DNA of 59,116 bases from assembly GCA_030604905.1 (NCBI GenBank), contig JAUVVA010000008.1, forward strand, positions 1-59,116, in the 5' to 3' direction. The position numbers and the translations under genes are program-made. This document shows positions 1 through 59,116 of this stretch, piece by piece (positions within the stretch are counted from its first letter, which is position 1; each line of letters begins with the position of its first letter). The notes beneath the pieces are model-generated. The model was given only the letters and a program-made list of their open reading frames with translations, was not told the origin of the DNA and made no database searches. The DNA is from Verrucomicrobiota bacterium (GTDB taxonomy: Bacteria > Verrucomicrobiota > Verrucomicrobiia > Opitutales > Opitutaceae).

Positions 1-569
1 ACGCCGCCTCGGGCGAGTGGATCGACTTTGGCGCCGAGTGGCGCGAGGTGAAATACAAGGACCTCATCATCGAGAAGACCGGCGACCCGCAGTGGTTCTC
101 GCGCTCGAAGGAGGAGAAGATCGCCGGCGTGCAAAAGCTCGGCCTCTTCGCCGACGCCAAGTGGGAAGACTTTGAGCTGACCAACGAGATCTTCGGCAAG
201 ATGATCGAGCCGAACCTCATCCAACCGACCTTCGTCACGCACCTGCCGAAGGCGCTTTGCCCGCTGGCCAAGATCACCGCCGACGACCCGAGCACGATCG
301 ACGTGTTCGAGCTCATCATCGGCGGCATGGAGATCGCGCCCGCCTATTCGGAGCAAAACGATCCCGACGTGCAGCGCGCGATGTTCGAGGCGCAGGCCGG
401 CGAGGAGCAGCAGAAGGTCGACCAGGACTTCCTGCTCGCCCTCGAGCACGGCATGCCGCCCGCGGGTGGCATGGGCATCGGCATCGACCGCCTCGCCATC
501 CTGCTCACCGGCGCGGAGAGCATCCGCGACGTGATCCTCTTCCCGCAGCTGCGCAACACCGCCGGCTAG
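1..569 (+). CDS. lysS: Lysyl-tRNA synthetase, class II, C-terminal part (5' truncated by window edge)
   Basis: The open frame enters the window from its left edge (codons in frame from base 3) and ends at a TAG. It encodes the last ~188 residues of a class II lysyl-tRNA synthetase, which charges tRNA-Lys with lysine in the cytoplasm. Visible family features are the segment FVTHLPKALCPLAK, the ELIIGGMEIAPAYSE block with the conserved NGxE-like region, and class II motif 3 in GMGIGIDRL followed by ILLTG and the terminal RDVILFPQLR. Nothing suggests damage. The following 127 bp are repeat-rich non-coding DNA before the next gene on the same strand. Confidence 0.95.
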   Translation, partial: AASGEWIDFGAEWREVKYKDLIIEKTGDPQWFSRSKEEKIAGVQKLGLFADAKWEDFELTNEIFGKMIEPNLIQPTFVTHLPKALCPLAKITADDPSTIDVFELIIGGMEIAPAYSEQNDPDVQRAMFEAQAGEEQQKVDQDFLLALEHGMPPAGGMGIGIDRLAILLTGAESIRDVILFPQLRNTAG

Positions 570-580
570 ACCGCAGTTGG

Positions 581-682
581 CCACGGAGAACACGGAGCCC
601 AGACACGGAGAGCACGGAGTTGAAGATCATGAACCGCAGCCGTTCCGTGTCCTCCGTGTCCGCGCTCCGTGTCCTCCGTGAC
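581..682. repeat. CACGGAG/CTCCGTG inverted repeat
   Basis: The gap between lysS and lolC holds two oppositely oriented arms made of repeated CACGGAG units: CCACGGAGAACACGGAG at the left and CTCCGTGTCCTCCGTG at the right, separated by about 22 bp. The arms can pair into a long imperfect hairpin. A related single arm is found at the 5' end of folP (about 39709-39750), so this is an interspersed repeat family. It could act as a transcript 3'-end structure for lysS, but it has no T-run typical of an intrinsic terminator. Confidence 0.75.
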
Positions 683-696
683 TAAAAACCGAAGCG

Positions 697-1926
697 ATGT
701 CCTGGCCGATCTACCTCGCGCTGAAGCAGCTCTTCCCGACCGGGCGGCGCTTTCCCTTCTTCACTTTCATCTCGATCCTCGGGGTGGCGCTGGGCGTCAC
801 CTTGCTGATCGTCTCGATCTCGGTGATGGGCGGCTTTGGCCGCGAGATCCGCACCATGATCGTGCACACCCAGGGGGAGGTGCAGGTGCGCGCGGCCGGC
901 CTGATGGAGAACCCCGGCGCGGTGATGGACGCGGTGAAAACCGTGCGCGGCGTGGTGGCCGCCACGCCCTTCGCCGAGGGCGTGGTCATGATCAAGCGCG
1001 ACCGCCAGCCCGCCTTCCCCGCCATCCAGGGCGTGGACATGGACCGGGTCGACGAGGTGGTGCCGCTGCGTCGCTACATCATCGCGGGCGATTTCGAGGA
1101 TCTCGACGACGACCGCGTGATCCTCAGCTCGCAGCTCGCGATCAGCATCGGCGCCCGGATCGGCGACACCGTGATGGTCTACTCGCCGCTCCTCCTCGAA
1201 AAGCTCCAGGCCGACGAGGTGCTCATGCCGCGCGAGCTGGAGGTCTGCGGCATCTTCGAGATCGGGCACCAGCAACTCGACAGCAGCGTGGTCATCGTGA
1301 CCCTGCGCACCATGCAGGAGCTTTACGGGCTCGGGCGCGCCGTCCACGGGGTCAACGTGAGACTCGCCCCCGGTGCTGATCCCGACCGCGTGGCCCGCGA
1401 GATCAACCGCGTGCTCCCGGTCAACGGCTTCGCGAAGTCGTGGATGGATGCCAACTCGGAGTTCCTCTTTGTGCTCCAGCTCGAGAAGAACATGATCTTT
1501 TTTCTCCTGCTCTTCATCATCGTCGTCGCCGCCTTCTCCGTCGCCTCCTCCTTGCTGATCGCGGTGGTGCGCAAGACGCGCGAGATCGGTCTCCTCGGCG
1601 CGCTCGGCGCGAGCCCGCGGCAGGTCGCGGCCTGCTTCTGTTACCAAGGCATCATCATCGGCGTCACCGGCACGGCGCTCGGCCTCGCGCTCGGCTTCAC
1701 CGTGGTGCATTTTCGCAACCACCTCGTGGCGGGGTTCACGCGCCTGACCGGCAGCCAGGAGGCGCTGGAGCGGTTTTATCAATTCAGCCAGCTGCCCGCC
1801 CACCTCTCGGGGAAGGACCTCGCGCTGATCGTGTGCAGCGCGCTTGTCGTCTCGACCCTCGCCGGTCTGTTGCCGGCCTGGCGCGCGGCCAAACTCAAAC
1901 CCGTGGAGGCGTTGCGCAGTGAGTGA
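697..1926 (+). CDS. lolC: LolC/LolE-family lipoprotein-releasing ABC transporter permease
   Basis: A 409-residue FtsX/MacB-type permease that would form the membrane part of the LolCDE complex, which extracts lipoproteins from the inner membrane for delivery to the outer membrane. It has an N-terminal membrane helix (FFTFISILGVALGVTLLIVSISVMGGF), a large periplasmic domain of about 230 residues, and three C-terminal helices of the FtsX domain. The C-terminus ends in the family-typical PVEALR block. It is followed directly by the ATPase gene lolD. Only one permease gene is present, as in LolCDE variants that use a homodimer (LolF-like); calling it C or E is arbitrary. Confidence 0.88.
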   Translation: MSWPIYLALKQLFPTGRRFPFFTFISILGVALGVTLLIVSISVMGGFGREIRTMIVHTQGEVQVRAAGLMENPGAVMDAVKTVRGVVAATPFAEGVVMIKRDRQPAFPAIQGVDMDRVDEVVPLRRYIIAGDFEDLDDDRVILSSQLAISIGARIGDTVMVYSPLLLEKLQADEVLMPRELEVCGIFEIGHQQLDSSVVIVTLRTMQELYGLGRAVHGVNVRLAPGADPDRVAREINRVLPVNGFAKSWMDANSEFLFVLQLEKNMIFFLLLFIIVVAAFSVASSLLIAVVRKTREIGLLGALGASPRQVAACFCYQGIIIGVTGTALGLALGFTVVHFRNHLVAGFTRLTGSQEALERFYQFSQLPAHLSGKDLALIVCSALVVSTLAGLLPAWRAAKLKPVEALRSE

Positions 1927-2668
1927 GACCCCGGGAACGCCGAGCCCCAGCTCGGCATCGAGCAGCAAGCCGGCCGAGCTGGGGCTCGGCGCTCCCGGCG
2001 CCATGTCCATGATGCCCATTCTCCAAGCCACCTCGCTCCACAAGAGCTACCTCAGCGGCGAGCGGCACATCGAGGTGCTGCGCGGCGTGGACCTCGTGGT
2101 CGCGGCCGGCGAGAGCGTGTCGATCCGCGGCGAGTCGGGCTCGGGCAAATCCACCCTGCTCAACCTGCTCTCCGGCCTCGACGCGCCCGATTCGGGCGAG
2201 CTGCGCTGGGAAGGCGAGGCGAGCCTCACCCCCGTCCGTCGCGGTCGTCTGCTCGGGCTGGTGTTCCAGGCCTTTTACCTCGTGCCGGAGCTCGACGCCG
2301 AGGCCAACGTGCTGCTCGCCGCGCGGCTGGTGGGCAAGGTCGGCGAGCCCGAGCGGGCCCGCGCCCGCGAGCTGCTGCGTCGGGTGGGCCTGGCCGAGCG
2401 CGCGCAGCATGTGCCGGCCAAGCTTTCCGGGGGCGAGCGCCAGCGCGTGGCCATCGCGCGCGCGCTCATGAACCGCCCCAGGCTGATCCTCGCCGACGAG
2501 CCCACGGGCAACCTCGACGAGGGCAGCGGCGACGCGATCATCGACCTCCTGCTCTCGCTCGGTCGCGAGGAAGGCTGCGCGCTGGTGCTCGTGACCCACA
2601 ACGCCGCCCACGCGGCCCGCTGCGCCCGCCGCTTGTTTCTGCGCGAGGGCGGCTTTCACGCGGCCTGA
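1919..2668 (+). CDS. lolD: LolD-type lipoprotein-releasing ABC transporter ATP-binding protein
   Basis: ABC ATPase that would energise LolC-mediated lipoprotein release. The conserved domain has the Walker [10 protein letters not shown], signature [15 protein letters not shown], Walker [10 protein letters not shown] and the LVTHN switch. The start is uncertain. A GTG at 1919 overlaps the lolC stop by 8 bp and lies 9 nt after GGAGG (1905-1909), which would give 249 residues including a ~28-residue N-terminal extension encoded by two repeat copies (PGTPSPSSA and AELGLGAPG). An ATG at 2003 gives 221 residues, nearer the usual LolD length, but has no Shine-Dalgarno. The GGAGG is also part of the conserved lolC PVEAL codons, so it may be coincidental. 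Confidence 0.88.
1928..2000. repeat. Palindromic repeat family A, inverted pair at the lolC-lolD junction
   Basis: Two copies of a ~28-bp repeat face each other here. The left copy (1928-1955) contains GGAACGCCGAGCCCCAGC and the right copy (1973-2000) contains GCCGAGCTGGGGCTCGGC, so the pair can fold into a large hairpin. The same element occurs four times inside mfd. The pair is open in the lolD frame and would be translated if lolD starts at the GTG at 1919. Confidence 0.85.
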
Positions 2669-2782
2669 GCCCGTTCCGGCCGAGCGTGCGCCTCCGGGTT
2701 TTTCCCGGGGGACGGCGCGTCCTTCTGTAACATAAACGGGGCTCGCGCGTCGCGGGCTTCGCCGCCAGGGTCGAGACCACTC

Positions 2783-4597
2783 ATGAAAGGTTTCTTCGCC
2801 TCCTTTTGCGGCACGCTGCTTGCGCTCTTCGCCTTCGTCTTCGTCTCCGGCCTGCTGTTGATCGGCGTCTTCGCCATCTTCATCTCGATGGGCGAGCGGG
2901 CCAAACAGGTCCATGTCGAGCCCGGCTCCTACCTGGTGCTCAACCTGGATGGCATCAACCTCACCGACGCGCCGCCCGCGGTGGAATCGAGCGGCCTCGG
3001 GGCGCTTTTTCTCGGCGATTCGCCCTCGCCGCTTTCGCTGCGCCAGGCCGTCACCGGGCTGCGCGCCGCCGCGCGCGACGAGCGTATCCGCGGCGTCTTC
3101 ATCACCGGCACCTTTTGGCCGGATGGCTACGGCACCGGCTTCGCCGCGCTGGAGGAGCTGCGGGCCGCGCTCGCCGACCTGCGTGCCTCCGGCAAGCCCG
3201 TTCGCGCCTACTTCGACGATGCGGGCACGGCGGAGTTTTACCTCGCCTCCGTCGCGCAGGAGGTCGCGCTCAATCCCTTCGGCCTGCTCGTGCTGCCGGG
3301 GCTGGCGAGCGAGCCCATCTTCTTCGGCTCCGCCTTCGAGAAGTGGGGGATCGGCGTCCAGGTGACGCGTTCCGGCAAATACAAGGGCGCCATCGAGCCC
3401 TTCACCCGCACCGACCTGAGCCCGGAGAACCGCGAGCAACTCACCGTGTTGCTCGACGACCTCTGGGGCGTGGTGCGCGCCGACATCGCCAAAGGGCGCG
3501 GACTGAGCGCCGGCGCCTTGCAGGCCGTGGTCGACCGCGAGGGCCTGATCACCGCCGAGGCCGCGCTCGGGGCCGGACTGGTCGATCGGGTGGTCTATCG
3601 CGACGAGATCCTGCAGGCTTTGCGCGAGGAAACCGGCGTCGGCCCGGGCGAGCCCTTCCTCCAGGTCGCTTTTACGGATTACGTGAAGCAGTTGCCCGAG
3701 CGCCCCGAGCGCTTCGGCTCCGTGGTCGCGGTGCTCTATGCGGAGGGCGAGATCGTCGACGGCGCGGGCGGCAAGGGCGCGGTCGGCGGCGCCACGTTCG
3801 CGCGCGAGCTGCGTGCGCTCCGCGAGGACGACTCGGTCGCGGCGGTGGTCTTGCGCGTCAACAGCCCCGGCGGCTCGGCCAGCGCCTCGGAGGAGATCCT
3901 GCGCGAACTGCGCCTCCTGCGTGAGCAGAAGCCCGTGATCGTCTCGCTCGGCAGTTACGCCGCCTCGGGCGGTTACTGGATCGCGGCCTATGGCGACCGC
4001 GTCTTCACCCAAGCCACGACCATCACCGGCTCGATCGGCGTCTTTGGCGTGCAGTTCGACATCCAGAAGCTCGGCGAGAACCTCGGCCTCACCTGGGACC
4101 GCGTGCAAACCGGCGAAAAGGCCGGCCTGCTCACCGCCTCGCGCCCCAAGTCCCCGGCGGAGCTGGCGGTCTTTCAACGCCTGGTCGACCACACCTACGA
4201 CGAGTTTCTTCACCGCGTGTCCGAGGGCCGCGGCCTCGAAAAAGGCGTCGTGCAGGCCCTCGCCCAAGGCCGCGTCTGGTCGGGCCAGCAAGCGCTTGGT
4301 CTCGGCCTCGCCGACGAGCGCGGCGGCCTGGGCGCCGCCATCGCCCACGCGGCGCTGCGCGCCGGCATCGAGGGCGAGCCCTCGCTGCGCGAGTTTCCCA
4401 CCACGCGTCCGCTGGCCGAGGCGCTGGCCGAGCTTTTCAGCGACCGCGTGGGCCCGGAGACGCGGCTCATCCGCGGCCTGCGCGGTCCGCTCGGCCTGGC
4501 CCTGCGTCGCGCCGAGGACCAGGCGCTCGAGGTCACCCGTTTCAACGACCCGCGCGGCGTTTACGCCCGTCTGCCGCTTGACCTCCGCGTGCGTTGA
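2783..4597 (+). CDS. sppA: Signal peptide peptidase SppA, 67K type
   Basis: A 604-residue membrane-anchored serine protease of family S49 that degrades signal peptides left after secretion. The N-terminus carries one hydrophobic anchor (LLALFAFVFVSGLLLIGVFAIF). It has the tandem two-domain architecture of long SppA. The N-terminal domain holds the Lys general base region RSGKYKGAIEPFTR. The C-terminal domain holds VNSPGGSASASEEI and the nucleophile segment SYAASGGYWIAA. Length matches the E. coli 67K form. It follows lolD after 114 bp with no obvious Shine-Dalgarno and is followed 18 bp later by the SufT-like gene. Confidence 0.92.
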   Translation: MKGFFASFCGTLLALFAFVFVSGLLLIGVFAIFISMGERAKQVHVEPGSYLVLNLDGINLTDAPPAVESSGLGALFLGDSPSPLSLRQAVTGLRAAARDERIRGVFITGTFWPDGYGTGFAALEELRAALADLRASGKPVRAYFDDAGTAEFYLASVAQEVALNPFGLLVLPGLASEPIFFGSAFEKWGIGVQVTRSGKYKGAIEPFTRTDLSPENREQLTVLLDDLWGVVRADIAKGRGLSAGALQAVVDREGLITAEAALGAGLVDRVVYRDEILQALREETGVGPGEPFLQVAFTDYVKQLPERPERFGSVVAVLYAEGEIVDGAGGKGAVGGATFARELRALREDDSVAAVVLRVNSPGGSASASEEILRELRLLREQKPVIVSLGSYAASGGYWIAAYGDRVFTQATTITGSIGVFGVQFDIQKLGENLGLTWDRVQTGEKAGLLTASRPKSPAELAVFQRLVDHTYDEFLHRVSEGRGLEKGVVQALAQGRVWSGQQALGLGLADERGGLGAAIAHAALRAGIEGEPSLREFPTTRPLAEALAELFSDRVGPETRLIRGLRGPLGLALRRAEDQALEVTRFNDPRGVYARLPLDLRVR

Positions 4598-4615
4598 GCT
4601 GCTTTTGCCCGACTT

Positions 4616-5182
4616 ATGAGCACCAGCAGCAGCCGCACGACCCGCCTCCTCGAGGACGTCCCCGCCACCGTCATTCCCGCCGGCACGCCGACCACGCTGG
4701 CCGCCGGGGAGAGCGTGCACATCGTGCAGACGCTCGGGGGCAACGTCACCGTGCGCGGCGACCATGGCCTCTTCCGCATCGCCCGCGAGCACGCCGGCGC
4801 CATCGCCGGGCTCGATTTGGAACAACTGGACCGCGAGGCCGGCGCGGGCGCGCTCGCCGAGGGCGGCGAGTTCTCCGAGCAGGCCGTCTGGGAGGCGCTC
4901 AAGGGCTGTTTCGACCCCGAGATCCCGGTCAACATCGTCGACCTCGGCTTGATCTACGATCTCGACCTGGAGGACCTCCCGCAGGGCGGCCGCAAGGTGG
5001 AGGTGAAGATGACCCTCACCGCGCCCGGCTGCGGCATGGGGCCTGTCATCGCCGAGGACGCGCGGCGTCGCGTGGCCGCGCTGCCCGGCGTCACCGAGGC
5101 GAAGGTCCACATCGTGTGGGATCCGCAGTGGACGCCCCAGATGATCTCGGAGGCCGGGCGCAAGCAGCTCGGCATCGAGTAG
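4616..5182 (+). CDS. sufT: SufT-like Fe-S cluster assembly protein (DUF59/MIP18 family)
   Basis: A 188-residue cytoplasmic protein matching the SufT architecture. An N-terminal ~80-residue beta-rich region (VPATVIPAGTPTTLAAGE) is followed by a C-terminal DUF59 domain with FDPEIPVNIVDLGLIYD and LTAPGCGMGPVIAEDA, including the single conserved Cys. SufT proteins support Fe-S cluster maturation or carriage; the biochemical step is not settled. It starts 18 bp after sppA and ends 22 bp before the glycosyltransferase. No suf operon genes are adjacent. The same domain family also forms the N-terminus of the Mrp protein encoded 2.5 kb away. Confidence 0.85.
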   Translation: MSTSSSRTTRLLEDVPATVIPAGTPTTLAAGESVHIVQTLGGNVTVRGDHGLFRIAREHAGAIAGLDLEQLDREAGAGALAEGGEFSEQAVWEALKGCFDPEIPVNIVDLGLIYDLDLEDLPQGGRKVEVKMTLTAPGCGMGPVIAEDARRRVAALPGVTEAKVHIVWDPQWTPQMISEAGRKQLGIE

Positions 5183-5204
5183 GGCGGCGGCCGCCTCTTC
5201 CCGC

Positions 5205-6329
5205 ATGCGCATCGCCCTCGTCACCGAGACCTATCCGCCGGAGGTGAACGGCGTCGCGATGACGCTCAGCCGCCTGGTCGGCGGACTGCGCGCCGCCGGG
5301 CACGAGGTGGAGGTGGTGCGGCCGCGGCAGGCGCATGAAAAAGTAGGCGAGGCCACGAAGGACTTCGTGGTGCCGGGCATGGCGATCCCGTTCTACGATT
5401 CGCTGCGCATCGGCTTGCCGGTGGCCCTGCGCCTGGAGCGGCGCTGGCGGGTATCGCGGCCGGATGTGGTGCACGTGGCGACCGAGGGACCGTTGGGCCT
5501 GGCCTCGCTCGAGGCCGCGGCGCGCCTCGCCCTGCCGGCGACCTCGAGTTTCCACACCAATTTTCACGCCTACGGCGGGGCCTACGGGGCCTCCCTGCTG
5601 CGGGACTTCACCCTCGTTTATCTGCGCTGGTTTCACAATCGCACCCGCTGCACCCTGGCGCCCACGCGCCAGATGGTGGCCGAGCTGGCCGAGCTGCGGT
5701 TCCGCCGTCTCGGCGTGATGGCGCGCGGCGTCGACACGCGGCTTTTTGATCCGGCGCGGCGCGACGAGGCCCTGCGTGCGAGCTGGGGGGCGGGGCCGGG
5801 GGATCCGGTGGCGCTCTACGTCGGGCGCATCGCGCCGGAGAAAAACCTCGGGCTGGCGGTGGAGGCGTTCCTGCGCCTGCGCGAACGCGAGCCGCGCCTG
5901 CGCTTCGTGCTGGTGGGCGACGGTCCGGCGAAGGCGGGCCTGCAGCGGGCGCATCCAGATTTCCACTACGCCGGCATGCGGCGCGGCGAGGAGCTCGCGG
6001 CGCACTACGCCTCGGGGGACCTTTTCCTGTTCCCGAGCGTGACCGAGACCTTTGGCAACGTGGTCACGGAGGCGCTGGCCAGCGGCCTGGTGACGGTGGG
6101 CTACGACTACGCGGCGACGCGCGAGCACGTGCGCGAGGGGAGGAACGGGTTTGTGGCGAGGTTTGGCGATCCGGCGGCCTTTCATGCGGCGGCGGCGAGG
6201 GCCTTGGCGGAGCGCGAGCGCTGGCCGGGTCTGCGCGAGGCCGCGCGCCGCACCGCCCTGGGCATCACCTGGGACGCGGTCGTGGTGCGCTTCGCCGCGG
6301 ATCTGCGGGCGGCGGCGTGTCTGGCCTGA
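5205..6329 (+). CDS. GT4-family glycosyltransferase (GT-B fold)
   Basis: A 374-residue cytoplasmic or membrane-associated glycosyltransferase. The N-terminal Rossmann half begins with IALVTETYPPEVNGVAMTLSRLV, the glycine-rich acceptor loop typical of GT4 enzymes of the MgtA/PimB type. The C-terminal half has the donor-binding LYVGRIAPEKNL block and the E-x7-E motif in TETFGNVVTEALASG. Related enzymes move mannose, glucose or sulfoquinovose onto lipids or polysaccharides. Donor and acceptor cannot be assigned here. It ends a five-gene same-strand run from lolC. Confidence 0.85.
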   Translation: MRIALVTETYPPEVNGVAMTLSRLVGGLRAAGHEVEVVRPRQAHEKVGEATKDFVVPGMAIPFYDSLRIGLPVALRLERRWRVSRPDVVHVATEGPLGLASLEAAARLALPATSSFHTNFHAYGGAYGASLLRDFTLVYLRWFHNRTRCTLAPTRQMVAELAELRFRRLGVMARGVDTRLFDPARRDEALRASWGAGPGDPVALYVGRIAPEKNLGLAVEAFLRLREREPRLRFVLVGDGPAKAGLQRAHPDFHYAGMRRGEELAAHYASGDLFLFPSVTETFGNVVTEALASGLVTVGYDYAATREHVREGRNGFVARFGDPAAFHAAAARALAERERWPGLREAARRTALGITWDAVVVRFAADLRAAACLA

Positions 6330-6334
6330 GCCGA

Positions 6335-6488
6335 CATCATGCAGATGTTCGGGTCGCATCGAGGTGATCTCGCGGCACCTTTCGGTGGGGCCCTCCTTCG
6401 AAATACTCTCCGAGTATTCCTTCATTCGGTCCGCACCGAAATCTGCTCGCGATCCCACCTCGCTGCTCCGCCGCCCATCTGCATGATG
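6335..6488. repeat. 154-bp element bounded by a perfect 13-bp inverted repeat
   Basis: Between the glycosyltransferase and the receptor-channel gene lies a block with identical inverted termini, CATCATGCAGATG (6335-6347) and CATCTGCATGATG (6476-6488). Inside are smaller palindromes, for example around AATACTCTCCGAGTATT and the pairing of TTTCGGTGGGG with CCGCACCGAAA. No open frame is convincing. It looks like a small interspersed or MITE-like repeat, or a long structured 3' region shared by the two converging genes. Confidence 0.6.
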
Positions 6489-6542
6489 CCGGCTGAGCCG
6501 GGGCTGCATGATGTCGGCCGGGCGCCTCGGCCCTGGCTCCGC

Positions 6543-7637
<1,095 letters not shown>

Positions 7638-7712
7638 GGTCCTACTATATCCGCCCGTGGCGCTTTCCAAAGTCCTTGCCGCGATCTTCCGGAGAAAGAA
7701 AGGCGCGAAGCC

Positions 7713-8852
7713 TCAGATCACGCGTGGGCCGGACGCGGGGTCCTTGCCGGCCGAGGCGGCGGCGGCCGATTTTTTCTCCAGACGGGCGAGCAGCTCGACG
7801 GCGATGGCGGTGAAGTGGTTGGCGGCTTCGCCGAGGGGCTCGCTGGCGACGAGCGGCGCGCCCGCGTCGCCCGCGGCGCGCACCTCCGGAATGAGCGGCA
7901 CCTGGCCGAGGAGGGCGGTGCCGAGGCTGTCGGCCGTCTGCTGGCCGCCGCCCTCGCCGAAGAGGGCGTGGCGGAGGCCGGCGGGATCGGTGAACCAGCT
8001 CATGTTCTCGACCACGCCGAGGAGGGGCACGTTGACCTTTTGGAACATCAGACCGCCCTTGCGCGCCACCTGGGTGGCGGCGGGCTGGGGCGTGGTGACG
8101 AGCACCGCGCCGTCGAGCGGCAGGGTCTGCACGAGGCTGAGCTGGGCGTCGCCGGTGCCGGGCGGCAGGTCGACGAGAAGGAGATCGAGAGGACCCCACT
8201 CCACGTTCTGCACGAACTGCTGCACGGTCTTCATGATCATCGGGCCGCGCCAGACCACGGGGGTGTTGTCGTCGATGAGGAAACCCATGCTCATCACCTT
8301 GACGCCGTGGGCCTCGAGCGGGATGAGGCGGGAGGCCTCGCCCGGGCCGACCACGCCGGGGCGCTCGCCGTGCAGGCCGATCATGAGCGGCACGGAGGGG
8401 CCGTAGATATCGCAATCCATGAGGCCGACGCGACCGGGCCGGCCGAGGCGGGCGAGGTGGGCGGCGGCGGCGACGGCGAGGTTGACCGAAAAGGTGGACT
8501 TGCCGACGCCGCCCTTGCCGGAGGCGATGGCGACGGCGTGGCGGATGGTCTTGGGCGCGGCGTTGTTGCCGCCGAGGTTGCCGCCCGCGGCGGCGCCGGG
8601 CGCGACCTTGGGCGCGGAGACGGCGACATCGATCACCACGTCCTTCACCTCGGGCAGGGCGCGGAGGCAGTTTTCCACCTCGCGTTTGAGGTGCAGGGGG
8701 ATCTTGGGATCGGCCGTGGTGATGGAGAGGGCGACGCGCGCCGTGCCCTCGATGAGGGCGGCGGCCTTTACGAGGCCGAAGGAGACGATGTCGCGGCTGA
8801 AGCCGGGATATTTGACCTGCTTGAGGTGTTCCTTGAGGGCTTCTGGTGTCAT
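7713..8852 (-). CDS. mrp: Mrp/NBP35-family Fe-S carrier P-loop ATPase (ApbC)
   Basis: A 379-residue cytoplasmic ATPase that carries Fe-S clusters to apoproteins. The N-terminal DUF59 domain occupies about residues 1-90. The NTPase domain begins with the deviant Walker A GKGGVGKST, followed by DCDIYGPSVP, the switch-like DLPPGTGDAQLS, and ENMSWF. The CxxC found in many eukaryotic and some bacterial relatives before the C-terminus is not visible: the loop after ENMSWF reads TDPAG. The start was set at the ATG at 8852, which begins the DUF59 domain; longer in-frame versions would run into the divergent TolB-like gene. A SufT-like protein of the same DUF59 family is encoded nearby. Confidence 0.92.
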   Translation of the reverse strand: MTPEALKEHLKQVKYPGFSRDIVSFGLVKAAALIEGTARVALSITTADPKIPLHLKREVENCLRALPEVKDVVIDVAVSAPKVAPGAAAGGNLGGNNAAPKTIRHAVAIASGKGGVGKSTFSVNLAVAAAAHLARLGRPGRVGLMDCDIYGPSVPLMIGLHGERPGVVGPGEASRLIPLEAHGVKVMSMGFLIDDNTPVVWRGPMIMKTVQQFVQNVEWGPLDLLLVDLPPGTGDAQLSLVQTLPLDGAVLVTTPQPAATQVARKGGLMFQKVNVPLLGVVENMSWFTDPAGLRHALFGEGGGQQTADSLGTALLGQVPLIPEVRAAGDAGAPLVASEPLGEAANHFTAIAVELLARLEKKSAAAASAGKDPASGPRVI

Positions 8853-8940
8853 GGGAAAGGGGGAGGAAATGGCGGAGGAAACCGGATTGGCGTTGAGCGG
8901 TCGAGTGGCGGTGTAAATACAAAGCTCGTCAACGACGCTC

Positions 8941-10173
8941 ATGCTCACCCGACTTTTTCCCCGGTTCAACCCGCTGGCTCTTCTCGGCCTGGCCGCCTTC
9001 GCCGCCTGTGCTTTCCTCGCCCCGCAAGCCTCCGCCCAACAACCGCGCGACCTCGGCACGGTCGACATCACCGCGGACGTGCGAACCATCCCGATCCACG
9101 TGACCAGCACGTCGCCGGAGATGGAGAATCTTGCGCTTCAGGCCTTTAGCGCCCACGGCGCCTTTCGGCGCCAGGCGCAGAACCCGACCTTCCGGGTCGC
9201 CTTCGCCCCGGCGGGGCCGAATCAGGTGCAGGTCACGGTGACGCGCACGCAGGGCAACGCCCAGGTGCTGAGCCAGGTGGTGAGCGGCGGCACGCCGCGC
9301 AACGCCCTCTACCGGGCGGCCGACCAGGCGGTCCGCGCGATGACCAATCGCCCCGGCTTCTTCGCCTCGCGCCTCGCCTTCATCGGCGAGCGCAACGGGC
9401 ACCACGAGGTGTTCACGAGCGATCTTTTTCTCGGCGAGGTGCGGCAGATCACCAACGACCGCAATCTCGCGCTCACGCCGCGCTGGTCGCCGGACGGCGG
9501 GCGCATCATCTACACGAGCTACTTCCGCTCGGGCGCTCCCGACATCTTCCTGATGGATCTCGGCACCTTGCAGCGAAACACCTTCGTGAGCTTCCGCGGC
9601 ACCAACAGCGGCGCGCGTTTCAGCCCCGACGGCCGCAACGTGGCGATGGTGCTCTCGGGCGAGGGCAACCCGGAGATCTACGTGAGCAACGCGCAGGGTC
9701 GGCAGATCACGCGCAAGACCCGCACCACCGCGGTCGAGGCCTCGCCGGTCTTTTCGCCCGATGGCTCGCGCATCCTCTTCACCTCCGACGCGGCCGGCGG
9801 CCCGCAGCTCTACATCATGCCGGCGGCCGGTGGTGCCGCGACGCGCGTGCCCACCCGCATCAGCGGCTATGTGGCCGAGCCGGACGGGAGCCGCGCCAAC
9901 CCCAACCTGATCGTCTTCACCGCGCGCATCGGTCGCAATTTCCAGATCGGCGTGCACGATCTCGGCACCGGCGCCTCGCGCCAGGTCTCGCGTCAACCCT
10001 TCGACGCGGTGGAGCCCTCCTGGCTGGCGGACGGTCGTCACGTGGTCTTCACCAGCCGCTCCGCGGGCGCGAGCAGCCTCTGGCTTTTGGATACGGAGAG
10101 CGGCCGCGCCACGCAGCTGAGCGCCGCCTCGGCCGGCAAGCTCTCGCAGGCGAGCGTGCTTGATCCCCGTTGA
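8941..10173 (+). CDS. tolB: TolB-like beta-propeller protein
   Basis: A 410-residue periplasmic protein with an N-terminal signal peptide (LLGLAAFAACAFLAPQASA). A ~130-residue N-terminal domain is followed by a PD40/WD40-like six-bladed propeller from about residue 140. Repeated blade motifs are visible: TPRWSPDGGRIIYTS, GARFSPDGRNVAMV, SPVFSPDGSRILFTS and EPSWLADGRHVVFTS. TolB acts in the Tol-Pal outer-membrane constriction system. No other tol genes or pal are adjacent, so the exact role is inferred from domain content. It is divergent from mrp and followed by the sugar kinase gene. Confidence 0.85.
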   Translation: MLTRLFPRFNPLALLGLAAFAACAFLAPQASAQQPRDLGTVDITADVRTIPIHVTSTSPEMENLALQAFSAHGAFRRQAQNPTFRVAFAPAGPNQVQVTVTRTQGNAQVLSQVVSGGTPRNALYRAADQAVRAMTNRPGFFASRLAFIGERNGHHEVFTSDLFLGEVRQITNDRNLALTPRWSPDGGRIIYTSYFRSGAPDIFLMDLGTLQRNTFVSFRGTNSGARFSPDGRNVAMVLSGEGNPEIYVSNAQGRQITRKTRTTAVEASPVFSPDGSRILFTSDAAGGPQLYIMPAAGGAATRVPTRISGYVAEPDGSRANPNLIVFTARIGRNFQIGVHDLGTGASRQVSRQPFDAVEPSWLADGRHVVFTSRSAGASSLWLLDTESGRATQLSAASAGKLSQASVLDPR

Positions 10174-10205
10174 GCCGGATCGGGTCGGGCGCGGAGGCAG
10201 ACGTG

Positions 10206-11186
10206 ATGGACGAGACGGGCGCGACGACTCGCGGGGCCTCCGAGAGGCCGGGCTGCGAGGTCCTCACGCTCACGCTCAATCCGGCGATCGACCGCACCAT
10301 CTCGGTCGCCGGACTGAAGCCGGGGGCGGTGAACCGTGCCCGGCTGCTTGGCGACCGGGCGGGCGGCAAGGGCGTGAACGTGGCGGTGGCGCTGGCCGAG
10401 CAGGGGCACGCGGTGGCGGCGCTGGGGTTTCTTGGGCGCGAGAACGACGCGATCTTCCGGGAGCTGTTCGCGGCGACGGGCGTGCGCGATCTTTGTCGGC
10501 GTCTGCCGGGAGCGACGCGCGTGGGGCTGAAGATCGTGGACCCGGAGCGAGGCGAGACGACGGATCTGAACTTTCCGGGGCTCAGCCCCGAGGCGGGGGA
10601 TTTGGCGGAGCTGGCGCGCGCCCTTGAGGCGCAAACGGGCGCGCGTTACGCGGTCTTGGCGGGCAGCCTGCCGCCGGGCGTGCCGGTGGATTATTACGCG
10701 CAGGCGGCGCGGCGGCTGCGGGAGCGCGGGGTGCGGGTGGTGCTCGACACGAGCGGCCCGGCGCTGGCGGCGGCGCTCGCGGCGCGGCCGGCCTTGATCA
10801 AGCCCAACGGGCATGAGCTTGCGGAGCTGGTGGGGCGCGAGCTGCCGGACGAGGCGGCGGTGCTGGCCGCGGCGCGGGAGCTGGTGACGGACGGAGTGGG
10901 ACTCGTGGTGGTGTCGCGTGGCGCGGAGGGAGCGCTCTTTGTGCGCGAGGGCGAGGCGCTGGTGGCGCGGCCGCCGGCGATCCGGGTGGGCAGCACGGTG
11001 GGCGCGGGCGACGCGATGGTGGCGGGCTTGGTGGCGGCGGGCCTGCGCGGGCTGGGGCTCGCGGAGACGGCGCGGCTGGCGACGTCGTTTTCGCTGCACG
11101 CGCTCACGCGCGGCGCCGAGGCGGGCGCGGAGCCGCGAGCGGCGGTGGCGGCCTTTGCGGAGCGGGTGACGGTGCGGGCCTTGTAG
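10206..11186 (+). CDS. fruK: 1-phosphofructokinase-type PfkB sugar kinase
   Basis: A 326-residue PfkB/ribokinase-family kinase. It opens with LTLTLNPAIDRTISV, has the glycine-rich AGGKGVNVAVALA segment, TDLNFPG, and the catalytic C-terminal signature VGAGDAMVAGLVAAGL with the base Asp. This pattern is that of the hexose-phosphate kinases FruK/LacC/PfkB. FruK (fructose-1-phosphate to fructose-1,6-bisphosphate) is most likely, but no fruA or PTS gene is adjacent. The ATG at 10206 follows GGAGG by about 9 nt; a TTG at 10170 overlapping the tolB stop would add 12 residues. It converges on the EamA transporter gene. Confidence 0.82.
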   Translation: MDETGATTRGASERPGCEVLTLTLNPAIDRTISVAGLKPGAVNRARLLGDRAGGKGVNVAVALAEQGHAVAALGFLGRENDAIFRELFAATGVRDLCRRLPGATRVGLKIVDPERGETTDLNFPGLSPEAGDLAELARALEAQTGARYAVLAGSLPPGVPVDYYAQAARRLRERGVRVVLDTSGPALAAALAARPALIKPNGHELAELVGRELPDEAAVLAAARELVTDGVGLVVVSRGAEGALFVREGEALVARPPAIRVGSTVGAGDAMVAGLVAAGLRGLGLAETARLATSFSLHALTRGAEAGAEPRAAVAAFAERVTVRAL

Positions 11187-11222
11187 CGCGGTGGCGACTG
11201 CGGCTCGGATGGGCGAAGCGGC

Positions 11223-12086
11223 TCAGCCGTCGGCCGGTTTTTTCTTGCCGCTCTCGGCCAGCCAGACGGCGGTGGCGAGGACGGCCAGGCTGGCGACGAG
11301 GCGGGCCAGGTCGGCCGCTTCGCGAAACACGATCAGGGAGACGGCGACGCCGAGCGGGATCTTGGCGTTGTTGAGCACGGCGAGCGTGCCGGCGTTGACC
11401 TGGGTGAGGCCGCGGTTCCAGAGGAAGAAGCCCGCGCCGCTGGCCACGAGGCCGAGGAAGGCGAGCACGAGCCACTGCGTGCCCGAGGGCGTGAAGGCCG
11501 ACCAGGTGGTCACGGGTGCGGCGACCAGCGTGGTGGCCACGAAGCCGCCGAGGGCGAGCCAGGCGAAGAGCTGGGCGTCGGTGGCTTTTTCGGCGAGCGC
11601 GGGGCGGGTGCGCTTGTAGGCGATCTGGCCGGCGGCGAAGCAGAGGTTGGAGCCCTGCACGAGGAGGAAGCCGATCATCACGTCGGCCGTGCCGACGCCA
11701 CGCACCAGGATGATGCCCGCGCCCACCACGGAGAGCAGCGCGGCGAAGAGGTGGCGGAGGGCGAGCTGGTTGGCGATCGCCGAGTCGAGCAGCACGACGT
11801 AGAGCGGGGTGAGGATGGTGAAGAGGAAAACCTCGTGGCCTTGGAGGTGTTTGAAGGCCTGGAGGTAGAACAGATACATCAGGCCAAACTGGATGGCGCC
11901 GATGCCGGCCAGCCACGCGGAGGTGCGCTTGGCGAAGAGCGATGGCCGCAGGAAGGGGAGAAACACCAGGAAGGTGAGCCCGAGGCGCACCGTGGCGACG
12001 GCGGGCGAGGGCAGGTCGCCGAGGAAGTGCTTGATGAGACCGGGCGAGAAGGCCCAGAGCAGGGAAACAAAAAGGAGAAGCGGCAT
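11223..12086 (-). CDS. DMT-superfamily (EamA) transporter
   Basis: A 287-residue integral membrane protein made of two EamA repeats, about ten hydrophobic helices in all. It begins MPLLLFVSLLWAFSPGLIK and shows the duplicated family pattern (GLMYLFYLQAFKHLQG in the first half, ASGAGFFLWNRGLTQV in the second). Family members export metabolites or amino acids; the substrate is not predictable. It lies 78 bp downstream of the small membrane-protein gene on the same strand and converges with the PfkB kinase gene across 36 bp. Confidence 0.88.
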   Translation of the reverse strand: MPLLLFVSLLWAFSPGLIKHFLGDLPSPAVATVRLGLTFLVFLPFLRPSLFAKRTSAWLAGIGAIQFGLMYLFYLQAFKHLQGHEVFLFTILTPLYVVLLDSAIANQLALRHLFAALLSVVGAGIILVRGVGTADVMIGFLLVQGSNLCFAAGQIAYKRTRPALAEKATDAQLFAWLALGGFVATTLVAAPVTTWSAFTPSGTQWLVLAFLGLVASGAGFFLWNRGLTQVNAGTLAVLNNAKIPLGVAVSLIVFREAADLARLVASLAVLATAVWLAESGKKKPADG

Positions 12087-12164
12087 CGCGAGCCGGCAAG
12101 AGTTGGCCGGGGGGCCTTGGTGGCGCGAGGCAGAATGGGACCTCGGGGACGAGTCTCCGGTGGA

Positions 12165-12650
12165 TCAGCCGGACTTGGTGGCGGCCTCCTCGGCGGCGAT
12201 GCGGCGGATGTAGTCGCAAAAGTCGGGGTCCTCGCCGCGGAGGAGTTCGTTCAGCGACTCGCGGAAATCGGGGCGGCGGCACCACTCGCGCATGTAGTCC
12301 TCCCAGGAGGCCCAGAGGCGGGTCTCCTCCTTGTCCATCTCGTCCTCGTAGACGAGGATGTAGGCGCGTTCGAAGAGGGAGACGAGGATCTCGAACAGGA
12401 CCATGCGGCGTTCCTGCTGCTCGGGAGTGAGCGAGGCGGGCGGGGCGCGTCGGGTCGTGAGCTGCAGGTCGGCGTTTTTGAGGACCAAGCCGAGAAACTC
12501 GGCGTATTGGTCGGTGAGGCGGACGTAGACCTCCTCCTCCTCGTTTCTGCGTTCCTTCTGCTGGTCGCGGAAGTAGACGAAGATGCCGAGGGGGAGGCCG
12601 ACGACGGTGACCAGGTAGCTGAGGGCTTCGAGGACTTCGAGCGGCGTCAT
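12165..12650 (-). CDS. Small membrane-anchored protein, unknown function
   Basis: A 161-residue protein with one N-terminal membrane segment (LEALSYLVTVVGLPLGIFVYF), followed by a charged, probably helical cytoplasmic part (DQQKERRNEEEEVYVRLTDQY...) containing a Trp- and acidic-rich region WASWEDYMREWCRRPDFRESL. The layout resembles DUF4760-like membrane proteins, but I cannot assign a family firmly. Its ATG overlaps the stop of the CoA-transferase gene as ATGA, so the two are probably translationally coupled. No function is proposed. Confidence 0.7.
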   Translation of the reverse strand: MTPLEVLEALSYLVTVVGLPLGIFVYFRDQQKERRNEEEEVYVRLTDQYAEFLGLVLKNADLQLTTRRAPPASLTPEQQERRMVLFEILVSLFERAYILVYEDEMDKEETRLWASWEDYMREWCRRPDFRESLNELLRGEDPDFCDYIRRIAAEEAATKSG

Positions 12651-14176
12651 GCCACGAGACTGGCCTCGCGCCGGGCGGGGTCAATCTGGGCCGAGAAGGC
12701 GCCGCGCATGTCGCCGGTCTTGAGGAAGCGGCGGTGGAAGGCGAAGGCGTGCTCGACGTCGAAGGGCTCGTGGCCCTCGCGGGCGAGGGCGAGGTAGTGG
12801 CGGAGCTCGTCGCGGAAGTCGGGGTGGGCGCACTTCTCGATCAGGAGGTCGGCGCGCTGGCGGGGATCGAGGCGGCGCAGGTCGGCCACGCCGTGCTCGG
12901 TGACCACGACCTGCACGGAGTGCTCGCTGTGGTCGGCGTGGGTGACGAGCGGGACGAGCGTGCTGATCTTGCCGCTCTTCTGGAGGGAGGGGCAGGTGAA
13001 GATCGAGAGGTGGGCGTTGCGGGTGAAGTCGCCCGAGCCGCCGATGCCGTTCATCATCGTCTTCCCGAAGAGGTGGGTGCTGTTGATGTTGCCCTGGAGG
13101 TCGGCCTCGATCGCCGTATTCACGGAGATGATACCGAGGCGGCGCACGATCTCGGGGTTGTTGCTGATCTCCTGCGGGCGGAGCACGATGCGGCCGCGGA
13201 GGGAGTGGAGGTCGGCGTAGAGGGCCTTGAGGGCGGGCGGGCTGAGGGTGAGGGAGCAGCCGCTGGCGAACTTGAGCTTGCCCTGGCGGAGGAGCTCGAG
13301 GGTGGCGTCCTGGAGCACCTCGGAATACATGCAGAAGCGCGGGATGTCGGGGTGCGCGCCGAGGGCGCCGAGGACGGCGTTGGCGATGTCGCCCACGCCG
13401 GACTGGAGCGGGAGGAACTGGGCGGGGATGCGGCCGACCTTGAGCTCGGCGGCGAGGAAGTTGGCGACGTTTTCACCGATCTTGGTGGTGACGGCGTCGG
13501 GCGCGGCGAAGGCGCCGGTCTCGTCCTCGCGGTCGGTGTGCACGATGCCGACGATCTTCGAGGGGTCGATCTGGAGCCAGGGCTGGCCGATGCGGTCGGA
13601 GACGGAGTAGAGGGGGATCTCGCCGCGGTAGGGCGGGTCGATGGGCTCGTAGATGTCGTGCACGCCGCAGAGGGCGGAGGGGTGGCGTCGGTTGAGCTCG
13701 ATGATGACCTTTTGGGCGCAGCGGGCGAAGGTGGGGGCGGCGCCGACGCCGCTGGTGAGGACCACGCGGCCGTCCGGGGTGATGTCGGAGGCTTCGAGGA
13801 CGGCCCAATGCACGGGGCCGAGCGCGCCGGTGCGGACGTGTTGGGCGAGCTGGCTGAGGTGGAGGTCGAAGAAGCGGACGCGGCCGGCGTTGATGGCTTT
13901 GCGCAGATCGGGGTCGGATTGGTAGGGGGTGCGGAAGGAGATGGCGTCGGCCTTGGCGAGGGCGCCGTCGAGCGAGCTGCCGGTGGAGGCGCCGGTGATG
14001 ACGCCGATCTGGAAAGCGCGGCCGGCGGCGTGCTCGCGGGTGGCGAGCGCGGCGATGGCCGTGGGCACCTCCTTGGGGGAGCCGGCGGGGGTGAAACCGC
14101 CGAAAGCGACGGTATCACCGTGGCTGATGAGCTGGGCCGCCTCGGCGGCGGTGAGAGAGGGGAAGGGAAGGGACAT
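12647..14176 (-). CDS. Acetyl-CoA hydrolase/transferase (succinyl-CoA:acetate CoA-transferase type)
   Basis: A 509-residue class I CoA-transferase. It shows the N-terminal GDTVAFGGFTPAGSPKEVP segment, the catalytic-Glu region SVNTAIEADLQGNINSTH and the family hallmark NGIGGSGDFTRNAHLSIF. These are shared with AarC/Cat1/Ach1 enzymes, which swap CoA between acetate and succinyl-CoA or another acyl donor in acetate metabolism. The start at 14176 begins the conserved N-terminus MSLPFPSLTAAEAAQ; an upstream in-frame extension is rejected because it is unlike the family. The stop overlaps the next gene by 4 bp. Confidence 0.88.
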   Translation of the reverse strand: MSLPFPSLTAAEAAQLISHGDTVAFGGFTPAGSPKEVPTAIAALATREHAAGRAFQIGVITGASTGSSLDGALAKADAISFRTPYQSDPDLRKAINAGRVRFFDLHLSQLAQHVRTGALGPVHWAVLEASDITPDGRVVLTSGVGAAPTFARCAQKVIIELNRRHPSALCGVHDIYEPIDPPYRGEIPLYSVSDRIGQPWLQIDPSKIVGIVHTDREDETGAFAAPDAVTTKIGENVANFLAAELKVGRIPAQFLPLQSGVGDIANAVLGALGAHPDIPRFCMYSEVLQDATLELLRQGKLKFASGCSLTLSPPALKALYADLHSLRGRIVLRPQEISNNPEIVRRLGIISVNTAIEADLQGNINSTHLFGKTMMNGIGGSGDFTRNAHLSIFTCPSLQKSGKISTLVPLVTHADHSEHSVQVVVTEHGVADLRRLDPRQRADLLIEKCAHPDFRDELRHYLALAREGHEPFDVEHAFAFHRRFLKTGDMRGAFSAQIDPARREASLVA

Positions 14177-14299
14177 GAGTGGTTTGGGCTCGAGTGCTTG
14201 GGCTGACGAAGCGGTAGACCGCCGCCGGGCCGGGAGGATTCCAGAGGGTAGTCCGAAAGTGCGGTTTCGGCTACGCATTTGTTGGCGGGGGCAGGGCGC

Positions 14300-14335
14300 A
14301 AAAAGGCCCGGCTCGCGCAGAAGGCGGGCCGGGCC
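14300..14335 (-). terminator. Intrinsic terminator of the SurA-like gene
   Basis: Read on the minus strand, a GC-rich stem formed by GGCCCGGCCCGC and GCGAGCCGGGCC with a short loop is followed by TTTTTGCG. It lies about 55 bp beyond the stop of the SurA-like gene and upstream of the CoA-transferase gene on the same strand. Confidence 0.75.
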
Positions 14336-14388
14336 GGAAACGGGGGAGGGGACGGGGCGCGGCCGGAGGGCAAGCCGCGGAGAGCGCG

Positions 14389-15393
14389 TCAGTAAAGGCG
14401 GACGTAGGCGCCGCGCCGGAGGCGCTCCAGCCAGCGTTCCTGCGCTTCACGCATCATTTGTTGCGCCAGGGTGTTTTCGATCTGCTCGCGGACGTCCTCG
14501 ATGGGGGGCACGCCGGCCTCGCGACGGGCCTCGGCGAAAAGAAGGTAGACGCCCTCGCGCTGGAGGATCGGGGCGCTGACCTGCCCCGGCTGGAGGGCGA
14601 AGAGCGGTTCGCTGAACTCGGGCTTAAGGTCGGCGCGTTTCTGCCAGCCCCAGTCACCGCCGCGGGCGCGCCGGGCGTCCTGGGTGTGCTCGCGGGCGAG
14701 CTCCTCGAAGCTGGTCCCGTCGCGGAAGCGGGCGAGGATGGCCTCGGCCTGGGCGACGAGCTCCTCGTCGCCGCGCTCGCCGCGGTTGAGCTGGATGAGG
14801 CGGAGGTGGACCTGCTCCTCCTGGCGGAAGCGGTCTTGGTTGGCCTGGAAGTAGGCTTCGACGCGGGCGGGGCTGACGACGTTTACGCTGCGGCGTTGCT
14901 GGCCGCGCATGAAGCTGTAGATGATCTCCTCCTCGACCTCGCGGCGGTAGTCGCGGAGGGTGAAGCCGCGGGAGCGAAGGTAGGCGAGGAAACGGGCGCG
15001 ATCACCGTCGAACTGGGTGGTGAGCTGCTCCTGGATGGCGTTGTCGATGAAGCTTTCCGGGATCTTGCGACGTTCGTCGCGGCGGAACTCGCGGACGATG
15101 AGGTGGCGGTCGATGAGATTGCGGATGATCTCATCCTGCACGCGCTCGAGGCGCTGGGAAAACTCCTGCTGGTTGCGGGAGTCGCGGCGGAGCTGGGGCA
15201 GGATGGGCGCGAGCTCGCGGCGGATGTCGTCGACGGTGATGATTTTGTTTTCGACCACGGCGGCGATGCCGTTGGCGAAGCGCAGGTTGAGACCGTCGTC
15301 GATCGGCGCCGGCTGGGCCGCGGCCAGGGAGGGCGCAAGGAGGGCGGCGGCAAGAGCGAGCGGCAGGGCGAGGCGGCGGAGGACGATGGGCAT
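14389..15393 (-). CDS. SurA/PpiC-type periplasmic peptidyl-prolyl isomerase
   Basis: A 334-residue secreted protein. A signal peptide (LALPLALAAALLAPSLAAA) is followed by a SurA N-terminal helical domain (NGIAAVVENKIITVDDIRREL, about residues 35-170). One parvulin rotamase domain follows (about 185-290), with EEQVHLRLIQL, GGDWGWQKRADLKPEF and LQPGQVSAPILQREGVYLL. It would act as a chaperone/PPIase for outer-membrane protein folding. SurA usually has two parvulin domains; this has one, like many PpiC-type relatives. The start at 15393 begins the signal peptide; upstream in-frame codons are a translation of non-coding heptamer repeats and are excluded. Confidence 0.88.
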   Translation of the reverse strand: MPIVLRRLALPLALAAALLAPSLAAAQPAPIDDGLNLRFANGIAAVVENKIITVDDIRRELAPILPQLRRDSRNQQEFSQRLERVQDEIIRNLIDRHLIVREFRRDERRKIPESFIDNAIQEQLTTQFDGDRARFLAYLRSRGFTLRDYRREVEEEIIYSFMRGQQRRSVNVVSPARVEAYFQANQDRFRQEEQVHLRLIQLNRGERGDEELVAQAEAILARFRDGTSFEELAREHTQDARRARGGDWGWQKRADLKPEFSEPLFALQPGQVSAPILQREGVYLLFAEARREAGVPPIEDVREQIENTLAQQMMREAQERWLERLRRGAYVRLY

Positions 15394-15483
15394 GTGGACG
15401 GGGACGGTGCGTGTTGTGACCGCGAAGAGCGTGAGACGTGCCACGCTAGGAAGGCGCGGCGGGTGGTCAATGGGGGAAAACCG

Positions 15484-15577
15484 GCGGCGCGGGCGCCGCG
15501 CCGCCGGAATGACCAATGACCAATGACCAATGCCCAATGCCCAATGCCCAACGCCCAATGCCCAATGACCAATGACC
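15484..15577. repeat. GC hairpin plus ten-unit AATGACC heptamer array
   Basis: A GC-rich palindrome (GCGGCGCGGGCGCCGCGCCGC, about 15484-15505) is followed by ten 7-bp units (15508-15577) alternating AATGACC, AATGCCC and one AACGCCC. The array leads directly into the ~206-bp element at 15579. Equivalent hairpin-array-element composites occur at 28.6 kb and 43.1 kb. The array lies upstream of the SurA-like gene start. Confidence 0.9.
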
Positions 15578-15578
15578 T

Positions 15579-15784
15579 CTAGCGCGGAGGCGCTGGCCTG
15601 ACATGACCGAGGACCTCTCGTGTCCCGTCATCGAAGCTTCTTTAAGGATGAATTGGCCGCAAAGAGGCGCAGAAGTCGCGAAATCAATCCAGAGCTCCGC
15701 CCACTCTGCTTTTTTTGCGCCTCTTGCGCCTTTTTGCGGCCATTCTCTGACCGCATTTTCTCAAGTCGCTTCGGTGACAGGACT
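15579..15784. repeat. ~206-bp interspersed element, copy 1 of a tandem pair
   Basis: Begins with the motif CTAGCGCGGAGGCGCTGGCC. Its core has an imperfect inverted repeat, TGGCCGCAAAGAGGCGCA against TGCGCCTTTTTGCGGCCA, able to form a long hairpin. It has no convincing open frame. It is followed head-to-tail by a second copy and recurs at 28638 and 43132. The size, structure and copy number suggest a MITE-like or REP-derived non-autonomous element. Confidence 0.88.
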
Positions 15785-15990
15785 CTAGCGCGTTCGAGGC
15801 GCTGCCCTGACACGACCGAGGACCTCTCGTGTCCCGTCGTCGAAGCTTCTTTAAGGATGAATTGGCCGCAAAGAGGCGCAGAAGTCGCAAAATCAATCCA
15901 GAGCTCCGGCAACTCTGCTTTTTTGCGCCTCTTGCGCCTTTTTGCGGCCATTCTCTGACCGCATTTATCAAGTCAACTCGGTGACATGAC
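15785..15990. repeat. ~206-bp interspersed element, copy 2 of a tandem pair
   Basis: Direct tandem duplicate of the preceding element with a period of 206 bp and scattered substitutions, for example CTAGCGCGTTCGAGGCGCTG at its head. The CTAGCG... head motif therefore sits at each element boundary. Together with the array before it, this fills most of the ~700-bp space between the SurA-like gene and the divergent secreted-protein gene at 16088. Confidence 0.88.
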
Positions 15991-16087
15991 AAAGGGCCAT
16001 GGGGTCGAGGGCGTGGGGCGAGGGCGTGGCTTTGGACTCGCGCCGGCCGGGCGGCGGCGTTGAGGTGGGCGGGTTGTCTTTTCGCCG

Positions 16088-17401
16088 ATGAAATTGCTGC
16101 CGATAGCCTTGGGGGTGTCTCTGGTCGTGAACGCGGCGCTGCTCGTGGCGAACCGGGCGGGGGGCGGGGCCGCCGCGCGCGATGGCGGGGCCGCGGCGAA
16201 CTCGGCGGAGGGGACCGGTCCGCGCTTTCTCAAGCCCGAGGGACCGGCGACGGGCGAGAGCCGCGCCATCGCCGCCGCGATCCAGGCGGGGGATTTGGCG
16301 CGCCTGCGCGACGAACTCCGCGCGGCGGGCGTCGAAGAGGAGCTGGTGCGGGCGATCGTCGGGGCCCGGCTCTGGAAGAACTACGAGGCCCGGCACCGGG
16401 CGCTTCAGCCACGGCACGATCCCGATCGCCCGTGGTGGAAGAACGACGAGGACGGGCAATGGGGCGGTCAGACGCGGGAGCAGCGCGAGATGGCGCGGGC
16501 CCTGCGCGAAGAGCAGCGGGCCGAGATGGAGCGCCTGCTCGGGAAGGATCCCCGCGCGGCCGAGGCCAATTCCTGGCTGGCCCGCCAATATGGGTTTCTG
16601 CCCGCCGGAAAACGGGAGGAGCTCCAACGCTTGGAGCAGGATTACAACGAGCTCACGAACGATCTGCGGCGCGAGTTTCGCGGCTTCACCCTGCCGTCCG
16701 ACATCGAGAAGATGCGCTTCCTGGCGGAGGAGAAGCGGCGGGATCTGGAGGCCTTGTTGAGCCCGGCGGAGCTGGAGGCCTTTGAGCTTCGCCAGTCGCG
16801 CACCGCGCAGAACCTGCGTTGGCGGATGACCCAGATGGACGCGAGCGAGGCCGAGTTTCGCGCGATTTTCGAGCTGCAGCGGGATTTCGACGATCGTTTC
16901 AACGAGCACGACCAGTTCGGCAACCGGCTGCGCACGCTGGGGCCGGACGACTGGCGGGCGCGGAGCGAGGCGGAGAAGGCGATGCGGGAGCAGATTCGCG
17001 CGGCGCTGGGGCCGGAGCGCTTCGCCGACTACGTGCGTTCGCAGGACTCGGATTTTCAGCAACTGCGCAACGCGACGCGGCGCTTCGAGCTGCCGCCCGA
17101 CACTCCGCAGCGGGTCTTCGCGCTGCGCGACGAGGTGCCGCGGCGGGCGACGGCGATCGCCGATGATCCGGCGTTGAGCACCGAGCAGAAGCGGGAGGCC
17201 TTGAATCGTCTGGCGCAGGAGGCCCGTGCGCAGGTGCGCGGCGCGCTCGGGGCCGACGTGGCGGAGGCTTTTTTCAAGAACAACGGCATGCAGTGGATCG
17301 GCCAACTGGAGCAGGGCACGATCATCACGTTTGACGAAAGCGGCGGGACGACACGACGGCGCGTGGACCAGCCCGCGCCACGCCCGGCGGCGGCGAGGTG
17401 A
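16088..17401 (+). CDS. Secreted or membrane-anchored helical protein, unknown function
   Basis: A 437-residue protein with an N-terminal signal or anchor (LLPIALGVSLVVNAALLVANRA). The rest is highly charged and mostly helical, rich in Arg, Glu and Ala, with coiled-coil-like stretches such as EEQRAEMERLLGKDPRAAEAN and REELQRLEQDYNELTNDLRREF. A repeated theme of the type LLSPAELEAFELRQS and LGPERFADYVRSQD resembles periplasmic proteins of other Verrucomicrobiota that I cannot name. It stands alone, divergent from the SurA-like gene. No catalytic motif is visible. Confidence 0.75.
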   Translation: MKLLPIALGVSLVVNAALLVANRAGGGAAARDGGAAANSAEGTGPRFLKPEGPATGESRAIAAAIQAGDLARLRDELRAAGVEEELVRAIVGARLWKNYEARHRALQPRHDPDRPWWKNDEDGQWGGQTREQREMARALREEQRAEMERLLGKDPRAAEANSWLARQYGFLPAGKREELQRLEQDYNELTNDLRREFRGFTLPSDIEKMRFLAEEKRRDLEALLSPAELEAFELRQSRTAQNLRWRMTQMDASEAEFRAIFELQRDFDDRFNEHDQFGNRLRTLGPDDWRARSEAEKAMREQIRAALGPERFADYVRSQDSDFQQLRNATRRFELPPDTPQRVFALRDEVPRRATAIADDPALSTEQKREALNRLAQEARAQVRGALGADVAEAFFKNNGMQWIGQLEQGTIITFDESGGTTRRRVDQPAPRPAAAR

Positions 17402-17480
17402 GCTGCCGGGAGGCGCCCGGCCTCGCGGGTCATGCGGCGGGCGCGGGGAGCTCGCGCTGTGCCCCGTCCTCGCCGGAGAG

Positions 17481-17510
17481 TGGCCGCAAAAAGGCGCAAG
17501 AGGCGCAAAG
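17481..17510. repeat. Half copy of the ~206-bp element core
   Basis: TGGCCGCAAAAAGGCGCAAG and the following AGGCGCAAAG match one arm of the hairpin core of the interspersed element at 15579-15990. The remainder of this 454-bp gap (17402-17855) holds small palindromes such as GCCGGCTTCGCGCCGG and the gene fragment listed next, but no intact gene. Confidence 0.55.
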
Positions 17511-17769
17511 AATGAATCGATCTTCCCGGGCTTCTGATCGTCGGCTACGAAGACTCATCGAAAAACGAGTGTGCTCGGTTGTATCCGGCTGCGTTGCGAC
17601 AGGTTATGGCTTTGATCGGCACCGGCTTCGCGCCGGATCCGGCGCTGAAATCGACAAACAACGCCTCGACCCCTTTGGCCTCCGTCGGAGGTCGAGGTGC
17701 GCATGGAACTCAAGCGCGGGCTTGGGCGAGGCGCGCGCCGTGAGCACGGCCTTGGTGGGGCGTGGGGCG

Positions 17770-17855
17770 CTGTGGAAACAGAGTGCGAGCCTTTTCCACC
17801 ACTGCCTCGAAGTTATGGTAGTCGCTGTAGCCGAAGATACGGGCCGCTCCAAAAC
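17770..17855 (-). pseudogene. Possible fragment of a DinD-like gene
   Basis: Just after the stop of the DUF2314 gene the minus strand encodes GFGAARIFGYSDYHNFEAVV followed by EKARTLFPQ. This pattern resembles the N-terminal region of DNA-damage-inducible protein D (ARxLxxLLGYSDYxNFxxVIEKA). The similarity lasts only about 29 residues, has no start codon and then degrades. It suggests the remnant of a lost gene. The assignment rests on motif memory alone. Confidence 0.35.
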
Positions 17856-19139
17856 CTAGGGGCCGGTGTTGAGGACCTTGCCGGTCTCGTTGCCATCCTC
17901 CGTTCCATCAGGTTTGTAGTGGATGTAGTCATACACGTCCTTCAACTCCACCTCAAGACGCCGGCCGACGCGGAGTTTTTCGTCGAAGCGCGAGTCGTTC
18001 ATCAGCACGCCCACGAGGCTCGTCGCCTGCCAGCCCGTCACCTCGACCCACATGAATTCCGTCTGACCTTCGATGACGAAGGGAACCTTGACGACCAGAC
18101 GCTCGTTTGGCTCGAGCCCTCGGCGAAAGCGCGGAGCCTTCTCAAAAAAGTCCCGCCGCGCCTTTTCGCTCGCGGCCTTCAGGGCTTCATCGCCCGCCTT
18201 TCGGCCGACGATGAAACTTTGCGTGCCATAGAGCGCGCCGAGGGCGGCGGCTTGCTTTTCGAGTGCGCTCCGCCCCGGGGCCTCCGGAAAGTCGAGCGCG
18301 AGCAGCCGGTTCTGCGGATCGCCTTTTTCCGGTCTTGCTTTGCGCAGCCGAAGATCGACCCGCCCCGTCGCTCCCTGCGCGGGATCTCCCAAAAGGTCCT
18401 TTTTCAGGCCCGCGTGCTGGATCTCCTCCAGGACGAGTCGGAAGATCGAATCTTCGGGACGCTGCCCCTCGAGCATGCGCTGGGCGCAGGCATTGATCGT
18501 GTTGCCCGCCGCGCGTGAGTTGCCCGCCGGGGTTTGGGAGATGACGAGGTCGGGCAGGCCAAATTTCCGCATGCCGAGGGTGATGATTCGCACCAGGTCG
18601 GGGTTGCGGTAGGCGTGCATGTTCACGTGACCCCGCACGTCCGGCACTTCCCCTTGCCAGGTATCGATCCGCTGCCGACGCCAGGCGGCGCGGGAGTAGA
18701 GGAGCCGGCACTCGCCGTCCCAAGGCAGGCCCTCGGTCAGCTCGGCCAGTCGGAGGGTGAGGAGGTTGGCGTCGAGGTTGGCGCGGAGGAGTTTTGCGGG
18801 AGCGGCTTCGAAGCGCAGCACAAGAACCCGCTCCGATTGTGCGATCGCGTAGCCTTGGTCCATCTTGAGATCGACGGAGAAATATTGAAACGCGTCGGGT
18901 CCCGGTGGCGGATAGTCGCCGATGTCCGCCCATTTGTGACGCACCGTGACATGGTCGCGCGAGGCGGCGAATTCATGGTCGAGCAATCCGCGCAAGGCGG
19001 CCTCGGCATCCGCGGCGGGGGCCGGGGCGAAGTAGAGAACAAAATCGAAGCCGACAGCTTCGGTCGTGGTGGGCTGGGCCGAGCTGACGGAAACGCCGGC
19101 GATGCCAAGAAGCGCGAAAAGACGGCTGCGAAAACTCAT
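17856..19139 (-). CDS. Secreted DUF2314-domain protein
   Basis: A 427-residue protein with an N-terminal signal peptide (SRLFALLGIAGVSVSSAQ). The last ~85 residues form a DUF2314 domain: VKVPFVIEGQTEFMWVEVTG, then GVLMNDSRFDEKLRVGRRLEV and the terminal DVYDYIHYKPDGTEDGNETG. DUF2314 (YegJ-like) has no established function. The ~300 preceding residues are not recognised; a segment VNMHAYRNPDLVRIITLGM and an NTINACAQRM motif may define a separate domain. The gene stands alone between gene debris and the restriction island. Confidence 0.82.
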   Translation of the reverse strand: MSFRSRLFALLGIAGVSVSSAQPTTTEAVGFDFVLYFAPAPAADAEAALRGLLDHEFAASRDHVTVRHKWADIGDYPPPGPDAFQYFSVDLKMDQGYAIAQSERVLVLRFEAAPAKLLRANLDANLLTLRLAELTEGLPWDGECRLLYSRAAWRRQRIDTWQGEVPDVRGHVNMHAYRNPDLVRIITLGMRKFGLPDLVISQTPAGNSRAAGNTINACAQRMLEGQRPEDSIFRLVLEEIQHAGLKKDLLGDPAQGATGRVDLRLRKARPEKGDPQNRLLALDFPEAPGRSALEKQAAALGALYGTQSFIVGRKAGDEALKAASEKARRDFFEKAPRFRRGLEPNERLVVKVPFVIEGQTEFMWVEVTGWQATSLVGVLMNDSRFDEKLRVGRRLEVELKDVYDYIHYKPDGTEDGNETGKVLNTGP

Positions 19140-19290
19140 GGATGGGGTGGGGCTGGAGAGGATTTAGGCGAAGGTGATGGCTGGGGGAGAGGGGGAATCG
19201 AAAGCGCTCCTCATCGTTGCGCCGGAGTAAGTGCAGAAGAACTGCGGGGCATGTGGACCAGTTTGCGGGGGGGCCGAATCAGGTTTTCCA

Positions 19291-22200
19291 CTACGCCGTC
19301 GCACGCGTGCGAACTTCCGCCAGGAGCGCGACGAGTTCATCGACCTGTCGAGGTGCGAAAAGGCCGTCGGGACCTGTGGGCGCGATATCCGTGAAGGGAC
19401 TTTCGTAGAGCAGCTCGGGCTTCATCGCCCCGTCGGAGGTGAGGTGGTCCACGATCAGGTTGACGAACTCGATCTGACTCGCGGATAGAACCTTGCCGGT
19501 GGTGAAGCGGTTGAGCGCCTGCTTGGCGGCTTCGCGGTCCAGACCAACCAAGGACCGCACAAACAGGCCGAGACCTTCGCTCTCCACCTTCGCCTTCTCC
19601 AGGAGTTCGGGCTCGCCCACGCCGCCACCCGCCAGCATCCGCTCCAGCTCCGCCAGATCGAGCGCGGTGAGCGGCTGGTTCATCCGGAGCTTTTGCACGC
19701 TCAGGTGGTCGAGGTGCTCGCGGAGGAAAGCGCGCGCCTTCTCCCGGAAACGTGCGAAGCCATCCGCCGTGACAAAGGCGCCGAGCGCGATCTCCGTGCC
19801 CTCGCCGATCTCGTCCTCGAAGTTCGTGTAGATCGGCTTCCGCTGCTTTTTGTCGATCAGCTTGATCAGGGCGCGCAACTTCACCCGGGCCGATTCCAGC
19901 ATGGCGAGCGTCACATCCTGCCACCACTCGTCGCTCTGGATTTCCTGAATCAGCGCCATCTGGGCGTTCACCATCGGAATCGCGCTTTTCTCCTCCAGCA
20001 GCCCCGCGAGCTGCTTTACCTGCTGGCTCAGGCGCTTAAAGGCCGGCTCCGCTCGGAGCAACGCGAGCTGGAGATTGAGCAGCAGCAGATCAAAGCGCTT
20101 CGCCTCCTCGTCTTCGGCGTCCAGCTCGGCGGGCAGACCTGCGACCTCGTTTGCCAGCTCCGCGCGGTCTTCTGGCCCGAGCGAAAGCCAGGCCTCGCGG
20201 CGCGTGTATTTCTCCACCAGCCGCCGCTTCGGGCGCACGACGAAGTTGTCCACGTTCATCGCCGACACCTCGCGGTGGAGCAGGGCGACGACGTCCCGCC
20301 GCAGGTCGAATTCGTGGGGAAGCGTTTCGCAGACCACGTCGCGGTTCGCGTCCTCGAGCACCCCCGCCAGTTCAACGCGGGTCTTGAAGAGACGTTTCCC
20401 GAGCGATTCGCCGGCCCCTCCCTCGATCGTGGCCGGGTTTTGCCTAAAAAACTCCAGGTTCTGGCAGTAGTCGAAGATGGTGAAGAACTCCTTGTTTTGG
20501 CCGGGACCGAAAAGATCGGGGCAAAGCCGCGTGCCGCGGCCGACCATCTGCCAGAACTTGGTCTTCGAGCGGACGAGCTTGAAGAAGACGAGGTTCACCA
20601 CTTCCGGCACGTCGATGCCGGTGTCGAGCATGTCCACGGAGATCGCGATGTGGGGCGCCTTGTCCTTCTGCGAAAAGTCGTCGATCAGGCTCTGCGCGTA
20701 TTCGGTCTGGAAGGTGATGACGCGGGCAAATTTTCCCGCGAGGTGCGGATAGTTCAGGTCGAAGCGCTGCTGGATGAAGTCGGCGTGCGCCTGGTTTTTC
20801 GCGAAGATGATCGTCTTCCCCAGCCGGTCGCCGCCCGCGACGGTCTGGCCCTTGGTCATCAGGTGGGCGAGGACCTTGTCCACCGTGTCTTCGTTGAACA
20901 ACCACTTGTTCACCGCCTCGGCCTCGACGTGGTCGGGCTTGCTGCCGTCCTCGTCCCATTCCTTCGCGTCCCAGGCCTCTTTTTCCTCCTCGCTGAGGTC
21001 GTCGTAGCTCACGCCTTCGCGGACAAATTTGAGCGGCACCGAGACCGCTTTGGAGGGCACGAGGAACTTGTCGCCGACGGCGTCCTTGAGGTCGTAGGCG
21101 TCGGTGGGCACGCCTTTTTCGAGGTCGAAGAGGCCGTAGGTGTCGCGGTCGAGCTCGTCGCGTGGGGTGGCGGTGAGGCCGACGAGGAGCGAGTCGAAGT
21201 AGTCGAAGATCGCCTTGTATTTCTGGTAAACCGAGCGGTGGGCCTCGTCGATGACCACGAGGTCGAAGTGGCCGACGCCGAAGCGGCGCTGGCCGTCCTG
21301 CGTCTCGTCGATCAGCCCCATCATGGTGGGGTAGGTGGAGACAAAGACGCGGCCTTCCGCGGCCTTTTCCGTGACGAGGTTGACCGGCGAGGCCTCGGGC
21401 AGGAATTTTTTGAAGGCGTTGACCGCCTGGTTCACCAGCGCGACGCGGTCGGCGAGGAAGAGCACGCGCTTGGCCCAGTTGCAGCGCATGAGGAGATCGC
21501 AGAGCGCGATCACGGTGCGCGTCTTGCCCGCGCCGGTGGCCATGACGACGAGCGCCTTGCGGTCCTTGTCCTTTTCGTAGGCCTCGCAGATGCGGCGGAT
21601 GGCGCGGGTCTGGTAGTAGCGCTCGACGATGGTCTCGCTGATTTTCGCCGCGGCGAGCGGCTTGCGGGTCTCGCGGCGTTGGACGAGCAGCTCCAGCTCG
21701 GCTTTTTTGTGAAAACCCTGCACCGGGCGCGGCGGGTAGAGCGTGTCGTCCCATAGCCAGTGCTCATAGCCGTTGGTGTAGTAGATGACGGGGCGGCGGC
21801 CGAACTGCTTTTCGAGGCAGTCGGCGTAGAGCTCGGCCTGGCGCTGGCCGACGCTTGGGTCGCGCTTGGTGCGCTTGGCCTCGACGACCGCGAGCGGTTT
21901 GCCGTCGTCGCCCCAGAGCACGTAGTCGACGAAGCCTTTGCCCTGGGTGTTGGGCATGCCGGCGACCTCGTATTCACGATCTCGCGCTTGATCGAGCGCC
22001 CAGCCGGCCTCCTTGAGCAGGAGGTCGATGAAGGTGTCGCGCGTCTCCGCCTCGGAGTAGTCGTGGGTGTCGGGCTGGGCGGTGTTGGCCTTCTTGGCCG
22101 CGGCCACCTCCTCGCGCGCCTGCCGGAGCGCGGCGTCGAGTTCCTCCTTTTCGCGCAGGAGCGCGGCGAGCTTTTCGTCCCGCTCGCGGAGCTGTGTATC

Positions 22201-22668
22201 CAGTTTTTGGAGCTGCTCGACGGTTTGTTTGGGCAGCGGCGCGGTCTTGGGCAGCGCGGCGGGATCGAAGGCAAGGGCGGCGGCCGGCTTGGCGCCTTGC
22301 GCGTAGGTGCGGGCCAGCCAGTAGCAGACGTGGAAAAGCTCTTTCGTCGCCGTCGGGCCGTCGGCGGGCGCGACGGGGCGATTGTGGACGGCGCGGTTGC
22401 CGAGGGTGACGAGGACGCGCGCCTTGGCGAAGACCGCCTCGCCGACGAGCTGCTTGAAGGAGGGCTCGTGGATGAGCGCGCTGAGGCTGTCGTCGTAGGG
22501 TAGCTTGAGCTTTGCCTCGTATTTGAAGAGCCAGTGGACGATCAGCTCCAGACCGCGCCGCGCGTGAAAGCAGGCGGTGCGTGGATCGGGCAGGGCGGCC
22601 GCCTCCGCCCGCGTCGCGGCCTCGTGGATCTCCGGCCATTCGAGGGCGAGGAAGGCGAAGTGGCTCAT
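19291..22668 (-). CDS. hsdR: Type I restriction endonuclease R subunit (HsdR, EcoEI-like)
   Basis: A 1125-residue motor/nuclease subunit that translocates DNA and cleaves unmethylated sites. An N-terminal DUF4145-like helical domain (about 1-130) and a coiled coil (about 150-195) precede the HSDR_N nuclease, with Asp248 in GFVDYVLW and Glu263-x-Lys265 in VVEAKRT. The SF2 helicase has Walker [11 protein letters not shown] (about 376-385), DEAH in VVIDEAHRS, and [14 protein letters not shown]. An EcoEI-type C-terminal region follows. All catalytic motifs look intact. The start at 22668 overlaps the abiEii stop as ATGA, so hsdR translation is coupled to the toxin gene, not directly to hsdM/hsdS. 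Confidence 0.93.
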
Positions 22669-23690
22669 GGGCGGTTTATTGTGTGTTCCGCTTCGGCGAG
22701 GACGGCGAGCATTTCGTCGAAGGACAGGGGCTCCTGGATGAACATCGGCCGCATCGCCGCGTAGTCGGCGCGCAGCTCGGCGAGGCGGCTCGCGGGCGGG
22801 AGCAGGCGGAAGGTGCCGGGCGCGGCGGTGGCGTAGTGGGCCCAGGCGGACGCGAAGAAGCGAGACTTGTGGTGGCGCACGCGCGCGAGCAGGTCGAGCT
22901 GGCGCGCGCAAGCCGGCCCGGACGGGTGGCGCCAGAGCGCGGCGAAGTCCGCGTAGTGCCGGGCGTAGCGGTCGGGCATGGGCTTGACGGCGGGACGATG
23001 AAACTCCGCGTGCAGGATCGTGGCCTTCTCCCAGAAGGTGCGCTCGATCTCCAAAGCGACGACCTCGGCGGCCGTGTCGGAGAAAACGCCGGGGGCGATC
23101 TCCGCGACCAGCGCGTCGATGCGATGGCGCCCGGTCGGGCGTTGATCGGTGAGCGACCCAAATTCGATTTTCACCTCGCGGGCGATGTAGCTCACGCCGG
23201 GGGGCAGGGCACTGGGATAGATGAAAAACAGCACCGGGGAGTGGCTGGCCTGATCCAGCCGGAAGCGCAGCCACGAGCCTCCGCCGGAAGCAGGCCCGAG
23301 CAAGCGGCGCAGCTCGGCGTCGAGCACGGGCAGCCAATGCGATTCCACCCGGTGGGCGCAGGCGGCCTCCACTTGCGGCCGCAGGCGCTCGGTCCAGGCG
23401 TTTTTTGAGGAGGTTTCCAGCTCTTCGTCGGTCCAGCCAAGGGAGACCGGACTGATGCCGAGATCCACGTCCTCCGAAAACCGCGCGATGGCGCGAAACA
23501 CTTTTGACAGCGATGTGCCGCCTTTGAAGACGGCCGTGCCGCCGAGTTCCGGGAGATCGAAGATACGGCCCAGCAGCCAGCAAACCCAGAAGTCCTTTTC
23601 GAGGATGACGGCGGGCACGCCGAGTTCTTCGCCCATGACCAGAAGCAAGTCGCGGCGCTCGTTCTCGGGCAGTGTCGCGAGGGTTTTCAT
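22665..23690 (-). CDS. abiEii: AbiEii-family nucleotidyltransferase toxin
   Basis: A 341-residue protein of the AbiEii/DUF1814 nucleotidyltransferase family, the toxin of type IV toxin-antitoxin abortive-infection systems. The GGTSLSK motif (57-63) and the metal-binding D-x-D in SEDVDL (74-76) are both present. [13 protein letters not shown] and a C-terminal helical region complete the family pattern. Characterised AbiEii proteins bind GTP and arrest growth; related MenT toxins modify tRNA. The start at 23690 overlaps the abiEi stop by 4 bp, and its own stop overlaps hsdR by 4 bp. Confidence 0.88.
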
Positions 23691-24301
23691 GAGCCTGCTT
23701 TTGTTTGGTCCGCGATGGCCCGCAGGTGGGGATGCATCCACGCGGGAGCGTAGCGCAGGTCGCGCAAGAGCCGGCGCCGATCCTCGGCTTTGAGTTCCCG
23801 CCGGAGATGGGCGACACGTTCCGGCGTAACGTGAGCCCGGCCGATGGCGCGCAGCCCGGAGAAAACCAGACGCGACACGTCGGACGCCCCGGTCATCTCG
23901 CGCAAGGGACGACGCTCCAGCTTCACCGGACGCCGTTTGCCGAGGTCGAACTCACGGGACGGGCCGTCGGTCTCGTAGATGATCTGCGCCGGCACTTGCT
24001 CGGTGAGATGAAGCTCGTTGGCGGCGTGGGCGCCGTGCGGTTGCAAGCGGCGTCCGGTGCGCCGGGCGACGGCGGCGACGAACTCCTGCGGCGACACGCT
24101 CAACTCGCCGAGGACTGCATGGCGGCGCGGACGGTCATAGTAACCGCGCCGAACGCGGCGGATTGCGCCCTCGTCGTGCAGGCGTTTCAAGACCATGCCG
24201 ACGGCCGCGCTTGGCGCGAGATCGAGAAAATCGAAGCGGCCGAACACCCGCTCGGGGGGCCAGCGGCGTAGCCGGCGGGCGATTTTGTCCCTCAAAGTCA
24301 T
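23687..24301 (-). CDS. abiEi: AbiEi/DUF6088-family antitoxin and probable autorepressor
   Basis: A 204-residue protein with an N-terminal winged-helix region ([20 protein letters not shown], then [12 protein letters not shown]) followed by an AbiEi/DUF6088-like domain ([39 protein letters not shown]). In studied AbiE systems the antitoxin represses its own promoter by binding inverted repeats and neutralises the toxin. An AGAGGAAG Shine-Dalgarno lies about 9 nt before the ATG. An inverted-repeat operator candidate is immediately upstream. It is coupled to the toxin gene by a 4-bp overlap. Confidence 0.82.
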
Positions 24302-24322
24302 GCGTGAAGCTTCCTCTGAAAA

Positions 24323-24352
24323 TGTTACAAATGCAACGCCATTCTTGTAACA
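24323..24352 (-). promoter_or_regulatory. Putative AbiEi operator/promoter
   Basis: A perfect inverted repeat, TGTTACAA (24323-24330) and TTGTAACA (24345-24352), has half-site centres 22 bp apart, about two helical turns. It lies 22-51 bp upstream of the abiEi start. On the minus strand a weak promoter can be read through it: GTTACA as -35, 18 bp, TAACAT as -10. A repressor bound to the repeat would block it. The region is AT-rich compared with the surrounding DNA. This is inference from position and symmetry. Confidence 0.6.
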
Positions 24353-24406
24353 AAAGGTCCCGCTTTACCTGCGTGCGACGCAGCGGTCGAGGGGGCGTGG
24401 CGCGGT

Positions 24407-24480
24407 TCAGCGTTCGCGGCGGAAGGCGCGGTGTTGGAGGGTGGCGAAGAGGGCGTCGAGCTCGGCCAGCGCCGCGCTGC
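24407..24480 (-). pseudogene. Duplicated 3' end of hsdS (remnant)
   Basis: The minus strand encodes AALAELDALFATLQHRAFRR followed by ER and a stop, which is the C-terminus of the intact HsdS (…FRGEL) with a changed tail. At the DNA level 24415-24480 matches 25771-25833 with a 40-plus-bp identical core. No other part of hsdS is present. The two copies are direct repeats that flank the STAS-like and DUF3800 genes. Confidence 0.8.
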
Positions 24481-24504
24481 GGCGCCTGCGATCCGCTGAA
24501 GGAA

Positions 24505-24909
24505 TCAGGCATCGATCCGGCCGCGGGTTTTTTGCAGGCCAAGATCGATGGCCGCTTCCACGAGGACCCGGAGCACCGGGTTGCAGCCCTTGAAGAGAAT
24601 TTTGTCTAGAACCGCCTCGCCATGCTGCTCGACCACGCCCGCGACGAGCGCGTTCATGAAAGAGCTGTTGGCATTCCGCACCCCGGTGAAATCGAGGGTG
24701 ATTTCGCGCCCAATAGCCAGGCAAGGCTCGATGCGAGCCATGCGAAAACGGGCGGCGGACTCGCCGTCGGCAAGGTGGATGCCGAGTTCTTGGGCTATGT
24801 GCAGAGCGATCAAAAGTGTCAGCGGTTTCCGGGCGTCTCGATGGATGGCGGCCAAGACTCGGGCAGAGATTGTTGCTTGCGCTAGGCACTTAGCGAGCCG
24901 ATGGTTCAC
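24505..24909 (-). CDS. STAS-like (DUF4325) protein
   Basis: A 134-residue protein whose second half is a DUF4325 STAS-like domain: EITLDFTGVRNANSSFMNAL, then VVEQHGEAVLDKILFKGCNP and VEAAIDLGLQK. Such domains occur alone or fused to ATPases, and some relatives sit next to defence genes; their biochemical role is not known. The start is a GTG and is uncertain. It lies between the DUF3800 gene and the hsdS remnant, separated from DUF3800 by 70 bp containing a perfect hairpin. Confidence 0.72.
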   Translation of the reverse strand: MNHRLAKCLAQATISARVLAAIHRDARKPLTLLIALHIAQELGIHLADGESAARFRMARIEPCLAIGREITLDFTGVRNANSSFMNALVAGVVEQHGEAVLDKILFKGCNPVLRVLVEAAIDLGLQKTRGRIDA

Positions 24910-24951
24910 TTGGATCTGAACACCGGCTCGTCTGGGTAGTAGGATTCAACC

Positions 24952-24971
24952 GGGGACCCGAAAGGGTCCCC
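24952..24971. repeat. Perfect hairpin between DUF3800 and STAS-like genes
   Basis: GGGGACCC (24952-24959), loop GAAA, GGGTCCCC (24964-24971). On the plus strand it is followed by TCACTTTTT, which resembles an intrinsic terminator pointing against the operon. On the minus strand no T-run follows, so it may instead be a transcript-processing or attenuation structure. Confidence 0.55.
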
Positions 24972-24979
24972 TCACTTTT

Positions 24980-25747
24980 TCACAGTAGCACGATCCCGTC
25001 GGGGCGTTTGAAGGAGGCGGGCTTGTAGGAAATCGGATCGAGACGCTTGAAGTAGTTTTGGCCGGATTTGGCCTTCATGTAGGCATTGGGTGCGAAGTGT
25101 TGGTAGAGCAAAAACGCACACAGATCGGCCGACTGGATGAAGTAGGAGCTGTCCGAGTCGCGGTGGCTCGCATCTTCGATGATGTAGCGCAGCTGGAGAT
25201 TCCGGTAGCCGCCCCCGAAAGCGGCCTGGCTCGGCACGGGGTTATAGGCGCGCATGCGGCGGAGCAGCAGCCGCAGTTGTTTTTCGTCGGTGCGATCGGG
25301 GAAAAGCATCCCGCGCTCGTCGCCTTGTCGCGGACCGGGAAGGGTGCCGCGCGTGAGCCCGTTCTCGAAGCGCTGGATGAGGGCCTGCCAAGCCATGTCG
25401 AAGACGCGATACGCGGGTGGCTTGCCCTGTTTGTCCACGACCACGTTGATGACCGTGATGGCATCCAGAGCGGCGAGTTTGTCGGCGTAACGGCGGAGGA
25501 TTTCCAAGCGCTGGTGCTTGGGAATGCGCGCGAGTTCGCCGGGCTTGGCCAGCATGTGACCGGCGTGGATTTCCTCTCTCAGCTTTAATCCGAACAGGGC
25601 CTTCAACTCCCGGCGAAACGCGATCAACTCTTCCAAGCAGGCCGCCCAGCGCAGCTCGTGTAGAATCAGGCCGGAAAGGGTGAAGTAGCGCACCGGCGAG
25701 TTTCCCAGGCCGGGGTCTCCGCTTTCATCGACATACATGAGATACAT
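24980..25747 (-). CDS. DUF3800-domain protein
   Basis: A 255-residue protein matching DUF3800. It begins YLMYVDESGDPG with the conserved DES/DEsG acidic motif, has a central LEILRRYADKLAALDAITVI segment, and a C-terminal acidic pair region (YIIEDASHRDSDSSYFIQSADLCAFLLYQ). DUF3800 proteins are predicted to have an RNase H-like fold and are frequent in defence islands and mobile elements, though their role is unproven. It starts 15 bp after hsdS on the same strand, so it is likely co-transcribed. It lies inside the segment flanked by hsdS 3'-end repeats. Confidence 0.82.
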   Translation of the reverse strand: MYLMYVDESGDPGLGNSPVRYFTLSGLILHELRWAACLEELIAFRRELKALFGLKLREEIHAGHMLAKPGELARIPKHQRLEILRRYADKLAALDAITVINVVVDKQGKPPAYRVFDMAWQALIQRFENGLTRGTLPGPRQGDERGMLFPDRTDEKQLRLLLRRMRAYNPVPSQAAFGGGYRNLQLRYIIEDASHRDSDSSYFIQSADLCAFLLYQHFAPNAYMKAKSGQNYFKRLDPISYKPASFKRPDGIVLL

Positions 25748-25762
25748 GGGAAGGAATGCGGC

Positions 25763-26974
25763 TCAGAGCTCGCCGCGGAAGGCGCGGTGTTGGAGGGTGG
25801 CGAAGAGGGCGTCGAGCTCCGCCAGCGCCGCGCGCTGCGCCGCCTTCAGCTTCTCCACCGCGGACACCCGGCGGGCGAATTCGCGCTGGAGATCGAGGGG
25901 CGGGAGTCCGGTGCGAATGGTGAGAACTTTATCCTGCGAAATGTTCTTCATCGATCCACTCGTGCCGCTCGCTCGTTGAGCGACTTCACGGCGGAACTTT
26001 GGCTGCCGGAATAAATACCTCACGAAATGGGGATCTGCTCGCGGTTCCTGATGCCATACGAAGCGCCAGAGCTTGTCGGGGAGAAGTAGATTGGGCGGGG
26101 TTTTAAAAACATAGGCCGTGGCGCCAATTAACTCGGCCGTGTTGGCGCGGCTAAAGAGCAAATCGCCTGCGCGGACGATGTGTGACGCCGGAGGCTCGTA
26201 ATCAGGAGGGAGCGCCTTGCTCTGTTCGGGACGGTAATCGAGCGACGTGACCGCACTGACCTTGAGCACGCGATACGGAGACGTCGTGTCGTCCTCGTCG
26301 TCGGCGACGATGCTCTTTCCGCTCTCGAAGCCGGCAACGAAGTCGCCGACTGAGTTGATCGGCCAATTACGGTCGTTCGCCACCGGATCGCCGAAGAGGT
26401 CGAGGAAGAGGGATTGGGTGAGGGTGTCGAGGTGGGCGAGGGCGGCGCGGCGCTTGGCCCGCAAGGCCTCCGCCCGGTCCAGCACCTCCGCGATCCGCCG
26501 CTGCTCCGCCAGCGGCGGCAGGGGGATTTTCACGCCACGAACCAATTCGCAGTTCAGGTTCTTAACCGTGGCACCGGCGGCCAAGCGCTCGAACTCGGCA
26601 TAAATCGCGTTCGAGCCGAGCAGGTGATAGAAAAAATCAGGAGAGGTGTCCGCCCGTTTTGGGCTGAGCACGAGCCAACCGTCGTGAATACAGCCGCTCG
26701 TCTCCATTATGTAGGGCCGACCAAAGCTCATCGAATTTGTGAGCAGGAAGTCGCCCGGCTTCACCATGCGAGAGCGGCTGGCGCCTTCTTTGATGATCCG
26801 CTTCCGAGTGGTCCGAATATACTTCGAGCTCTCCGTTGCATCTCCAATCATGATCCAGTTTATGCCGTCTGGCTCGTCGGTGATGAATTTGTCGATGGGG
26901 CGAGGAGACCCGCCTCGTGCAATGTCGAAGACTTCATCGAGCCTAACCACTGGCCAGTGGGAGGTCGCCTTCAC
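25763..26974 (-). CDS. hsdS: Type I restriction-modification specificity subunit (HsdS)
   Basis: A 403-residue DNA-specificity subunit with two target-recognition domains. TRD1 begins WPVVRLDEVFDIARGGSPRP and ends at the first conserved helix LPPLAEQRRIAEVLDRAEAL. TRD2 (about residues 200-360) ends at the second conserved helix LPPLDLQREFARRVSAVEKL. The start is taken as the GTG at 26974, which overlaps the hsdM stop as GTGA and has GGAGG upstream. Both domains look intact. A partial copy of its 3' end is found 1.3 kb downstream. Confidence 0.9.
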   Translation of the reverse strand: MKATSHWPVVRLDEVFDIARGGSPRPIDKFITDEPDGINWIMIGDATESSKYIRTTRKRIIKEGASRSRMVKPGDFLLTNSMSFGRPYIMETSGCIHDGWLVLSPKRADTSPDFFYHLLGSNAIYAEFERLAAGATVKNLNCELVRGVKIPLPPLAEQRRIAEVLDRAEALRAKRRAALAHLDTLTQSLFLDLFGDPVANDRNWPINSVGDFVAGFESGKSIVADDEDDTTSPYRVLKVSAVTSLDYRPEQSKALPPDYEPPASHIVRAGDLLFSRANTAELIGATAYVFKTPPNLLLPDKLWRFVWHQEPRADPHFVRYLFRQPKFRREVAQRASGTSGSMKNISQDKVLTIRTGLPPLDLQREFARRVSAVEKLKAAQRAALAELDALFATLQHRAFRGEL

Positions 26975-28527
26975 CGCAGCATCCCCTCCAGCTCCTTCAT
27001 GCCTTGCTGGATTTCGGTCTCCAGCTTCGCGAGCGCGGCGAGGATTTCCTGCGGCGGGCGGTGGGCGACCTCGGCGTGGACCACCTCCTTGTAGCGGTTG
27101 AGCGAGAGGTCGTAGCCTTGCGCGACGAGATCGGCCTTGGGCACGCAGAAGGATTGTGCGGTGCGGGGGCGGGCGAGCTCGTCCCACGGACGGCCCGGCG
27201 GTCCGTCCCTACCTTTCCAGCGGGCGAGGAGGTCGGGGAGGTTGTTTTTGAGGTGCTCCTCGGGCGTGAGCGTGGCGGCGGGGGCGGGGCCGAGTTTTTC
27301 TTCGGCGAGCAGGGGCGTGCGTTTGTCGTCGAGGCTCCAGCCGTCGGCGTCCACGTCGTAAAACCACACGTGGTCGGTGCCGCCGGAATCGGTGCGGGTG
27401 AAGAGTAGTATCGCGGTGGATACGCCGGCGTAGGGCTTGAACACGCCGCCGGGGAGGGAAATGACGGCGTCGAGCTTCTGCTCCTCGACGAGTTTCTGGC
27501 GCAGCTCGCGGTGGGCCTTGGACGAGCCGAAGAGCACGCCGTCGGGCACGATGACGGCGGCGCGGCCGCCGGGCTTGAGGAGGCGGAGGAAGAGGGCGAG
27601 GAAGAGCAGCTCGGTCTTCTTGGTTTTGACGATCTGGAGGAGGTCTTTGGCGCAGTTTTCGTAGTCGAGCGATCCGGCGAAGGGCGGGTTGGCGAGGATG
27701 AGGGTGTATTTTTCCTCCTCGCCGGCGTGGTCCTGACCGAGCGAGTCGCGGTAGGCGATGGCGGGGTTTTCCACGCCGTGGAGGAGCATGTTCATGCTGC
27801 CGATGCGGAGCATGGTGCGGTCGAAGTCGAAGCCGTGGAAGGCGCGCTCGTGGAAGTGTTTTTTGAGGGCGGCGTCCCGAAGCACCTCGGGGTGGCGGGC
27901 GCGGAGGTATTCGCCGGCGGCGACGAGGAAGCCGGCGGTGCCGCAGGCGGGGTCGCAGATGGTGTCGCGCGGGCCGGGCTCGGTGAGCTCGACCATCAGC
28001 TGGATGATGTGGCGCGGGGTGCGGAACTGTCCGTTCTGGCCGGCGGCGGCGATCTTCCCGAGCATGTATTCGTAGAGGTCGCCCTTGGTGTCGCGCTCCT
28101 CCATCGGCACGTGGTCGAGGAGGTCCACGACCTTGGCGAGGAGGGCGGGCGTGGGGATGGTGAAGCGCGCGTCCTCCATGTGCTGCGCGTAGGTGGAGCC
28201 GTCGCCGCCGAGGGTCTGGAGAAAGGGGAAGGCATGGTCGTCGACCACGGCGAACATCTCCTTCGCGTCGAGGTTTTTGAAGCGCGACCAGCGGAGGTCC
28301 TCGTAGGGGCGGCCCTTCGGGTCCTTGCCGGCGGGGAAGACGCGGCGCTCGAGGGGCTTGTTGAAGCGGGCGGCCTTGGCCTCTTCGAGGGTGTGCAGGT
28401 CGTCGAGGCGTTTGAGAAAGAGGAGGTAGGTGATCTGCTCGATGACCTCGAGGGGATTGGAAATGCCGCCGGACCAGAAGGCGTCCCAGATGCGGTCGAT
28501 TTGGCTGCGGATTTCGCCGGTGATCAT
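26971..28527 (-). CDS. hsdM: Type I restriction-modification DNA methyltransferase subunit (HsdM)
   Basis: A 518-residue N6-adenine methyltransferase. The N-terminal HsdM_N helical domain begins ITGEIRSQIDRIWDAFWSGG. SAM-binding motif I is DPACGTAGF (192-200) and the catalytic motif IV is NPPF (280-283). The C-terminal segment RPRTAQSFCVPKADL contacts HsdS. The peptide GRDGPPGRP near residue 440 is encoded by a 27-bp hairpin repeat (27187-27213) and looks like an in-frame insertion. The start at 28527 begins the conserved domain. It is the first gene of the island and has the composite repeat just upstream. Confidence 0.93.
   Translation of the reverse strand: MITGEIRSQIDRIWDAFWSGGISNPLEVIEQITYLLFLKRLDDLHTLEEAKAARFNKPLERRVFPAGKDPKGRPYEDLRWSRFKNLDAKEMFAVVDDHAFPFLQTLGGDGSTYAQHMEDARFTIPTPALLAKVVDLLDHVPMEERDTKGDLYEYMLGKIAAAGQNGQFRTPRHIIQLMVELTEPGPRDTICDPACGTAGFLVAAGEYLRARHPEVLRDAALKKHFHERAFHGFDFDRTMLRIGSMNMLLHGVENPAIAYRDSLGQDHAGEEEKYTLILANPPFAGSLDYENCAKDLLQIVKTKKTELLFLALFLRLLKPGGRAAVIVPDGVLFGSSKAHRELRQKLVEEQKLDAVISLPGGVFKPYAGVSTAILLFTRTDSGGTDHVWFYDVDADGWSLDDKRTPLLAEEKLGPAPAATLTPEEHLKNNLPDLLARWKGRDGPPGRPWDELARPRTAQSFCVPKADLVAQGYDLSLNRYKEVVHAEVAHRPPQEILAALAKLETEIQQGMKELEGMLR
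27187..27213. repeat. Hairpin repeat family C inside hsdM
   Basis: On the minus strand GGTAGGGACGGACCG is followed by a loop and CGGTCCG-type complement, giving a 27-bp palindromic block equal to nine codons (GRDGPPGRP). A second GTAGGGACG block with a different stem lies in the ABCG-type gene at 51513-51536. Confidence 0.65.
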
Positions 28528-28581
28528 GAAAAGCGAGCCTGTGAAGCCGCGTGCGGGGGCTGCAAGCGCGGCATGGGGGAA

Positions 28582-28636
28582 TCGCCGGATGCGGCGGAGC
28601 CGCACCGGAATGACGAATGACCAATGACGAATGACC
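28582..28636. repeat. GC hairpin plus four-unit heptamer array upstream of hsdM
   Basis: A palindrome GATGCGGCGGAGCCGCA is followed by four 7-bp units, AATGACG/AATGACC (28609-28636), leading into the third copy of the ~206-bp element. It lies within 110 bp upstream of the hsdM start, so the island promoter must lie in or near it. Confidence 0.85.
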
Positions 28637-28637
28637 T

Positions 28638-28880
28638 CTAGCGCGGAGGCGCTGGCCTGACATGACCAATGACCTCCAGTGTCCCGTCATTGAATTTTCG
28701 TTAAGAATGAATTGGCCGCAAAGAGGCGCAGAAGTCGCAAAATCAATCCAAAGCTCCGCCCACTCTGCTTGTTTTTTGCGCCTCTTGCGCCTTTTTGCGG
28801 CCATTCCCTGACCGCATTTACTCAAATCACTTCAGTGACAGGACACTAGCGCGTTTGAGGCGCTGGCCTGACATGACCAA
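28638..28880. repeat. ~206-bp interspersed element, copy 3, with head motif at both ends
   Basis: The same element as at 15579-15990, with CTAGCGCGGAGGCGCTGGCC at the left and a second head motif, CTAGCGCGTTTGAGGCGCTG, at about 28846. The core arms TGGCCGCAAAGAGGCGCA and TGCGCCTTTTTGCGGCCA are conserved. It separates hsdM from the 3' end of mfd. Confidence 0.88.
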
Positions 28881-28940
28881 TGGCCGATGGCGGAGGACTG
28901 ATCCCGAATGACTGATGCGCCGGCCGGGGGCCGGGGGCGC

Positions 28941-31900
28941 TTACTGCGGCGCGGGGAGGTTGCCGAGGAAGACGAGGATTTCCTTGAGGCGGGCGAGGGG
29001 GCGCGGGGCGGTGAGGCGCGGAAAACGGCCGGCGAGCTGCACGAAGTCGTCGCGGCGGCCGGCGCCGGCGCGGATGAGCTTCAGCTTCGAGCCCTCGGTC
29101 TCGACGCTGACGATGCCCTTCTGCTCGGCGGCGATGCGGATCGCGGTGACTTGCAGCAGCGCGCGCACCTCGTCGTTGAACTTGCCGAAGCGGTCGACCA
29201 GCTCGGTCTCGATCTCCTTGAGCGGGGCGGGCGAGCCGGCGAGGGCGAGGCGGCGGTAGAGGTCGAGGCGCAGGCGCGTCTCGCCGATGTAGGCCACGGG
29301 CAGGCGTGCCTGTATCTTCTCCACGGATACGGCGCCGGCTTCGGCCTCGGCGGCGGCTTTGATGGCTTGGTAAGCGGTGGCGCTCGAGGCCGAGCTGGGG
29401 CTCGGCGTTCCCGGGGGCGGGCTGCCTTCGCCGACGAAGACGAAATCGAGCTTCACCGTGGCGCGGATGGCGGCGGCTTGTTTGTCGCCCTTGAGCCGCG
29501 CGACCGACTGGCGGAGCAACTGGCAGTAGAGCTCGAAACCGACGCCGACGATGTGGCCGGATTGCTGCGAGCCGAGCAGGTTGCCGGCGCCGCGCAGCTC
29601 GAGGTCGCGCATGGCGATGCGGAAACCGGCGCCGAGCTGGTTGTGGGTGCGCAGGGCGTTGAGGCGCTCGCGCGCGATCTCGACGAGGCGGGTGTGGCGG
29701 TGGAGCAGCAGGTAGGCGTAGGCCTGGTGCTTGAAGCGGCCCACGCGACCGCGGAGTTGGTAGAGCTGCGAGAGGCCGAAGCGGTCGGCGCCTTCGATGA
29801 TGATCGTATTGCAGTTGGGGATATCGAGGCCGGTCTCGATGATCGTCGTGCAGACGAGCACCTGGTGGCGGCCGGCGACAAAGTCGGTCATCACCTCCTC
29901 GAGCTCGTGCTCGTCCATCTTGCCGTGGCCGACGCCGATGCGCACCTCGGGCAGGAGCTCGCGCAGGCGGGCGGCGACGAGGGCGATGGTCTGCACGCGG
30001 TTGTGCAGATAAAAGACCTGGCCGCCGCGGCGCAGCTCGTGGCGGATGGCGTCGACCACGAGTTGTTCGTCGTAGGTCTTGACGATGGTCTGGATGGGGT
30101 GGCGGTCGACGGGCGGCGTCTCGATCACGCTCATGTCGCGCGCGCCGGTCATGGCCATGTAGAGGGTGCGCGGGATGGGCGTGGCCGACATCGAGAGCAC
30201 GTCCACGGAGACGCGCAGGGCCTTGAGCTGCTCCTTGTGTTTCACGCCGAAGCGCTGCTCCTCGTCGATCACCACCAGGCCGAGGTCTTTGAAGTGGATG
30301 TCCTTGTTGAGGAGGCGGTGGGTGCCGATGAGGATATCGACCTGGCCGGAGGCGGTGGCGGCGATGATGCGGGTGGACTCGGCGCGGGTGCGGAAGCGGG
30401 ACAACATCTCCACCGCGACCGGGTAGCCGGCCATGCGCTCGCGAAAGGTGTTGGCGTGCTGCTGGGCGAGGATCGTGGTCGGCACGAGGATCGCGACCTG
30501 CTTGCCGGCCTGCACGGCCTTGAAGGCGGCGCGAATGGCGACCTCGGTCTTGCCGAAGCCGACGTCGCCGCAGACGAGGCGATCCATGGGGCGGGGGCGC
30601 TCCATGTCGGCCTTGGCGGCCTGGATGGCTTTGAGCTGATCGGGCGTCTCGGAGAAGGGGAAGGCGCCCTCGAACTCGCGCTGCCAGTCGTTGTCGGGCG
30701 GGGCGGCGAAGCCGGGCTGGGCGTCGCGCGCGGCCTGGATGCGGAGCAGCTCGGCGGCGAGGTCGAGCGTGGCGCGCTCGGCCTGCTGGCGGGTCTTTTG
30801 CCAGCGGTCGGAGCCGATCTTGCCGAGCTGCGGGCGGACCTTGGAGAGGCCGACGTAGCGGCTGACGAGGTGGGCCTCGGGCAGCGGGACGTGCAGGGTG
30901 ACGTGGTCGTCGAACTCGAGCGAGATGACCTCGCGATGGCCGTCGCGTGTATCGAGTTTTGTGATACCGCGGAAGAGCGCCACGCCGTGCTGGAGGTGGA
31001 CGACGAAGTCGCCCTCGACGAGGTCGGCGAAGTCGAGCAACTGGTCGACCTGGGCGCGGTGCACGGTGGCGCGGCGCGTGGTCTGCGCGCGGCGGGCGCG
31101 CTGTCGGCCGAAGAGTTCCGTCTCCGTCACGAGAATTTCGGGCGGTGGAGACGGGTCGGCGGCCGAGCTGGGGCTCGGCGTTCCCGGGATTAGCCGGAAG
31201 CCCTCGTTGAGCTGGCCGCGGAGGAAGCGGGGGCGGAGTTTTTTGGTGGCCGGGTGGGCGGAGAGGATTTCCTGGATGCGTTTTTCCTCCGACTCTTTCG
31301 GGACCACGATCGAGATCGCGGCGCCCTCGCCCTGCCAGCGGGCGAGGCGGTCGAGAAACTCGGCGCGAGCCTGCTCCTCGGCGGCCAGGCGATCCTGCGC
31401 GATGAGGTCGTCGGAGGGGTAGCGGCGGTGGTGGGAGAGGCTCTCGGTGTCCCAGGTGGTTTCTACGACCGGAGCGACGGGGCGCGCGGAGGCGGCGGCC
31501 GAGCCGGGGCTCGGCGTTCCCGGGGTGTCATCGAAGAGGGCGGCGGCCTCGTCGAGGTCGGCGATGGCGTCGAGCGCGGCGACGCGGGCCAAAAGGGGCG
31601 CGAGCGCCGGGGGCGGCTCGCCGGCGGCGAGTTTTTCCCGGGCGAGGAGGCTGAAGCTCTCGTCCAGCGCGGAGGGCTCGATGAGCACGAGCCGGGTGGC
31701 GGGGCTGAGGTAGGGGGCGAGGCCGGTGAGGGAGGGGGCGAGGGCGAGGCGCGGGGAGGCGGCGAGGGTGAGCTTGTCGACAGGCGCGCCGGAGCGCTGG
31801 GTGACGGGGTCGAGCTCGCGGATGTCCTCCAGGTCGTCGCCGAAGAAGTCGAGGCGGTAGGGCTGGGCGGCGTTGACCGGGTAGAGGTCGATGATGCCGC

Positions 31901-32504
31901 CGCGCACGGCGTAGGTGCCGGGGGCCTCGCAGACGGCCTCGGAGTCGTAGTCGAGGGCGCGGAGTTTTTCGAGCAGGGCCTGGAAGGGGTGGTTTTGGCC
32001 CTTGGTGAGGGTGAGCTCGTTGGCCGCGTAGTCCTCGAGCGCCGGCACCCGTTGCAGCAGGGCGGCGGGGGTGGTGAACACGGCCAGCGGCGGGGCGTTT
32101 TCCGGGGAGGCTTGGATGCGGCGGGTGGCGCGCAGGCGGGAGAGCACGGCCTGGCGGTCGGCGGAGGCGGCGAAGGCCTCGCTCATGTCGCGCGCGTCGG
32201 TGATCGCCTCGGGGAAGACCAGCGCCTCGAGCGCGGGGCGGCTTTTTTTGGCGGAGGCCGAGCGGGGGCTCGGCGTTCCCGGGGCGGACGGCGCCGCGTG
32301 GAAAAGGGCGGTATCCTCGGCCAGTTGCTCGGCGGCCTTCAGGGTGTCGGCCACGATCAGCCAGACGGGGGCGGGGTGGCGGGCGAGCAGGCGGGCGAGC
32401 ACGGCCCCCCGCGCGGGCGGGCAGACGCCGGTATGTTTGGCGCGGGGAAGGGCGGAGCTGGAGGGCGAGGCGTCGGACACGGAGCGGAGGGAGCCGAGCA
32501 ACAA
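28941..32504 (-). CDS. mfd: Transcription-repair coupling factor (Mfd)
   Basis: An 1187-residue SF2 translocase that removes stalled RNA polymerase and recruits UvrA. The N-terminal UvrB-like region has GTYAVRGGIIDLYP (194-207). The RNA-polymerase-interacting CarD-like domain lies near 496-570 (EGDFVVHLQHGVALFRGI). The RecG-like motor has Walker A GDVGFGKTE (646-654), DEEQ (747-750) and QLRGRVGR. A TRCF C-terminal domain follows. Four copies of PGTPSPxSA at about 75-83, 328-336, 440-448 and 1031-1039 are encoded by a palindromic repeat and fall in predicted linkers. The start is a TTG at 32504 and is uncertain. Confidence 0.93.
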   Translation of the reverse strand: MLLGSLRSVSDASPSSSALPRAKHTGVCPPARGAVLARLLARHPAPVWLIVADTLKAAEQLAEDTALFHAAPSAPGTPSPRSASAKKSRPALEALVFPEAITDARDMSEAFAASADRQAVLSRLRATRRIQASPENAPPLAVFTTPAALLQRVPALEDYAANELTLTKGQNHPFQALLEKLRALDYDSEAVCEAPGTYAVRGGIIDLYPVNAAQPYRLDFFGDDLEDIRELDPVTQRSGAPVDKLTLAASPRLALAPSLTGLAPYLSPATRLVLIEPSALDESFSLLAREKLAAGEPPPALAPLLARVAALDAIADLDEAAALFDDTPGTPSPGSAAASARPVAPVVETTWDTESLSHHRRYPSDDLIAQDRLAAEEQARAEFLDRLARWQGEGAAISIVVPKESEEKRIQEILSAHPATKKLRPRFLRGQLNEGFRLIPGTPSPSSAADPSPPPEILVTETELFGRQRARRAQTTRRATVHRAQVDQLLDFADLVEGDFVVHLQHGVALFRGITKLDTRDGHREVISLEFDDHVTLHVPLPEAHLVSRYVGLSKVRPQLGKIGSDRWQKTRQQAERATLDLAAELLRIQAARDAQPGFAAPPDNDWQREFEGAFPFSETPDQLKAIQAAKADMERPRPMDRLVCGDVGFGKTEVAIRAAFKAVQAGKQVAILVPTTILAQQHANTFRERMAGYPVAVEMLSRFRTRAESTRIIAATASGQVDILIGTHRLLNKDIHFKDLGLVVIDEEQRFGVKHKEQLKALRVSVDVLSMSATPIPRTLYMAMTGARDMSVIETPPVDRHPIQTIVKTYDEQLVVDAIRHELRRGGQVFYLHNRVQTIALVAARLRELLPEVRIGVGHGKMDEHELEEVMTDFVAGRHQVLVCTTIIETGLDIPNCNTIIIEGADRFGLSQLYQLRGRVGRFKHQAYAYLLLHRHTRLVEIARERLNALRTHNQLGAGFRIAMRDLELRGAGNLLGSQQSGHIVGVGFELYCQLLRQSVARLKGDKQAAAIRATVKLDFVFVGEGSPPPGTPSPSSASSATAYQAIKAAAEAEAGAVSVEKIQARLPVAYIGETRLRLDLYRRLALAGSPAPLKEIETELVDRFGKFNDEVRALLQVTAIRIAAEQKGIVSVETEGSKLKLIRAGAGRRDDFVQLAGRFPRLTAPRPLARLKEILVFLGNLPAPQ
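29389..29417. repeat. Palindromic repeat family A, mfd copy nearest the 3' end
   Basis: GCCGAGCTGGGGCTCGGC followed by GTTCCCGGG. Read on the coding strand it encodes PGTPSPSSA between the motor and the C-terminal domain of Mfd. Confidence 0.85.
31162..31190. repeat. Palindromic repeat family A, third mfd copy
   Basis: Same sequence and orientation as the copy at 29389, encoding PGTPSPSSA at about residues 440-448 of Mfd, just before the RNA-polymerase-interaction region. Confidence 0.85.
31498..31526. repeat. Palindromic repeat family A, second mfd copy
   Basis: GCCGAGCCGGGGCTCGGC then GTTCCCGGG, one substitution from the others; encodes PGTPSPGSA at about residues 328-336. Confidence 0.85.
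32257..32284. repeat. Palindromic repeat family A, first mfd copy
   Basis: GCCGAGCGGGGGCTCGGC then GTTCCCGGG; encodes PGTPSPRSA at about residues 75-83, near the N-terminus of Mfd. Confidence 0.83.
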
Positions 32505-32662
32505 AGAGCGCGGCCGGGGCCTTGTCCAACGGCCAATGCGCTTGGCCGGCGCGGGCTTTGTCGTGCGGAGAGAACACTTTTCGCTTTGCGCCTTTTCGAC
32601 CCCCGGCCAAGGTGCGCGCGCCGTCGCCTTCGTCCGTCTTCTGAACTCCTTAAGCTAAACTC

Positions 32663-35425
<2,763 letters not shown>

Positions 35426-35466
35426 GCGCGGCCCGGCCGGGGCGGCGCGCCCTTACGCGCGCCCCC

Positions 35467-36369
35467 TTACGCGCGCGCCGATCCGGGCTGGCCGGCGCGG
35501 AGGTGTTTGAGGCGCTCGCGCAGGTCGGCCCGGGTCGTCTCGGGCCAGTCGGCCACGGCGTCGAGGATTTGCTCCGGATCAAGTCCGGCGGTCCGGGGGC
35601 CTTGACGCGCGATGCGCGGATGCATGAGCGCGAGCAGCAGGGGGCGGCCGTAGAGCTCGATCGGGGAGGCGGAGGCGTGGACTTGGAGGGGAGGGGCGTC
35701 GTGACGCAGCATCTCCAGCACGCAGCCGCTGCGGGCGCGATCGGCCGCGAGGGCGCGAAGCTCTTCGAGCACGGAGCCGCCTGCGGGGGCGGTGAAGAGC
35801 GCGGCCTGGTTGGCGCCGACGATCTCGGGGCGCGGGCGGCGGAGCAGTTCCTCGGCCTGGCGGTTGGTGTCGAGAATGCGTCCGCCGCGCTGATCGATCA
35901 CAAACACGGCCTCGTGCAGGGCGTCGAAAAGCTGCCGGTATTTGTGTTCGGACTCGCGCATGTAGCGGTCGGCCTGGCGCGCCTCGAGGCGCAGGGCGGC
36001 CTCGCGCAGCTCCCGGGCGACAGCCGGGGCGAGGCGTTTGAGGCGATCCTTCATCACGTAGTCTTGTGCGCCCCGGCGCATGGCCTCGGCGACGGCTTCT
36101 TCCCCGATGGTGCCGGAGACGAAGATAAAGGGCACGTCGGGCGAAAGCTCCTTGGCGATGCGCAGCGCCTCGGCCCCGCCGAAGCCGGGCAGGGTGAAGT
36201 CGCAGAGGATAAGGTCCCAGGACCGGCGAGAAAGCTCGGCGCGAAGAGAGTCTTCGGCGTCGACCCGCGTGGCGGCGATTTCGTAACCGGCGCGCTTCAA
36301 CTCACGGGTGGTGAAGAACGCGTCGTTCTCGTTGTCTTCGATCATCAAGACGTGGAGGGGAGCCTGCAT
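35467..36369 (-). CDS. Response regulator with receiver and PAS domains
   Basis: A 300-residue signalling protein. The receiver domain (about 1-125) has IEDNEND, the phospho-acceptor Asp in LILCDFTLPG, the Thr/Ser site FVSGTIGEEA and the Lys in YVMKD. A short helical linker leads to a PAS domain (about 140-245; KYRQLFDALHEAVFVIDQRG). There is no DNA-binding or kinase output domain. Its partner kinase is not encoded nearby. The ~257 bp upstream of it contain no convincing gene. Confidence 0.85.
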   Translation of the reverse strand: MQAPLHVLMIEDNENDAFFTTRELKRAGYEIAATRVDAEDSLRAELSRRSWDLILCDFTLPGFGGAEALRIAKELSPDVPFIFVSGTIGEEAVAEAMRRGAQDYVMKDRLKRLAPAVARELREAALRLEARQADRYMRESEHKYRQLFDALHEAVFVIDQRGGRILDTNRQAEELLRRPRPEIVGANQAALFTAPAGGSVLEELRALAADRARSGCVLEMLRHDAPPLQVHASASPIELYGRPLLLALMHPRIARQGPRTAGLDPEQILDAVADWPETTRADLRERLKHLRAGQPGSARA

Positions 36370-36626
36370 GGCGCGATGCGGAGTGGACGTGGTGGGCGGC
36401 GTGGGGCACGGGGTGACGAGGGAAGAAGCTTAAGCGAGGGGGCGGGCTCCGCCCATCGGGGAGCCTCCGGCATGGGCGCGCCAAAACTGCGCAGCAAGAG
36501 CGTGGCGGCGGAGCAGGCGGGCCCGGGGAACGCGGTTTGTCCACGGAGCGACAACTCCCGGTCCGGGCGGATGTCCCCGCCGCTCCCCGGGGTGTTCACT
36601 TCAACATAAACCGGTGCGGCACCGGT

Positions 36627-37328
36627 CTATCGTGAAGACAGCGTCGGGGCTGAACCGGAAGGAACGAGGATGTGGCCGTCGGCGGCGTCGCCGTAGGCCA
36701 GGAACTTGCCGTGGGCGAAAGCCTCGGCGGCGAGGGCGCAGAGCAGGGCGTCGAGCTCGTCCTGGGTCTCGGTGCCGCCGAGGGCGAAGCCGGCACGGCG
36801 GAGGAGGGCGGAGCGGACGCGGCGCTTGTCCTCGGCGCGGGCGGAGACGGGTGCGTCGGCGAGGGCGCAGGCGACGGCCTGCGGGAAGGTCTCGAAACAG
36901 ACGGGGCGCGTGGTGGCGTCGCCGGTGAAGAGCGGGAAGCGCGGGGTCAGCGCGGCGAAGAGCGCGGCCCCGGGCAGCATCCAGGAGTAGAAGGGGTGGG
37001 AGCGAGCGCGCTCCTCGGTGGGGGCGTAGTAGCAGGCGATGCCGGCGGCGGCGAGGGCGCGCTCGGCGGCGCGGGCGGGCGCGGGGGCGGGGCGGCGCCA
37101 GCGGCAGGGCGCGTCGACCGCGATGACGGCGGCTTGTTGGGCGGCGCACCAATCGGCGAGCGCGGCGGGATCGCGCTCGCGGCGGCGGGCGAGGATGGCG
37201 CGACCGCGGACGAGGACGGCGTGGAAGCCCTTGCGCGGCCCGCCGACGTCGATGCCGATGACGAGGGGCGCTTCCGCCAACTCGGCGGGAGGGAGTGGAG
37301 CATCAGTAGACCGTTTGGGTGCTCTCAT
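36627..37328 (-). CDS. DUF429-family protein (predicted RNase H-like fold)
   Basis: A 233-residue protein matching DUF429. It has LVIGIDVGGPRKGFHAVLVR near the N-terminus, AVIAVDAPCRWRRP, and CFETFPQAVACAL and TQDELDALLCALAAEAFA near the C-terminus, which give the acidic positions typical of the RNase H-like fold. The activity is unknown. The start at 37328 overlaps the radical SAM gene by 26 bp, so the two are likely co-transcribed; a longer N-terminus within that gene is less likely. Confidence 0.78.
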   Translation of the reverse strand: MRAPKRSTDAPLPPAELAEAPLVIGIDVGGPRKGFHAVLVRGRAILARRRERDPAALADWCAAQQAAVIAVDAPCRWRRPAPAPARAAERALAAAGIACYYAPTEERARSHPFYSWMLPGAALFAALTPRFPLFTGDATTRPVCFETFPQAVACALADAPVSARAEDKRRVRSALLRRAGFALGGTETQDELDALLCALAAEAFAHGKFLAYGDAADGHILVPSGSAPTLSSR

Positions 37329-38745
37329 GGATCGACGCCGGCAAGGGAGTGCGGGGCGCTTTCGCGAAAGGCGTCTCGGCCTCGGCGAAGCCGGCGAGCA
37401 CGCGTTCGAGGACGGGGCGCAGGTGCACGACGCGGCGGGCGCGGATGACGAGGTCCCACATCGGCTCAAACTTTTTCCAGCCCGCGGCGTAGGCGAAGTG
37501 GCGCGCGCCGGCGGCGAGGCTCGGTTTGGTGGCGGCGCCGCGCCAGATCGCGCTCCATTGGTAGAAGCGTTCGTAGGAGCGCCAGTAACCCTCCTCCAGC
37601 TCGGTCGCGCTCATGCGCGCGGGGCGGTGCACGACGTGACGGGTGTCGTAGAGATCCCAATCCGAGTGCAGGAGCCGGCCGGCCTCGTGCATGCGTTTGT
37701 AGAGCGCGGTGCCGGGGTAGGGCGTGAGGATGTGGAAGGTCGCGGTCTCGATGCCGCGCGATACCGCCCAGTCCACGGTGCGGTCGAAGACGGAGGCGTC
37801 GTCGCCATCCATGCCATACACGAAACTGCCGTTGATCATCACGCCCAGCGAGTGGAGGCGGCGGATGGCGGCGTCGTAATCGCGGCCGAGGTTCTGGGTT
37901 TTGCCCTGCTCGCGGAGGTTGGCGGGCTCGAGGGTCTCGAAGCCCACGAAGAGACTGCGCAGGCCGGCCGCGACGGCTTTTTCGAGGAGGCCGGGCGCGA
38001 GGACCGCCTGCACGGTGCCGGCGGCCTGCCAGAGGCGGCCCATGCCCTTCATGCCGTCGAAGAGCGCGGTGGCGAAGCGGCGGTTGCCGAAGAGATGGTC
38101 GTCGAGGAAGTAGAGGTGGCGGCCGGGCAGGCGCTCGATCTCGGCGAGCGCGGCGTCCACGGTCTGGGTGTAGAAGGAGGCGCCGCCCTCGAAAAAGGCC
38201 TCCTTGTAGCAGAAGTCGCAGGTGTGGGGGCAGCCGCGCGACACGACGATGGAGTTGGGCACGAGGTAGAGGGCGCGCTTGATGAGATCGCGCCGCACGG
38301 GCGGCAGGTCGACGAGGCTGCGCTGGGTGGAGATGTAGCGCCGCTTGGCTGCGCCCGCGCGGTGGTCGGCGAGGAAGCGCGGCCAGATGTCCTCGCCCGG
38401 GCCGAGGAAGATCGCGTCGGCGTGGGCGGCGGCTTCCTCGGGCAGCGAGGTGACGTGCAGGCCGCCGAGGGCGACGAAGACGCCGCGCGCGCGGTAGTGG
38501 TCGGCGATCTCGTAGGCGCGACGGGCGGAGGTGATGTAGACCTGGATGACGACGACGTCGGGCGGAGTGTGGTCGTGAAGGTCGAGGCGCTCGACGTGTT
38601 CGTCGACGATCTCGGCCTCGTCGTCCGGCGAGAGGTAGGCGGCGAGGGTGGCGAGCCCGAGCGGCGGGAAGAGCGAATACTTGATCGGACGAAAAAACGG
38701 CGAGGTCGCCTCGGTCAGCGCGGGGAGGATGAGTTTGAAGCGCAT
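37303..38745 (-). CDS. B12-binding-domain radical SAM protein
   Basis: A 480-residue enzyme with an N-terminal cobalamin-binding-like Rossmann domain (LFPPLGLATLAAYLSPDDEA, about 1-140) and a radical SAM TIM barrel with the cluster motif C-x3-C-x2-C in SRGCPHTCDFCYKE. Downstream motifs YFLDDHLFGNRR and HILTPYPGTALYKRM are typical of class B methylases and related BchE/HpnJ-type enzymes. The substrate cannot be inferred; no bacteriochlorophyll or hopanoid genes are adjacent. The second ATG (38745) is preferred because it begins the conserved RFKLILPA strand; an ATG at 38769 is in frame. Confidence 0.85.
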   Translation of the reverse strand: MRFKLILPALTEATSPFFRPIKYSLFPPLGLATLAAYLSPDDEAEIVDEHVERLDLHDHTPPDVVVIQVYITSARRAYEIADHYRARGVFVALGGLHVTSLPEEAAAHADAIFLGPGEDIWPRFLADHRAGAAKRRYISTQRSLVDLPPVRRDLIKRALYLVPNSIVVSRGCPHTCDFCYKEAFFEGGASFYTQTVDAALAEIERLPGRHLYFLDDHLFGNRRFATALFDGMKGMGRLWQAAGTVQAVLAPGLLEKAVAAGLRSLFVGFETLEPANLREQGKTQNLGRDYDAAIRRLHSLGVMINGSFVYGMDGDDASVFDRTVDWAVSRGIETATFHILTPYPGTALYKRMHEAGRLLHSDWDLYDTRHVVHRPARMSATELEEGYWRSYERFYQWSAIWRGAATKPSLAAGARHFAYAAGWKKFEPMWDLVIRARRVVHLRPVLERVLAGFAEAETPFAKAPRTPLPASIHESTQTVY

Positions 38746-38790
38746 GTCCTTCACCCCGCGATCATGCACGAAGCGCGGCGGAAGTCGCGG

Positions 38791-39720
38791 TCAATTCGCC
38801 GGGGCGCGCAGGGCGGCGGCGACGAGGGCGGCGCGGCGGGCGGCGGCGACGTCGTGCACGCGGTGCAGTTGCACGCCCTGGGCGACGGCGAGCGCGGTGG
38901 CGGCGAGCGTGGCCTCGAGGCGTTCGGCGGGCGTGGCGAGCTCGGGGAGGAGGTGGCCGAAGACGCTCTTGCGCGAGACGCCGAGCAGGATGGGGCGGCC
39001 GAGCGCGTGGAGCGCGTCGAGGCGGCGGAGGAGCGCGACGTTTTGCGGCTGGGCCTTGCCGAAGCCGATGCCGGGATCGAGGGCGATGCGCTCGGCGGGC
39101 ACGCCGGCGGCGGTGGCGAGGTCGAGGGAGCGGCGGAGGAAGGCGAGGACGGAGGGGAGGGGGGACGAGCCCATGGGCGGGACGCCCATGCCACGGGACG
39201 AGCCGGACGAACTCATGGGCGGGACGCCCATGCCACTTGGGTCGTTGTGCATCACGACGAGCGCGGCGCCGGAGGCGGCGGCGAGGCGGGCGAGGGCGGG
39301 GCCGCCGGGGCCTTGGAGGCCGTGGATGTCGTTGAGGATGTGCGCGCCGGCCTCGAGCGCGGCGGCGGCGACGGCCGCCTTGTAGGTGTCGATCGAGAGC
39401 GGCAGGCGGGGAAACTCGGCGGACAGGGCGCGGAGGAGAGGGGCGGTGCGGGCGATCTCTTCGGCCTCGCCGATCTCGACGTAGCCGGGACGCGTGGACT
39501 GGCCGCCGATGTCGAGAAGGTCGGCCCCCTCGGCCACGAGGCGGCGGGCATGGGCGAGCGCGGCGTCGAAGGAGGGCAGGCGGCTGTCGGCGTGGAAGGA
39601 GTCGGGGCTCGTGTTGACGATGCCCATGATCCGCGGCGCGGAGAGATCAAGTGCGAGGCCACGGCAGGGGAGCGACGCGACGTGGTCGGCGGGGGCGGAG
39701 GTTTTAGCCACGGAGGACAC
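38791..39720 (-). CDS. folP: Dihydropteroate synthase
   Basis: A ~309-residue folate-pathway enzyme that joins pABA to the pterin pyrophosphate. Signatures present are IMGIVNTSPDSF, LLDIGGQSTRPG, ILNDIHG, DPGIGFGK and LLGVSRKS. An extra ~24-residue segment after VVMHNDPS contains two GMGVPPM units encoded by palindromic repeats; it sits in a loop between conserved strands. The listed start is a GTG that lies inside a CACGGAG repeat, and GTG at 39711 is an alternative, so the first ~15 residues (MSSVAKTSAPADHV) may be repeat-derived or untranslated. The sulfonamide-target fold otherwise looks complete. Confidence 0.9.
   Translation of the reverse strand: MSSVAKTSAPADHVASLPCRGLALDLSAPRIMGIVNTSPDSFHADSRLPSFDAALAHARRLVAEGADLLDIGGQSTRPGYVEIGEAEEIARTAPLLRALSAEFPRLPLSIDTYKAAVAAAALEAGAHILNDIHGLQGPGGPALARLAAASGAALVVMHNDPSGMGVPPMSSSGSSRGMGVPPMGSSPLPSVLAFLRRSLDLATAAGVPAERIALDPGIGFGKAQPQNVALLRRLDALHALGRPILLGVSRKSVFGHLLPELATPAERLEATLAATALAVAQGVQLHRVHDVAAARRAALVAAALRAPAN
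39172..39232. repeat. Palindromic repeat family B, two copies inside folP
   Basis: CATGGGCGGGACGCCCATG occurs at 39172-39190 and 39214-39232, exactly 42 bp (14 codons) apart. Each copy is a perfect 8-bp stem with a GGA loop. On the coding strand each gives MGVPPM. A variant lies in the ABC ATPase gene at 41706. Confidence 0.88.
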
Positions 39721-39866
39721 GGAGCGCAGACACGGAGGGCACGGAGGCGGAGGGCGGAGGGGGGAGTTTTTTGGCGCGAAGACGCGAAGAGCAAACGAAA
39801 GGGCGCGAAGGGATCGGAAGCTCCGCCGATCCGAGGCATTCTTTGATGTTTCTTCGCGTCTTTGCG
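39709..39866. repeat. CACGGAG repeat and GCGAAGACGCG inverted repeat between folP and the ABC substrate-binding gene
   Basis: The left part repeats CACGGAGGACACGGAG and ACACGGAGGGCACGGAG, related to the arms at 581-682. The right part is an inverted repeat, GGCGCGAAGACGCGAAGA (about 39773-39790) against TCTTCGCGTCTTTGCG (about 39850-39865), with an inner hairpin GATCGGAAGCTCCGCCGATC. The block covers the folP start and ends just before the stop of the substrate-binding gene. Confidence 0.75.
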
Positions 39867-39878
39867 TTTGGGATTTCG

Positions 39879-40886
39879 TTACTCAGGGAGGAAGGCGGTG
39901 CTCATCACCTTCTCGACCTGGAGCGCGCCGGGCGGGGTGAGCTTGAGGTCCTCGAGGATCTTGATCTGCGTGGCGAAGCGGGCGGGGTCGAGGCGGCCGA
40001 TGCGGGAGCTGTCGGTGGCGTCGCGGCCGACGACGAGTTTTTCGTCGATGATCATCTGACGGGAGAAGGCGAGGAAGCCGTCGCTGTTCTTGGGGTTGTC
40101 GCGCTTCATGAGCTCGTGGGCTTCGGTGGGGTCGCCGTGGAGGTAGTCGTCCCAGCCGCGGATGTAGGCGGCGAGGAAGGCGCGGAGGGCGGCGGGGTTT
40201 TTCTCGGCCCAGTCGCGGTTGGCGATGAGCACGCCGTAGGAATCGTAGCCGGCGTCCCAGGCCTTGAGGAAACGCGGGGCGGGAGCGCCGCCCTGGGTGA
40301 TGATGTAGGGCTCGGCGATGTAGAAGCCCTGCTGGATGAAGGTGGGGTCGGCGATGAAGTTGGAGACGGAGAAGTTGAAGGGTATGACGGTGAAATCGAT
40401 CGCGTATTTCTGCTTGAGGAAGTCGAGGAAGACCCAGCCCGGGCGGGCCATGATGCGGCGCCCGTCGAGGTCGGGGAAGTCGCGCACGGGGTTGTCGGCG
40501 TGGAGGAGGAAGACGGAGGGATCGTTTTGGAAGACGGCGGCGACCTGGAGGAGCGGGAAGCCCTTGTGGGTGTCGAGCAGGGTGGTGACGCTCTCGCCCT
40601 GGCCGATCTGGGCGCGGCCGGTGGCGATGACCTGGTTGACGATGAGGCCCTGCTGGCCGCCGGGGACGAGGGTGACGTCGAGGCCGGCCTCGCGGAACCA
40701 GCCGCGGGCGAGGGCTTGGTAGAAGCCGCCGTGCTCGGGCTCGGGGAACCAGTCGAGCTGGACGGTGATTTTGGTGAGGCCGTCGGAGGCGCCCTCGCGG
40801 GCGGCGTCTTTTTTGCCGCAGGCGCTGAGGGTGAAGAGGGCGGCGAACGCGAGGAGGAGGCGCGGGAGGCGGACGGTGGATTTCAT
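39879..40886 (-). CDS. NMT1/THI5-like ABC transporter substrate-binding lipoprotein
   Basis: A 335-residue periplasmic-side binding lipoprotein. The signal peptide ends in the lipobox LSAC (ALFTLSACGKK). The binding domain begins ITVQLDWFPEPEHGGFYQAL, the NMT1/SsuA/ThiY-like pattern, with IGQGESVTTLLDTHKG and RRIMARPGWVFLDFL. Relatives import thiamine pyrimidine precursors, sulfonates or nitrate. The LDWFPEPEHGGFY start favours the ThiY-like group, but no thiamine gene or TPP riboswitch is seen. It is the last gene of a three-gene operon in which each start overlaps the previous stop by 4 bp. Confidence 0.85.
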   Translation of the reverse strand: MKSTVRLPRLLLAFAALFTLSACGKKDAAREGASDGLTKITVQLDWFPEPEHGGFYQALARGWFREAGLDVTLVPGGQQGLIVNQVIATGRAQIGQGESVTTLLDTHKGFPLLQVAAVFQNDPSVFLLHADNPVRDFPDLDGRRIMARPGWVFLDFLKQKYAIDFTVIPFNFSVSNFIADPTFIQQGFYIAEPYIITQGGAPAPRFLKAWDAGYDSYGVLIANRDWAEKNPAALRAFLAAYIRGWDDYLHGDPTEAHELMKRDNPKNSDGFLAFSRQMIIDEKLVVGRDATDSSRIGRLDPARFATQIKILEDLKLTPPGALQVEKVMSTAFLPE

Positions 40887-41674
40887 TTGTCGGAGAGGGG
40901 GTAGCTGTCGTGCCAGCGGTGGAGGACGAGCCAGGAGATCCCGGAGACGGCGGCGACGAGGGCGAAGCCGAGCACGCAGCCGACGAGCGCGGTGGCGTAG
41001 AGGGCGGGGATCTCGTTGCGCGCGCTGAAGAGCAGGGCGGACATGCCGAGGCCGAGGCGGCCGCCGCTGCTGCTGCCGACGAGGTAGTCGGCGGTGAGGG
41101 CGCCGATGGGCGCGAGGATGGCGGCGATGCGCAGGCCGGTGAAGAAGTAGGGCAGGGCGGCGGGCGCTCTCAGGAGCAGCAGTTCCTGCCAGCGGGCGGC
41201 GCGGCCCATGCGGAAGAGGTCGAGGTGGGCGCGATCCACCGAGAGCAGACCCTGGGTGGTGTTCACCACGAGCGGGAAGAACGTGATCAGGAAGGTGACC
41301 AGGATGACGCTCGGCGCGCCCGGGCCGACCCAGAGGATGAGGATCGGGGCGATGATGATGATCGGCACCATTTGCAGGCCCATGAGGTAGGGGTAGAGCG
41401 TGGCGCGGACGAGGTTGGAGCTGGCGAGCAGCAGCGAGGCGAGGGCCGCGACGGCGGCGGCGAGGGCGAAGCCGGCGAGCGCGGCGAGCGCGGTGTGGCG
41501 CGCGGCCACAAGCAGCGCGGGCCCATGGATGCGGAAGGCCTCGGCGAGCTGGGACAGGCTGGGGAGGAGGAAGCGGCGCGAGGGAGCGAGGGAGTGATGC
41601 AGGGCCTGCCAGCCGGCGAGGAGCAGCGCGAAGAGGGCGAGCGGAAGCAGCCAGCGGAGAAGGCGCGCGTTCAT
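40883..41674 (-). CDS. ABC transporter permease (SsuC/ThiX type)
   Basis: A 263-residue permease with about six membrane helices (LLPLALFALLLAGWQAL at the N-terminus). The BPD_transp_1 EAA loop region is visible as ARWQELLLLRAPAALPYFFTGL. It would form the membrane channel for the adjacent ATPase and binding lipoprotein. The start at 41674 overlaps the ATPase stop (ATGA), and its stop overlaps the lipoprotein start in the same way. A longer frame upstream is antisense or shadow sequence of the ATPase gene. Confidence 0.88.
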   Translation of the reverse strand: MNARLLRWLLPLALFALLLAGWQALHHSLAPSRRFLLPSLSQLAEAFRIHGPALLVAARHTALAALAGFALAAAVAALASLLLASSNLVRATLYPYLMGLQMVPIIIIAPILILWVGPGAPSVILVTFLITFFPLVVNTTQGLLSVDRAHLDLFRMGRAARWQELLLLRAPAALPYFFTGLRIAAILAPIGALTADYLVGSSSGGRLGLGMSALLFSARNEIPALYATALVGCVLGFALVAAVSGISWLVLHRWHDSYPLSDK

Positions 41675-42567
41675 GGGGCGGGGGAGGGCGCGGAGGACGA
41701 AGCCGCGGGCGGGACGCCCGTGCCGCTCTCGGGGTCGACGGCGCGGAGGCGGGCGGAGACCTCGGCGACGAGGCGGAGATAGTCGGCGGAGCGGCGGGTG
41801 TCGTGGGTGCGTGGATACGGAAGCTCCACGCGAAGATCGTGCGCGATGCGACCCGGGCGGGGCGCGAGGACGAGGATGCGCGTGGCCAGGAACACCGCCT
41901 CGGCCACGGAGTGGGTGACGAAGAGGGCGGTCCAGCGCTGGCGGGCGTGGATGGCGAGCAACTCCTCGCCGAGGCGGTCGCGCGTCATCTCGTCGAGCGC
42001 GCCAAAGGGCTCGTCGAGCAGGAGCACGCGCGGTTCGGTGGCGAGGGCGCGGGCGAGGGAGACGCGCATCTTCTGCCCGCCGGAGAGCTGGCGCGGGTAG
42101 GCGCGCGCCCGATCGGCGAGCCCGACGAGGGCGAGGGCGGCCTCGCGGCGGCGCGCGCGCTCGGCGGCGGGCACGCGGCGGAGGCGGAGCAGCGTCTCGA
42201 CGTTGGCGTCGACGCGCAGCCAAGGGAGGAGGGTGGCGTCTTGAAAAACGTAGGCGAGGTCGTCGCCCTGGCCGGGCGGGTGGCCATCGATGGTGATCGT
42301 GCCGGCGCTGGGTTCGGCGAGACCGGAGAGGAGGCGGAGCAGGGTGGATTTGCCGCAGCCGGAGGGGCCGAGCACGGCGACGAATTCCCCCGGGGAAATC
42401 GTCAGATCGAGCGGCGCGAGGACGGGCGGGGCGGAGGCGGGACCGGGGGCGTCGGAGGAGCGGAAGCGTTTGGACACCTGCTCCAGGCGGAGGGCCGGGG
42501 GCGGAGGCGCGGGAGCGGTCGCGGCGCCAGCGGGCGACACGGCGAAACTGGACGAGGTGACGGGCAA
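41671..42567 (-). CDS. ABC transporter ATP-binding protein (SsuB/ThiZ type)
   Basis: A 298-residue ATPase with Walker A GPSGCGKST, Q-loop VFQDATLLPW, signature LSGGQKMRVSLARAL, Walker B LLLDEPFGALD and the H-loop VTHSVAEA. The Q-loop LLPW pattern is typical of the nitrate/sulfonate/taurine and pyrimidine importers. The extreme C-terminus ([19 protein letters not shown]) is low-complexity and includes a family B repeat peptide GVPP. The N-terminal ~25 residues are also Ala/Pro-rich. It is the first gene of the import operon. Confidence 0.88.
   Translation of the reverse strand: MPVTSSSFAVSPAGAATAPAPPPPALRLEQVSKRFRSSDAPGPASAPPVLAPLDLTISPGEFVAVLGPSGCGKSTLLRLLSGLAEPSAGTITIDGHPPGQGDDLAYVFQDATLLPWLRVDANVETLLRLRRVPAAERARRREAALALVGLADRARAYPRQLSGGQKMRVSLARALATEPRVLLLDEPFGALDEMTRDRLGEELLAIHARQRWTALFVTHSVAEAVFLATRILVLAPRPGRIAHDLRVELPYPRTHDTRRSADYLRLVAEVSARLRAVDPESGTGVPPAASSSAPSPAP
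41706..41720. repeat. Family B palindrome variant in the ABC ATPase 3' end
   Basis: CGGGCGGGACGCCCG, a 6-bp stem with the same GGA loop as the folP copies, followed by TGCC as in folP. It encodes GTGVPP on the minus strand, matching GMGVPP of folP, and extends the protein past the conserved domain. Confidence 0.7.
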
Positions 42568-42674
42568 GGCGAAGCGGGACGGGCGCCTAGTTAGAGCGGG
42601 AGCACGGGAAGCGCAAATGCGGAAGGCCGGGCCCGGGCTCGGCCTTGGCCCCCGGGGGCTGGTGGACGGGCACG

Positions 42675-42708
42675 AAAAACCCGCAGCCGGCGCGGGCTGC
42701 GGGTTTTT
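42675..42708 (-). terminator. Intrinsic terminator downstream of rpmB
   Basis: AAAAACCCGCAGCC and GGCTGCGGGTTTTT form a perfect GC stem flanked by A and T runs, so it can work in both directions. It lies about 40 bp after the rpmB stop and would also insulate the downstream import operon. Confidence 0.9.
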
Positions 42709-42748
42709 GAAATCACGAAGGCGAAGGGGCGAGGCGCCCGCGTCGCGA

Positions 42749-42979
42749 TCAGACCTTCTCGACGAGGCCGGCCTTGATGGCTTTGACCGAGACGAGCATG
42801 CGCTTCACGCTGCCGTTGGCGAGCTTCACCCGGATGCGCTGGAGATTGGGTTTGAAGGTGCGGGGGGTCTTCTTGGTCACGTGCGTGCCGATACCGCCGC
42901 TCTTCTTGGACTGACCCTTGCGATGAATGATGGAGCCCTTGGTGGGGCGTTTGCCGGTGATAGCGCAGATGCGAGCCAT
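42749..42979 (-). CDS. rpmB: 50S ribosomal protein L28
   Basis: A 76-residue ribosomal protein of the large subunit. It begins ARICAITGKRPTKGSIIHRK and has RTFKPNLQRIRV and the C-terminal LVSVKAIKAGLVEKV, all typical of bacterial L28. CAITGK has only one Cys, so it is the zinc-free type. It is monocistronic, with a strong terminator after it and the third composite repeat upstream. Confidence 0.97.
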   Translation of the reverse strand: MARICAITGKRPTKGSIIHRKGQSKKSGGIGTHVTKKTPRTFKPNLQRIRVKLANGSVKRMLVSVKAIKAGLVEKV

Positions 42980-43046
42980 GGTGGTGCTTGAGTTGAGTTA
43001 AAAGGGTCAGAGACAGGGGGGTGGGGTGAGGGGGTGCAAGGGAAAA

Positions 43047-43131
43047 GTCGCGGCGCTGCGCGCCGCGAAATGACCAATGACCAAGGACCAATGACCAAGG
43101 ACCAAGGACCAATGACCAATGACGAATGACC
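43047..43131. repeat. GC hairpin plus nine-unit heptamer array upstream of rpmB
   Basis: The palindrome CGCGGCGCTGCGCGCCGCG is followed by nine 7-bp units (43069-43131) of AATGACC, AAGGACC and AATGACG. It leads into the fourth copy of the interspersed element. The array is 90 bp upstream of the rpmB start. Confidence 0.9.
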
Positions 43132-43280
43132 TCGAGTGTCTAAGTGGCCGCAAAGAGGCACAGAAGTCGCAAAATCAATCCAAAGCTCCGCCCACTCTGC
43201 TTGTTCTTTGCGCCTCTTGCGCCTCTTTGCGGCCATTCTCTGACCGAGTTTGCTCAAGTCGCTTCAACGACGGGGCACTC
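43132..43280. repeat. ~206-bp interspersed element, copy 4, internally deleted
   Basis: Carries the core arms TGGCCGCAAAGAGGCACA and TGCGCCTCTTTGCGGCCA and the distal GACCGAGTTTGCTCAAGTCG, but lacks the CTAGCG head motif and about 27 bp before the left arm found in the other copies. It retains the same orientation relative to its array. Confidence 0.85.
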
Positions 43281-43301
43281 GACTGTTGGAGCCTGAGATT
43301 C

Positions 43302-43388
43302 GACCACAGATGGCATAGACACCACGGATAAGGAGCAGGACGTTCACCAGTCATTATCTGCGCCCATCCGCGTGATCAGCGGTTAAAG
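43302..43388. repeat. Imperfect inverted repeat of the ACCACAGATGG type
   Basis: GACCACAGATGGCATAGACA and CCACGGATAA at the left pair imperfectly with TTATCTGCGCCCATCCGCGT and GATCAGCGGTTAAA at the right. It lies downstream of the MidA-like gene and could be a transcript 3'-end hairpin. Confidence 0.6.
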
Positions 43389-43451
43389 CTCTGCTTTTGC
43401 CCACCTGCGCCTGGGGGGCTTTCGCGTCAAGTGGGGCCCTCGGCTCCTCGG

Positions 43452-44501
43452 CTACTCGACCCCTCGACTCTTCTTGAAGGCATGCAGCACCTGGAACTTC
43501 TGGCCCATCTGCGCGGGGTGGAGCAGGTGGAGCAGGGCGCGGTGGCGGGGGTTGGTGGGCGCGGGGGGCTCGCGGGAGAGGGCGGCGGCGATGTGGTCGC
43601 CGGCGTGGTGCACGAGAAAACTCTCTTGGGAAAGAACTTCCGGGGGGCGCGTGGACGGGGAGTGGGGACGGAGCGCTTCGATCAACCAATCCCAACACAC
43701 GTGCGCGGTGAGGTCCTGCTCGCCGGGGCGGGCGAGCAAGTCGTTCGATTGGGTGTGTTGGTGGTAGGCGCGGGCGCTGCCGGCGGGGCAGGCGTGGGCG
43801 AGCTCGGCGAAGCGCTTTCCGTAGTCGAAGGCGATGAAGAGTCCGTGCCAGGGCTCGGCGGCGATCTGCGCGGCCAGCTCGGCGGCGGCGAGCGGGGCGT
43901 CGAACAGATAGTCCTCGGGCGTCTCGGCGAAGGGAGGAAGGAAAGGCGCGAGACTCGCCGGCGCGGGACCAAGATCGATCTCATGGAGCGTGGAGTCCGC
44001 GGGCGCGAGCTCGACCCCGAGTTCGTGCCAGGCGTCCGCGCGGCGCACGAAGCGGCGCAGGGGCTGGGCGTCGAAGAGTTCGTTGGAAAACACCACGCAG
44101 GGCCCGGCGAGCGTGAGCGCTTCGCCGACGCGCAGGGTAAGCGACTCGCGAAAGGGATGCCCGGACACTCCCGCGAGCACGCCCCCGGAGGGCTCGGCGC
44201 CGATCTCCACGAAGCGGTGCGCGGCGGGATCTAGTCCGGCTTCGCGAAGGAGCTTGGCGGCGGCGGCCGCGACCAGTTCCCCGAAAATCGGACCGAGGCT
44301 GGTGGCGGTGTAGAAATCCGCTCCGCGCTCCCGGCCCACGCGGCTGCGTTTCCGGCGGTAGTAACCGAGCTCGGGATCGTAGAGCGCGAGGCGCATGAAG
44401 GCGTCGAAGCGCAGGGGGCGGCCCTCGCCTCCGGCCGCGCGGCGGAAGGCGGCGGCGAAAGCGGGATCGAGCGGGGGACGAGACGGAGTGGACGAAGCCA
44501 T
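43452..44501 (-). CDS. MidA/NDUFAF7-like SAM-dependent methyltransferase (DUF185)
   Basis: A 349-residue protein of the COG1565 family. It has LRFDAFMRLALYDPELGYYR near the start, DFYTATSLGPIFGELVA, a Rossmann-type RFVEIGAEPSGGVLAGV, CVVFSNELFDAQPLRRF, and LFIAFDYGKRFAEL. The mitochondrial homologue methylates an arginine in complex I; bacterial targets are not known. It is divergent from the S41 protease gene with only 34 bp between their starts. Confidence 0.88.
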   Translation of the reverse strand: MASSTPSRPPLDPAFAAAFRRAAGGEGRPLRFDAFMRLALYDPELGYYRRKRSRVGRERGADFYTATSLGPIFGELVAAAAAKLLREAGLDPAAHRFVEIGAEPSGGVLAGVSGHPFRESLTLRVGEALTLAGPCVVFSNELFDAQPLRRFVRRADAWHELGVELAPADSTLHEIDLGPAPASLAPFLPPFAETPEDYLFDAPLAAAELAAQIAAEPWHGLFIAFDYGKRFAELAHACPAGSARAYHQHTQSNDLLARPGEQDLTAHVCWDWLIEALRPHSPSTRPPEVLSQESFLVHHAGDHIAAALSREPPAPTNPRHRALLHLLHPAQMGQKFQVLHAFKKSRGVE

Positions 44502-44535
44502 TTACAAGCGGGGGCGCTTGAGCACAGTCCGGCGC

Positions 44536-45972
44536 ATGTTCAAGCGGATTGTCAGCATCGGACTGGGCGTGATCGCCGGCTATCTCATGACCCTGGGGGT
44601 CATGCAGGTCGTGAACGCCTGGGGCATGTGGCCGGACCGTCAGGTCAACCGCTCCGCCGACCAAGTCTCGCAGGTGATGCGTTTGCTCAACCGGCACTAC
44701 GTCGACGAGACCGAGGTGGCGGCGCCGAGACTCGCCGAGCAGGCGATCCAGAGCATGGTCGGGGGGCTCGATCCTTTTTCGCAGTTCCTGCCGCCCCAGG
44801 CCTACCGGCATCTGGAGGAGGAGGTGGACGGCGCCTTCGGCGGGATCGGCGTGCAGGTGGAGGAACTGGACGGGCGGATCGTGGTGGTGACGCCGATCGC
44901 GGGCACGCCGGGCGAGCGCGCGGGCATCTTGCGCGGCGACGTGTTTGTCTCGGTGGACGGGACCGATGTCGGGCCGCTGCGGCTGGATCAGTTTGTCGCC
45001 CGGCTGCGGGGCAAGCCCGGGACATCCGTGACGGTGGAGATCGAGCGCGGCGAGCCGGCGCGGCGGATCGAGTTCACGCTGAAGCGGGAGCAGATCCGGG
45101 TCGACAGCGTGCGCGACGTGGAGCTGCTCGAGGGGGGCATCGGCTACATCCGCGTGAGCTTGTTCGCCGAGCGGACGGGGCGCGACTTCAAGGCGGCGGT
45201 GGCGCGCCTGCGCGAGGAGGGGGCGCGGGCCTTGGTGATCGATTTGCGCAACAATCCCGGCGGTCTGCTCAACACGGCCGTGGAGGTGGTCGAGCCCTTT
45301 TTCCCGCGCGGCGAGCTGGTGGTCTACACCCAGGGGCGGCGGCGACAGGATCGCGTGGAGCTGCGGGCTCGCGGCGATCGCGAGCCCCTGCGCCTGCCGC
45401 TCGCGGTCTTGATCAACAACGGGAGCGCGAGCGCGGCCGAGATCGTGGCCGGGGCGCTGCAGGACACCGAGCGGGCGGTGCTCGTGGGCGAGAAGACCTT
45501 TGGCAAGGGCTCGGTGCAGACGATCTTTCCGCTGCGCGGCGGCTCCGCCCTGCGCCTCACCACGGCGCGCTACTACACGCCCTCGGGCGTGGTCATCCAC
45601 GAGCAGGGCATCCATCCGGATATCCGCGAGATTCTGACGCCGGAGGAGGAGAAGGCCATTTTCTTCCGCCGGATGCGGCCCGATATCACCGATCCCGCGG
45701 AGTTTCGCGAGCGCTTCGGCGTGCCGCCCGCGGAGGACACGCAGCTGGCCGCGGCGCTGCGCGAGCTGCGCGCCGAGCTGGCCGGCGCGCCCCCCACCCG
45801 TCGCACGCCGGAGCAGCGGGAGGCGTGGCTCAGGGCGGCCCGCGAGGCCGCGCGCGCCGCGGAGGCGGCCGAAGCCGCGGCGGCCGAAGCGGCCGAGGCG
45901 GATGCGGCGGCGGCGGAGCTGCCGGCGCCGGCCCCGGAGCACCAGACGGTGCCGGCGGAGGTGGCGCCGTGA
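44536..45972 (+). CDS. ctpA: S41-family carboxyl-terminal processing protease
   Basis: A 478-residue periplasmic protease with an N-terminal anchor or signal (IVSIGLGVIAGYLMTLGVM). A PDZ domain lies at about 105-185 (FGGIGVQVEELDGRIVVVTP). The S41 catalytic core has the nucleophile Ser in NNGSASAAEIVAGAL and the Lys in GEKTFGKGSVQ. The C-terminal ~60 residues are a low-complexity Ala/Glu stretch (ARAAEAAEAAAAEAAEAD). CtpA-type enzymes trim or degrade periplasmic proteins. The start at 44536 begins the membrane segment. The stop overlaps the tsaD GTG start. Confidence 0.9.
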   Translation: MFKRIVSIGLGVIAGYLMTLGVMQVVNAWGMWPDRQVNRSADQVSQVMRLLNRHYVDETEVAAPRLAEQAIQSMVGGLDPFSQFLPPQAYRHLEEEVDGAFGGIGVQVEELDGRIVVVTPIAGTPGERAGILRGDVFVSVDGTDVGPLRLDQFVARLRGKPGTSVTVEIERGEPARRIEFTLKREQIRVDSVRDVELLEGGIGYIRVSLFAERTGRDFKAAVARLREEGARALVIDLRNNPGGLLNTAVEVVEPFFPRGELVVYTQGRRRQDRVELRARGDREPLRLPLAVLINNGSASAAEIVAGALQDTERAVLVGEKTFGKGSVQTIFPLRGGSALRLTTARYYTPSGVVIHEQGIHPDIREILTPEEEKAIFFRRMRPDITDPAEFRERFGVPPAEDTQLAAALRELRAELAGAPPTRRTPEQREAWLRAAREAARAAEAAEAAAAEAAEADAAAAELPAPAPEHQTVPAEVAP

Positions 45973-47036
45973 TCCTGGCGATCGAGACTTCCTGCGACGA
46001 GAGCGCGGTGGCGCTTTTCGAGCCCGCGCGCGGGCTGGTGGCGGAGTGGGTGCACAGCCAGATCGCGATTCACGAAAAACACGGGGGCGTGGTGCCGGAT
46101 CTCGCGACCCGCGAGCATCTGCGCACGCTCGAGCCTCTGCTCGGCCGGGCGCGCGAGGCCTCGGCGGGCTTTGCCGCGGTGACGCAGATCGCGGTGACGC
46201 AGGGGCCGGGCCTGGCCGCCTGTCTCGCCATCGGGCTCGCCTCGGCCAAGGCGCTGGCGCTGGCGCTCGGCGTGCCGCTGCGAGGGGTGAACCACCTGCG
46301 CGCCCACGTGTGGTCGCCCTTCATCCCGCTGCACGCGGAGGCGCCGGAGCGCTTCGAGGGGCGGCTGGGCGGCTTGCTGCCGCAGCTCGCGCTCGTGGTG
46401 TCGGGCGGCAACACGCTGCTCGCGGTGCTCGACGAGGACCGGCGCATCCGCGTGCTCTCGACCACGCGGGACGACGCGGCGGGCGAGGCCTTGGACAAAG
46501 GCGCGAAGCTCCTCGGGCTCGGCTACCCCGGCGGGCCGCTGGTGGAGCGCCAGGCGGCGGCGGGCGGGCGGGCCGACGCCTATGAGTTTCCGCGCGGACT
46601 GGGGCCGCGCGACGAGCTGGATTTCAGTTTCTCGGGCCTCAAAACCTCGCTGCGTTATCAACTGGAGAAGATGAGCCCCGAGGCGGTCGCCGCCGAGCTG
46701 CCCCACCTTTGCGCGAGTTATCAGCAGGCGGTGATCGACGCCTTGACGCGCAAGGCGGGCGCGGCTCTCCGGCGCGGGGCGGGGGAGGGGCGGCCCTTCC
46801 GCAGCATCGGTCTCTCGGGAGGCGTGGCCAACAACAAGGCGCTGCGCGCGGAGCTCGCCGCGGTGGCGGCGCGTGCGCGGGTGCCCTTGCTCGCCGCGGA
46901 GCCGCGACACACCGGCGACAACGCGGGCATGGTCGCCTTCACCGCCTGGGCCGATCCGGGCGCGCGCGGGCTGGGCTTGGCCGAGGGCGCCGTCGCTTTG
47001 GAGATCCAGCCGGCGTGGGAGTTGTCGCAAGCCTGA
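45969..47036 (+). CDS. tsaD: tRNA N6-adenosine threonylcarbamoyltransferase
   Basis: A 355-residue enzyme that transfers threonylcarbamoyl to A37 of ANN-decoding tRNAs, working with TsaB and TsaE. It begins ILAIETSCDESAVALF. It has the metal-binding H-x3-H in NHLRAH, VVSGGNT, DDAAGEALDKGAKLLGLGYPGG shortened here to its core pattern, and SGGVANNKALR. The GTG start overlaps the ctpA stop (GTGA) and has GGAGG 7 nt upstream. All conserved residues appear present. Confidence 0.95.
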   Translation: MILAIETSCDESAVALFEPARGLVAEWVHSQIAIHEKHGGVVPDLATREHLRTLEPLLGRAREASAGFAAVTQIAVTQGPGLAACLAIGLASAKALALALGVPLRGVNHLRAHVWSPFIPLHAEAPERFEGRLGGLLPQLALVVSGGNTLLAVLDEDRRIRVLSTTRDDAAGEALDKGAKLLGLGYPGGPLVERQAAAGGRADAYEFPRGLGPRDELDFSFSGLKTSLRYQLEKMSPEAVAAELPHLCASYQQAVIDALTRKAGAALRRGAGEGRPFRSIGLSGGVANNKALRAELAAVAARARVPLLAAEPRHTGDNAGMVAFTAWADPGARGLGLAEGAVALEIQPAWELSQA

Positions 47037-47177
47037 GCCGCGGGCCGTCGCCTGCGGCGATGCCCTCTCCCCGCTGTTGCGCTTCGTCGTCTCGGAATCC
47101 GCTCCGGGTATTGTTCGCCCTGCGGGCTCACCCTCCGCCCGCGGCTCCGGGCTACGCCGTCTCCGCTGGTCCCGCGC

Positions 47178-49271
47178 TCAGTTGGCGGCGGCCACGCGTT
47201 CGGCGTCGGCGGCGAGGCTGTCGAGGAGCTGTCCGCTCACGCGCTCGATGCCGAGGCGGGCGAGGCTGCTGGCGGGGTAGATCGACTGCGCGGCGAGCCA
47301 CTGGGTGAGGGCGGCGGCGTGGCGGCCGGCCTCCTCGTGGCGGCGGGCGGCGTCGATGCGGCCGACAAAGGTGGCGACCCGCGGGGCGAGCTCGGCGCGG
47401 CGCTGGTTGACCTGCACGTCGTTGGGCGTGATGGCGCTGGCGTTGGTGAGCGCCTCCCAGGCGGCGAAGGCGTTGTTTTGCGCGAGGAGTTCCTGGGCCT
47501 GCGCGAGGAAGATCTCCACGCGGGAAAGCTGCTCGATGATCTCCTTGAGGCGGGGGCCGCGCACGGAGTCGGTGAGGAGGGCGATGGCGAGCTCGCTGCG
47601 CTGGTCGTAGAGGCGGCGGAGGTCGTTGCGGCGGAGGGCGTCGTCGAAGAGCTGGGCGGCCTGCGAACCGAGGTCGACCTGGTTGGCCATGTTTTCCGTG
47701 TAGGTCTTGATCGCGGGGTTGAGCGGCCAGAGGGAGGCGGCGCGCTGCACGCCTTCCTGGGCGCGGATGAAGTCCCCCGAGGCGGCGGCCTGCTGGGCGG
47801 CGTAGAGGGCGAGGGTGCTCATGCGCTGGGCGGCGCGGATGGCGGAGACGACCTCGGCGGAGCGGAAGTCGCGGGCGGTGGTGCCGATCTCGGCGACGAG
47901 CTTGTCGACGGCGTCGTAGTCCTTGAGGTCGGCGAGGCGGCGGGCCTGGTCCATCTGGCGGTAGAGGTTGAGCAGGACCTGCTTTTTCTCGCGTTCGAAG
48001 CCGGCGACGGCGGGCGTGAACTCGCCGAGGAAAAAGGTCTCCTGGAGGCGCTCGAGGGCGGTGACGAGCTGGCCGTCGGCGAAGCTGGCGCGGACGGCCT
48101 GCATCGATGCCTCGGTGTCGTTGATGGCCTCGCGGGAGAGGAACTCGAGGGTCTCGACGGTGAGGGCGAGGTCGCTGGAGGGGAGGAAGGACTGGATCTC
48201 GCGTTTGCCGACCTCGAGGTTTTGCGCGGTGCCGCGGAAGATGAAGCGGTAGAAGCTGGCGGCGATGAGGGTGTGCTGAAAGCGGCGCTGGAGAAACAGG
48301 TTCACGAGCGCGGTCTGGAACTGGAGCTTGGCCTGCACGCCGGTGAGCATGGCGCTGGACTCGGCGGCCTTGATCTTGGCCTCGGTCTCGGCGAGCTCGC
48401 GGGCGCGGAACATCTGGGAGACGGGGCCCTGGGTGGAGGTCACGCCGATCTGGCCGGTGTTGCGGCCGCCCTCGCCGGTGCCGCCGGTGGCGCCGCGGGG
48501 GTTGGTGCCGGTGTTGTTGTTGTTGCGGGGGGCGGGGGCGTTTTGGCCGCCGGTGCCGCCCTGGTTCGTCCCGGGGATGGCGGGGGCGGCGGCGCTGGCG
48601 GCGTCGGTGACGCTGTTGCCGGCGGCGGTGACCATGGAGGAGGCGTTGGTCACGCCCTCGCGCGCCATGGTGTCGCCGGCGAAGGAGACCGCGAGCTGCT
48701 GCTGGCGGCGGATGCGCTCGAGCTCGGCGGAGGTGACGGCGAAGGCGTCGCGCTCGTCGCGGATGCGCCAGGCGTTGAAGACCTGGTTGGCGACGGCGAG
48801 GGAGGCGCCGCCGTCGGCCTCGTATTCAGCGGCCCGATACAGGAGTTGCCAGGCGCGGCGGGTGGTCTCGGCGGAGGCCTCGCCGGAGCGGGTGGAGAGC
48901 AGGCTGAAGATCTCGTTGAGGATGGCGCGGTAGACGTCGTTGTCGATCGACTCGGGCTGGGCGAGGTAGCGTTCGAAGCGGGCGCGGAAGACGCGCATCT
49001 GGCCGAGGTTGTAGGTGTGACCCTTGTAATGGAGGGTGCCGTCCTCGGGGTTGAAGGCGTCGGAATCGGTGTTGAAGGCCTTGTTGATGATCTGGAGCAG
49101 GGTGTTGCTCTCGAGATTGGCGGTGCCGAGGGCGTTGAAGGCGGACTCGGCGGCGGAGCGGGGCGCGCCGGCGGCGCCGGCGGGCGCGGCGGGCGGCGGG
49201 GTGGGAGTCTGCGCGACGAGCGGCCCGGCGGCGAGGGTGGCGAGGAGGAGGGCAAGGCGAGGCGTGCGCAT
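47178..49271 (-). CDS. Large secreted helical-repeat protein, unknown function
   Basis: A 697-residue protein with a signal peptide (RLALLLATLAAGPLVAQ). It is mostly helical with TPR-like character in the C-terminal half (LFDDALRRNDLRRLYDQRSE, AQAQELLAQNNAFAAWEALT, AAALTQWLAAQSIYPASSLA). A Gly/Asn/Thr-rich low-complexity linker at about residues 230-285 includes RNNNNTGTNPRG. I do not recognise the family. A small putative lipoprotein gene follows upstream on the same strand, 167 bp away, so the two may act together in the envelope. Confidence 0.75.
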   Translation of the reverse strand: MRTPRLALLLATLAAGPLVAQTPTPPPAAPAGAAGAPRSAAESAFNALGTANLESNTLLQIINKAFNTDSDAFNPEDGTLHYKGHTYNLGQMRVFRARFERYLAQPESIDNDVYRAILNEIFSLLSTRSGEASAETTRRAWQLLYRAAEYEADGGASLAVANQVFNAWRIRDERDAFAVTSAELERIRRQQQLAVSFAGDTMAREGVTNASSMVTAAGNSVTDAASAAAPAIPGTNQGGTGGQNAPAPRNNNNTGTNPRGATGGTGEGGRNTGQIGVTSTQGPVSQMFRARELAETEAKIKAAESSAMLTGVQAKLQFQTALVNLFLQRRFQHTLIAASFYRFIFRGTAQNLEVGKREIQSFLPSSDLALTVETLEFLSREAINDTEASMQAVRASFADGQLVTALERLQETFFLGEFTPAVAGFEREKKQVLLNLYRQMDQARRLADLKDYDAVDKLVAEIGTTARDFRSAEVVSAIRAAQRMSTLALYAAQQAAASGDFIRAQEGVQRAASLWPLNPAIKTYTENMANQVDLGSQAAQLFDDALRRNDLRRLYDQRSELAIALLTDSVRGPRLKEIIEQLSRVEIFLAQAQELLAQNNAFAAWEALTNASAITPNDVQVNQRRAELAPRVATFVGRIDAARRHEEAGRHAAALTQWLAAQSIYPASSLARLGIERVSGQLLDSLAADAERVAAAN

Positions 49272-49283
49272 GGCGGGGGCGGA

Positions 49284-49423
49284 GCTAAGGTCGAAGGTCT
49301 TGAGGTCTAAGGTCGAAGGTCGAGTCCTGCGCGCCGGGGCGCGCAAACGGGGGAGAGGGTGGGCGAGCGGAGCGAGCGGGGGGGGACCCGTGAGTTGGGA
49401 CTTTCGACCTTCGACGGTTTGGG
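49284..49423. repeat. Inverted repeat of the AAGGTCGAAGGTC type
   Basis: CTAAGGTCGAAGGTC occurs twice in the left arm (49284-49323) and is complemented by CTTTCGACCTTCGAC in the right arm (49401-49415). Between them is another small palindrome, GCGCGCCGGGGCGCGC. The block fills the gap between the lipoprotein gene and the large secreted-protein gene. Confidence 0.65.
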
Positions 49424-49438
49424 ATTCGGTGGGGCCGC

Positions 49439-49810
49439 TTAGAGTTTGCGGAGCGAGTTCACGTAGAGGAGGCCGCCGCGGCGGACGGTGATCTCGAAGC
49501 GGTAGCGCTGGGCGACCATGAGGTTGGCGTTGAGCGAGTCGGCGATGAAGACGGGCAGGCGCGAACCCGGCTCGCCGGAGAGGGGCCGCACGGCGAGGAG
49601 GCGGCCGGTGCCCTCGCGCCACTGGAGTTGGGCGTCGATCTCGGCGTCGAGCGTGTAGCGGTTGCCCTGAAGATTGTCGGGCGATTCGAGGTAGGCCGAG
49701 ACCGGGAAGGGCTCGTTCGACTGGCGGGCGCAGCCGGGGGCGAGGAGCGCCAGGGCGGCGGCGCAGAGAAAAAGAGCGGGGCGGAGGACGGCCGGGGGGA
49801 GGCTGCGCAT
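49439..49810 (-). CDS. Small putative lipoprotein, unknown function
   Basis: A 123-residue protein with a signal sequence ending in a lipobox-like LLAPGC at Cys27. The mature part is beta-rich (YTLDAEIDAQLQWREGTGRL, RYRFEITVRRGGLLYVNSLR). Pro at position -2 of the lipobox is non-standard, so lipidation is not certain. No known domain is recognised. It is upstream of the large secreted protein on the same strand and divergent from the channel gene. Confidence 0.65.
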   Translation of the reverse strand: MRSLPPAVLRPALFLCAAALALLAPGCARQSNEPFPVSAYLESPDNLQGNRYTLDAEIDAQLQWREGTGRLLAVRPLSGEPGSRLPVFIADSLNANLMVAQRYRFEITVRRGGLLYVNSLRKL

Positions 49811-49930
49811 GTCGGGATCGAGGATTCGGAAGGGGGGCGAGAGGGGCAACTGCAAAGCCCGGGGGCGGGTGGAGATTTGCGGAGGGGAAAGACGCGGAGG
49901 GGCGGAGGATTGACAGCGTGCGGCGGGCGC

Positions 49931-50863
49931 ATGGCCTCGCGCGAAATGCAAACCGAGGTGGAGGTGTTGGCCCGGCGCTCGCCGGGTTTGGGAGCTGAGA
50001 CGTCCGGCGAACAAACGGGTTTCGCGGGTTGGTGCGCACGGCTCACGGCGCGGGCGGGTTTCCAGCACGCGGTCATCGGACTGATCGTGTTTGCGGGCCT
50101 GCTGGTCGGGGCGGAGACGCACCGCCCCTGGATGGAGGCCTATGGACCGATTTTTCACGCGCTCGACCGGGTGGTGCTGGCGCTGTTCGTGGCCGAGCTG
50201 GCGATCCGGATCGCGGCCTACGGACGCTGGCCCTGGAAGTTTTTCCTCGATCCGTGGAATTGTTTCGACGCGGTCATCGTCGGCGTGTGCCTGCTGCCCG
50301 GCCACACCGAGTTCGCGGCGGTGCTGCGCCTCGTGCGGGTGCTGCGGGTGTTGCGCCTGGTGACGGCGGTGCCGAGGCTGCAGCTGCTGGTGCTGGCGCT
50401 GATCAAGAGCGTGCCCTCGATGAGCTACGTGGCGATCCTGCTCAGCCTGCTGTTCTACGTCTACGCGGTGGGCGGCGTGGCCCTGTTTGGCGAGGGCGAC
50501 CCGGAGAGCTTCGGCTCCTTGCCGCGGGCGGCGCTCACGCTCTTCCAGGTGGTCACGATGGAGGGGTGGAACGAGTTTCTGTTCGCGCAGTTCGACGAGT
50601 ATCCGTCGCGGCTGGTGCCGGTGGTCTATTTCGTGAGTTTCATCCTGATCGGCACGATGATCATCCTGAATCTGTTCATCGGCGTGATCGTGAACGGCAT
50701 GGACGAGGCACGGCAGGACATCGCCGAGGAGGAGCGCGCGCGGCACATCCAGAAAACCGGCCGCACCGCGCCGAGCGACGACGTCGCGGCGCTGCGGGCG
50801 CAGCTGGCGAAGTTGCAGGACGGGCTCGGCTCGCTGGAGCGGAGGCTGCGGGAGAAGCGCTGA
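49931..50863 (+). CDS. NaChBac-like single-domain voltage-gated cation channel
   Basis: A 310-residue six-helix ion-transport protein of the bacterial voltage-gated sodium channel type, which works as a homotetramer. S4 carries four Arg spaced by three (133, 136, 139, 142 in RLVRVLRVLR). The pore selectivity region reads TMEGWNE (209-215) where NaChBac has TLESWAS. S6 (about 230-257, FILIGTMIILNLFIGVIVNG) leads to a C-terminal coiled coil (ALRAQLAKLQDGLGSLERRL), as in known channels. The ATG at 49931 is preferred; an ATG at 49946 is also possible. Ion selectivity cannot be fixed from sequence. Confidence 0.88.
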   Translation: MASREMQTEVEVLARRSPGLGAETSGEQTGFAGWCARLTARAGFQHAVIGLIVFAGLLVGAETHRPWMEAYGPIFHALDRVVLALFVAELAIRIAAYGRWPWKFFLDPWNCFDAVIVGVCLLPGHTEFAAVLRLVRVLRVLRLVTAVPRLQLLVLALIKSVPSMSYVAILLSLLFYVYAVGGVALFGEGDPESFGSLPRAALTLFQVVTMEGWNEFLFAQFDEYPSRLVPVVYFVSFILIGTMIILNLFIGVIVNGMDEARQDIAEEERARHIQKTGRTAPSDDVAALRAQLAKLQDGLGSLERRLREKR

Positions 50864-50897
50864 CCGCGCGTCGGCGCGGGCGGCGAGGCGCGGGCTT

Positions 50898-52556
50898 TTA
50901 GGGCCAGCGTTGGCCGCGGAGGCCGTGGAAGACCAGGGCGGCGCCGAGCAGGGCGTGGGCCCCGAGCACGGCGAGGGCGATGAGGGCGGAGGCGAGCCAG
51001 CCGGGGTCGAGCAGGGCCACGGCGTCGTAGAAGCGCGAGTCGCGCATCGCGGTGAGGTAGCCGGACCAGCCCCAGTAGGTGGCGATGAAAGGGCGCACGC
51101 CCCAGACGAGGGCGTCGGGCAGCGCGAGCACCACGCCGGAGAGCGGGAGTTGAAAGCCGACCAGGTAGATCGAGAGCAGCGAGGAGCGCTCGGGCGAGGT
51201 GAGCAGCGCGGAGATGCCGAGGCAGACCACGCTCATCGAGGCGCCGACCGCGCCGAGCACGGCGAGCTGCGGCAGCCAGGCGCCGGGAAAGGCGCAGAGG
51301 AGCTTCACGAAGACCGTCATCCACAGGCCCTGCGCGGCGCCGAGGAGCGCCACCCAGAGGAGCTTGGCGCTGGCGTAGGCGGCGGGGCGCAGGCCGGCCA
51401 TGCGCTCCTTCTCGTAGAGCGCGCGCTCGGCGGCGATCTCGCGGGCGCCGTTGTTGCTGCCCATGAGGCAGACGAGGATCACCTGGAAGAGGATGAGGCC
51501 GGAGACGAGGGTCGCCGTATCCGCGGCGTCCCTACGGAAGTCGGCCTGGGCCTGGAGTTGCTCGAGGATGCCGCCGCTGGGCTGGAGTTCGAGGCCGCGC
51601 AGCTGGGGCAGGCCGCCGAGGGCGAAGATCACCACGAGGCAGGGAAAGCCGAAGGTGATGGCGGCGGTGAGCGCGAGCGTGCCGCGGTCGCGGGTGAAGA
51701 GGCGCCAGCGGCGCGCGAGGAGGGTGAGGATTTGCGAGGCCACACCGGCGGCGGGGACGGGGTGGGGCGGCGGGTAGTCGGCGGTCGGGGTGGGGGAGCC
51801 GTCGGGCGGGCGGCGGGCTAGCCACTCCTCGACCGGATGCTCGGCGAGGCGGTCGTAGAGGGTGAGGGCGTCGGCGATGCCAAAGTGGGCCAGGAGCGCC
51901 GGCAGCGAGCCCTGGAACACGACCGCGCCTTCGTAGACCACGGTGACGACGTCGAACTGCTCGAGCTTGGCGAGGTTGTGGATGACGCAGAGCACGGTGC
52001 GATCCTGCTCGGCGACGAGGCGGCGCAGCACGGCGAGGATCTGGTCCTCGCTGCGCGGGTCGAGGCCGCTGGTCACCTCGTCGCAGAGGAGGCAGGCGGG
52101 CTCGGTGGCGAGCTCGAGGGCGAGGCCGAGGCGGCGGAGCTGCCCGCCCGAGAGTTTTTCGACGAGGGTGTCGGCGCGTTCGGCGAGGCCGACGAGCGCG
52201 AGCAGGGCGGGGAGGCGGGCGGCGACGAGGGTCTTGTCGTGGTTTTCCCGATACAGGCGCAGCGCGGCGGCGAGGGCTTCGGCGACGCTGAGCTTGCCGT
52301 GGGCGATGCTGAACTGTGGGGCGAAGGCCACCTCGCGCAGCAGGGTGTCGCGATCGGGCGCGGGTTGGCCGCGCAGGAGGATCTCGCCGCGGGTGGGCAG
52401 GATGCCGAGCAGGCCCTTGAGCAGGGTGGTCTTGCCGCAGCCGGAGGGGCCGATGAGCGCGTGGAGCCGGCGCGGGGCGAACTCGGCGTCGGCGGCGCGA
52501 ATGAGCGGGGCGGCGCCGGGGCGGGGGAGGACGTCGAGCGAGCGGCAGGCGAGCAT
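50898..52556 (-). CDS. ABCG-like ABC transporter (ATPase fused to ABC-2 permease)
   Basis: A 552-residue half-transporter with the ATPase first and membrane domain second. The ATPase has Walker A GPSGCGKTT, signature LSGGQLRRLGLALEL, Walker B CLLCDEVTSGLD and the H-loop VIHN. The ABC-2 membrane part (from about 275) has about six helices and the motif YEKERMAGLRPAAYASAKLL characteristic of ABCG/White-type exporters. The peptide RRDAADTA just before the second membrane helix is encoded by a hairpin repeat and looks like an insertion. The substrate is unknown. Confidence 0.88.
   Translation of the reverse strand: MLACRSLDVLPRPGAAPLIRAADAEFAPRRLHALIGPSGCGKTTLLKGLLGILPTRGEILLRGQPAPDRDTLLREVAFAPQFSIAHGKLSVAEALAAALRLYRENHDKTLVAARLPALLALVGLAERADTLVEKLSGGQLRRLGLALELATEPACLLCDEVTSGLDPRSEDQILAVLRRLVAEQDRTVLCVIHNLAKLEQFDVVTVVYEGAVVFQGSLPALLAHFGIADALTLYDRLAEHPVEEWLARRPPDGSPTPTADYPPPHPVPAAGVASQILTLLARRWRLFTRDRGTLALTAAITFGFPCLVVIFALGGLPQLRGLELQPSGGILEQLQAQADFRRDAADTATLVSGLILFQVILVCLMGSNNGAREIAAERALYEKERMAGLRPAAYASAKLLWVALLGAAQGLWMTVFVKLLCAFPGAWLPQLAVLGAVGASMSVVCLGISALLTSPERSSLLSIYLVGFQLPLSGVVLALPDALVWGVRPFIATYWGWSGYLTAMRDSRFYDAVALLDPGWLASALIALAVLGAHALLGAALVFHGLRGQRWP
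51513..51536. repeat. Hairpin repeat family C inside the ABCG-type gene
   Basis: On the coding strand CGTAGGGACGCCG is followed by CGGATACGGCG, a 24-bp block with a 5-bp CGCCG/CGGCG stem, equal to eight codons (RRDAADTA). It shares GTAGGGACG with the hsdM copy at 27187. Confidence 0.6.
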
Positions 52557-52706
52557 GAGGCGTGGCGGGAGACCAAGGCGGGCGCGCGCGCCGAACGCGA
52601 GCTTTTGGCAAGTGGCATGGGTCCCGTAAGCGGGCGGCGCGAAGGTGCCGCAACAGTCCTAGCCGCGCGAAAAGCCCCTTGCGCGGCGGCGCGCTTTGCT
52701 GTGTCG

Positions 52707-53525
52707 ATGGCCGCTTTTATGGATCGCATCGCCTCCGCCTTCGCCCGCGCCCGCGCCGAGAACCGAGCCGCCTTTGTCGCCTATCTCTGCGCCGGCGATC
52801 CGGATTTCGCGAGTTCGCTCGAGGCCTGCCGCGCGCTTCTGCGCAACGGGGTCGATATCCTCGAACTCGGCGTGCCCTTTTCCGACCCGCTCGCGGACGG
52901 CTTGACCAACCAGCTCGCCGCCCAGCGCGCGCTCGAGGGCGGCATGACCATGGCCAAGGTCAACGAGCTGGTGCGCACGCTGCGGGCCGAGTTTCCCGAG
53001 GCGCCCTTTGTTTTCTACACCTACTACAACCTCGTGTTCGCCAACGGCACCGAGGCCTACGTGCGCGAGGCCAAGGCCGCCGGGCTCGATGGCATGCTGG
53101 TCCTCGACCTGCCGCCCGAGGAGTCGGCGGATGTGGCCGCCGCCTGCGCCAAGGAGGGCCTGAAATCGATTTTCATCGTGGCCCCGACCACGCCGGCCGA
53201 GCGTCTGCCCAAGATCGCCGCCGCCGCCACCGGGTTCATCTATTATGTGTCGCGTGAAGGCGTCACCGGCGTGCGCGATGCGGTGGCCGCCGGCATCGGA
53301 GAGGCCGTGGCCGCGATCAAGAAGCACACGGAACTTCCTGTGGTAGTGGGGTTTGGTATCGGCACTCGCGCCCACGTGGCGGAGGTCGCGCGACAGGCGG
53401 ACGGCGTCGTCGTGGGCAGCGCGCTGGTAAATGTTATCCGGGACAACCTCGACTCCCGATCCGGCATCGGTCCTGCTCTGGCCGCGAAAGCCGCTGATCT
53501 TGTGGCGGGAACGCACCGAGCCTGA
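52707..53525 (+). CDS. trpA: Tryptophan synthase alpha chain
   Basis: A 272-residue TIM-barrel enzyme that cleaves indole-3-glycerol phosphate to indole for the beta subunit. Motifs present are AYLCAGDPDF, the catalytic Glu in DILELGVPFSDPLADG, VLDLPPEES with the catalytic Asp, FIYYVSREGVTG and VVGFGIGTRAHV. trpB is not in the window, so trp genes are not clustered here. ATG at 52719 is an alternative start 12 bp downstream. Confidence 0.94.
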   Translation: MAAFMDRIASAFARARAENRAAFVAYLCAGDPDFASSLEACRALLRNGVDILELGVPFSDPLADGLTNQLAAQRALEGGMTMAKVNELVRTLRAEFPEAPFVFYTYYNLVFANGTEAYVREAKAAGLDGMLVLDLPPEESADVAAACAKEGLKSIFIVAPTTPAERLPKIAAAATGFIYYVSREGVTGVRDAVAAGIGEAVAAIKKHTELPVVVGFGIGTRAHVAEVARQADGVVVGSALVNVIRDNLDSRSGIGPALAAKAADLVAGTHRA

Positions 53526-53668
53526 GCGCGGGGATTAGCCCGGACCCTGCGCGTTTTTTGTCCAACTTCTACCGCGGCTTCTCTCTACAGGTTCCCGGGA
53601 ATTTTTGTTTTACTTTGGAATCCCCGGCATCTGTGGTGCGCGGCGACTTTAACCAAATCCGACCACTC

Positions 53669-53875
53669 GTGACCAACCATCACTCGCGAAAGACCTTTCT
53701 GGCCAAGGCCCTCGGCGCCCTCGCGGGGCTGGGCCTGCTGGGAGGCTCCCGCTTGGCCGCCAAGACTGCGACCAGCACCACCTCAACGACTTCCGCTGCC
53801 AATGCCGCCCCGGCGCATGGTTTCGAGGTCCGTGCAGACACCCGCGCGGTCGCTCGCTCGGGCGATTCCCTTTAA
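53669..53875 (+). CDS. Small Tat-signal-like protein preceding the act operon
   Basis: A ~68-residue protein read from a GTG (frame open further upstream). It has a Tat-like signal, SRKTFLAKALGALAGLGLLG, in which RK replaces the twin arginine. A Ser/Thr/Ala linker and a short tail FEVRADTRAVARSGDSL follow. It lies 48 bp before actA on the same strand. Small proteins like this at the head of act operons may be accessory subunits, but the function is unknown. Reality and start are less certain than for neighbouring genes. Confidence 0.6.
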   Translation: MTNHHSRKTFLAKALGALAGLGLLGGSRLAAKTATSTTSTTSAANAAPAHGFEVRADTRAVARSGDSL

Positions 53876-53923
53876 CCGCCGCCCCACCGCTTAACGCGTT
53901 CGGAGCAGCCACCCTTCCGGCCC

Positions 53924-54586
53924 ATGTCCAACCTGTTTCCCAAGTCGGTCAACAAGCTGCCGCTGCAGATCCTGATCTTCATCGGTATCACCACCGGCGT
54001 CGTCCTCGCCGGCATCACCTACTACGCGACGCCGAAATACACCCGCGTCGGCTACGCGCCGATCCAGCCGGTGCCTTTCAGCCACGCGCTGCACTCCGGC
54101 CAGCTCGGCATCGACTGCCGTTACTGCCACAGCAACGTCGACAAGTCCGCCCACTCGAACATCCCCACGGCCCAGACCTGCATGAACTGCCACAGCCCGG
54201 GCCTGATCAAGGGCGACAGCCCCCTGCTCGCCCCCGTGCGCGCCAGCTTCGAGTCGGGCAATCCGGTTCCCTGGGTCAACATTCACGTCGTCCCCGACTA
54301 CGCTTACTTCAACCACGCGGTGCACGTCGCCCGCGGCGTCTCCTGCGTGGAGTGCCACGGCAGGATCAACGAGATGGAGGTCGTGCACCACGCCAAGCCC
54401 CTCTCGATGGCCTGGTGCTTGGACTGCCATCGCGCTCCCGAGAAGGTCCTGCGCGATCCCGCCCTCGTCACCAATCTCGATTGGCAGCACCCAGGCGGTC
54501 CCGCCGCCCAGATCGAACAGGGCAGAAAGTTCGTCCACGACTGGAATATCCAACCTCCCCAGAGCTGCTCCGGCTGCCACCGCTGA
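53924..54586 (+). CDS. actA: Alternative complex III subunit A, pentaheme cytochrome c
   Basis: A 220-residue membrane-anchored multiheme cytochrome c. One N-terminal helix (LPLQILIFIGITTGVVLAGI) is followed by five CxxCH sites: CRYCH, CMNCH, CVECH, CLDCH and CSGCH. This matches ActA, which passes electrons from the Fe-S subunit towards a downstream oxidase on the outer face of the membrane. It is 30 bp upstream of actB. The order actA-actB-actC is the usual one. Confidence 0.93.
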   Translation: MSNLFPKSVNKLPLQILIFIGITTGVVLAGITYYATPKYTRVGYAPIQPVPFSHALHSGQLGIDCRYCHSNVDKSAHSNIPTAQTCMNCHSPGLIKGDSPLLAPVRASFESGNPVPWVNIHVVPDYAYFNHAVHVARGVSCVECHGRINEMEVVHHAKPLSMAWCLDCHRAPEKVLRDPALVTNLDWQHPGGPAAQIEQGRKFVHDWNIQPPQSCSGCHR

Positions 54587-54615
54587 GCCCACGCTGATCC
54601 GCCGACTGACACGCG

Positions 54616-57600
54616 ATGAAACGCACATTTGACCATTCCGCGCCCGAGCAGACCAACACCGACGGCGCCCTCACCGGCCCCCGCTACTGGCGCAGCCTGG
54701 ACGAACTCGCCGAGACCCCTGGCTTCCAGGAGCAGATGGCCCGCGAGTTCCCCGAAGGCGCCGACAACCTGAACGGCGTCGACCGCCGCCGCTTCTTCAA
54801 GCTGATGGCCGCCTCCTTCGCCCTTGGCGGCGCGGGCCTCGCCTCCGGCTGCCGCCGCCCCGAGGAGCACATCCTCGCCTTCGGCCGCTCCGTCGAGCAC
54901 AGCATCCCCGGCCTGCCCCTCTACTACGCCTCGGCCTTCCCGCTGCGCCGCAACGCCGTCCCGATCCTCGCCGAGACCCACCAGGGCCGCCCGACCAAGA
55001 TCGAGGGCAACCCCTCCTTCGCCCCCTACGGCGGCGCGACCAACGCCCTCGTGCAGGCCTCCGTCCTCGATCTCTACGATCCGGATCGCGCCACCACCCA
55101 CACGATCCGCGGCACCGCCGCCAACGCCGCCCGCATCCAGGACCTGCTCGCCGAGATCGGCACGCAGGCCCGCGCCGATGGTGGCAACGGGCTCGTCTTC
55201 CTCGCCGAGAGCTCCGGCTCGCCCACCCGCGAGCGCCTCGTCGCCCGCCTCCGCCGCGAGTTCCCGCAGGCTCTCTGGGCCGAGTATGACGCCGTGCGCG
55301 ACGAGCCGCCCGCCGCCGCCGCCCGCGCCGCCTTCGGCCGCGACGTCAAGCCCGTCTACCGCTTCGCCAAGGCCAAGCGCGTCGTCGCCCTCGACGCCGA
55401 CTTCTTCGGCGCCGAGTCCGGCTCCATCGGCTACATCCGCGACTTCGCCAAGGCCCGCCGCGCCCACACCGTCGACGCCGAGATCAACCGTCTCTACTCC
55501 GTCGAGAGCACCTTCACCCTCACCGGCTCCATGGCGGACCACCGCCTGCGCCTCGCCAGCAGCCACCTGCTCGCCTTCGCCGCCGCCCTCTTCGGCGCCG
55601 TGACCGGCTCCGCCGACTACGCCGCGCTCAGCACCGGCCTCCAGTTCAAGGATCAGGAAAAGTGGCTCGCCGAGTGCGCCAAGGACCTGCTCGCCCACCG
55701 CGGCCAGGCCCTCGTCGTCGCCGGCTCGCACCTCCCCGCCGAGGTCCACGCCATCGTCTACGCGCTCAACGCCGCGCTCGACGCCATCGGCAACACCGTC
55801 GACTTCGTCGCCGCCCCCGCCCCCGCGGAGGCCGGCATCGCCGAGGTCGTGGCCCGGCTCAACGCCGGCAACGTCCGCACCCTCGTCATCCTCGGCGGCA
55901 ACCCGGTCTACAACGCCCCCGCCGACCTCCAGTTCGCCGCCGCCCTCCGCCGCGCCCAGCAGGTCGTCCGCCTCGGCTACTACGTCGACGAGACCAGCGC
56001 CGCCTTCCCGGCCGGCGCGCACGTCGCCGCCGCGCACTACCTCGAGTCCTGGGGCGACGCCCGCACGACCGACGGCACCATCGTCGCCATCCAGCCGATG
56101 ATCCTCCCGCTCTTCGGCGGCATCTCCGAGATCGAGCTCCTCGCCCGCATCCTCGGCGAGGGCAAGCCCGACGGCTACAGCCTCGTCTTCCAGACCATCA
56201 CCGGCCTCAACGCGCTCGGCGGCACCGAGGGCGAAAAGGGCTTCCGCCAGTTCCTGCACGACGGTTTCGTCGCCGGCTCCGCCTATCAGGTGGTCAACCC
56301 CGCGATCAACGCCGGCGGTCTCCGCGAGCTCCTCGCCGCCGCACGTCCGCCCGTCCCCGTGACCCGCGAGGCCCTCGAGGTCCGCTTCACCCTCGACGCC
56401 AAGATGGACGACGGCCGCTTCGCCAACAACGGCTGGCTCCAGGAGTGCCCCGATCCCATGACCAAGATCGCGTGGGACAACGCCATCCTCGTCTCGCCCG
56501 CCCTCGGCCGCGAGCTCGGCATCGAGCCCGGTGGCTCCGCGATCCAAGTCGCCCGCAAGAACAGCGCCCACTTCGTCCGCGGCATGGACCGCGCCTTCGT
56601 CGGCGAGCTCACGGTCAACGGTCGCGTCCTTCGCGGCCCGCTGCACATCCAGCCCGGCCTCGCCAACTACACCGTCGCCGTGGCCCTCGGCTACGGTCGC
56701 GGCGTCACCGGTCGCGTGGGCACCGGCGTCGGTTTCGACGCCTACCAGGTCCGCCTCTCCGACAATCTCGGCTACGCCACCGGTGCCACGCTCACCCTCG
56801 TCCCCGGTTCCTTCCACCTCCTCGCCAACACCCAGCAGCACTGGTCGATGGAAGGCCGCGATATCGTGCGCGAGGCCAACGTCGACGAGTTCCGCCAGAA
56901 CCCCGGCTTCGTCGCCGGCATGGGCATGGAGGCCCACTCGCCCGCCATCTTCGGCGACTTCACGCCCGAGGAATTCGCCAAGCTCCCCCGCGAGGAGCGC
57001 GCCCGCATCACCTCCGAGCGCGCGCAGTTCACCCCCCGCGGCGGCTCGCTCAAGGAGACGCCCGACTTCTCCGGCCCCAACGCCTTCCTCGACGGCGTGC
57101 ACCAGTGGGCGATGTCGATCGACCTCAACACCTGCATCGGCTGCAACGCCTGCGTGATCGCCTGCCAGGCGGAGAACAACATCCCGATCGTCGGCAAGGA
57201 CCAGGTCCTTCGCGGCCGCGAGATGCACTGGATCCGCCTCGATCGCTACTACTCCGACGGCAAGATCGAGGGCGGCGCCTTCGGCGGCCCGGGCAACTCC
57301 ATCATCCCGGAGGATCCCCAGGTCTCGCTCCAGCCCATGACCTGCCAGCACTGCGAGCTCGCCCCCTGCGAGACCGTGTGCCCCGTCAACGCCACCGTGC
57401 ACGACCAGGAAGGCCTCAACACGATGGCCTACAACCGCTGCATCGGCACCCGCTATTGCGCGAACAACTGCCCCTACAAGGTCCGCCGCTTCAACTTCTT
57501 CGATTACAACCAGCGCCAGCTCGACAAGCTCTACCTCGGGCCCCTCGCGCCCAAGGGCATGCCCGAGCTGGTGAAGATGGTGAAGAACCCCGACGTCACC

Positions 57601-58107
57601 GTGCGCATGCGCGGCGTCATGGAGAAGTGCACCTACTGCGTGCAACGCATCCAGGCCGCCAAGATCGCGCAAAAGGTGAAGGCCGGTCCTTCGCCCGACG
57701 TGGTGGTGCCCGACGGCGCCTTCACCGTCGCCTGCGCCCAGGCCTGCCCGGCCGAGGCCATCGTCTTCGGCAACATCAAGGACCCCACCACGCGCGTCTC
57801 GCGCCTCAAGGCCCTTGAGCAGGACTACGCCGTCCTCGGCTACCTCAACATCCGTCCTCGCACCACCTACCTCGGCAAGCTCCGCAACCCGAATCCCGAG
57901 ATGCCGGACTACGCCTCGCTGCCGCTCAGCCGCCAGGAATACCTCAAGAAGGCCTACCCGGCCGAAATGAAGGGCCACCACGGCCAAGCCTCGCCGACCC
58001 ACACCGGCCCCGGCCCCCGCCAGGGCACCACCGAAGACAAAGCTCCCAATCCAGCACACCGGCCGCAGACCTCCCTCGGCAAATTCCTGTTCGGAGGTAA
58101 CCGCTAA
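54616..58107 (+). CDS. actB: Alternative complex III subunit B (molybdopterin-like and Fe-S fused)
   Basis: An 1163-residue protein with a Tat signal ([20 protein letters not shown]). The first ~800 residues resemble molybdopterin oxidoreductases, although known ActB proteins bind no molybdenum. The C-terminal ferredoxin-like part starts at Cys840 ([12 protein letters not shown]), then [37 protein letters not shown] and CAQACPAEA, enough for three [4Fe-4S] and one [3Fe-4S] cluster. It forms the quinol-side electron wire of the complex. The fused B1-B2 form is typical of Bacteroidota, Verrucomicrobiota and others. Its TAA overlaps the actC start. Confidence 0.94.
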
Positions 58108-59116
58108 TGGCTCACGTTCAATCCGACCATCCCGCCCCGGCGATCCTTGCCGAGGTAAACCCCACGCCGCTCCCGCGCGCGACCCTCGTTGAGAACAATC
58201 GCAGCCTCAACTGGGTCACCGAGAAGATCTGCGGCATCATCGAAGGCCCAACCCCCAAGTGGTGGTGGATCGCCTTCGCGGTGTCCGGCTTCCTCGCCAT
58301 GTTCACCGTGGCCGGCATCGTCTACCTCGTCGCCACCGGCGTCGGCGTCTGGGGCCATGCCAACCCGGTCAACTGGGCCTGGGACATCGTCAACTTCGTG
58401 TTCTGGATCGGCATCGGCCACGCCGGCACGCTGATCTCCGCGATCTTGTGCCTGCTGCGCCAGAAGTGGCGCACCTCGATCAACCGCGCCGCCGAGGCCA
58501 TGACGATCTTCGCCGTGGTCTGCGCCGGCATCTTCCCGGTCTTCCACGTCGGTCGCGTCTGGTTCGCCGTCCTCCCCGGCTACCTCTTCCCCTTCCCCAA
58601 CTCGAACGCGATCTGGCCCCAGTTCCGCTCGCCGCTGGAGTGGGACGTGTTCGCCGTGTCGACCTACGGCACCGTGTCCGTGCTCTTCTGGTATGTCGGC
58701 CTCATCCCCGACCTCGCCATCCTCCTGGACCGCTTCTACGCCCGCGGCCAGAAGCTCAAGTCCGCCCTCTACGGCTTCTTCGCCATGGGCTGGCGCGGCT
58801 CCAACCGCCACTGGAGCAACTACGAGATGGCCTACCTCATCCTGGCCGGCGTCTCGACGCCCCTCGTGTTGTCCGTGCACACCATCGTGTCCTTCGACTT
58901 CGCGGTCTCGCTGCTCCCGGGCTGGCACACCACGATCTTCCCGCCCTACTTCGTCGCCGGCGCGATCTTCTCCGGCTTCGGCATGGTGCTCACGCTCATG
59001 CTCCCGCTGCGCGCGATCTTCCGTTTGGAGGATCTCATCACGCAGTATCACCTCGACTGCATGTGTAAGATCGTTTTGGCGACCGGCACCATCGTCGGCT
59101 ACGCCTACGGCATGGA
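58107..59116 (+). CDS. actC: Alternative complex III subunit C, NrfD-like quinol-binding membrane protein (3' truncated)
   Basis: Starts at an ATG sharing one base with the actB stop (TAATG), with GGAGG 11 bp upstream, and is open to the window's end (336 codons seen). It has several hydrophobic helices ([60 protein letters not shown]) and the ActC/NrfD signature with [13 protein letters not shown]. ActC oxidises menaquinol in the membrane and gives electrons to ActB. Downstream act genes are expected beyond the window. Confidence 0.93.

Follow-up and report, generated by a model that had tools for sequence, protein, structure and literature searches.

The four palindromes carried within the mfd gene of this Verrucomicrobiota bacterium are members of a REP-like family dispersed in its genome, and they are likely mobile hairpin insertions that are read as short flexible linkers. 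The explanation that we favor, and consider probable, is that they are REPs of a non-canonical, GGGA-headed RAYT/REP group, in which targeting to C runs sets orientation while tolerance of the encoded peptide filters frame.

Mfd and its four repeat copies

The window, meaning the whole 59,116-nt stretch of DNA analysed (contig JAUVVA010000008.1), contains an mfd gene whose product matches E. coli Mfd structures (phmmer) and carries the Pfam domains UvrB_inter (residues 164-248), CarD/RID (496-551), DEAD (620-781), Helicase_C (819-924) and TRCF (1064-1143). The features relevant here are as follows.

28941..32504, minus strand: mfd (transcription-repair coupling factor), open reading frame of 1187 aa, TTG start as listed, assigned by Pfam domains and phmmer
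32257..32283, minus strand: first mfd copy of the REP, with PGTPSPRSA starting at residue 75, N-terminal to UvrB_inter
31498..31524, minus strand: second mfd copy of the REP, with PGTPSPGSA starting at residue 328, a site with REP-like copies in relatives G001 and G011
31162..31188, minus strand: third mfd copy of the REP, with PGTPSPSSA starting at residue 440, N-terminal to the CarD/RID domain
29389..29415, minus strand: fourth mfd copy of the REP, with PGTPSPxSA starting at residue 1031, in the Helicase_C/TRCF interval
1930..1956, plus strand: REP of the GGAAC form, first arm of a REPIN-like inverted pair, just 3' of a stop codon and sense to the upstream gene
1973..1999, minus strand: REP of the GGAGC form, second arm of that pair

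A preliminary description had reported PGTPSPxSA at these four places in Mfd, each encoded by a near-identical palindrome open in all six frames. Both points are confirmed: the copies are 27 nt each, two of the four are identical, the other two differ at one loop base, and all four are open in every frame. The same copies were the first family returned by a repeat search. All are sense to mfd and lie outside every Pfam domain detected in the protein, at sites whose length varies among relatives. The proposed siting in interdomain linkers does not extend to every copy: elsewhere in the genome two lie inside Pfam envelopes, at residue 90 of an HHH_6 protein and residue 845 of a tRNA synthetase.

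Alignment with 29 Mfd loci of relatives (2 partial), proposed earlier as a check on insertion, showed that PGTPSPxSA is absent from sites 75 and 440 in all of them. At site 328, both G001 and G011 have degraded REP-like copies, with 3 and 5 mismatches respectively, the stem being intact in G011. At site 1031 G013 retains an eroded GTPSPASA and G018, from another genus, has GTPSSAS, encoded by DNA that by eye matches the repeat by few bases only. None of 13 congener mfd loci (11 full, 2 partial) holds an intact copy. A search of mfd and other genes for clean empty sites found none; six orthologous comparisons lacking the repeat differ by 9, 9, 15, 42, 9 and 9 nt, with no clean 27-nt gap among them. 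In several orthologue pairs (C165/L221, C53/L235 and C103/L223), which were chosen for an intact repeat in both members and so carry ascertainment, the repeat is kept while the adjoining linker is scrambled.

A GGGA-headed REP family linked to RAYTs

The 27-nt unit has a head, C[CT]GGGA[AG]C, and a 7-bp stem (GCCGAGC) with a 4-nt loop. At ≤1 mismatch, 71 copies are found in the 4.19-Mb genome, compared with 1 for a reversed control. Most are single, with inverted pairs at 1930-1999 of the window, C19 and C86. The unit thus has the short hairpin and the many dispersed copies of a REP, as well as the linked RAYT (Y1 transposase) with REPs around its gene, the latter in the congener G007:C102 (L311), Desulfogranum and Kiritimatiellae. 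In G007:C102, one REP precedes the RAYT ORF by 8 nt, another lies inside it, antisense and read as NAELELGVPG, and a third, with 1 mismatch, spans the last codons and is read as GTPSSSSA; the RAYT genes of Desulfogranum and Kiritimatiellae likewise have this REP both inside and around them. In the genome under study, only sister REP families flank Y1 genes, the C43 RAYT being bracketed by family B and not by the mfd family. The window gave no Rfam match at the gathering score, and literature searches on the repeat sequence, and on REPs located in genes of RAYTs or of Opitutus, were without success.

The foot of the unit has none of the tags of the GTAG REP superfamily (GTAG, GYAG, GYRG, GTRG, GTMG or GTGG), its head reading GGGAAC or GGGAGC. 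In the available text of a 2013 survey of GTAG REPs (PMC3733652), those elements resemble ours as short 5'-tagged palindromes of high copy number that form inverted dimers and lie in many cases just 3' of genes and in some within them, but they differ in bearing GTAG or its listed variants where ours bear GGGA[AG]C. There, Opitutus terrae leads the surveyed genomes in intragenic GTAG REPs, including some in uvrA and DNA ligase genes, kinds of gene that also carry the repeat here; in-frame palindromes beyond Rickettsia were thus already published. The same text yielded no orientation rule or C-run link for GTAG REPs, and its main text does not give mfd as a host. Rickettsia RPEs, as described there, are likewise palindromic and translated in frame in unrelated proteins, but they have a CGTC end and no dedicated transposase, whereas our repeat has a GGGA head and a RAYT association. 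The inverted pairs resemble REPINs (PMC3116915), although most copies here are single. By the shared internal in-frame REP, the RAYT may be likened to group 4 (subclass 2.4), whose members, in the portion of PMC6006769 consulted, are HUH Y1 proteins with flanking REPs and an in-frame REP in the RAYT gene; it differs in the GGGA head and in its W motif, which reads WM in most of seven RAYT sequences compared, versus WQ in the published table.

Orientation probably follows coding-strand composition

Genes were called with our own codon-usage script with repeats masked, which missed some genes. Within called genes lie 35 of the 71 copies, all 35 sense, and 28 of these are in 23 genes with Pfam matches (22 of 26 scanned ORFs plus Mfd). 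A Pfam recheck of out-of-gene copies, covering 36 further ORFs of ≥120 aa but leaving out one 1109-aa ORF of the window, added two sense copies (C67:7090 and C109:54664, the latter in an ORF with FliK below its cut-off) and one antisense copy (C93), for a total of 37 sense versus 1 antisense. It also placed inverted pairs at C86 and C178:1934 ahead of domain starts and left C136:7666, sense, ambiguous as to in-gene status. A divergent copy, C51:6768 (3 mismatches, lacking the GGA head, antisense), was left out, later sets being limited to ≤2 mismatches. Assigning each copy to the longest ORF of ≥150 aa without a codon model gave 39 copies in sense and 25 in antisense orientation, with 7 outside any such ORF; this is a poor measure because spurious ORFs swamp it at this GC. 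Among relatives, G009 has 11 of 11 in-gene copies sense (plus one, partly overlapping, also sense), G011 2 of 2, and G013 five single sense copies and one inverted pair.

Coding strands of the genome are 42% C and 28% G, and C richness is greatest around insertion sites; CCCC falls on the sense strand in 89% of cases and CCCC[CT]G in 92%. Upstream of in-gene copies, positions -5 to -3 are C in 91-97%. With local skew taken into account, the expected number of sense copies is 32.6 among the 35 (P = 0.074 for all 35), and at a flat sense rate of 0.889 P is 0.016 for 35/35 and 0.07-0.08 for one antisense among 36-38. The orientation bias is real and probably largely predicted by C-run targeting on C-rich coding strands, although part of the C run could belong to the element rather than to the target. 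The antisense copy, C93:23398, agrees with the prediction of the C-run model, as it lies in a Pfam-supported glycosyltransferase gene with a G-rich coding strand (C 35, G 61 in the flanks; C 272, G 369 in the ORF). Of 17 copies that have a neighboring gene within 30 nt on their 5' side, 16 read in the same sense as that gene (P about 0.03-0.09 under local CCC strand shares of 72-78%).

Sister families of the same genome provide controls. Family B, also GGGA-headed, has an upstream C fraction of 0.71, and 9 of its 37 analysed copies (38 found) are in called genes, all sense, although those at C43:16664-16750 and C43:1986-2028 are near ORF 5' ends and may precede true starts. The C22 family, which differs in head, avoids C runs and genes, with an upstream C fraction of 0.36 and 1 of 39 analysed copies (42 found) in a called gene, antisense. 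Controls from other phyla agree, if less certainly. That survey used 71 of 80 listed loci, omitting nine of these and 35 unlisted stretches, so its counts are minima, and at least 2 of 10 Opitutaceae loci (L115, L152) seem to come from the G009 genome and are not independent. Among the matches listed, 113 of 117 copies lie outside called genes, gene calling there being incomplete, and upstream C seems weaker in low-GC phyla (at most six sequences compared per group). Within 150 nt of genes, again among the matches listed, 7 of 9 copies are sense in Methylococcales and 7 of 9 in Microbulbifer, with same/antisense counts of 5/4 in Chlorobi, 3/3 in Kiritimatiellae-Lentisphaerae and 2/2 in Chloroflexi.

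Two reading frames are in use

The 35 in-gene copies are read as PGNAEPQLG (18), PGTPSPSSA (15) or RERRAPAR (2). A genome-wide count by gene, orientation and frame, proposed in the preliminary description, thus found neither an absence of frame bias nor a restriction to intergenic DNA. A mechanism favoring a single frame, one of its two suggestions, is not supported, as two frames are about equally used and only the third is depleted. The other, filtering for a tolerated peptide, probably holds; the dispersal of the palindrome in coding sequence and its variable-length sites outside the Mfd Pfam domains are supported. The RERRAPAR frame is predicted at 34% (CCC) to 54% (CCCC), so that 2 of 35 is a marked deficit (P = 7e-5 and 2e-9); in congeners it accounts for 4 of 19 in-gene sense copies (P = 0.16). 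This depletion, weaker in relatives, suggests selection against the Arg-rich peptide. The shared orientation and frame of the mfd copies, though real, are less improbable than first thought, since sense is the rule in genes and a common frame has P = 0.13 when frames are drawn as in the 31 in-gene copies outside mfd (18/11/2).

A model for insertion and its alternatives

By analogy with IS200/IS605-like strand-specific, single-strand transposition with guide-target pairing, we infer that the hairpin is mobilized in single-stranded form by a Y1 (HUH) RAYT, with the G-rich head guiding it to a C-rich target and insertion taking place 3' of a CCC(C) run. In the available part of PMC8266576, changing the head from GTAG to GTGG shifted cleavage to CC. 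Most in-gene insertions would be sense because coding strands are strongly C-rich, above all around insertion sites, while antisense insertions would arise in genes whose coding strand is rich in G. The unit, stop-free in every frame, would preserve frame if the gain is 27 nt; selection would then purge structured regions of insertions, together with many of those in the RERRAPAR frame, leaving PGTPSPSSA and PGNAEPQLG linkers. The mfd gene would have received four such insertions at length-hypervariable sites, and copies would later decay to ordinary linker sequence.

Orientation might instead be set by transcription, with the RAYT targeting the non-template strand in transcription bubbles or R-loops irrespective of sequence. 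The nearly uniform sense orientation in genes, the copies with a near 5' gene and the lean in Methylococcales and Microbulbifer would fit, but the antisense glycosyltransferase copy tracks composition and not transcription, and Chlorobi, Kiritimatiellae-Lentisphaerae and Chloroflexi show no lean among the matches listed, making this unlikely. Similarly improbable is random insertion followed by selection at the protein level alone, with tolerance limited to the sense frames PGTPSPSSA and PGNAEPQLG. Such selection would account for the depleted Arg-rich frame, the Pro/Ser/Ala-rich peptides in use and the variable linkers occupied in Mfd; as the main cause it is rejected, as untranslated post-stop copies are also mainly sense, while antisense AEPGLGVPG is tolerated in the glycosyltransferase and NAEL[GE]LGVPG in RAYT genes, and C runs, which it does not require, are present.

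Retention of the repeat because it serves a function as DNA, RNA or peptide, rather than as a tolerated passenger, seems to us slightly less probable again: the orthologue pairs with a repeat beside a scrambled linker point that way, but they were ascertained through the intact repeat, congener mfd loci lack intact copies, and two frames are in use.

In-frame intragenic REPs are already known from Opitutus terrae and, as RPEs, from Rickettsia, and the GGGA-headed set is a new variant. Targeting to C runs coupled with a peptide filter offers a simple account of in-frame, one-direction palindromes in proteins, the puzzle raised by Rickettsia RPEs, with target preference giving orientation and the filter giving frame. 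It would also tie REP head sequence to permissible landing sites, in a way testable across many genomes. More broadly, and with the chances about evenly balanced, guide-target chemistry combined with extreme coding-strand C bias may let an otherwise extragenic REP write in-frame linker peptides in one direction, composition deciding whether it remains intergenic, as in Chlorobi and Methylococcales, or becomes part of the coding sequence, in sense, of core genes for repair and replication, as in Opitutaceae.

Four REPs in mfd

The mfd gene lies on contig C178 of a 4.19-Mb genome assembled in 234 contigs and 81% complete:

28941-32504, minus strand, mfd

It harbours four 27-nt palindromes, CCCGGGAACGCCGAGCCCC[AGC]GCTCGGC, at Mfd residues 75, 328, 440 and 1031. 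As the preliminary description had held, all are sense and in the common frame PGTPSPxSA, the unit has no stop in any of the six frames, and the copies occupy linker-like regions, all four sites falling outside the Pfam domains of Mfd and outside the blocks alignable to E. coli Mfd. Its claim that a single shared frame is unlikely by chance is weakened: given frame counts of 18/11/2 outside mfd, four copies of one gene would share some frame with P = 0.13 and would all be in this particular one with P = 0.016. Downstream of mfd lies a 30-nt imperfect inverted repeat (window 28713-28803; 87% complementary, 31-nt gap).

The expectation that each block would be a gap in relatives was borne out in part. 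Searching 37 relatives gave 29 Mfd loci, 2 of them partial, and length varies at all four sites across them, but two sites hold related sequence elsewhere. At site 328 the REP is present with 3 mismatches in relative G001 and with 5 mismatches and an intact stem in G011, in a search for degraded REPs whose noise level is shown by a further two matches with 5-6 mismatches and a single match to the control. At site 1031, G013 has an eroded GTPSPASA, and G018, from another genus, has GTPSSAS, encoded by DNA without clear likeness to the REP. Insertion here is therefore either ancient or recurrent, with copies decaying afterwards. The site 440 linker of G013 Mfd (locus L076) carries a different, ATTGGTCATTGG-like repeat, translated as IGSDIGHWSLDIGHSVSV; this repeat is noted for locus L235 too, and such linkers gather several repeat kinds.

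Genome-wide distribution and orientation

Scanning the genome with a 23-nt pattern, degenerate at positions in the loop and head, found 71 copies of the REP, C[CT]GGGA[AG]C + GCCGAGC + CCCA + GCTCGGC, at ≤1 mismatch, with 1 match for the reversed control. Inverted pairs also exist; the REPIN-like pair at window 1930-1999, with GGAAC and GGAGC arms, lies directly past a stop codon and ahead of an ABC-transporter ORF. Two further families share the genome: family B combines the head of this REP with a compensated stem pair (GCCGGGC/GCCCGGC), and the C22 family differs in both head and stem.

Genes were called on repeat-masked sequence by a codon-usage script run iteratively. Among 71 copies (≤2 mismatches), 35 lie wholly within called genes, 28 in number, and 36 outside; all 35 are sense, 18 in the PGNAEPQLG frame, 15 in PGTPSPSSA and 2 in RERRAPAR. 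Pfam matched 22 of the 26 copy-bearing genes scanned (Mfd was scanned besides; the set leaves out the C136 gene, which has three copies), the supported hosts including UvrA, NAD-dependent DNA ligase, ScpA, a tRNA synthetase, a DEAD helicase, sulfite reductase and an HHH_6 protein, which we take to be DnaE-like. In the gene L022:523-3021, which encodes a TOTE-conflict-system primase domain together with a helicase, one copy in the PGTPSPGSA frame comes directly after the primase domain.

The script called 71% of the DNA examined as coding. To check for missed genes, we ran Pfam on 36 ORFs spanning the 36 outside copies. Copy C67:7090 sits in the sense direction between two domains of a single ORF; C109:54664 is sense, in an ORF with a weak FliK match; and C93:23398 is antisense in a glycosyltransferase gene (L016:912-1874), encoding AEPGLGVPG at about residue 200. 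The better in-gene count is therefore 37 sense to 1 antisense, leaving out the ambiguous C136:7666 and inverted pairs. The genome-wide tally called for by the preliminary description yields one dominant orientation, two main frames and a rare third.

Copies past stop codons and in congeners

Sixteen of the copies not in called genes lie ≤30 nt 3' of a gene in the same orientation, and for 13 of these the distance is ≤15 nt, right past the stop codon; for C19:817, which forms the second arm of an inverted pair, the 5' neighbour within 30 nt is antisense. The mirror position (an antisense gene ending ≤15 nt on the 3' side) holds one copy, C20:3090, beside a weak gene call. Post-stop stretches are also C-rich (CCC 72-78% sense within 30 nt), and 16 of 17 post-stop copies being sense has P = 0.03-0.09. 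In E. coli, REPs are reported within 15 nt of stop codons (PMC12306157).

Among congeners, G009 has 11 in-gene sense copies, 1 partial sense and 7 outside; G013 has 6 sense, 1 antisense (within an inverted pair) and 3 outside; G011 has 2 sense and 8 outside; a relative from another family, G026, has 2 sense at weak gene scores and 10 outside. At four pairs of orthologous sites, picked because both members hold the repeat (C165:18318/L221:6543, C53:269/L235:2022, C103:1495/L223 and C50:20898/L234), the repeat is kept, sometimes as another subtype, and the adjoining linker or spacer is scrambled, which may reflect a hotspot, conversion or constraint.

RAYT genes and published REPs

In G007, of the same genus, the ORF of the putative mover, the REP transposase RAYT, has the REP found in mfd 8 nt upstream, an antisense copy of it inside (NAELELGVPG) and a 1-mismatch copy over its last codons (GTPSSSSA). 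RAYT genes of Desulfogranum, Kiritimatiellae and a Methylobacter MAG also have an internal copy; the own-genome C43 RAYT, bracketed by family B, has NAELRLRIPG at that place. An internal antisense copy of the gene's own REP, read in frame as NAEL[GE]LGVPG or similar, sits just ahead of the W-REYWDRYIRD segment in the RAYT genes of L311:1486-2127 (G007), L142, L131/L267, L272, L277, L281 and L181. In L277 it shares the changed stem GCGGAGC with adjacent REPs, and so follows them.

RAYT subclass 2.4 is reported to carry REPs inside the transposase gene (PMC6006769), and intragenic REPs are described foremost in Opitutus terrae, frequently in repair genes (PMC3733652), as here in UvrA, NAD-dependent DNA ligase and Mfd. 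A literature search covering few subscription journals found no GGGA-headed REP group with C-run preference, no orientation rule with a composition-based account and no report of four REP copies in mfd.

Probable determinants of orientation and frame

Coding strands of this genome are 41.8% C and 27.7% G (0.29 Mb examined), third codon positions are 0.90 GC, and C exceeds G on the sense strand in 90.6% of 120-nt gene windows. A C run precedes the in-gene copies (91-97% C from position -5 to position -3), and with repeats masked CCCC is 89% and CCCC[CT]G 92% sense. A REP head can guide cleavage, GTGG reportedly directing it at CC in one system (PMC8266576); the GGGA head would fit as a guide for a C-rich target. 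Matching for local skew predicts 32.6 of 35 copies sense (P for 35/35 = 0.074), and the fit improves with one antisense copy (P for ≤1 of 38 = 0.25 at the matched rate, 0.07 at 0.889). That exception is telling, the coding strand of its C93 host being G-rich, with 369 G to 272 C in the gene and 61 G to 35 C in the flanks.

As a control within the genome, of 39 copies analysed from the C22 family, which is not flanked by C runs (C fraction upstream 0.36), a single one falls in a called gene, and it is antisense; of 37 from family B (0.71), 9 do, each of them sense. Among the matches listed, the exact core occurs in Chlorobiaceae, Kiritimatiellae, Lentisphaerae, Methylococcales, Microbulbifer, Ectothiorhodospira, Chloroflexi and others. 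In these matches, 10 Opitutaceae loci have 4 of 12 copies in called genes, all sense, and 61 other-phyla loci with balanced coding strands have 4 of 117 (1 sense, 3 antisense), a soft control given their called coding share of only 46-84%. Upper bounds that count overlap with every ORF ≥150 aa, again among the matches listed, are 5/34 for Chlorobi, 3/17 for Methylococcales, 1/7 for Chloroflexi, 13/30 for Kiritimatiellae-Lentisphaerae (9 sense, 4 antisense), 8/12 for Microbulbifer (3 sense, 5 antisense) and an uninformative 17/17 for Ectothiorhodospira; mostly intergenic placement is therefore well supported only for the first three. Near genes (≤150 nt), the listed matches divide same/antisense as 5/4 in Chlorobi, 3/3 in Kiritimatiellae-Lentisphaerae, 2/2 in Chloroflexi, 7/2 in Methylococcales, 7/2 in Microbulbifer and 2/0 in Ectothiorhodospira. 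The rival view, in which transcription sets the orientation, lost ground on checking, and we regard it as improbable.

Insertion past C runs predicts a RERRAPAR share of 34% (CCC) to 54% (CCCC), and the 2 of 35 observed have P = 7e-5 and 2e-9, respectively; we read this shortage as selection against the Arg-rich insert. Depletion is weaker in congeners (4 of 19 in-gene sense copies, P = 0.16). The softer other-phyla control lowered our confidence and the antisense exception in a G-rich gene raised it; on balance, targeting of C runs probably sets the orientation of in-gene REPs, and a filter on the encoded peptide their frame.
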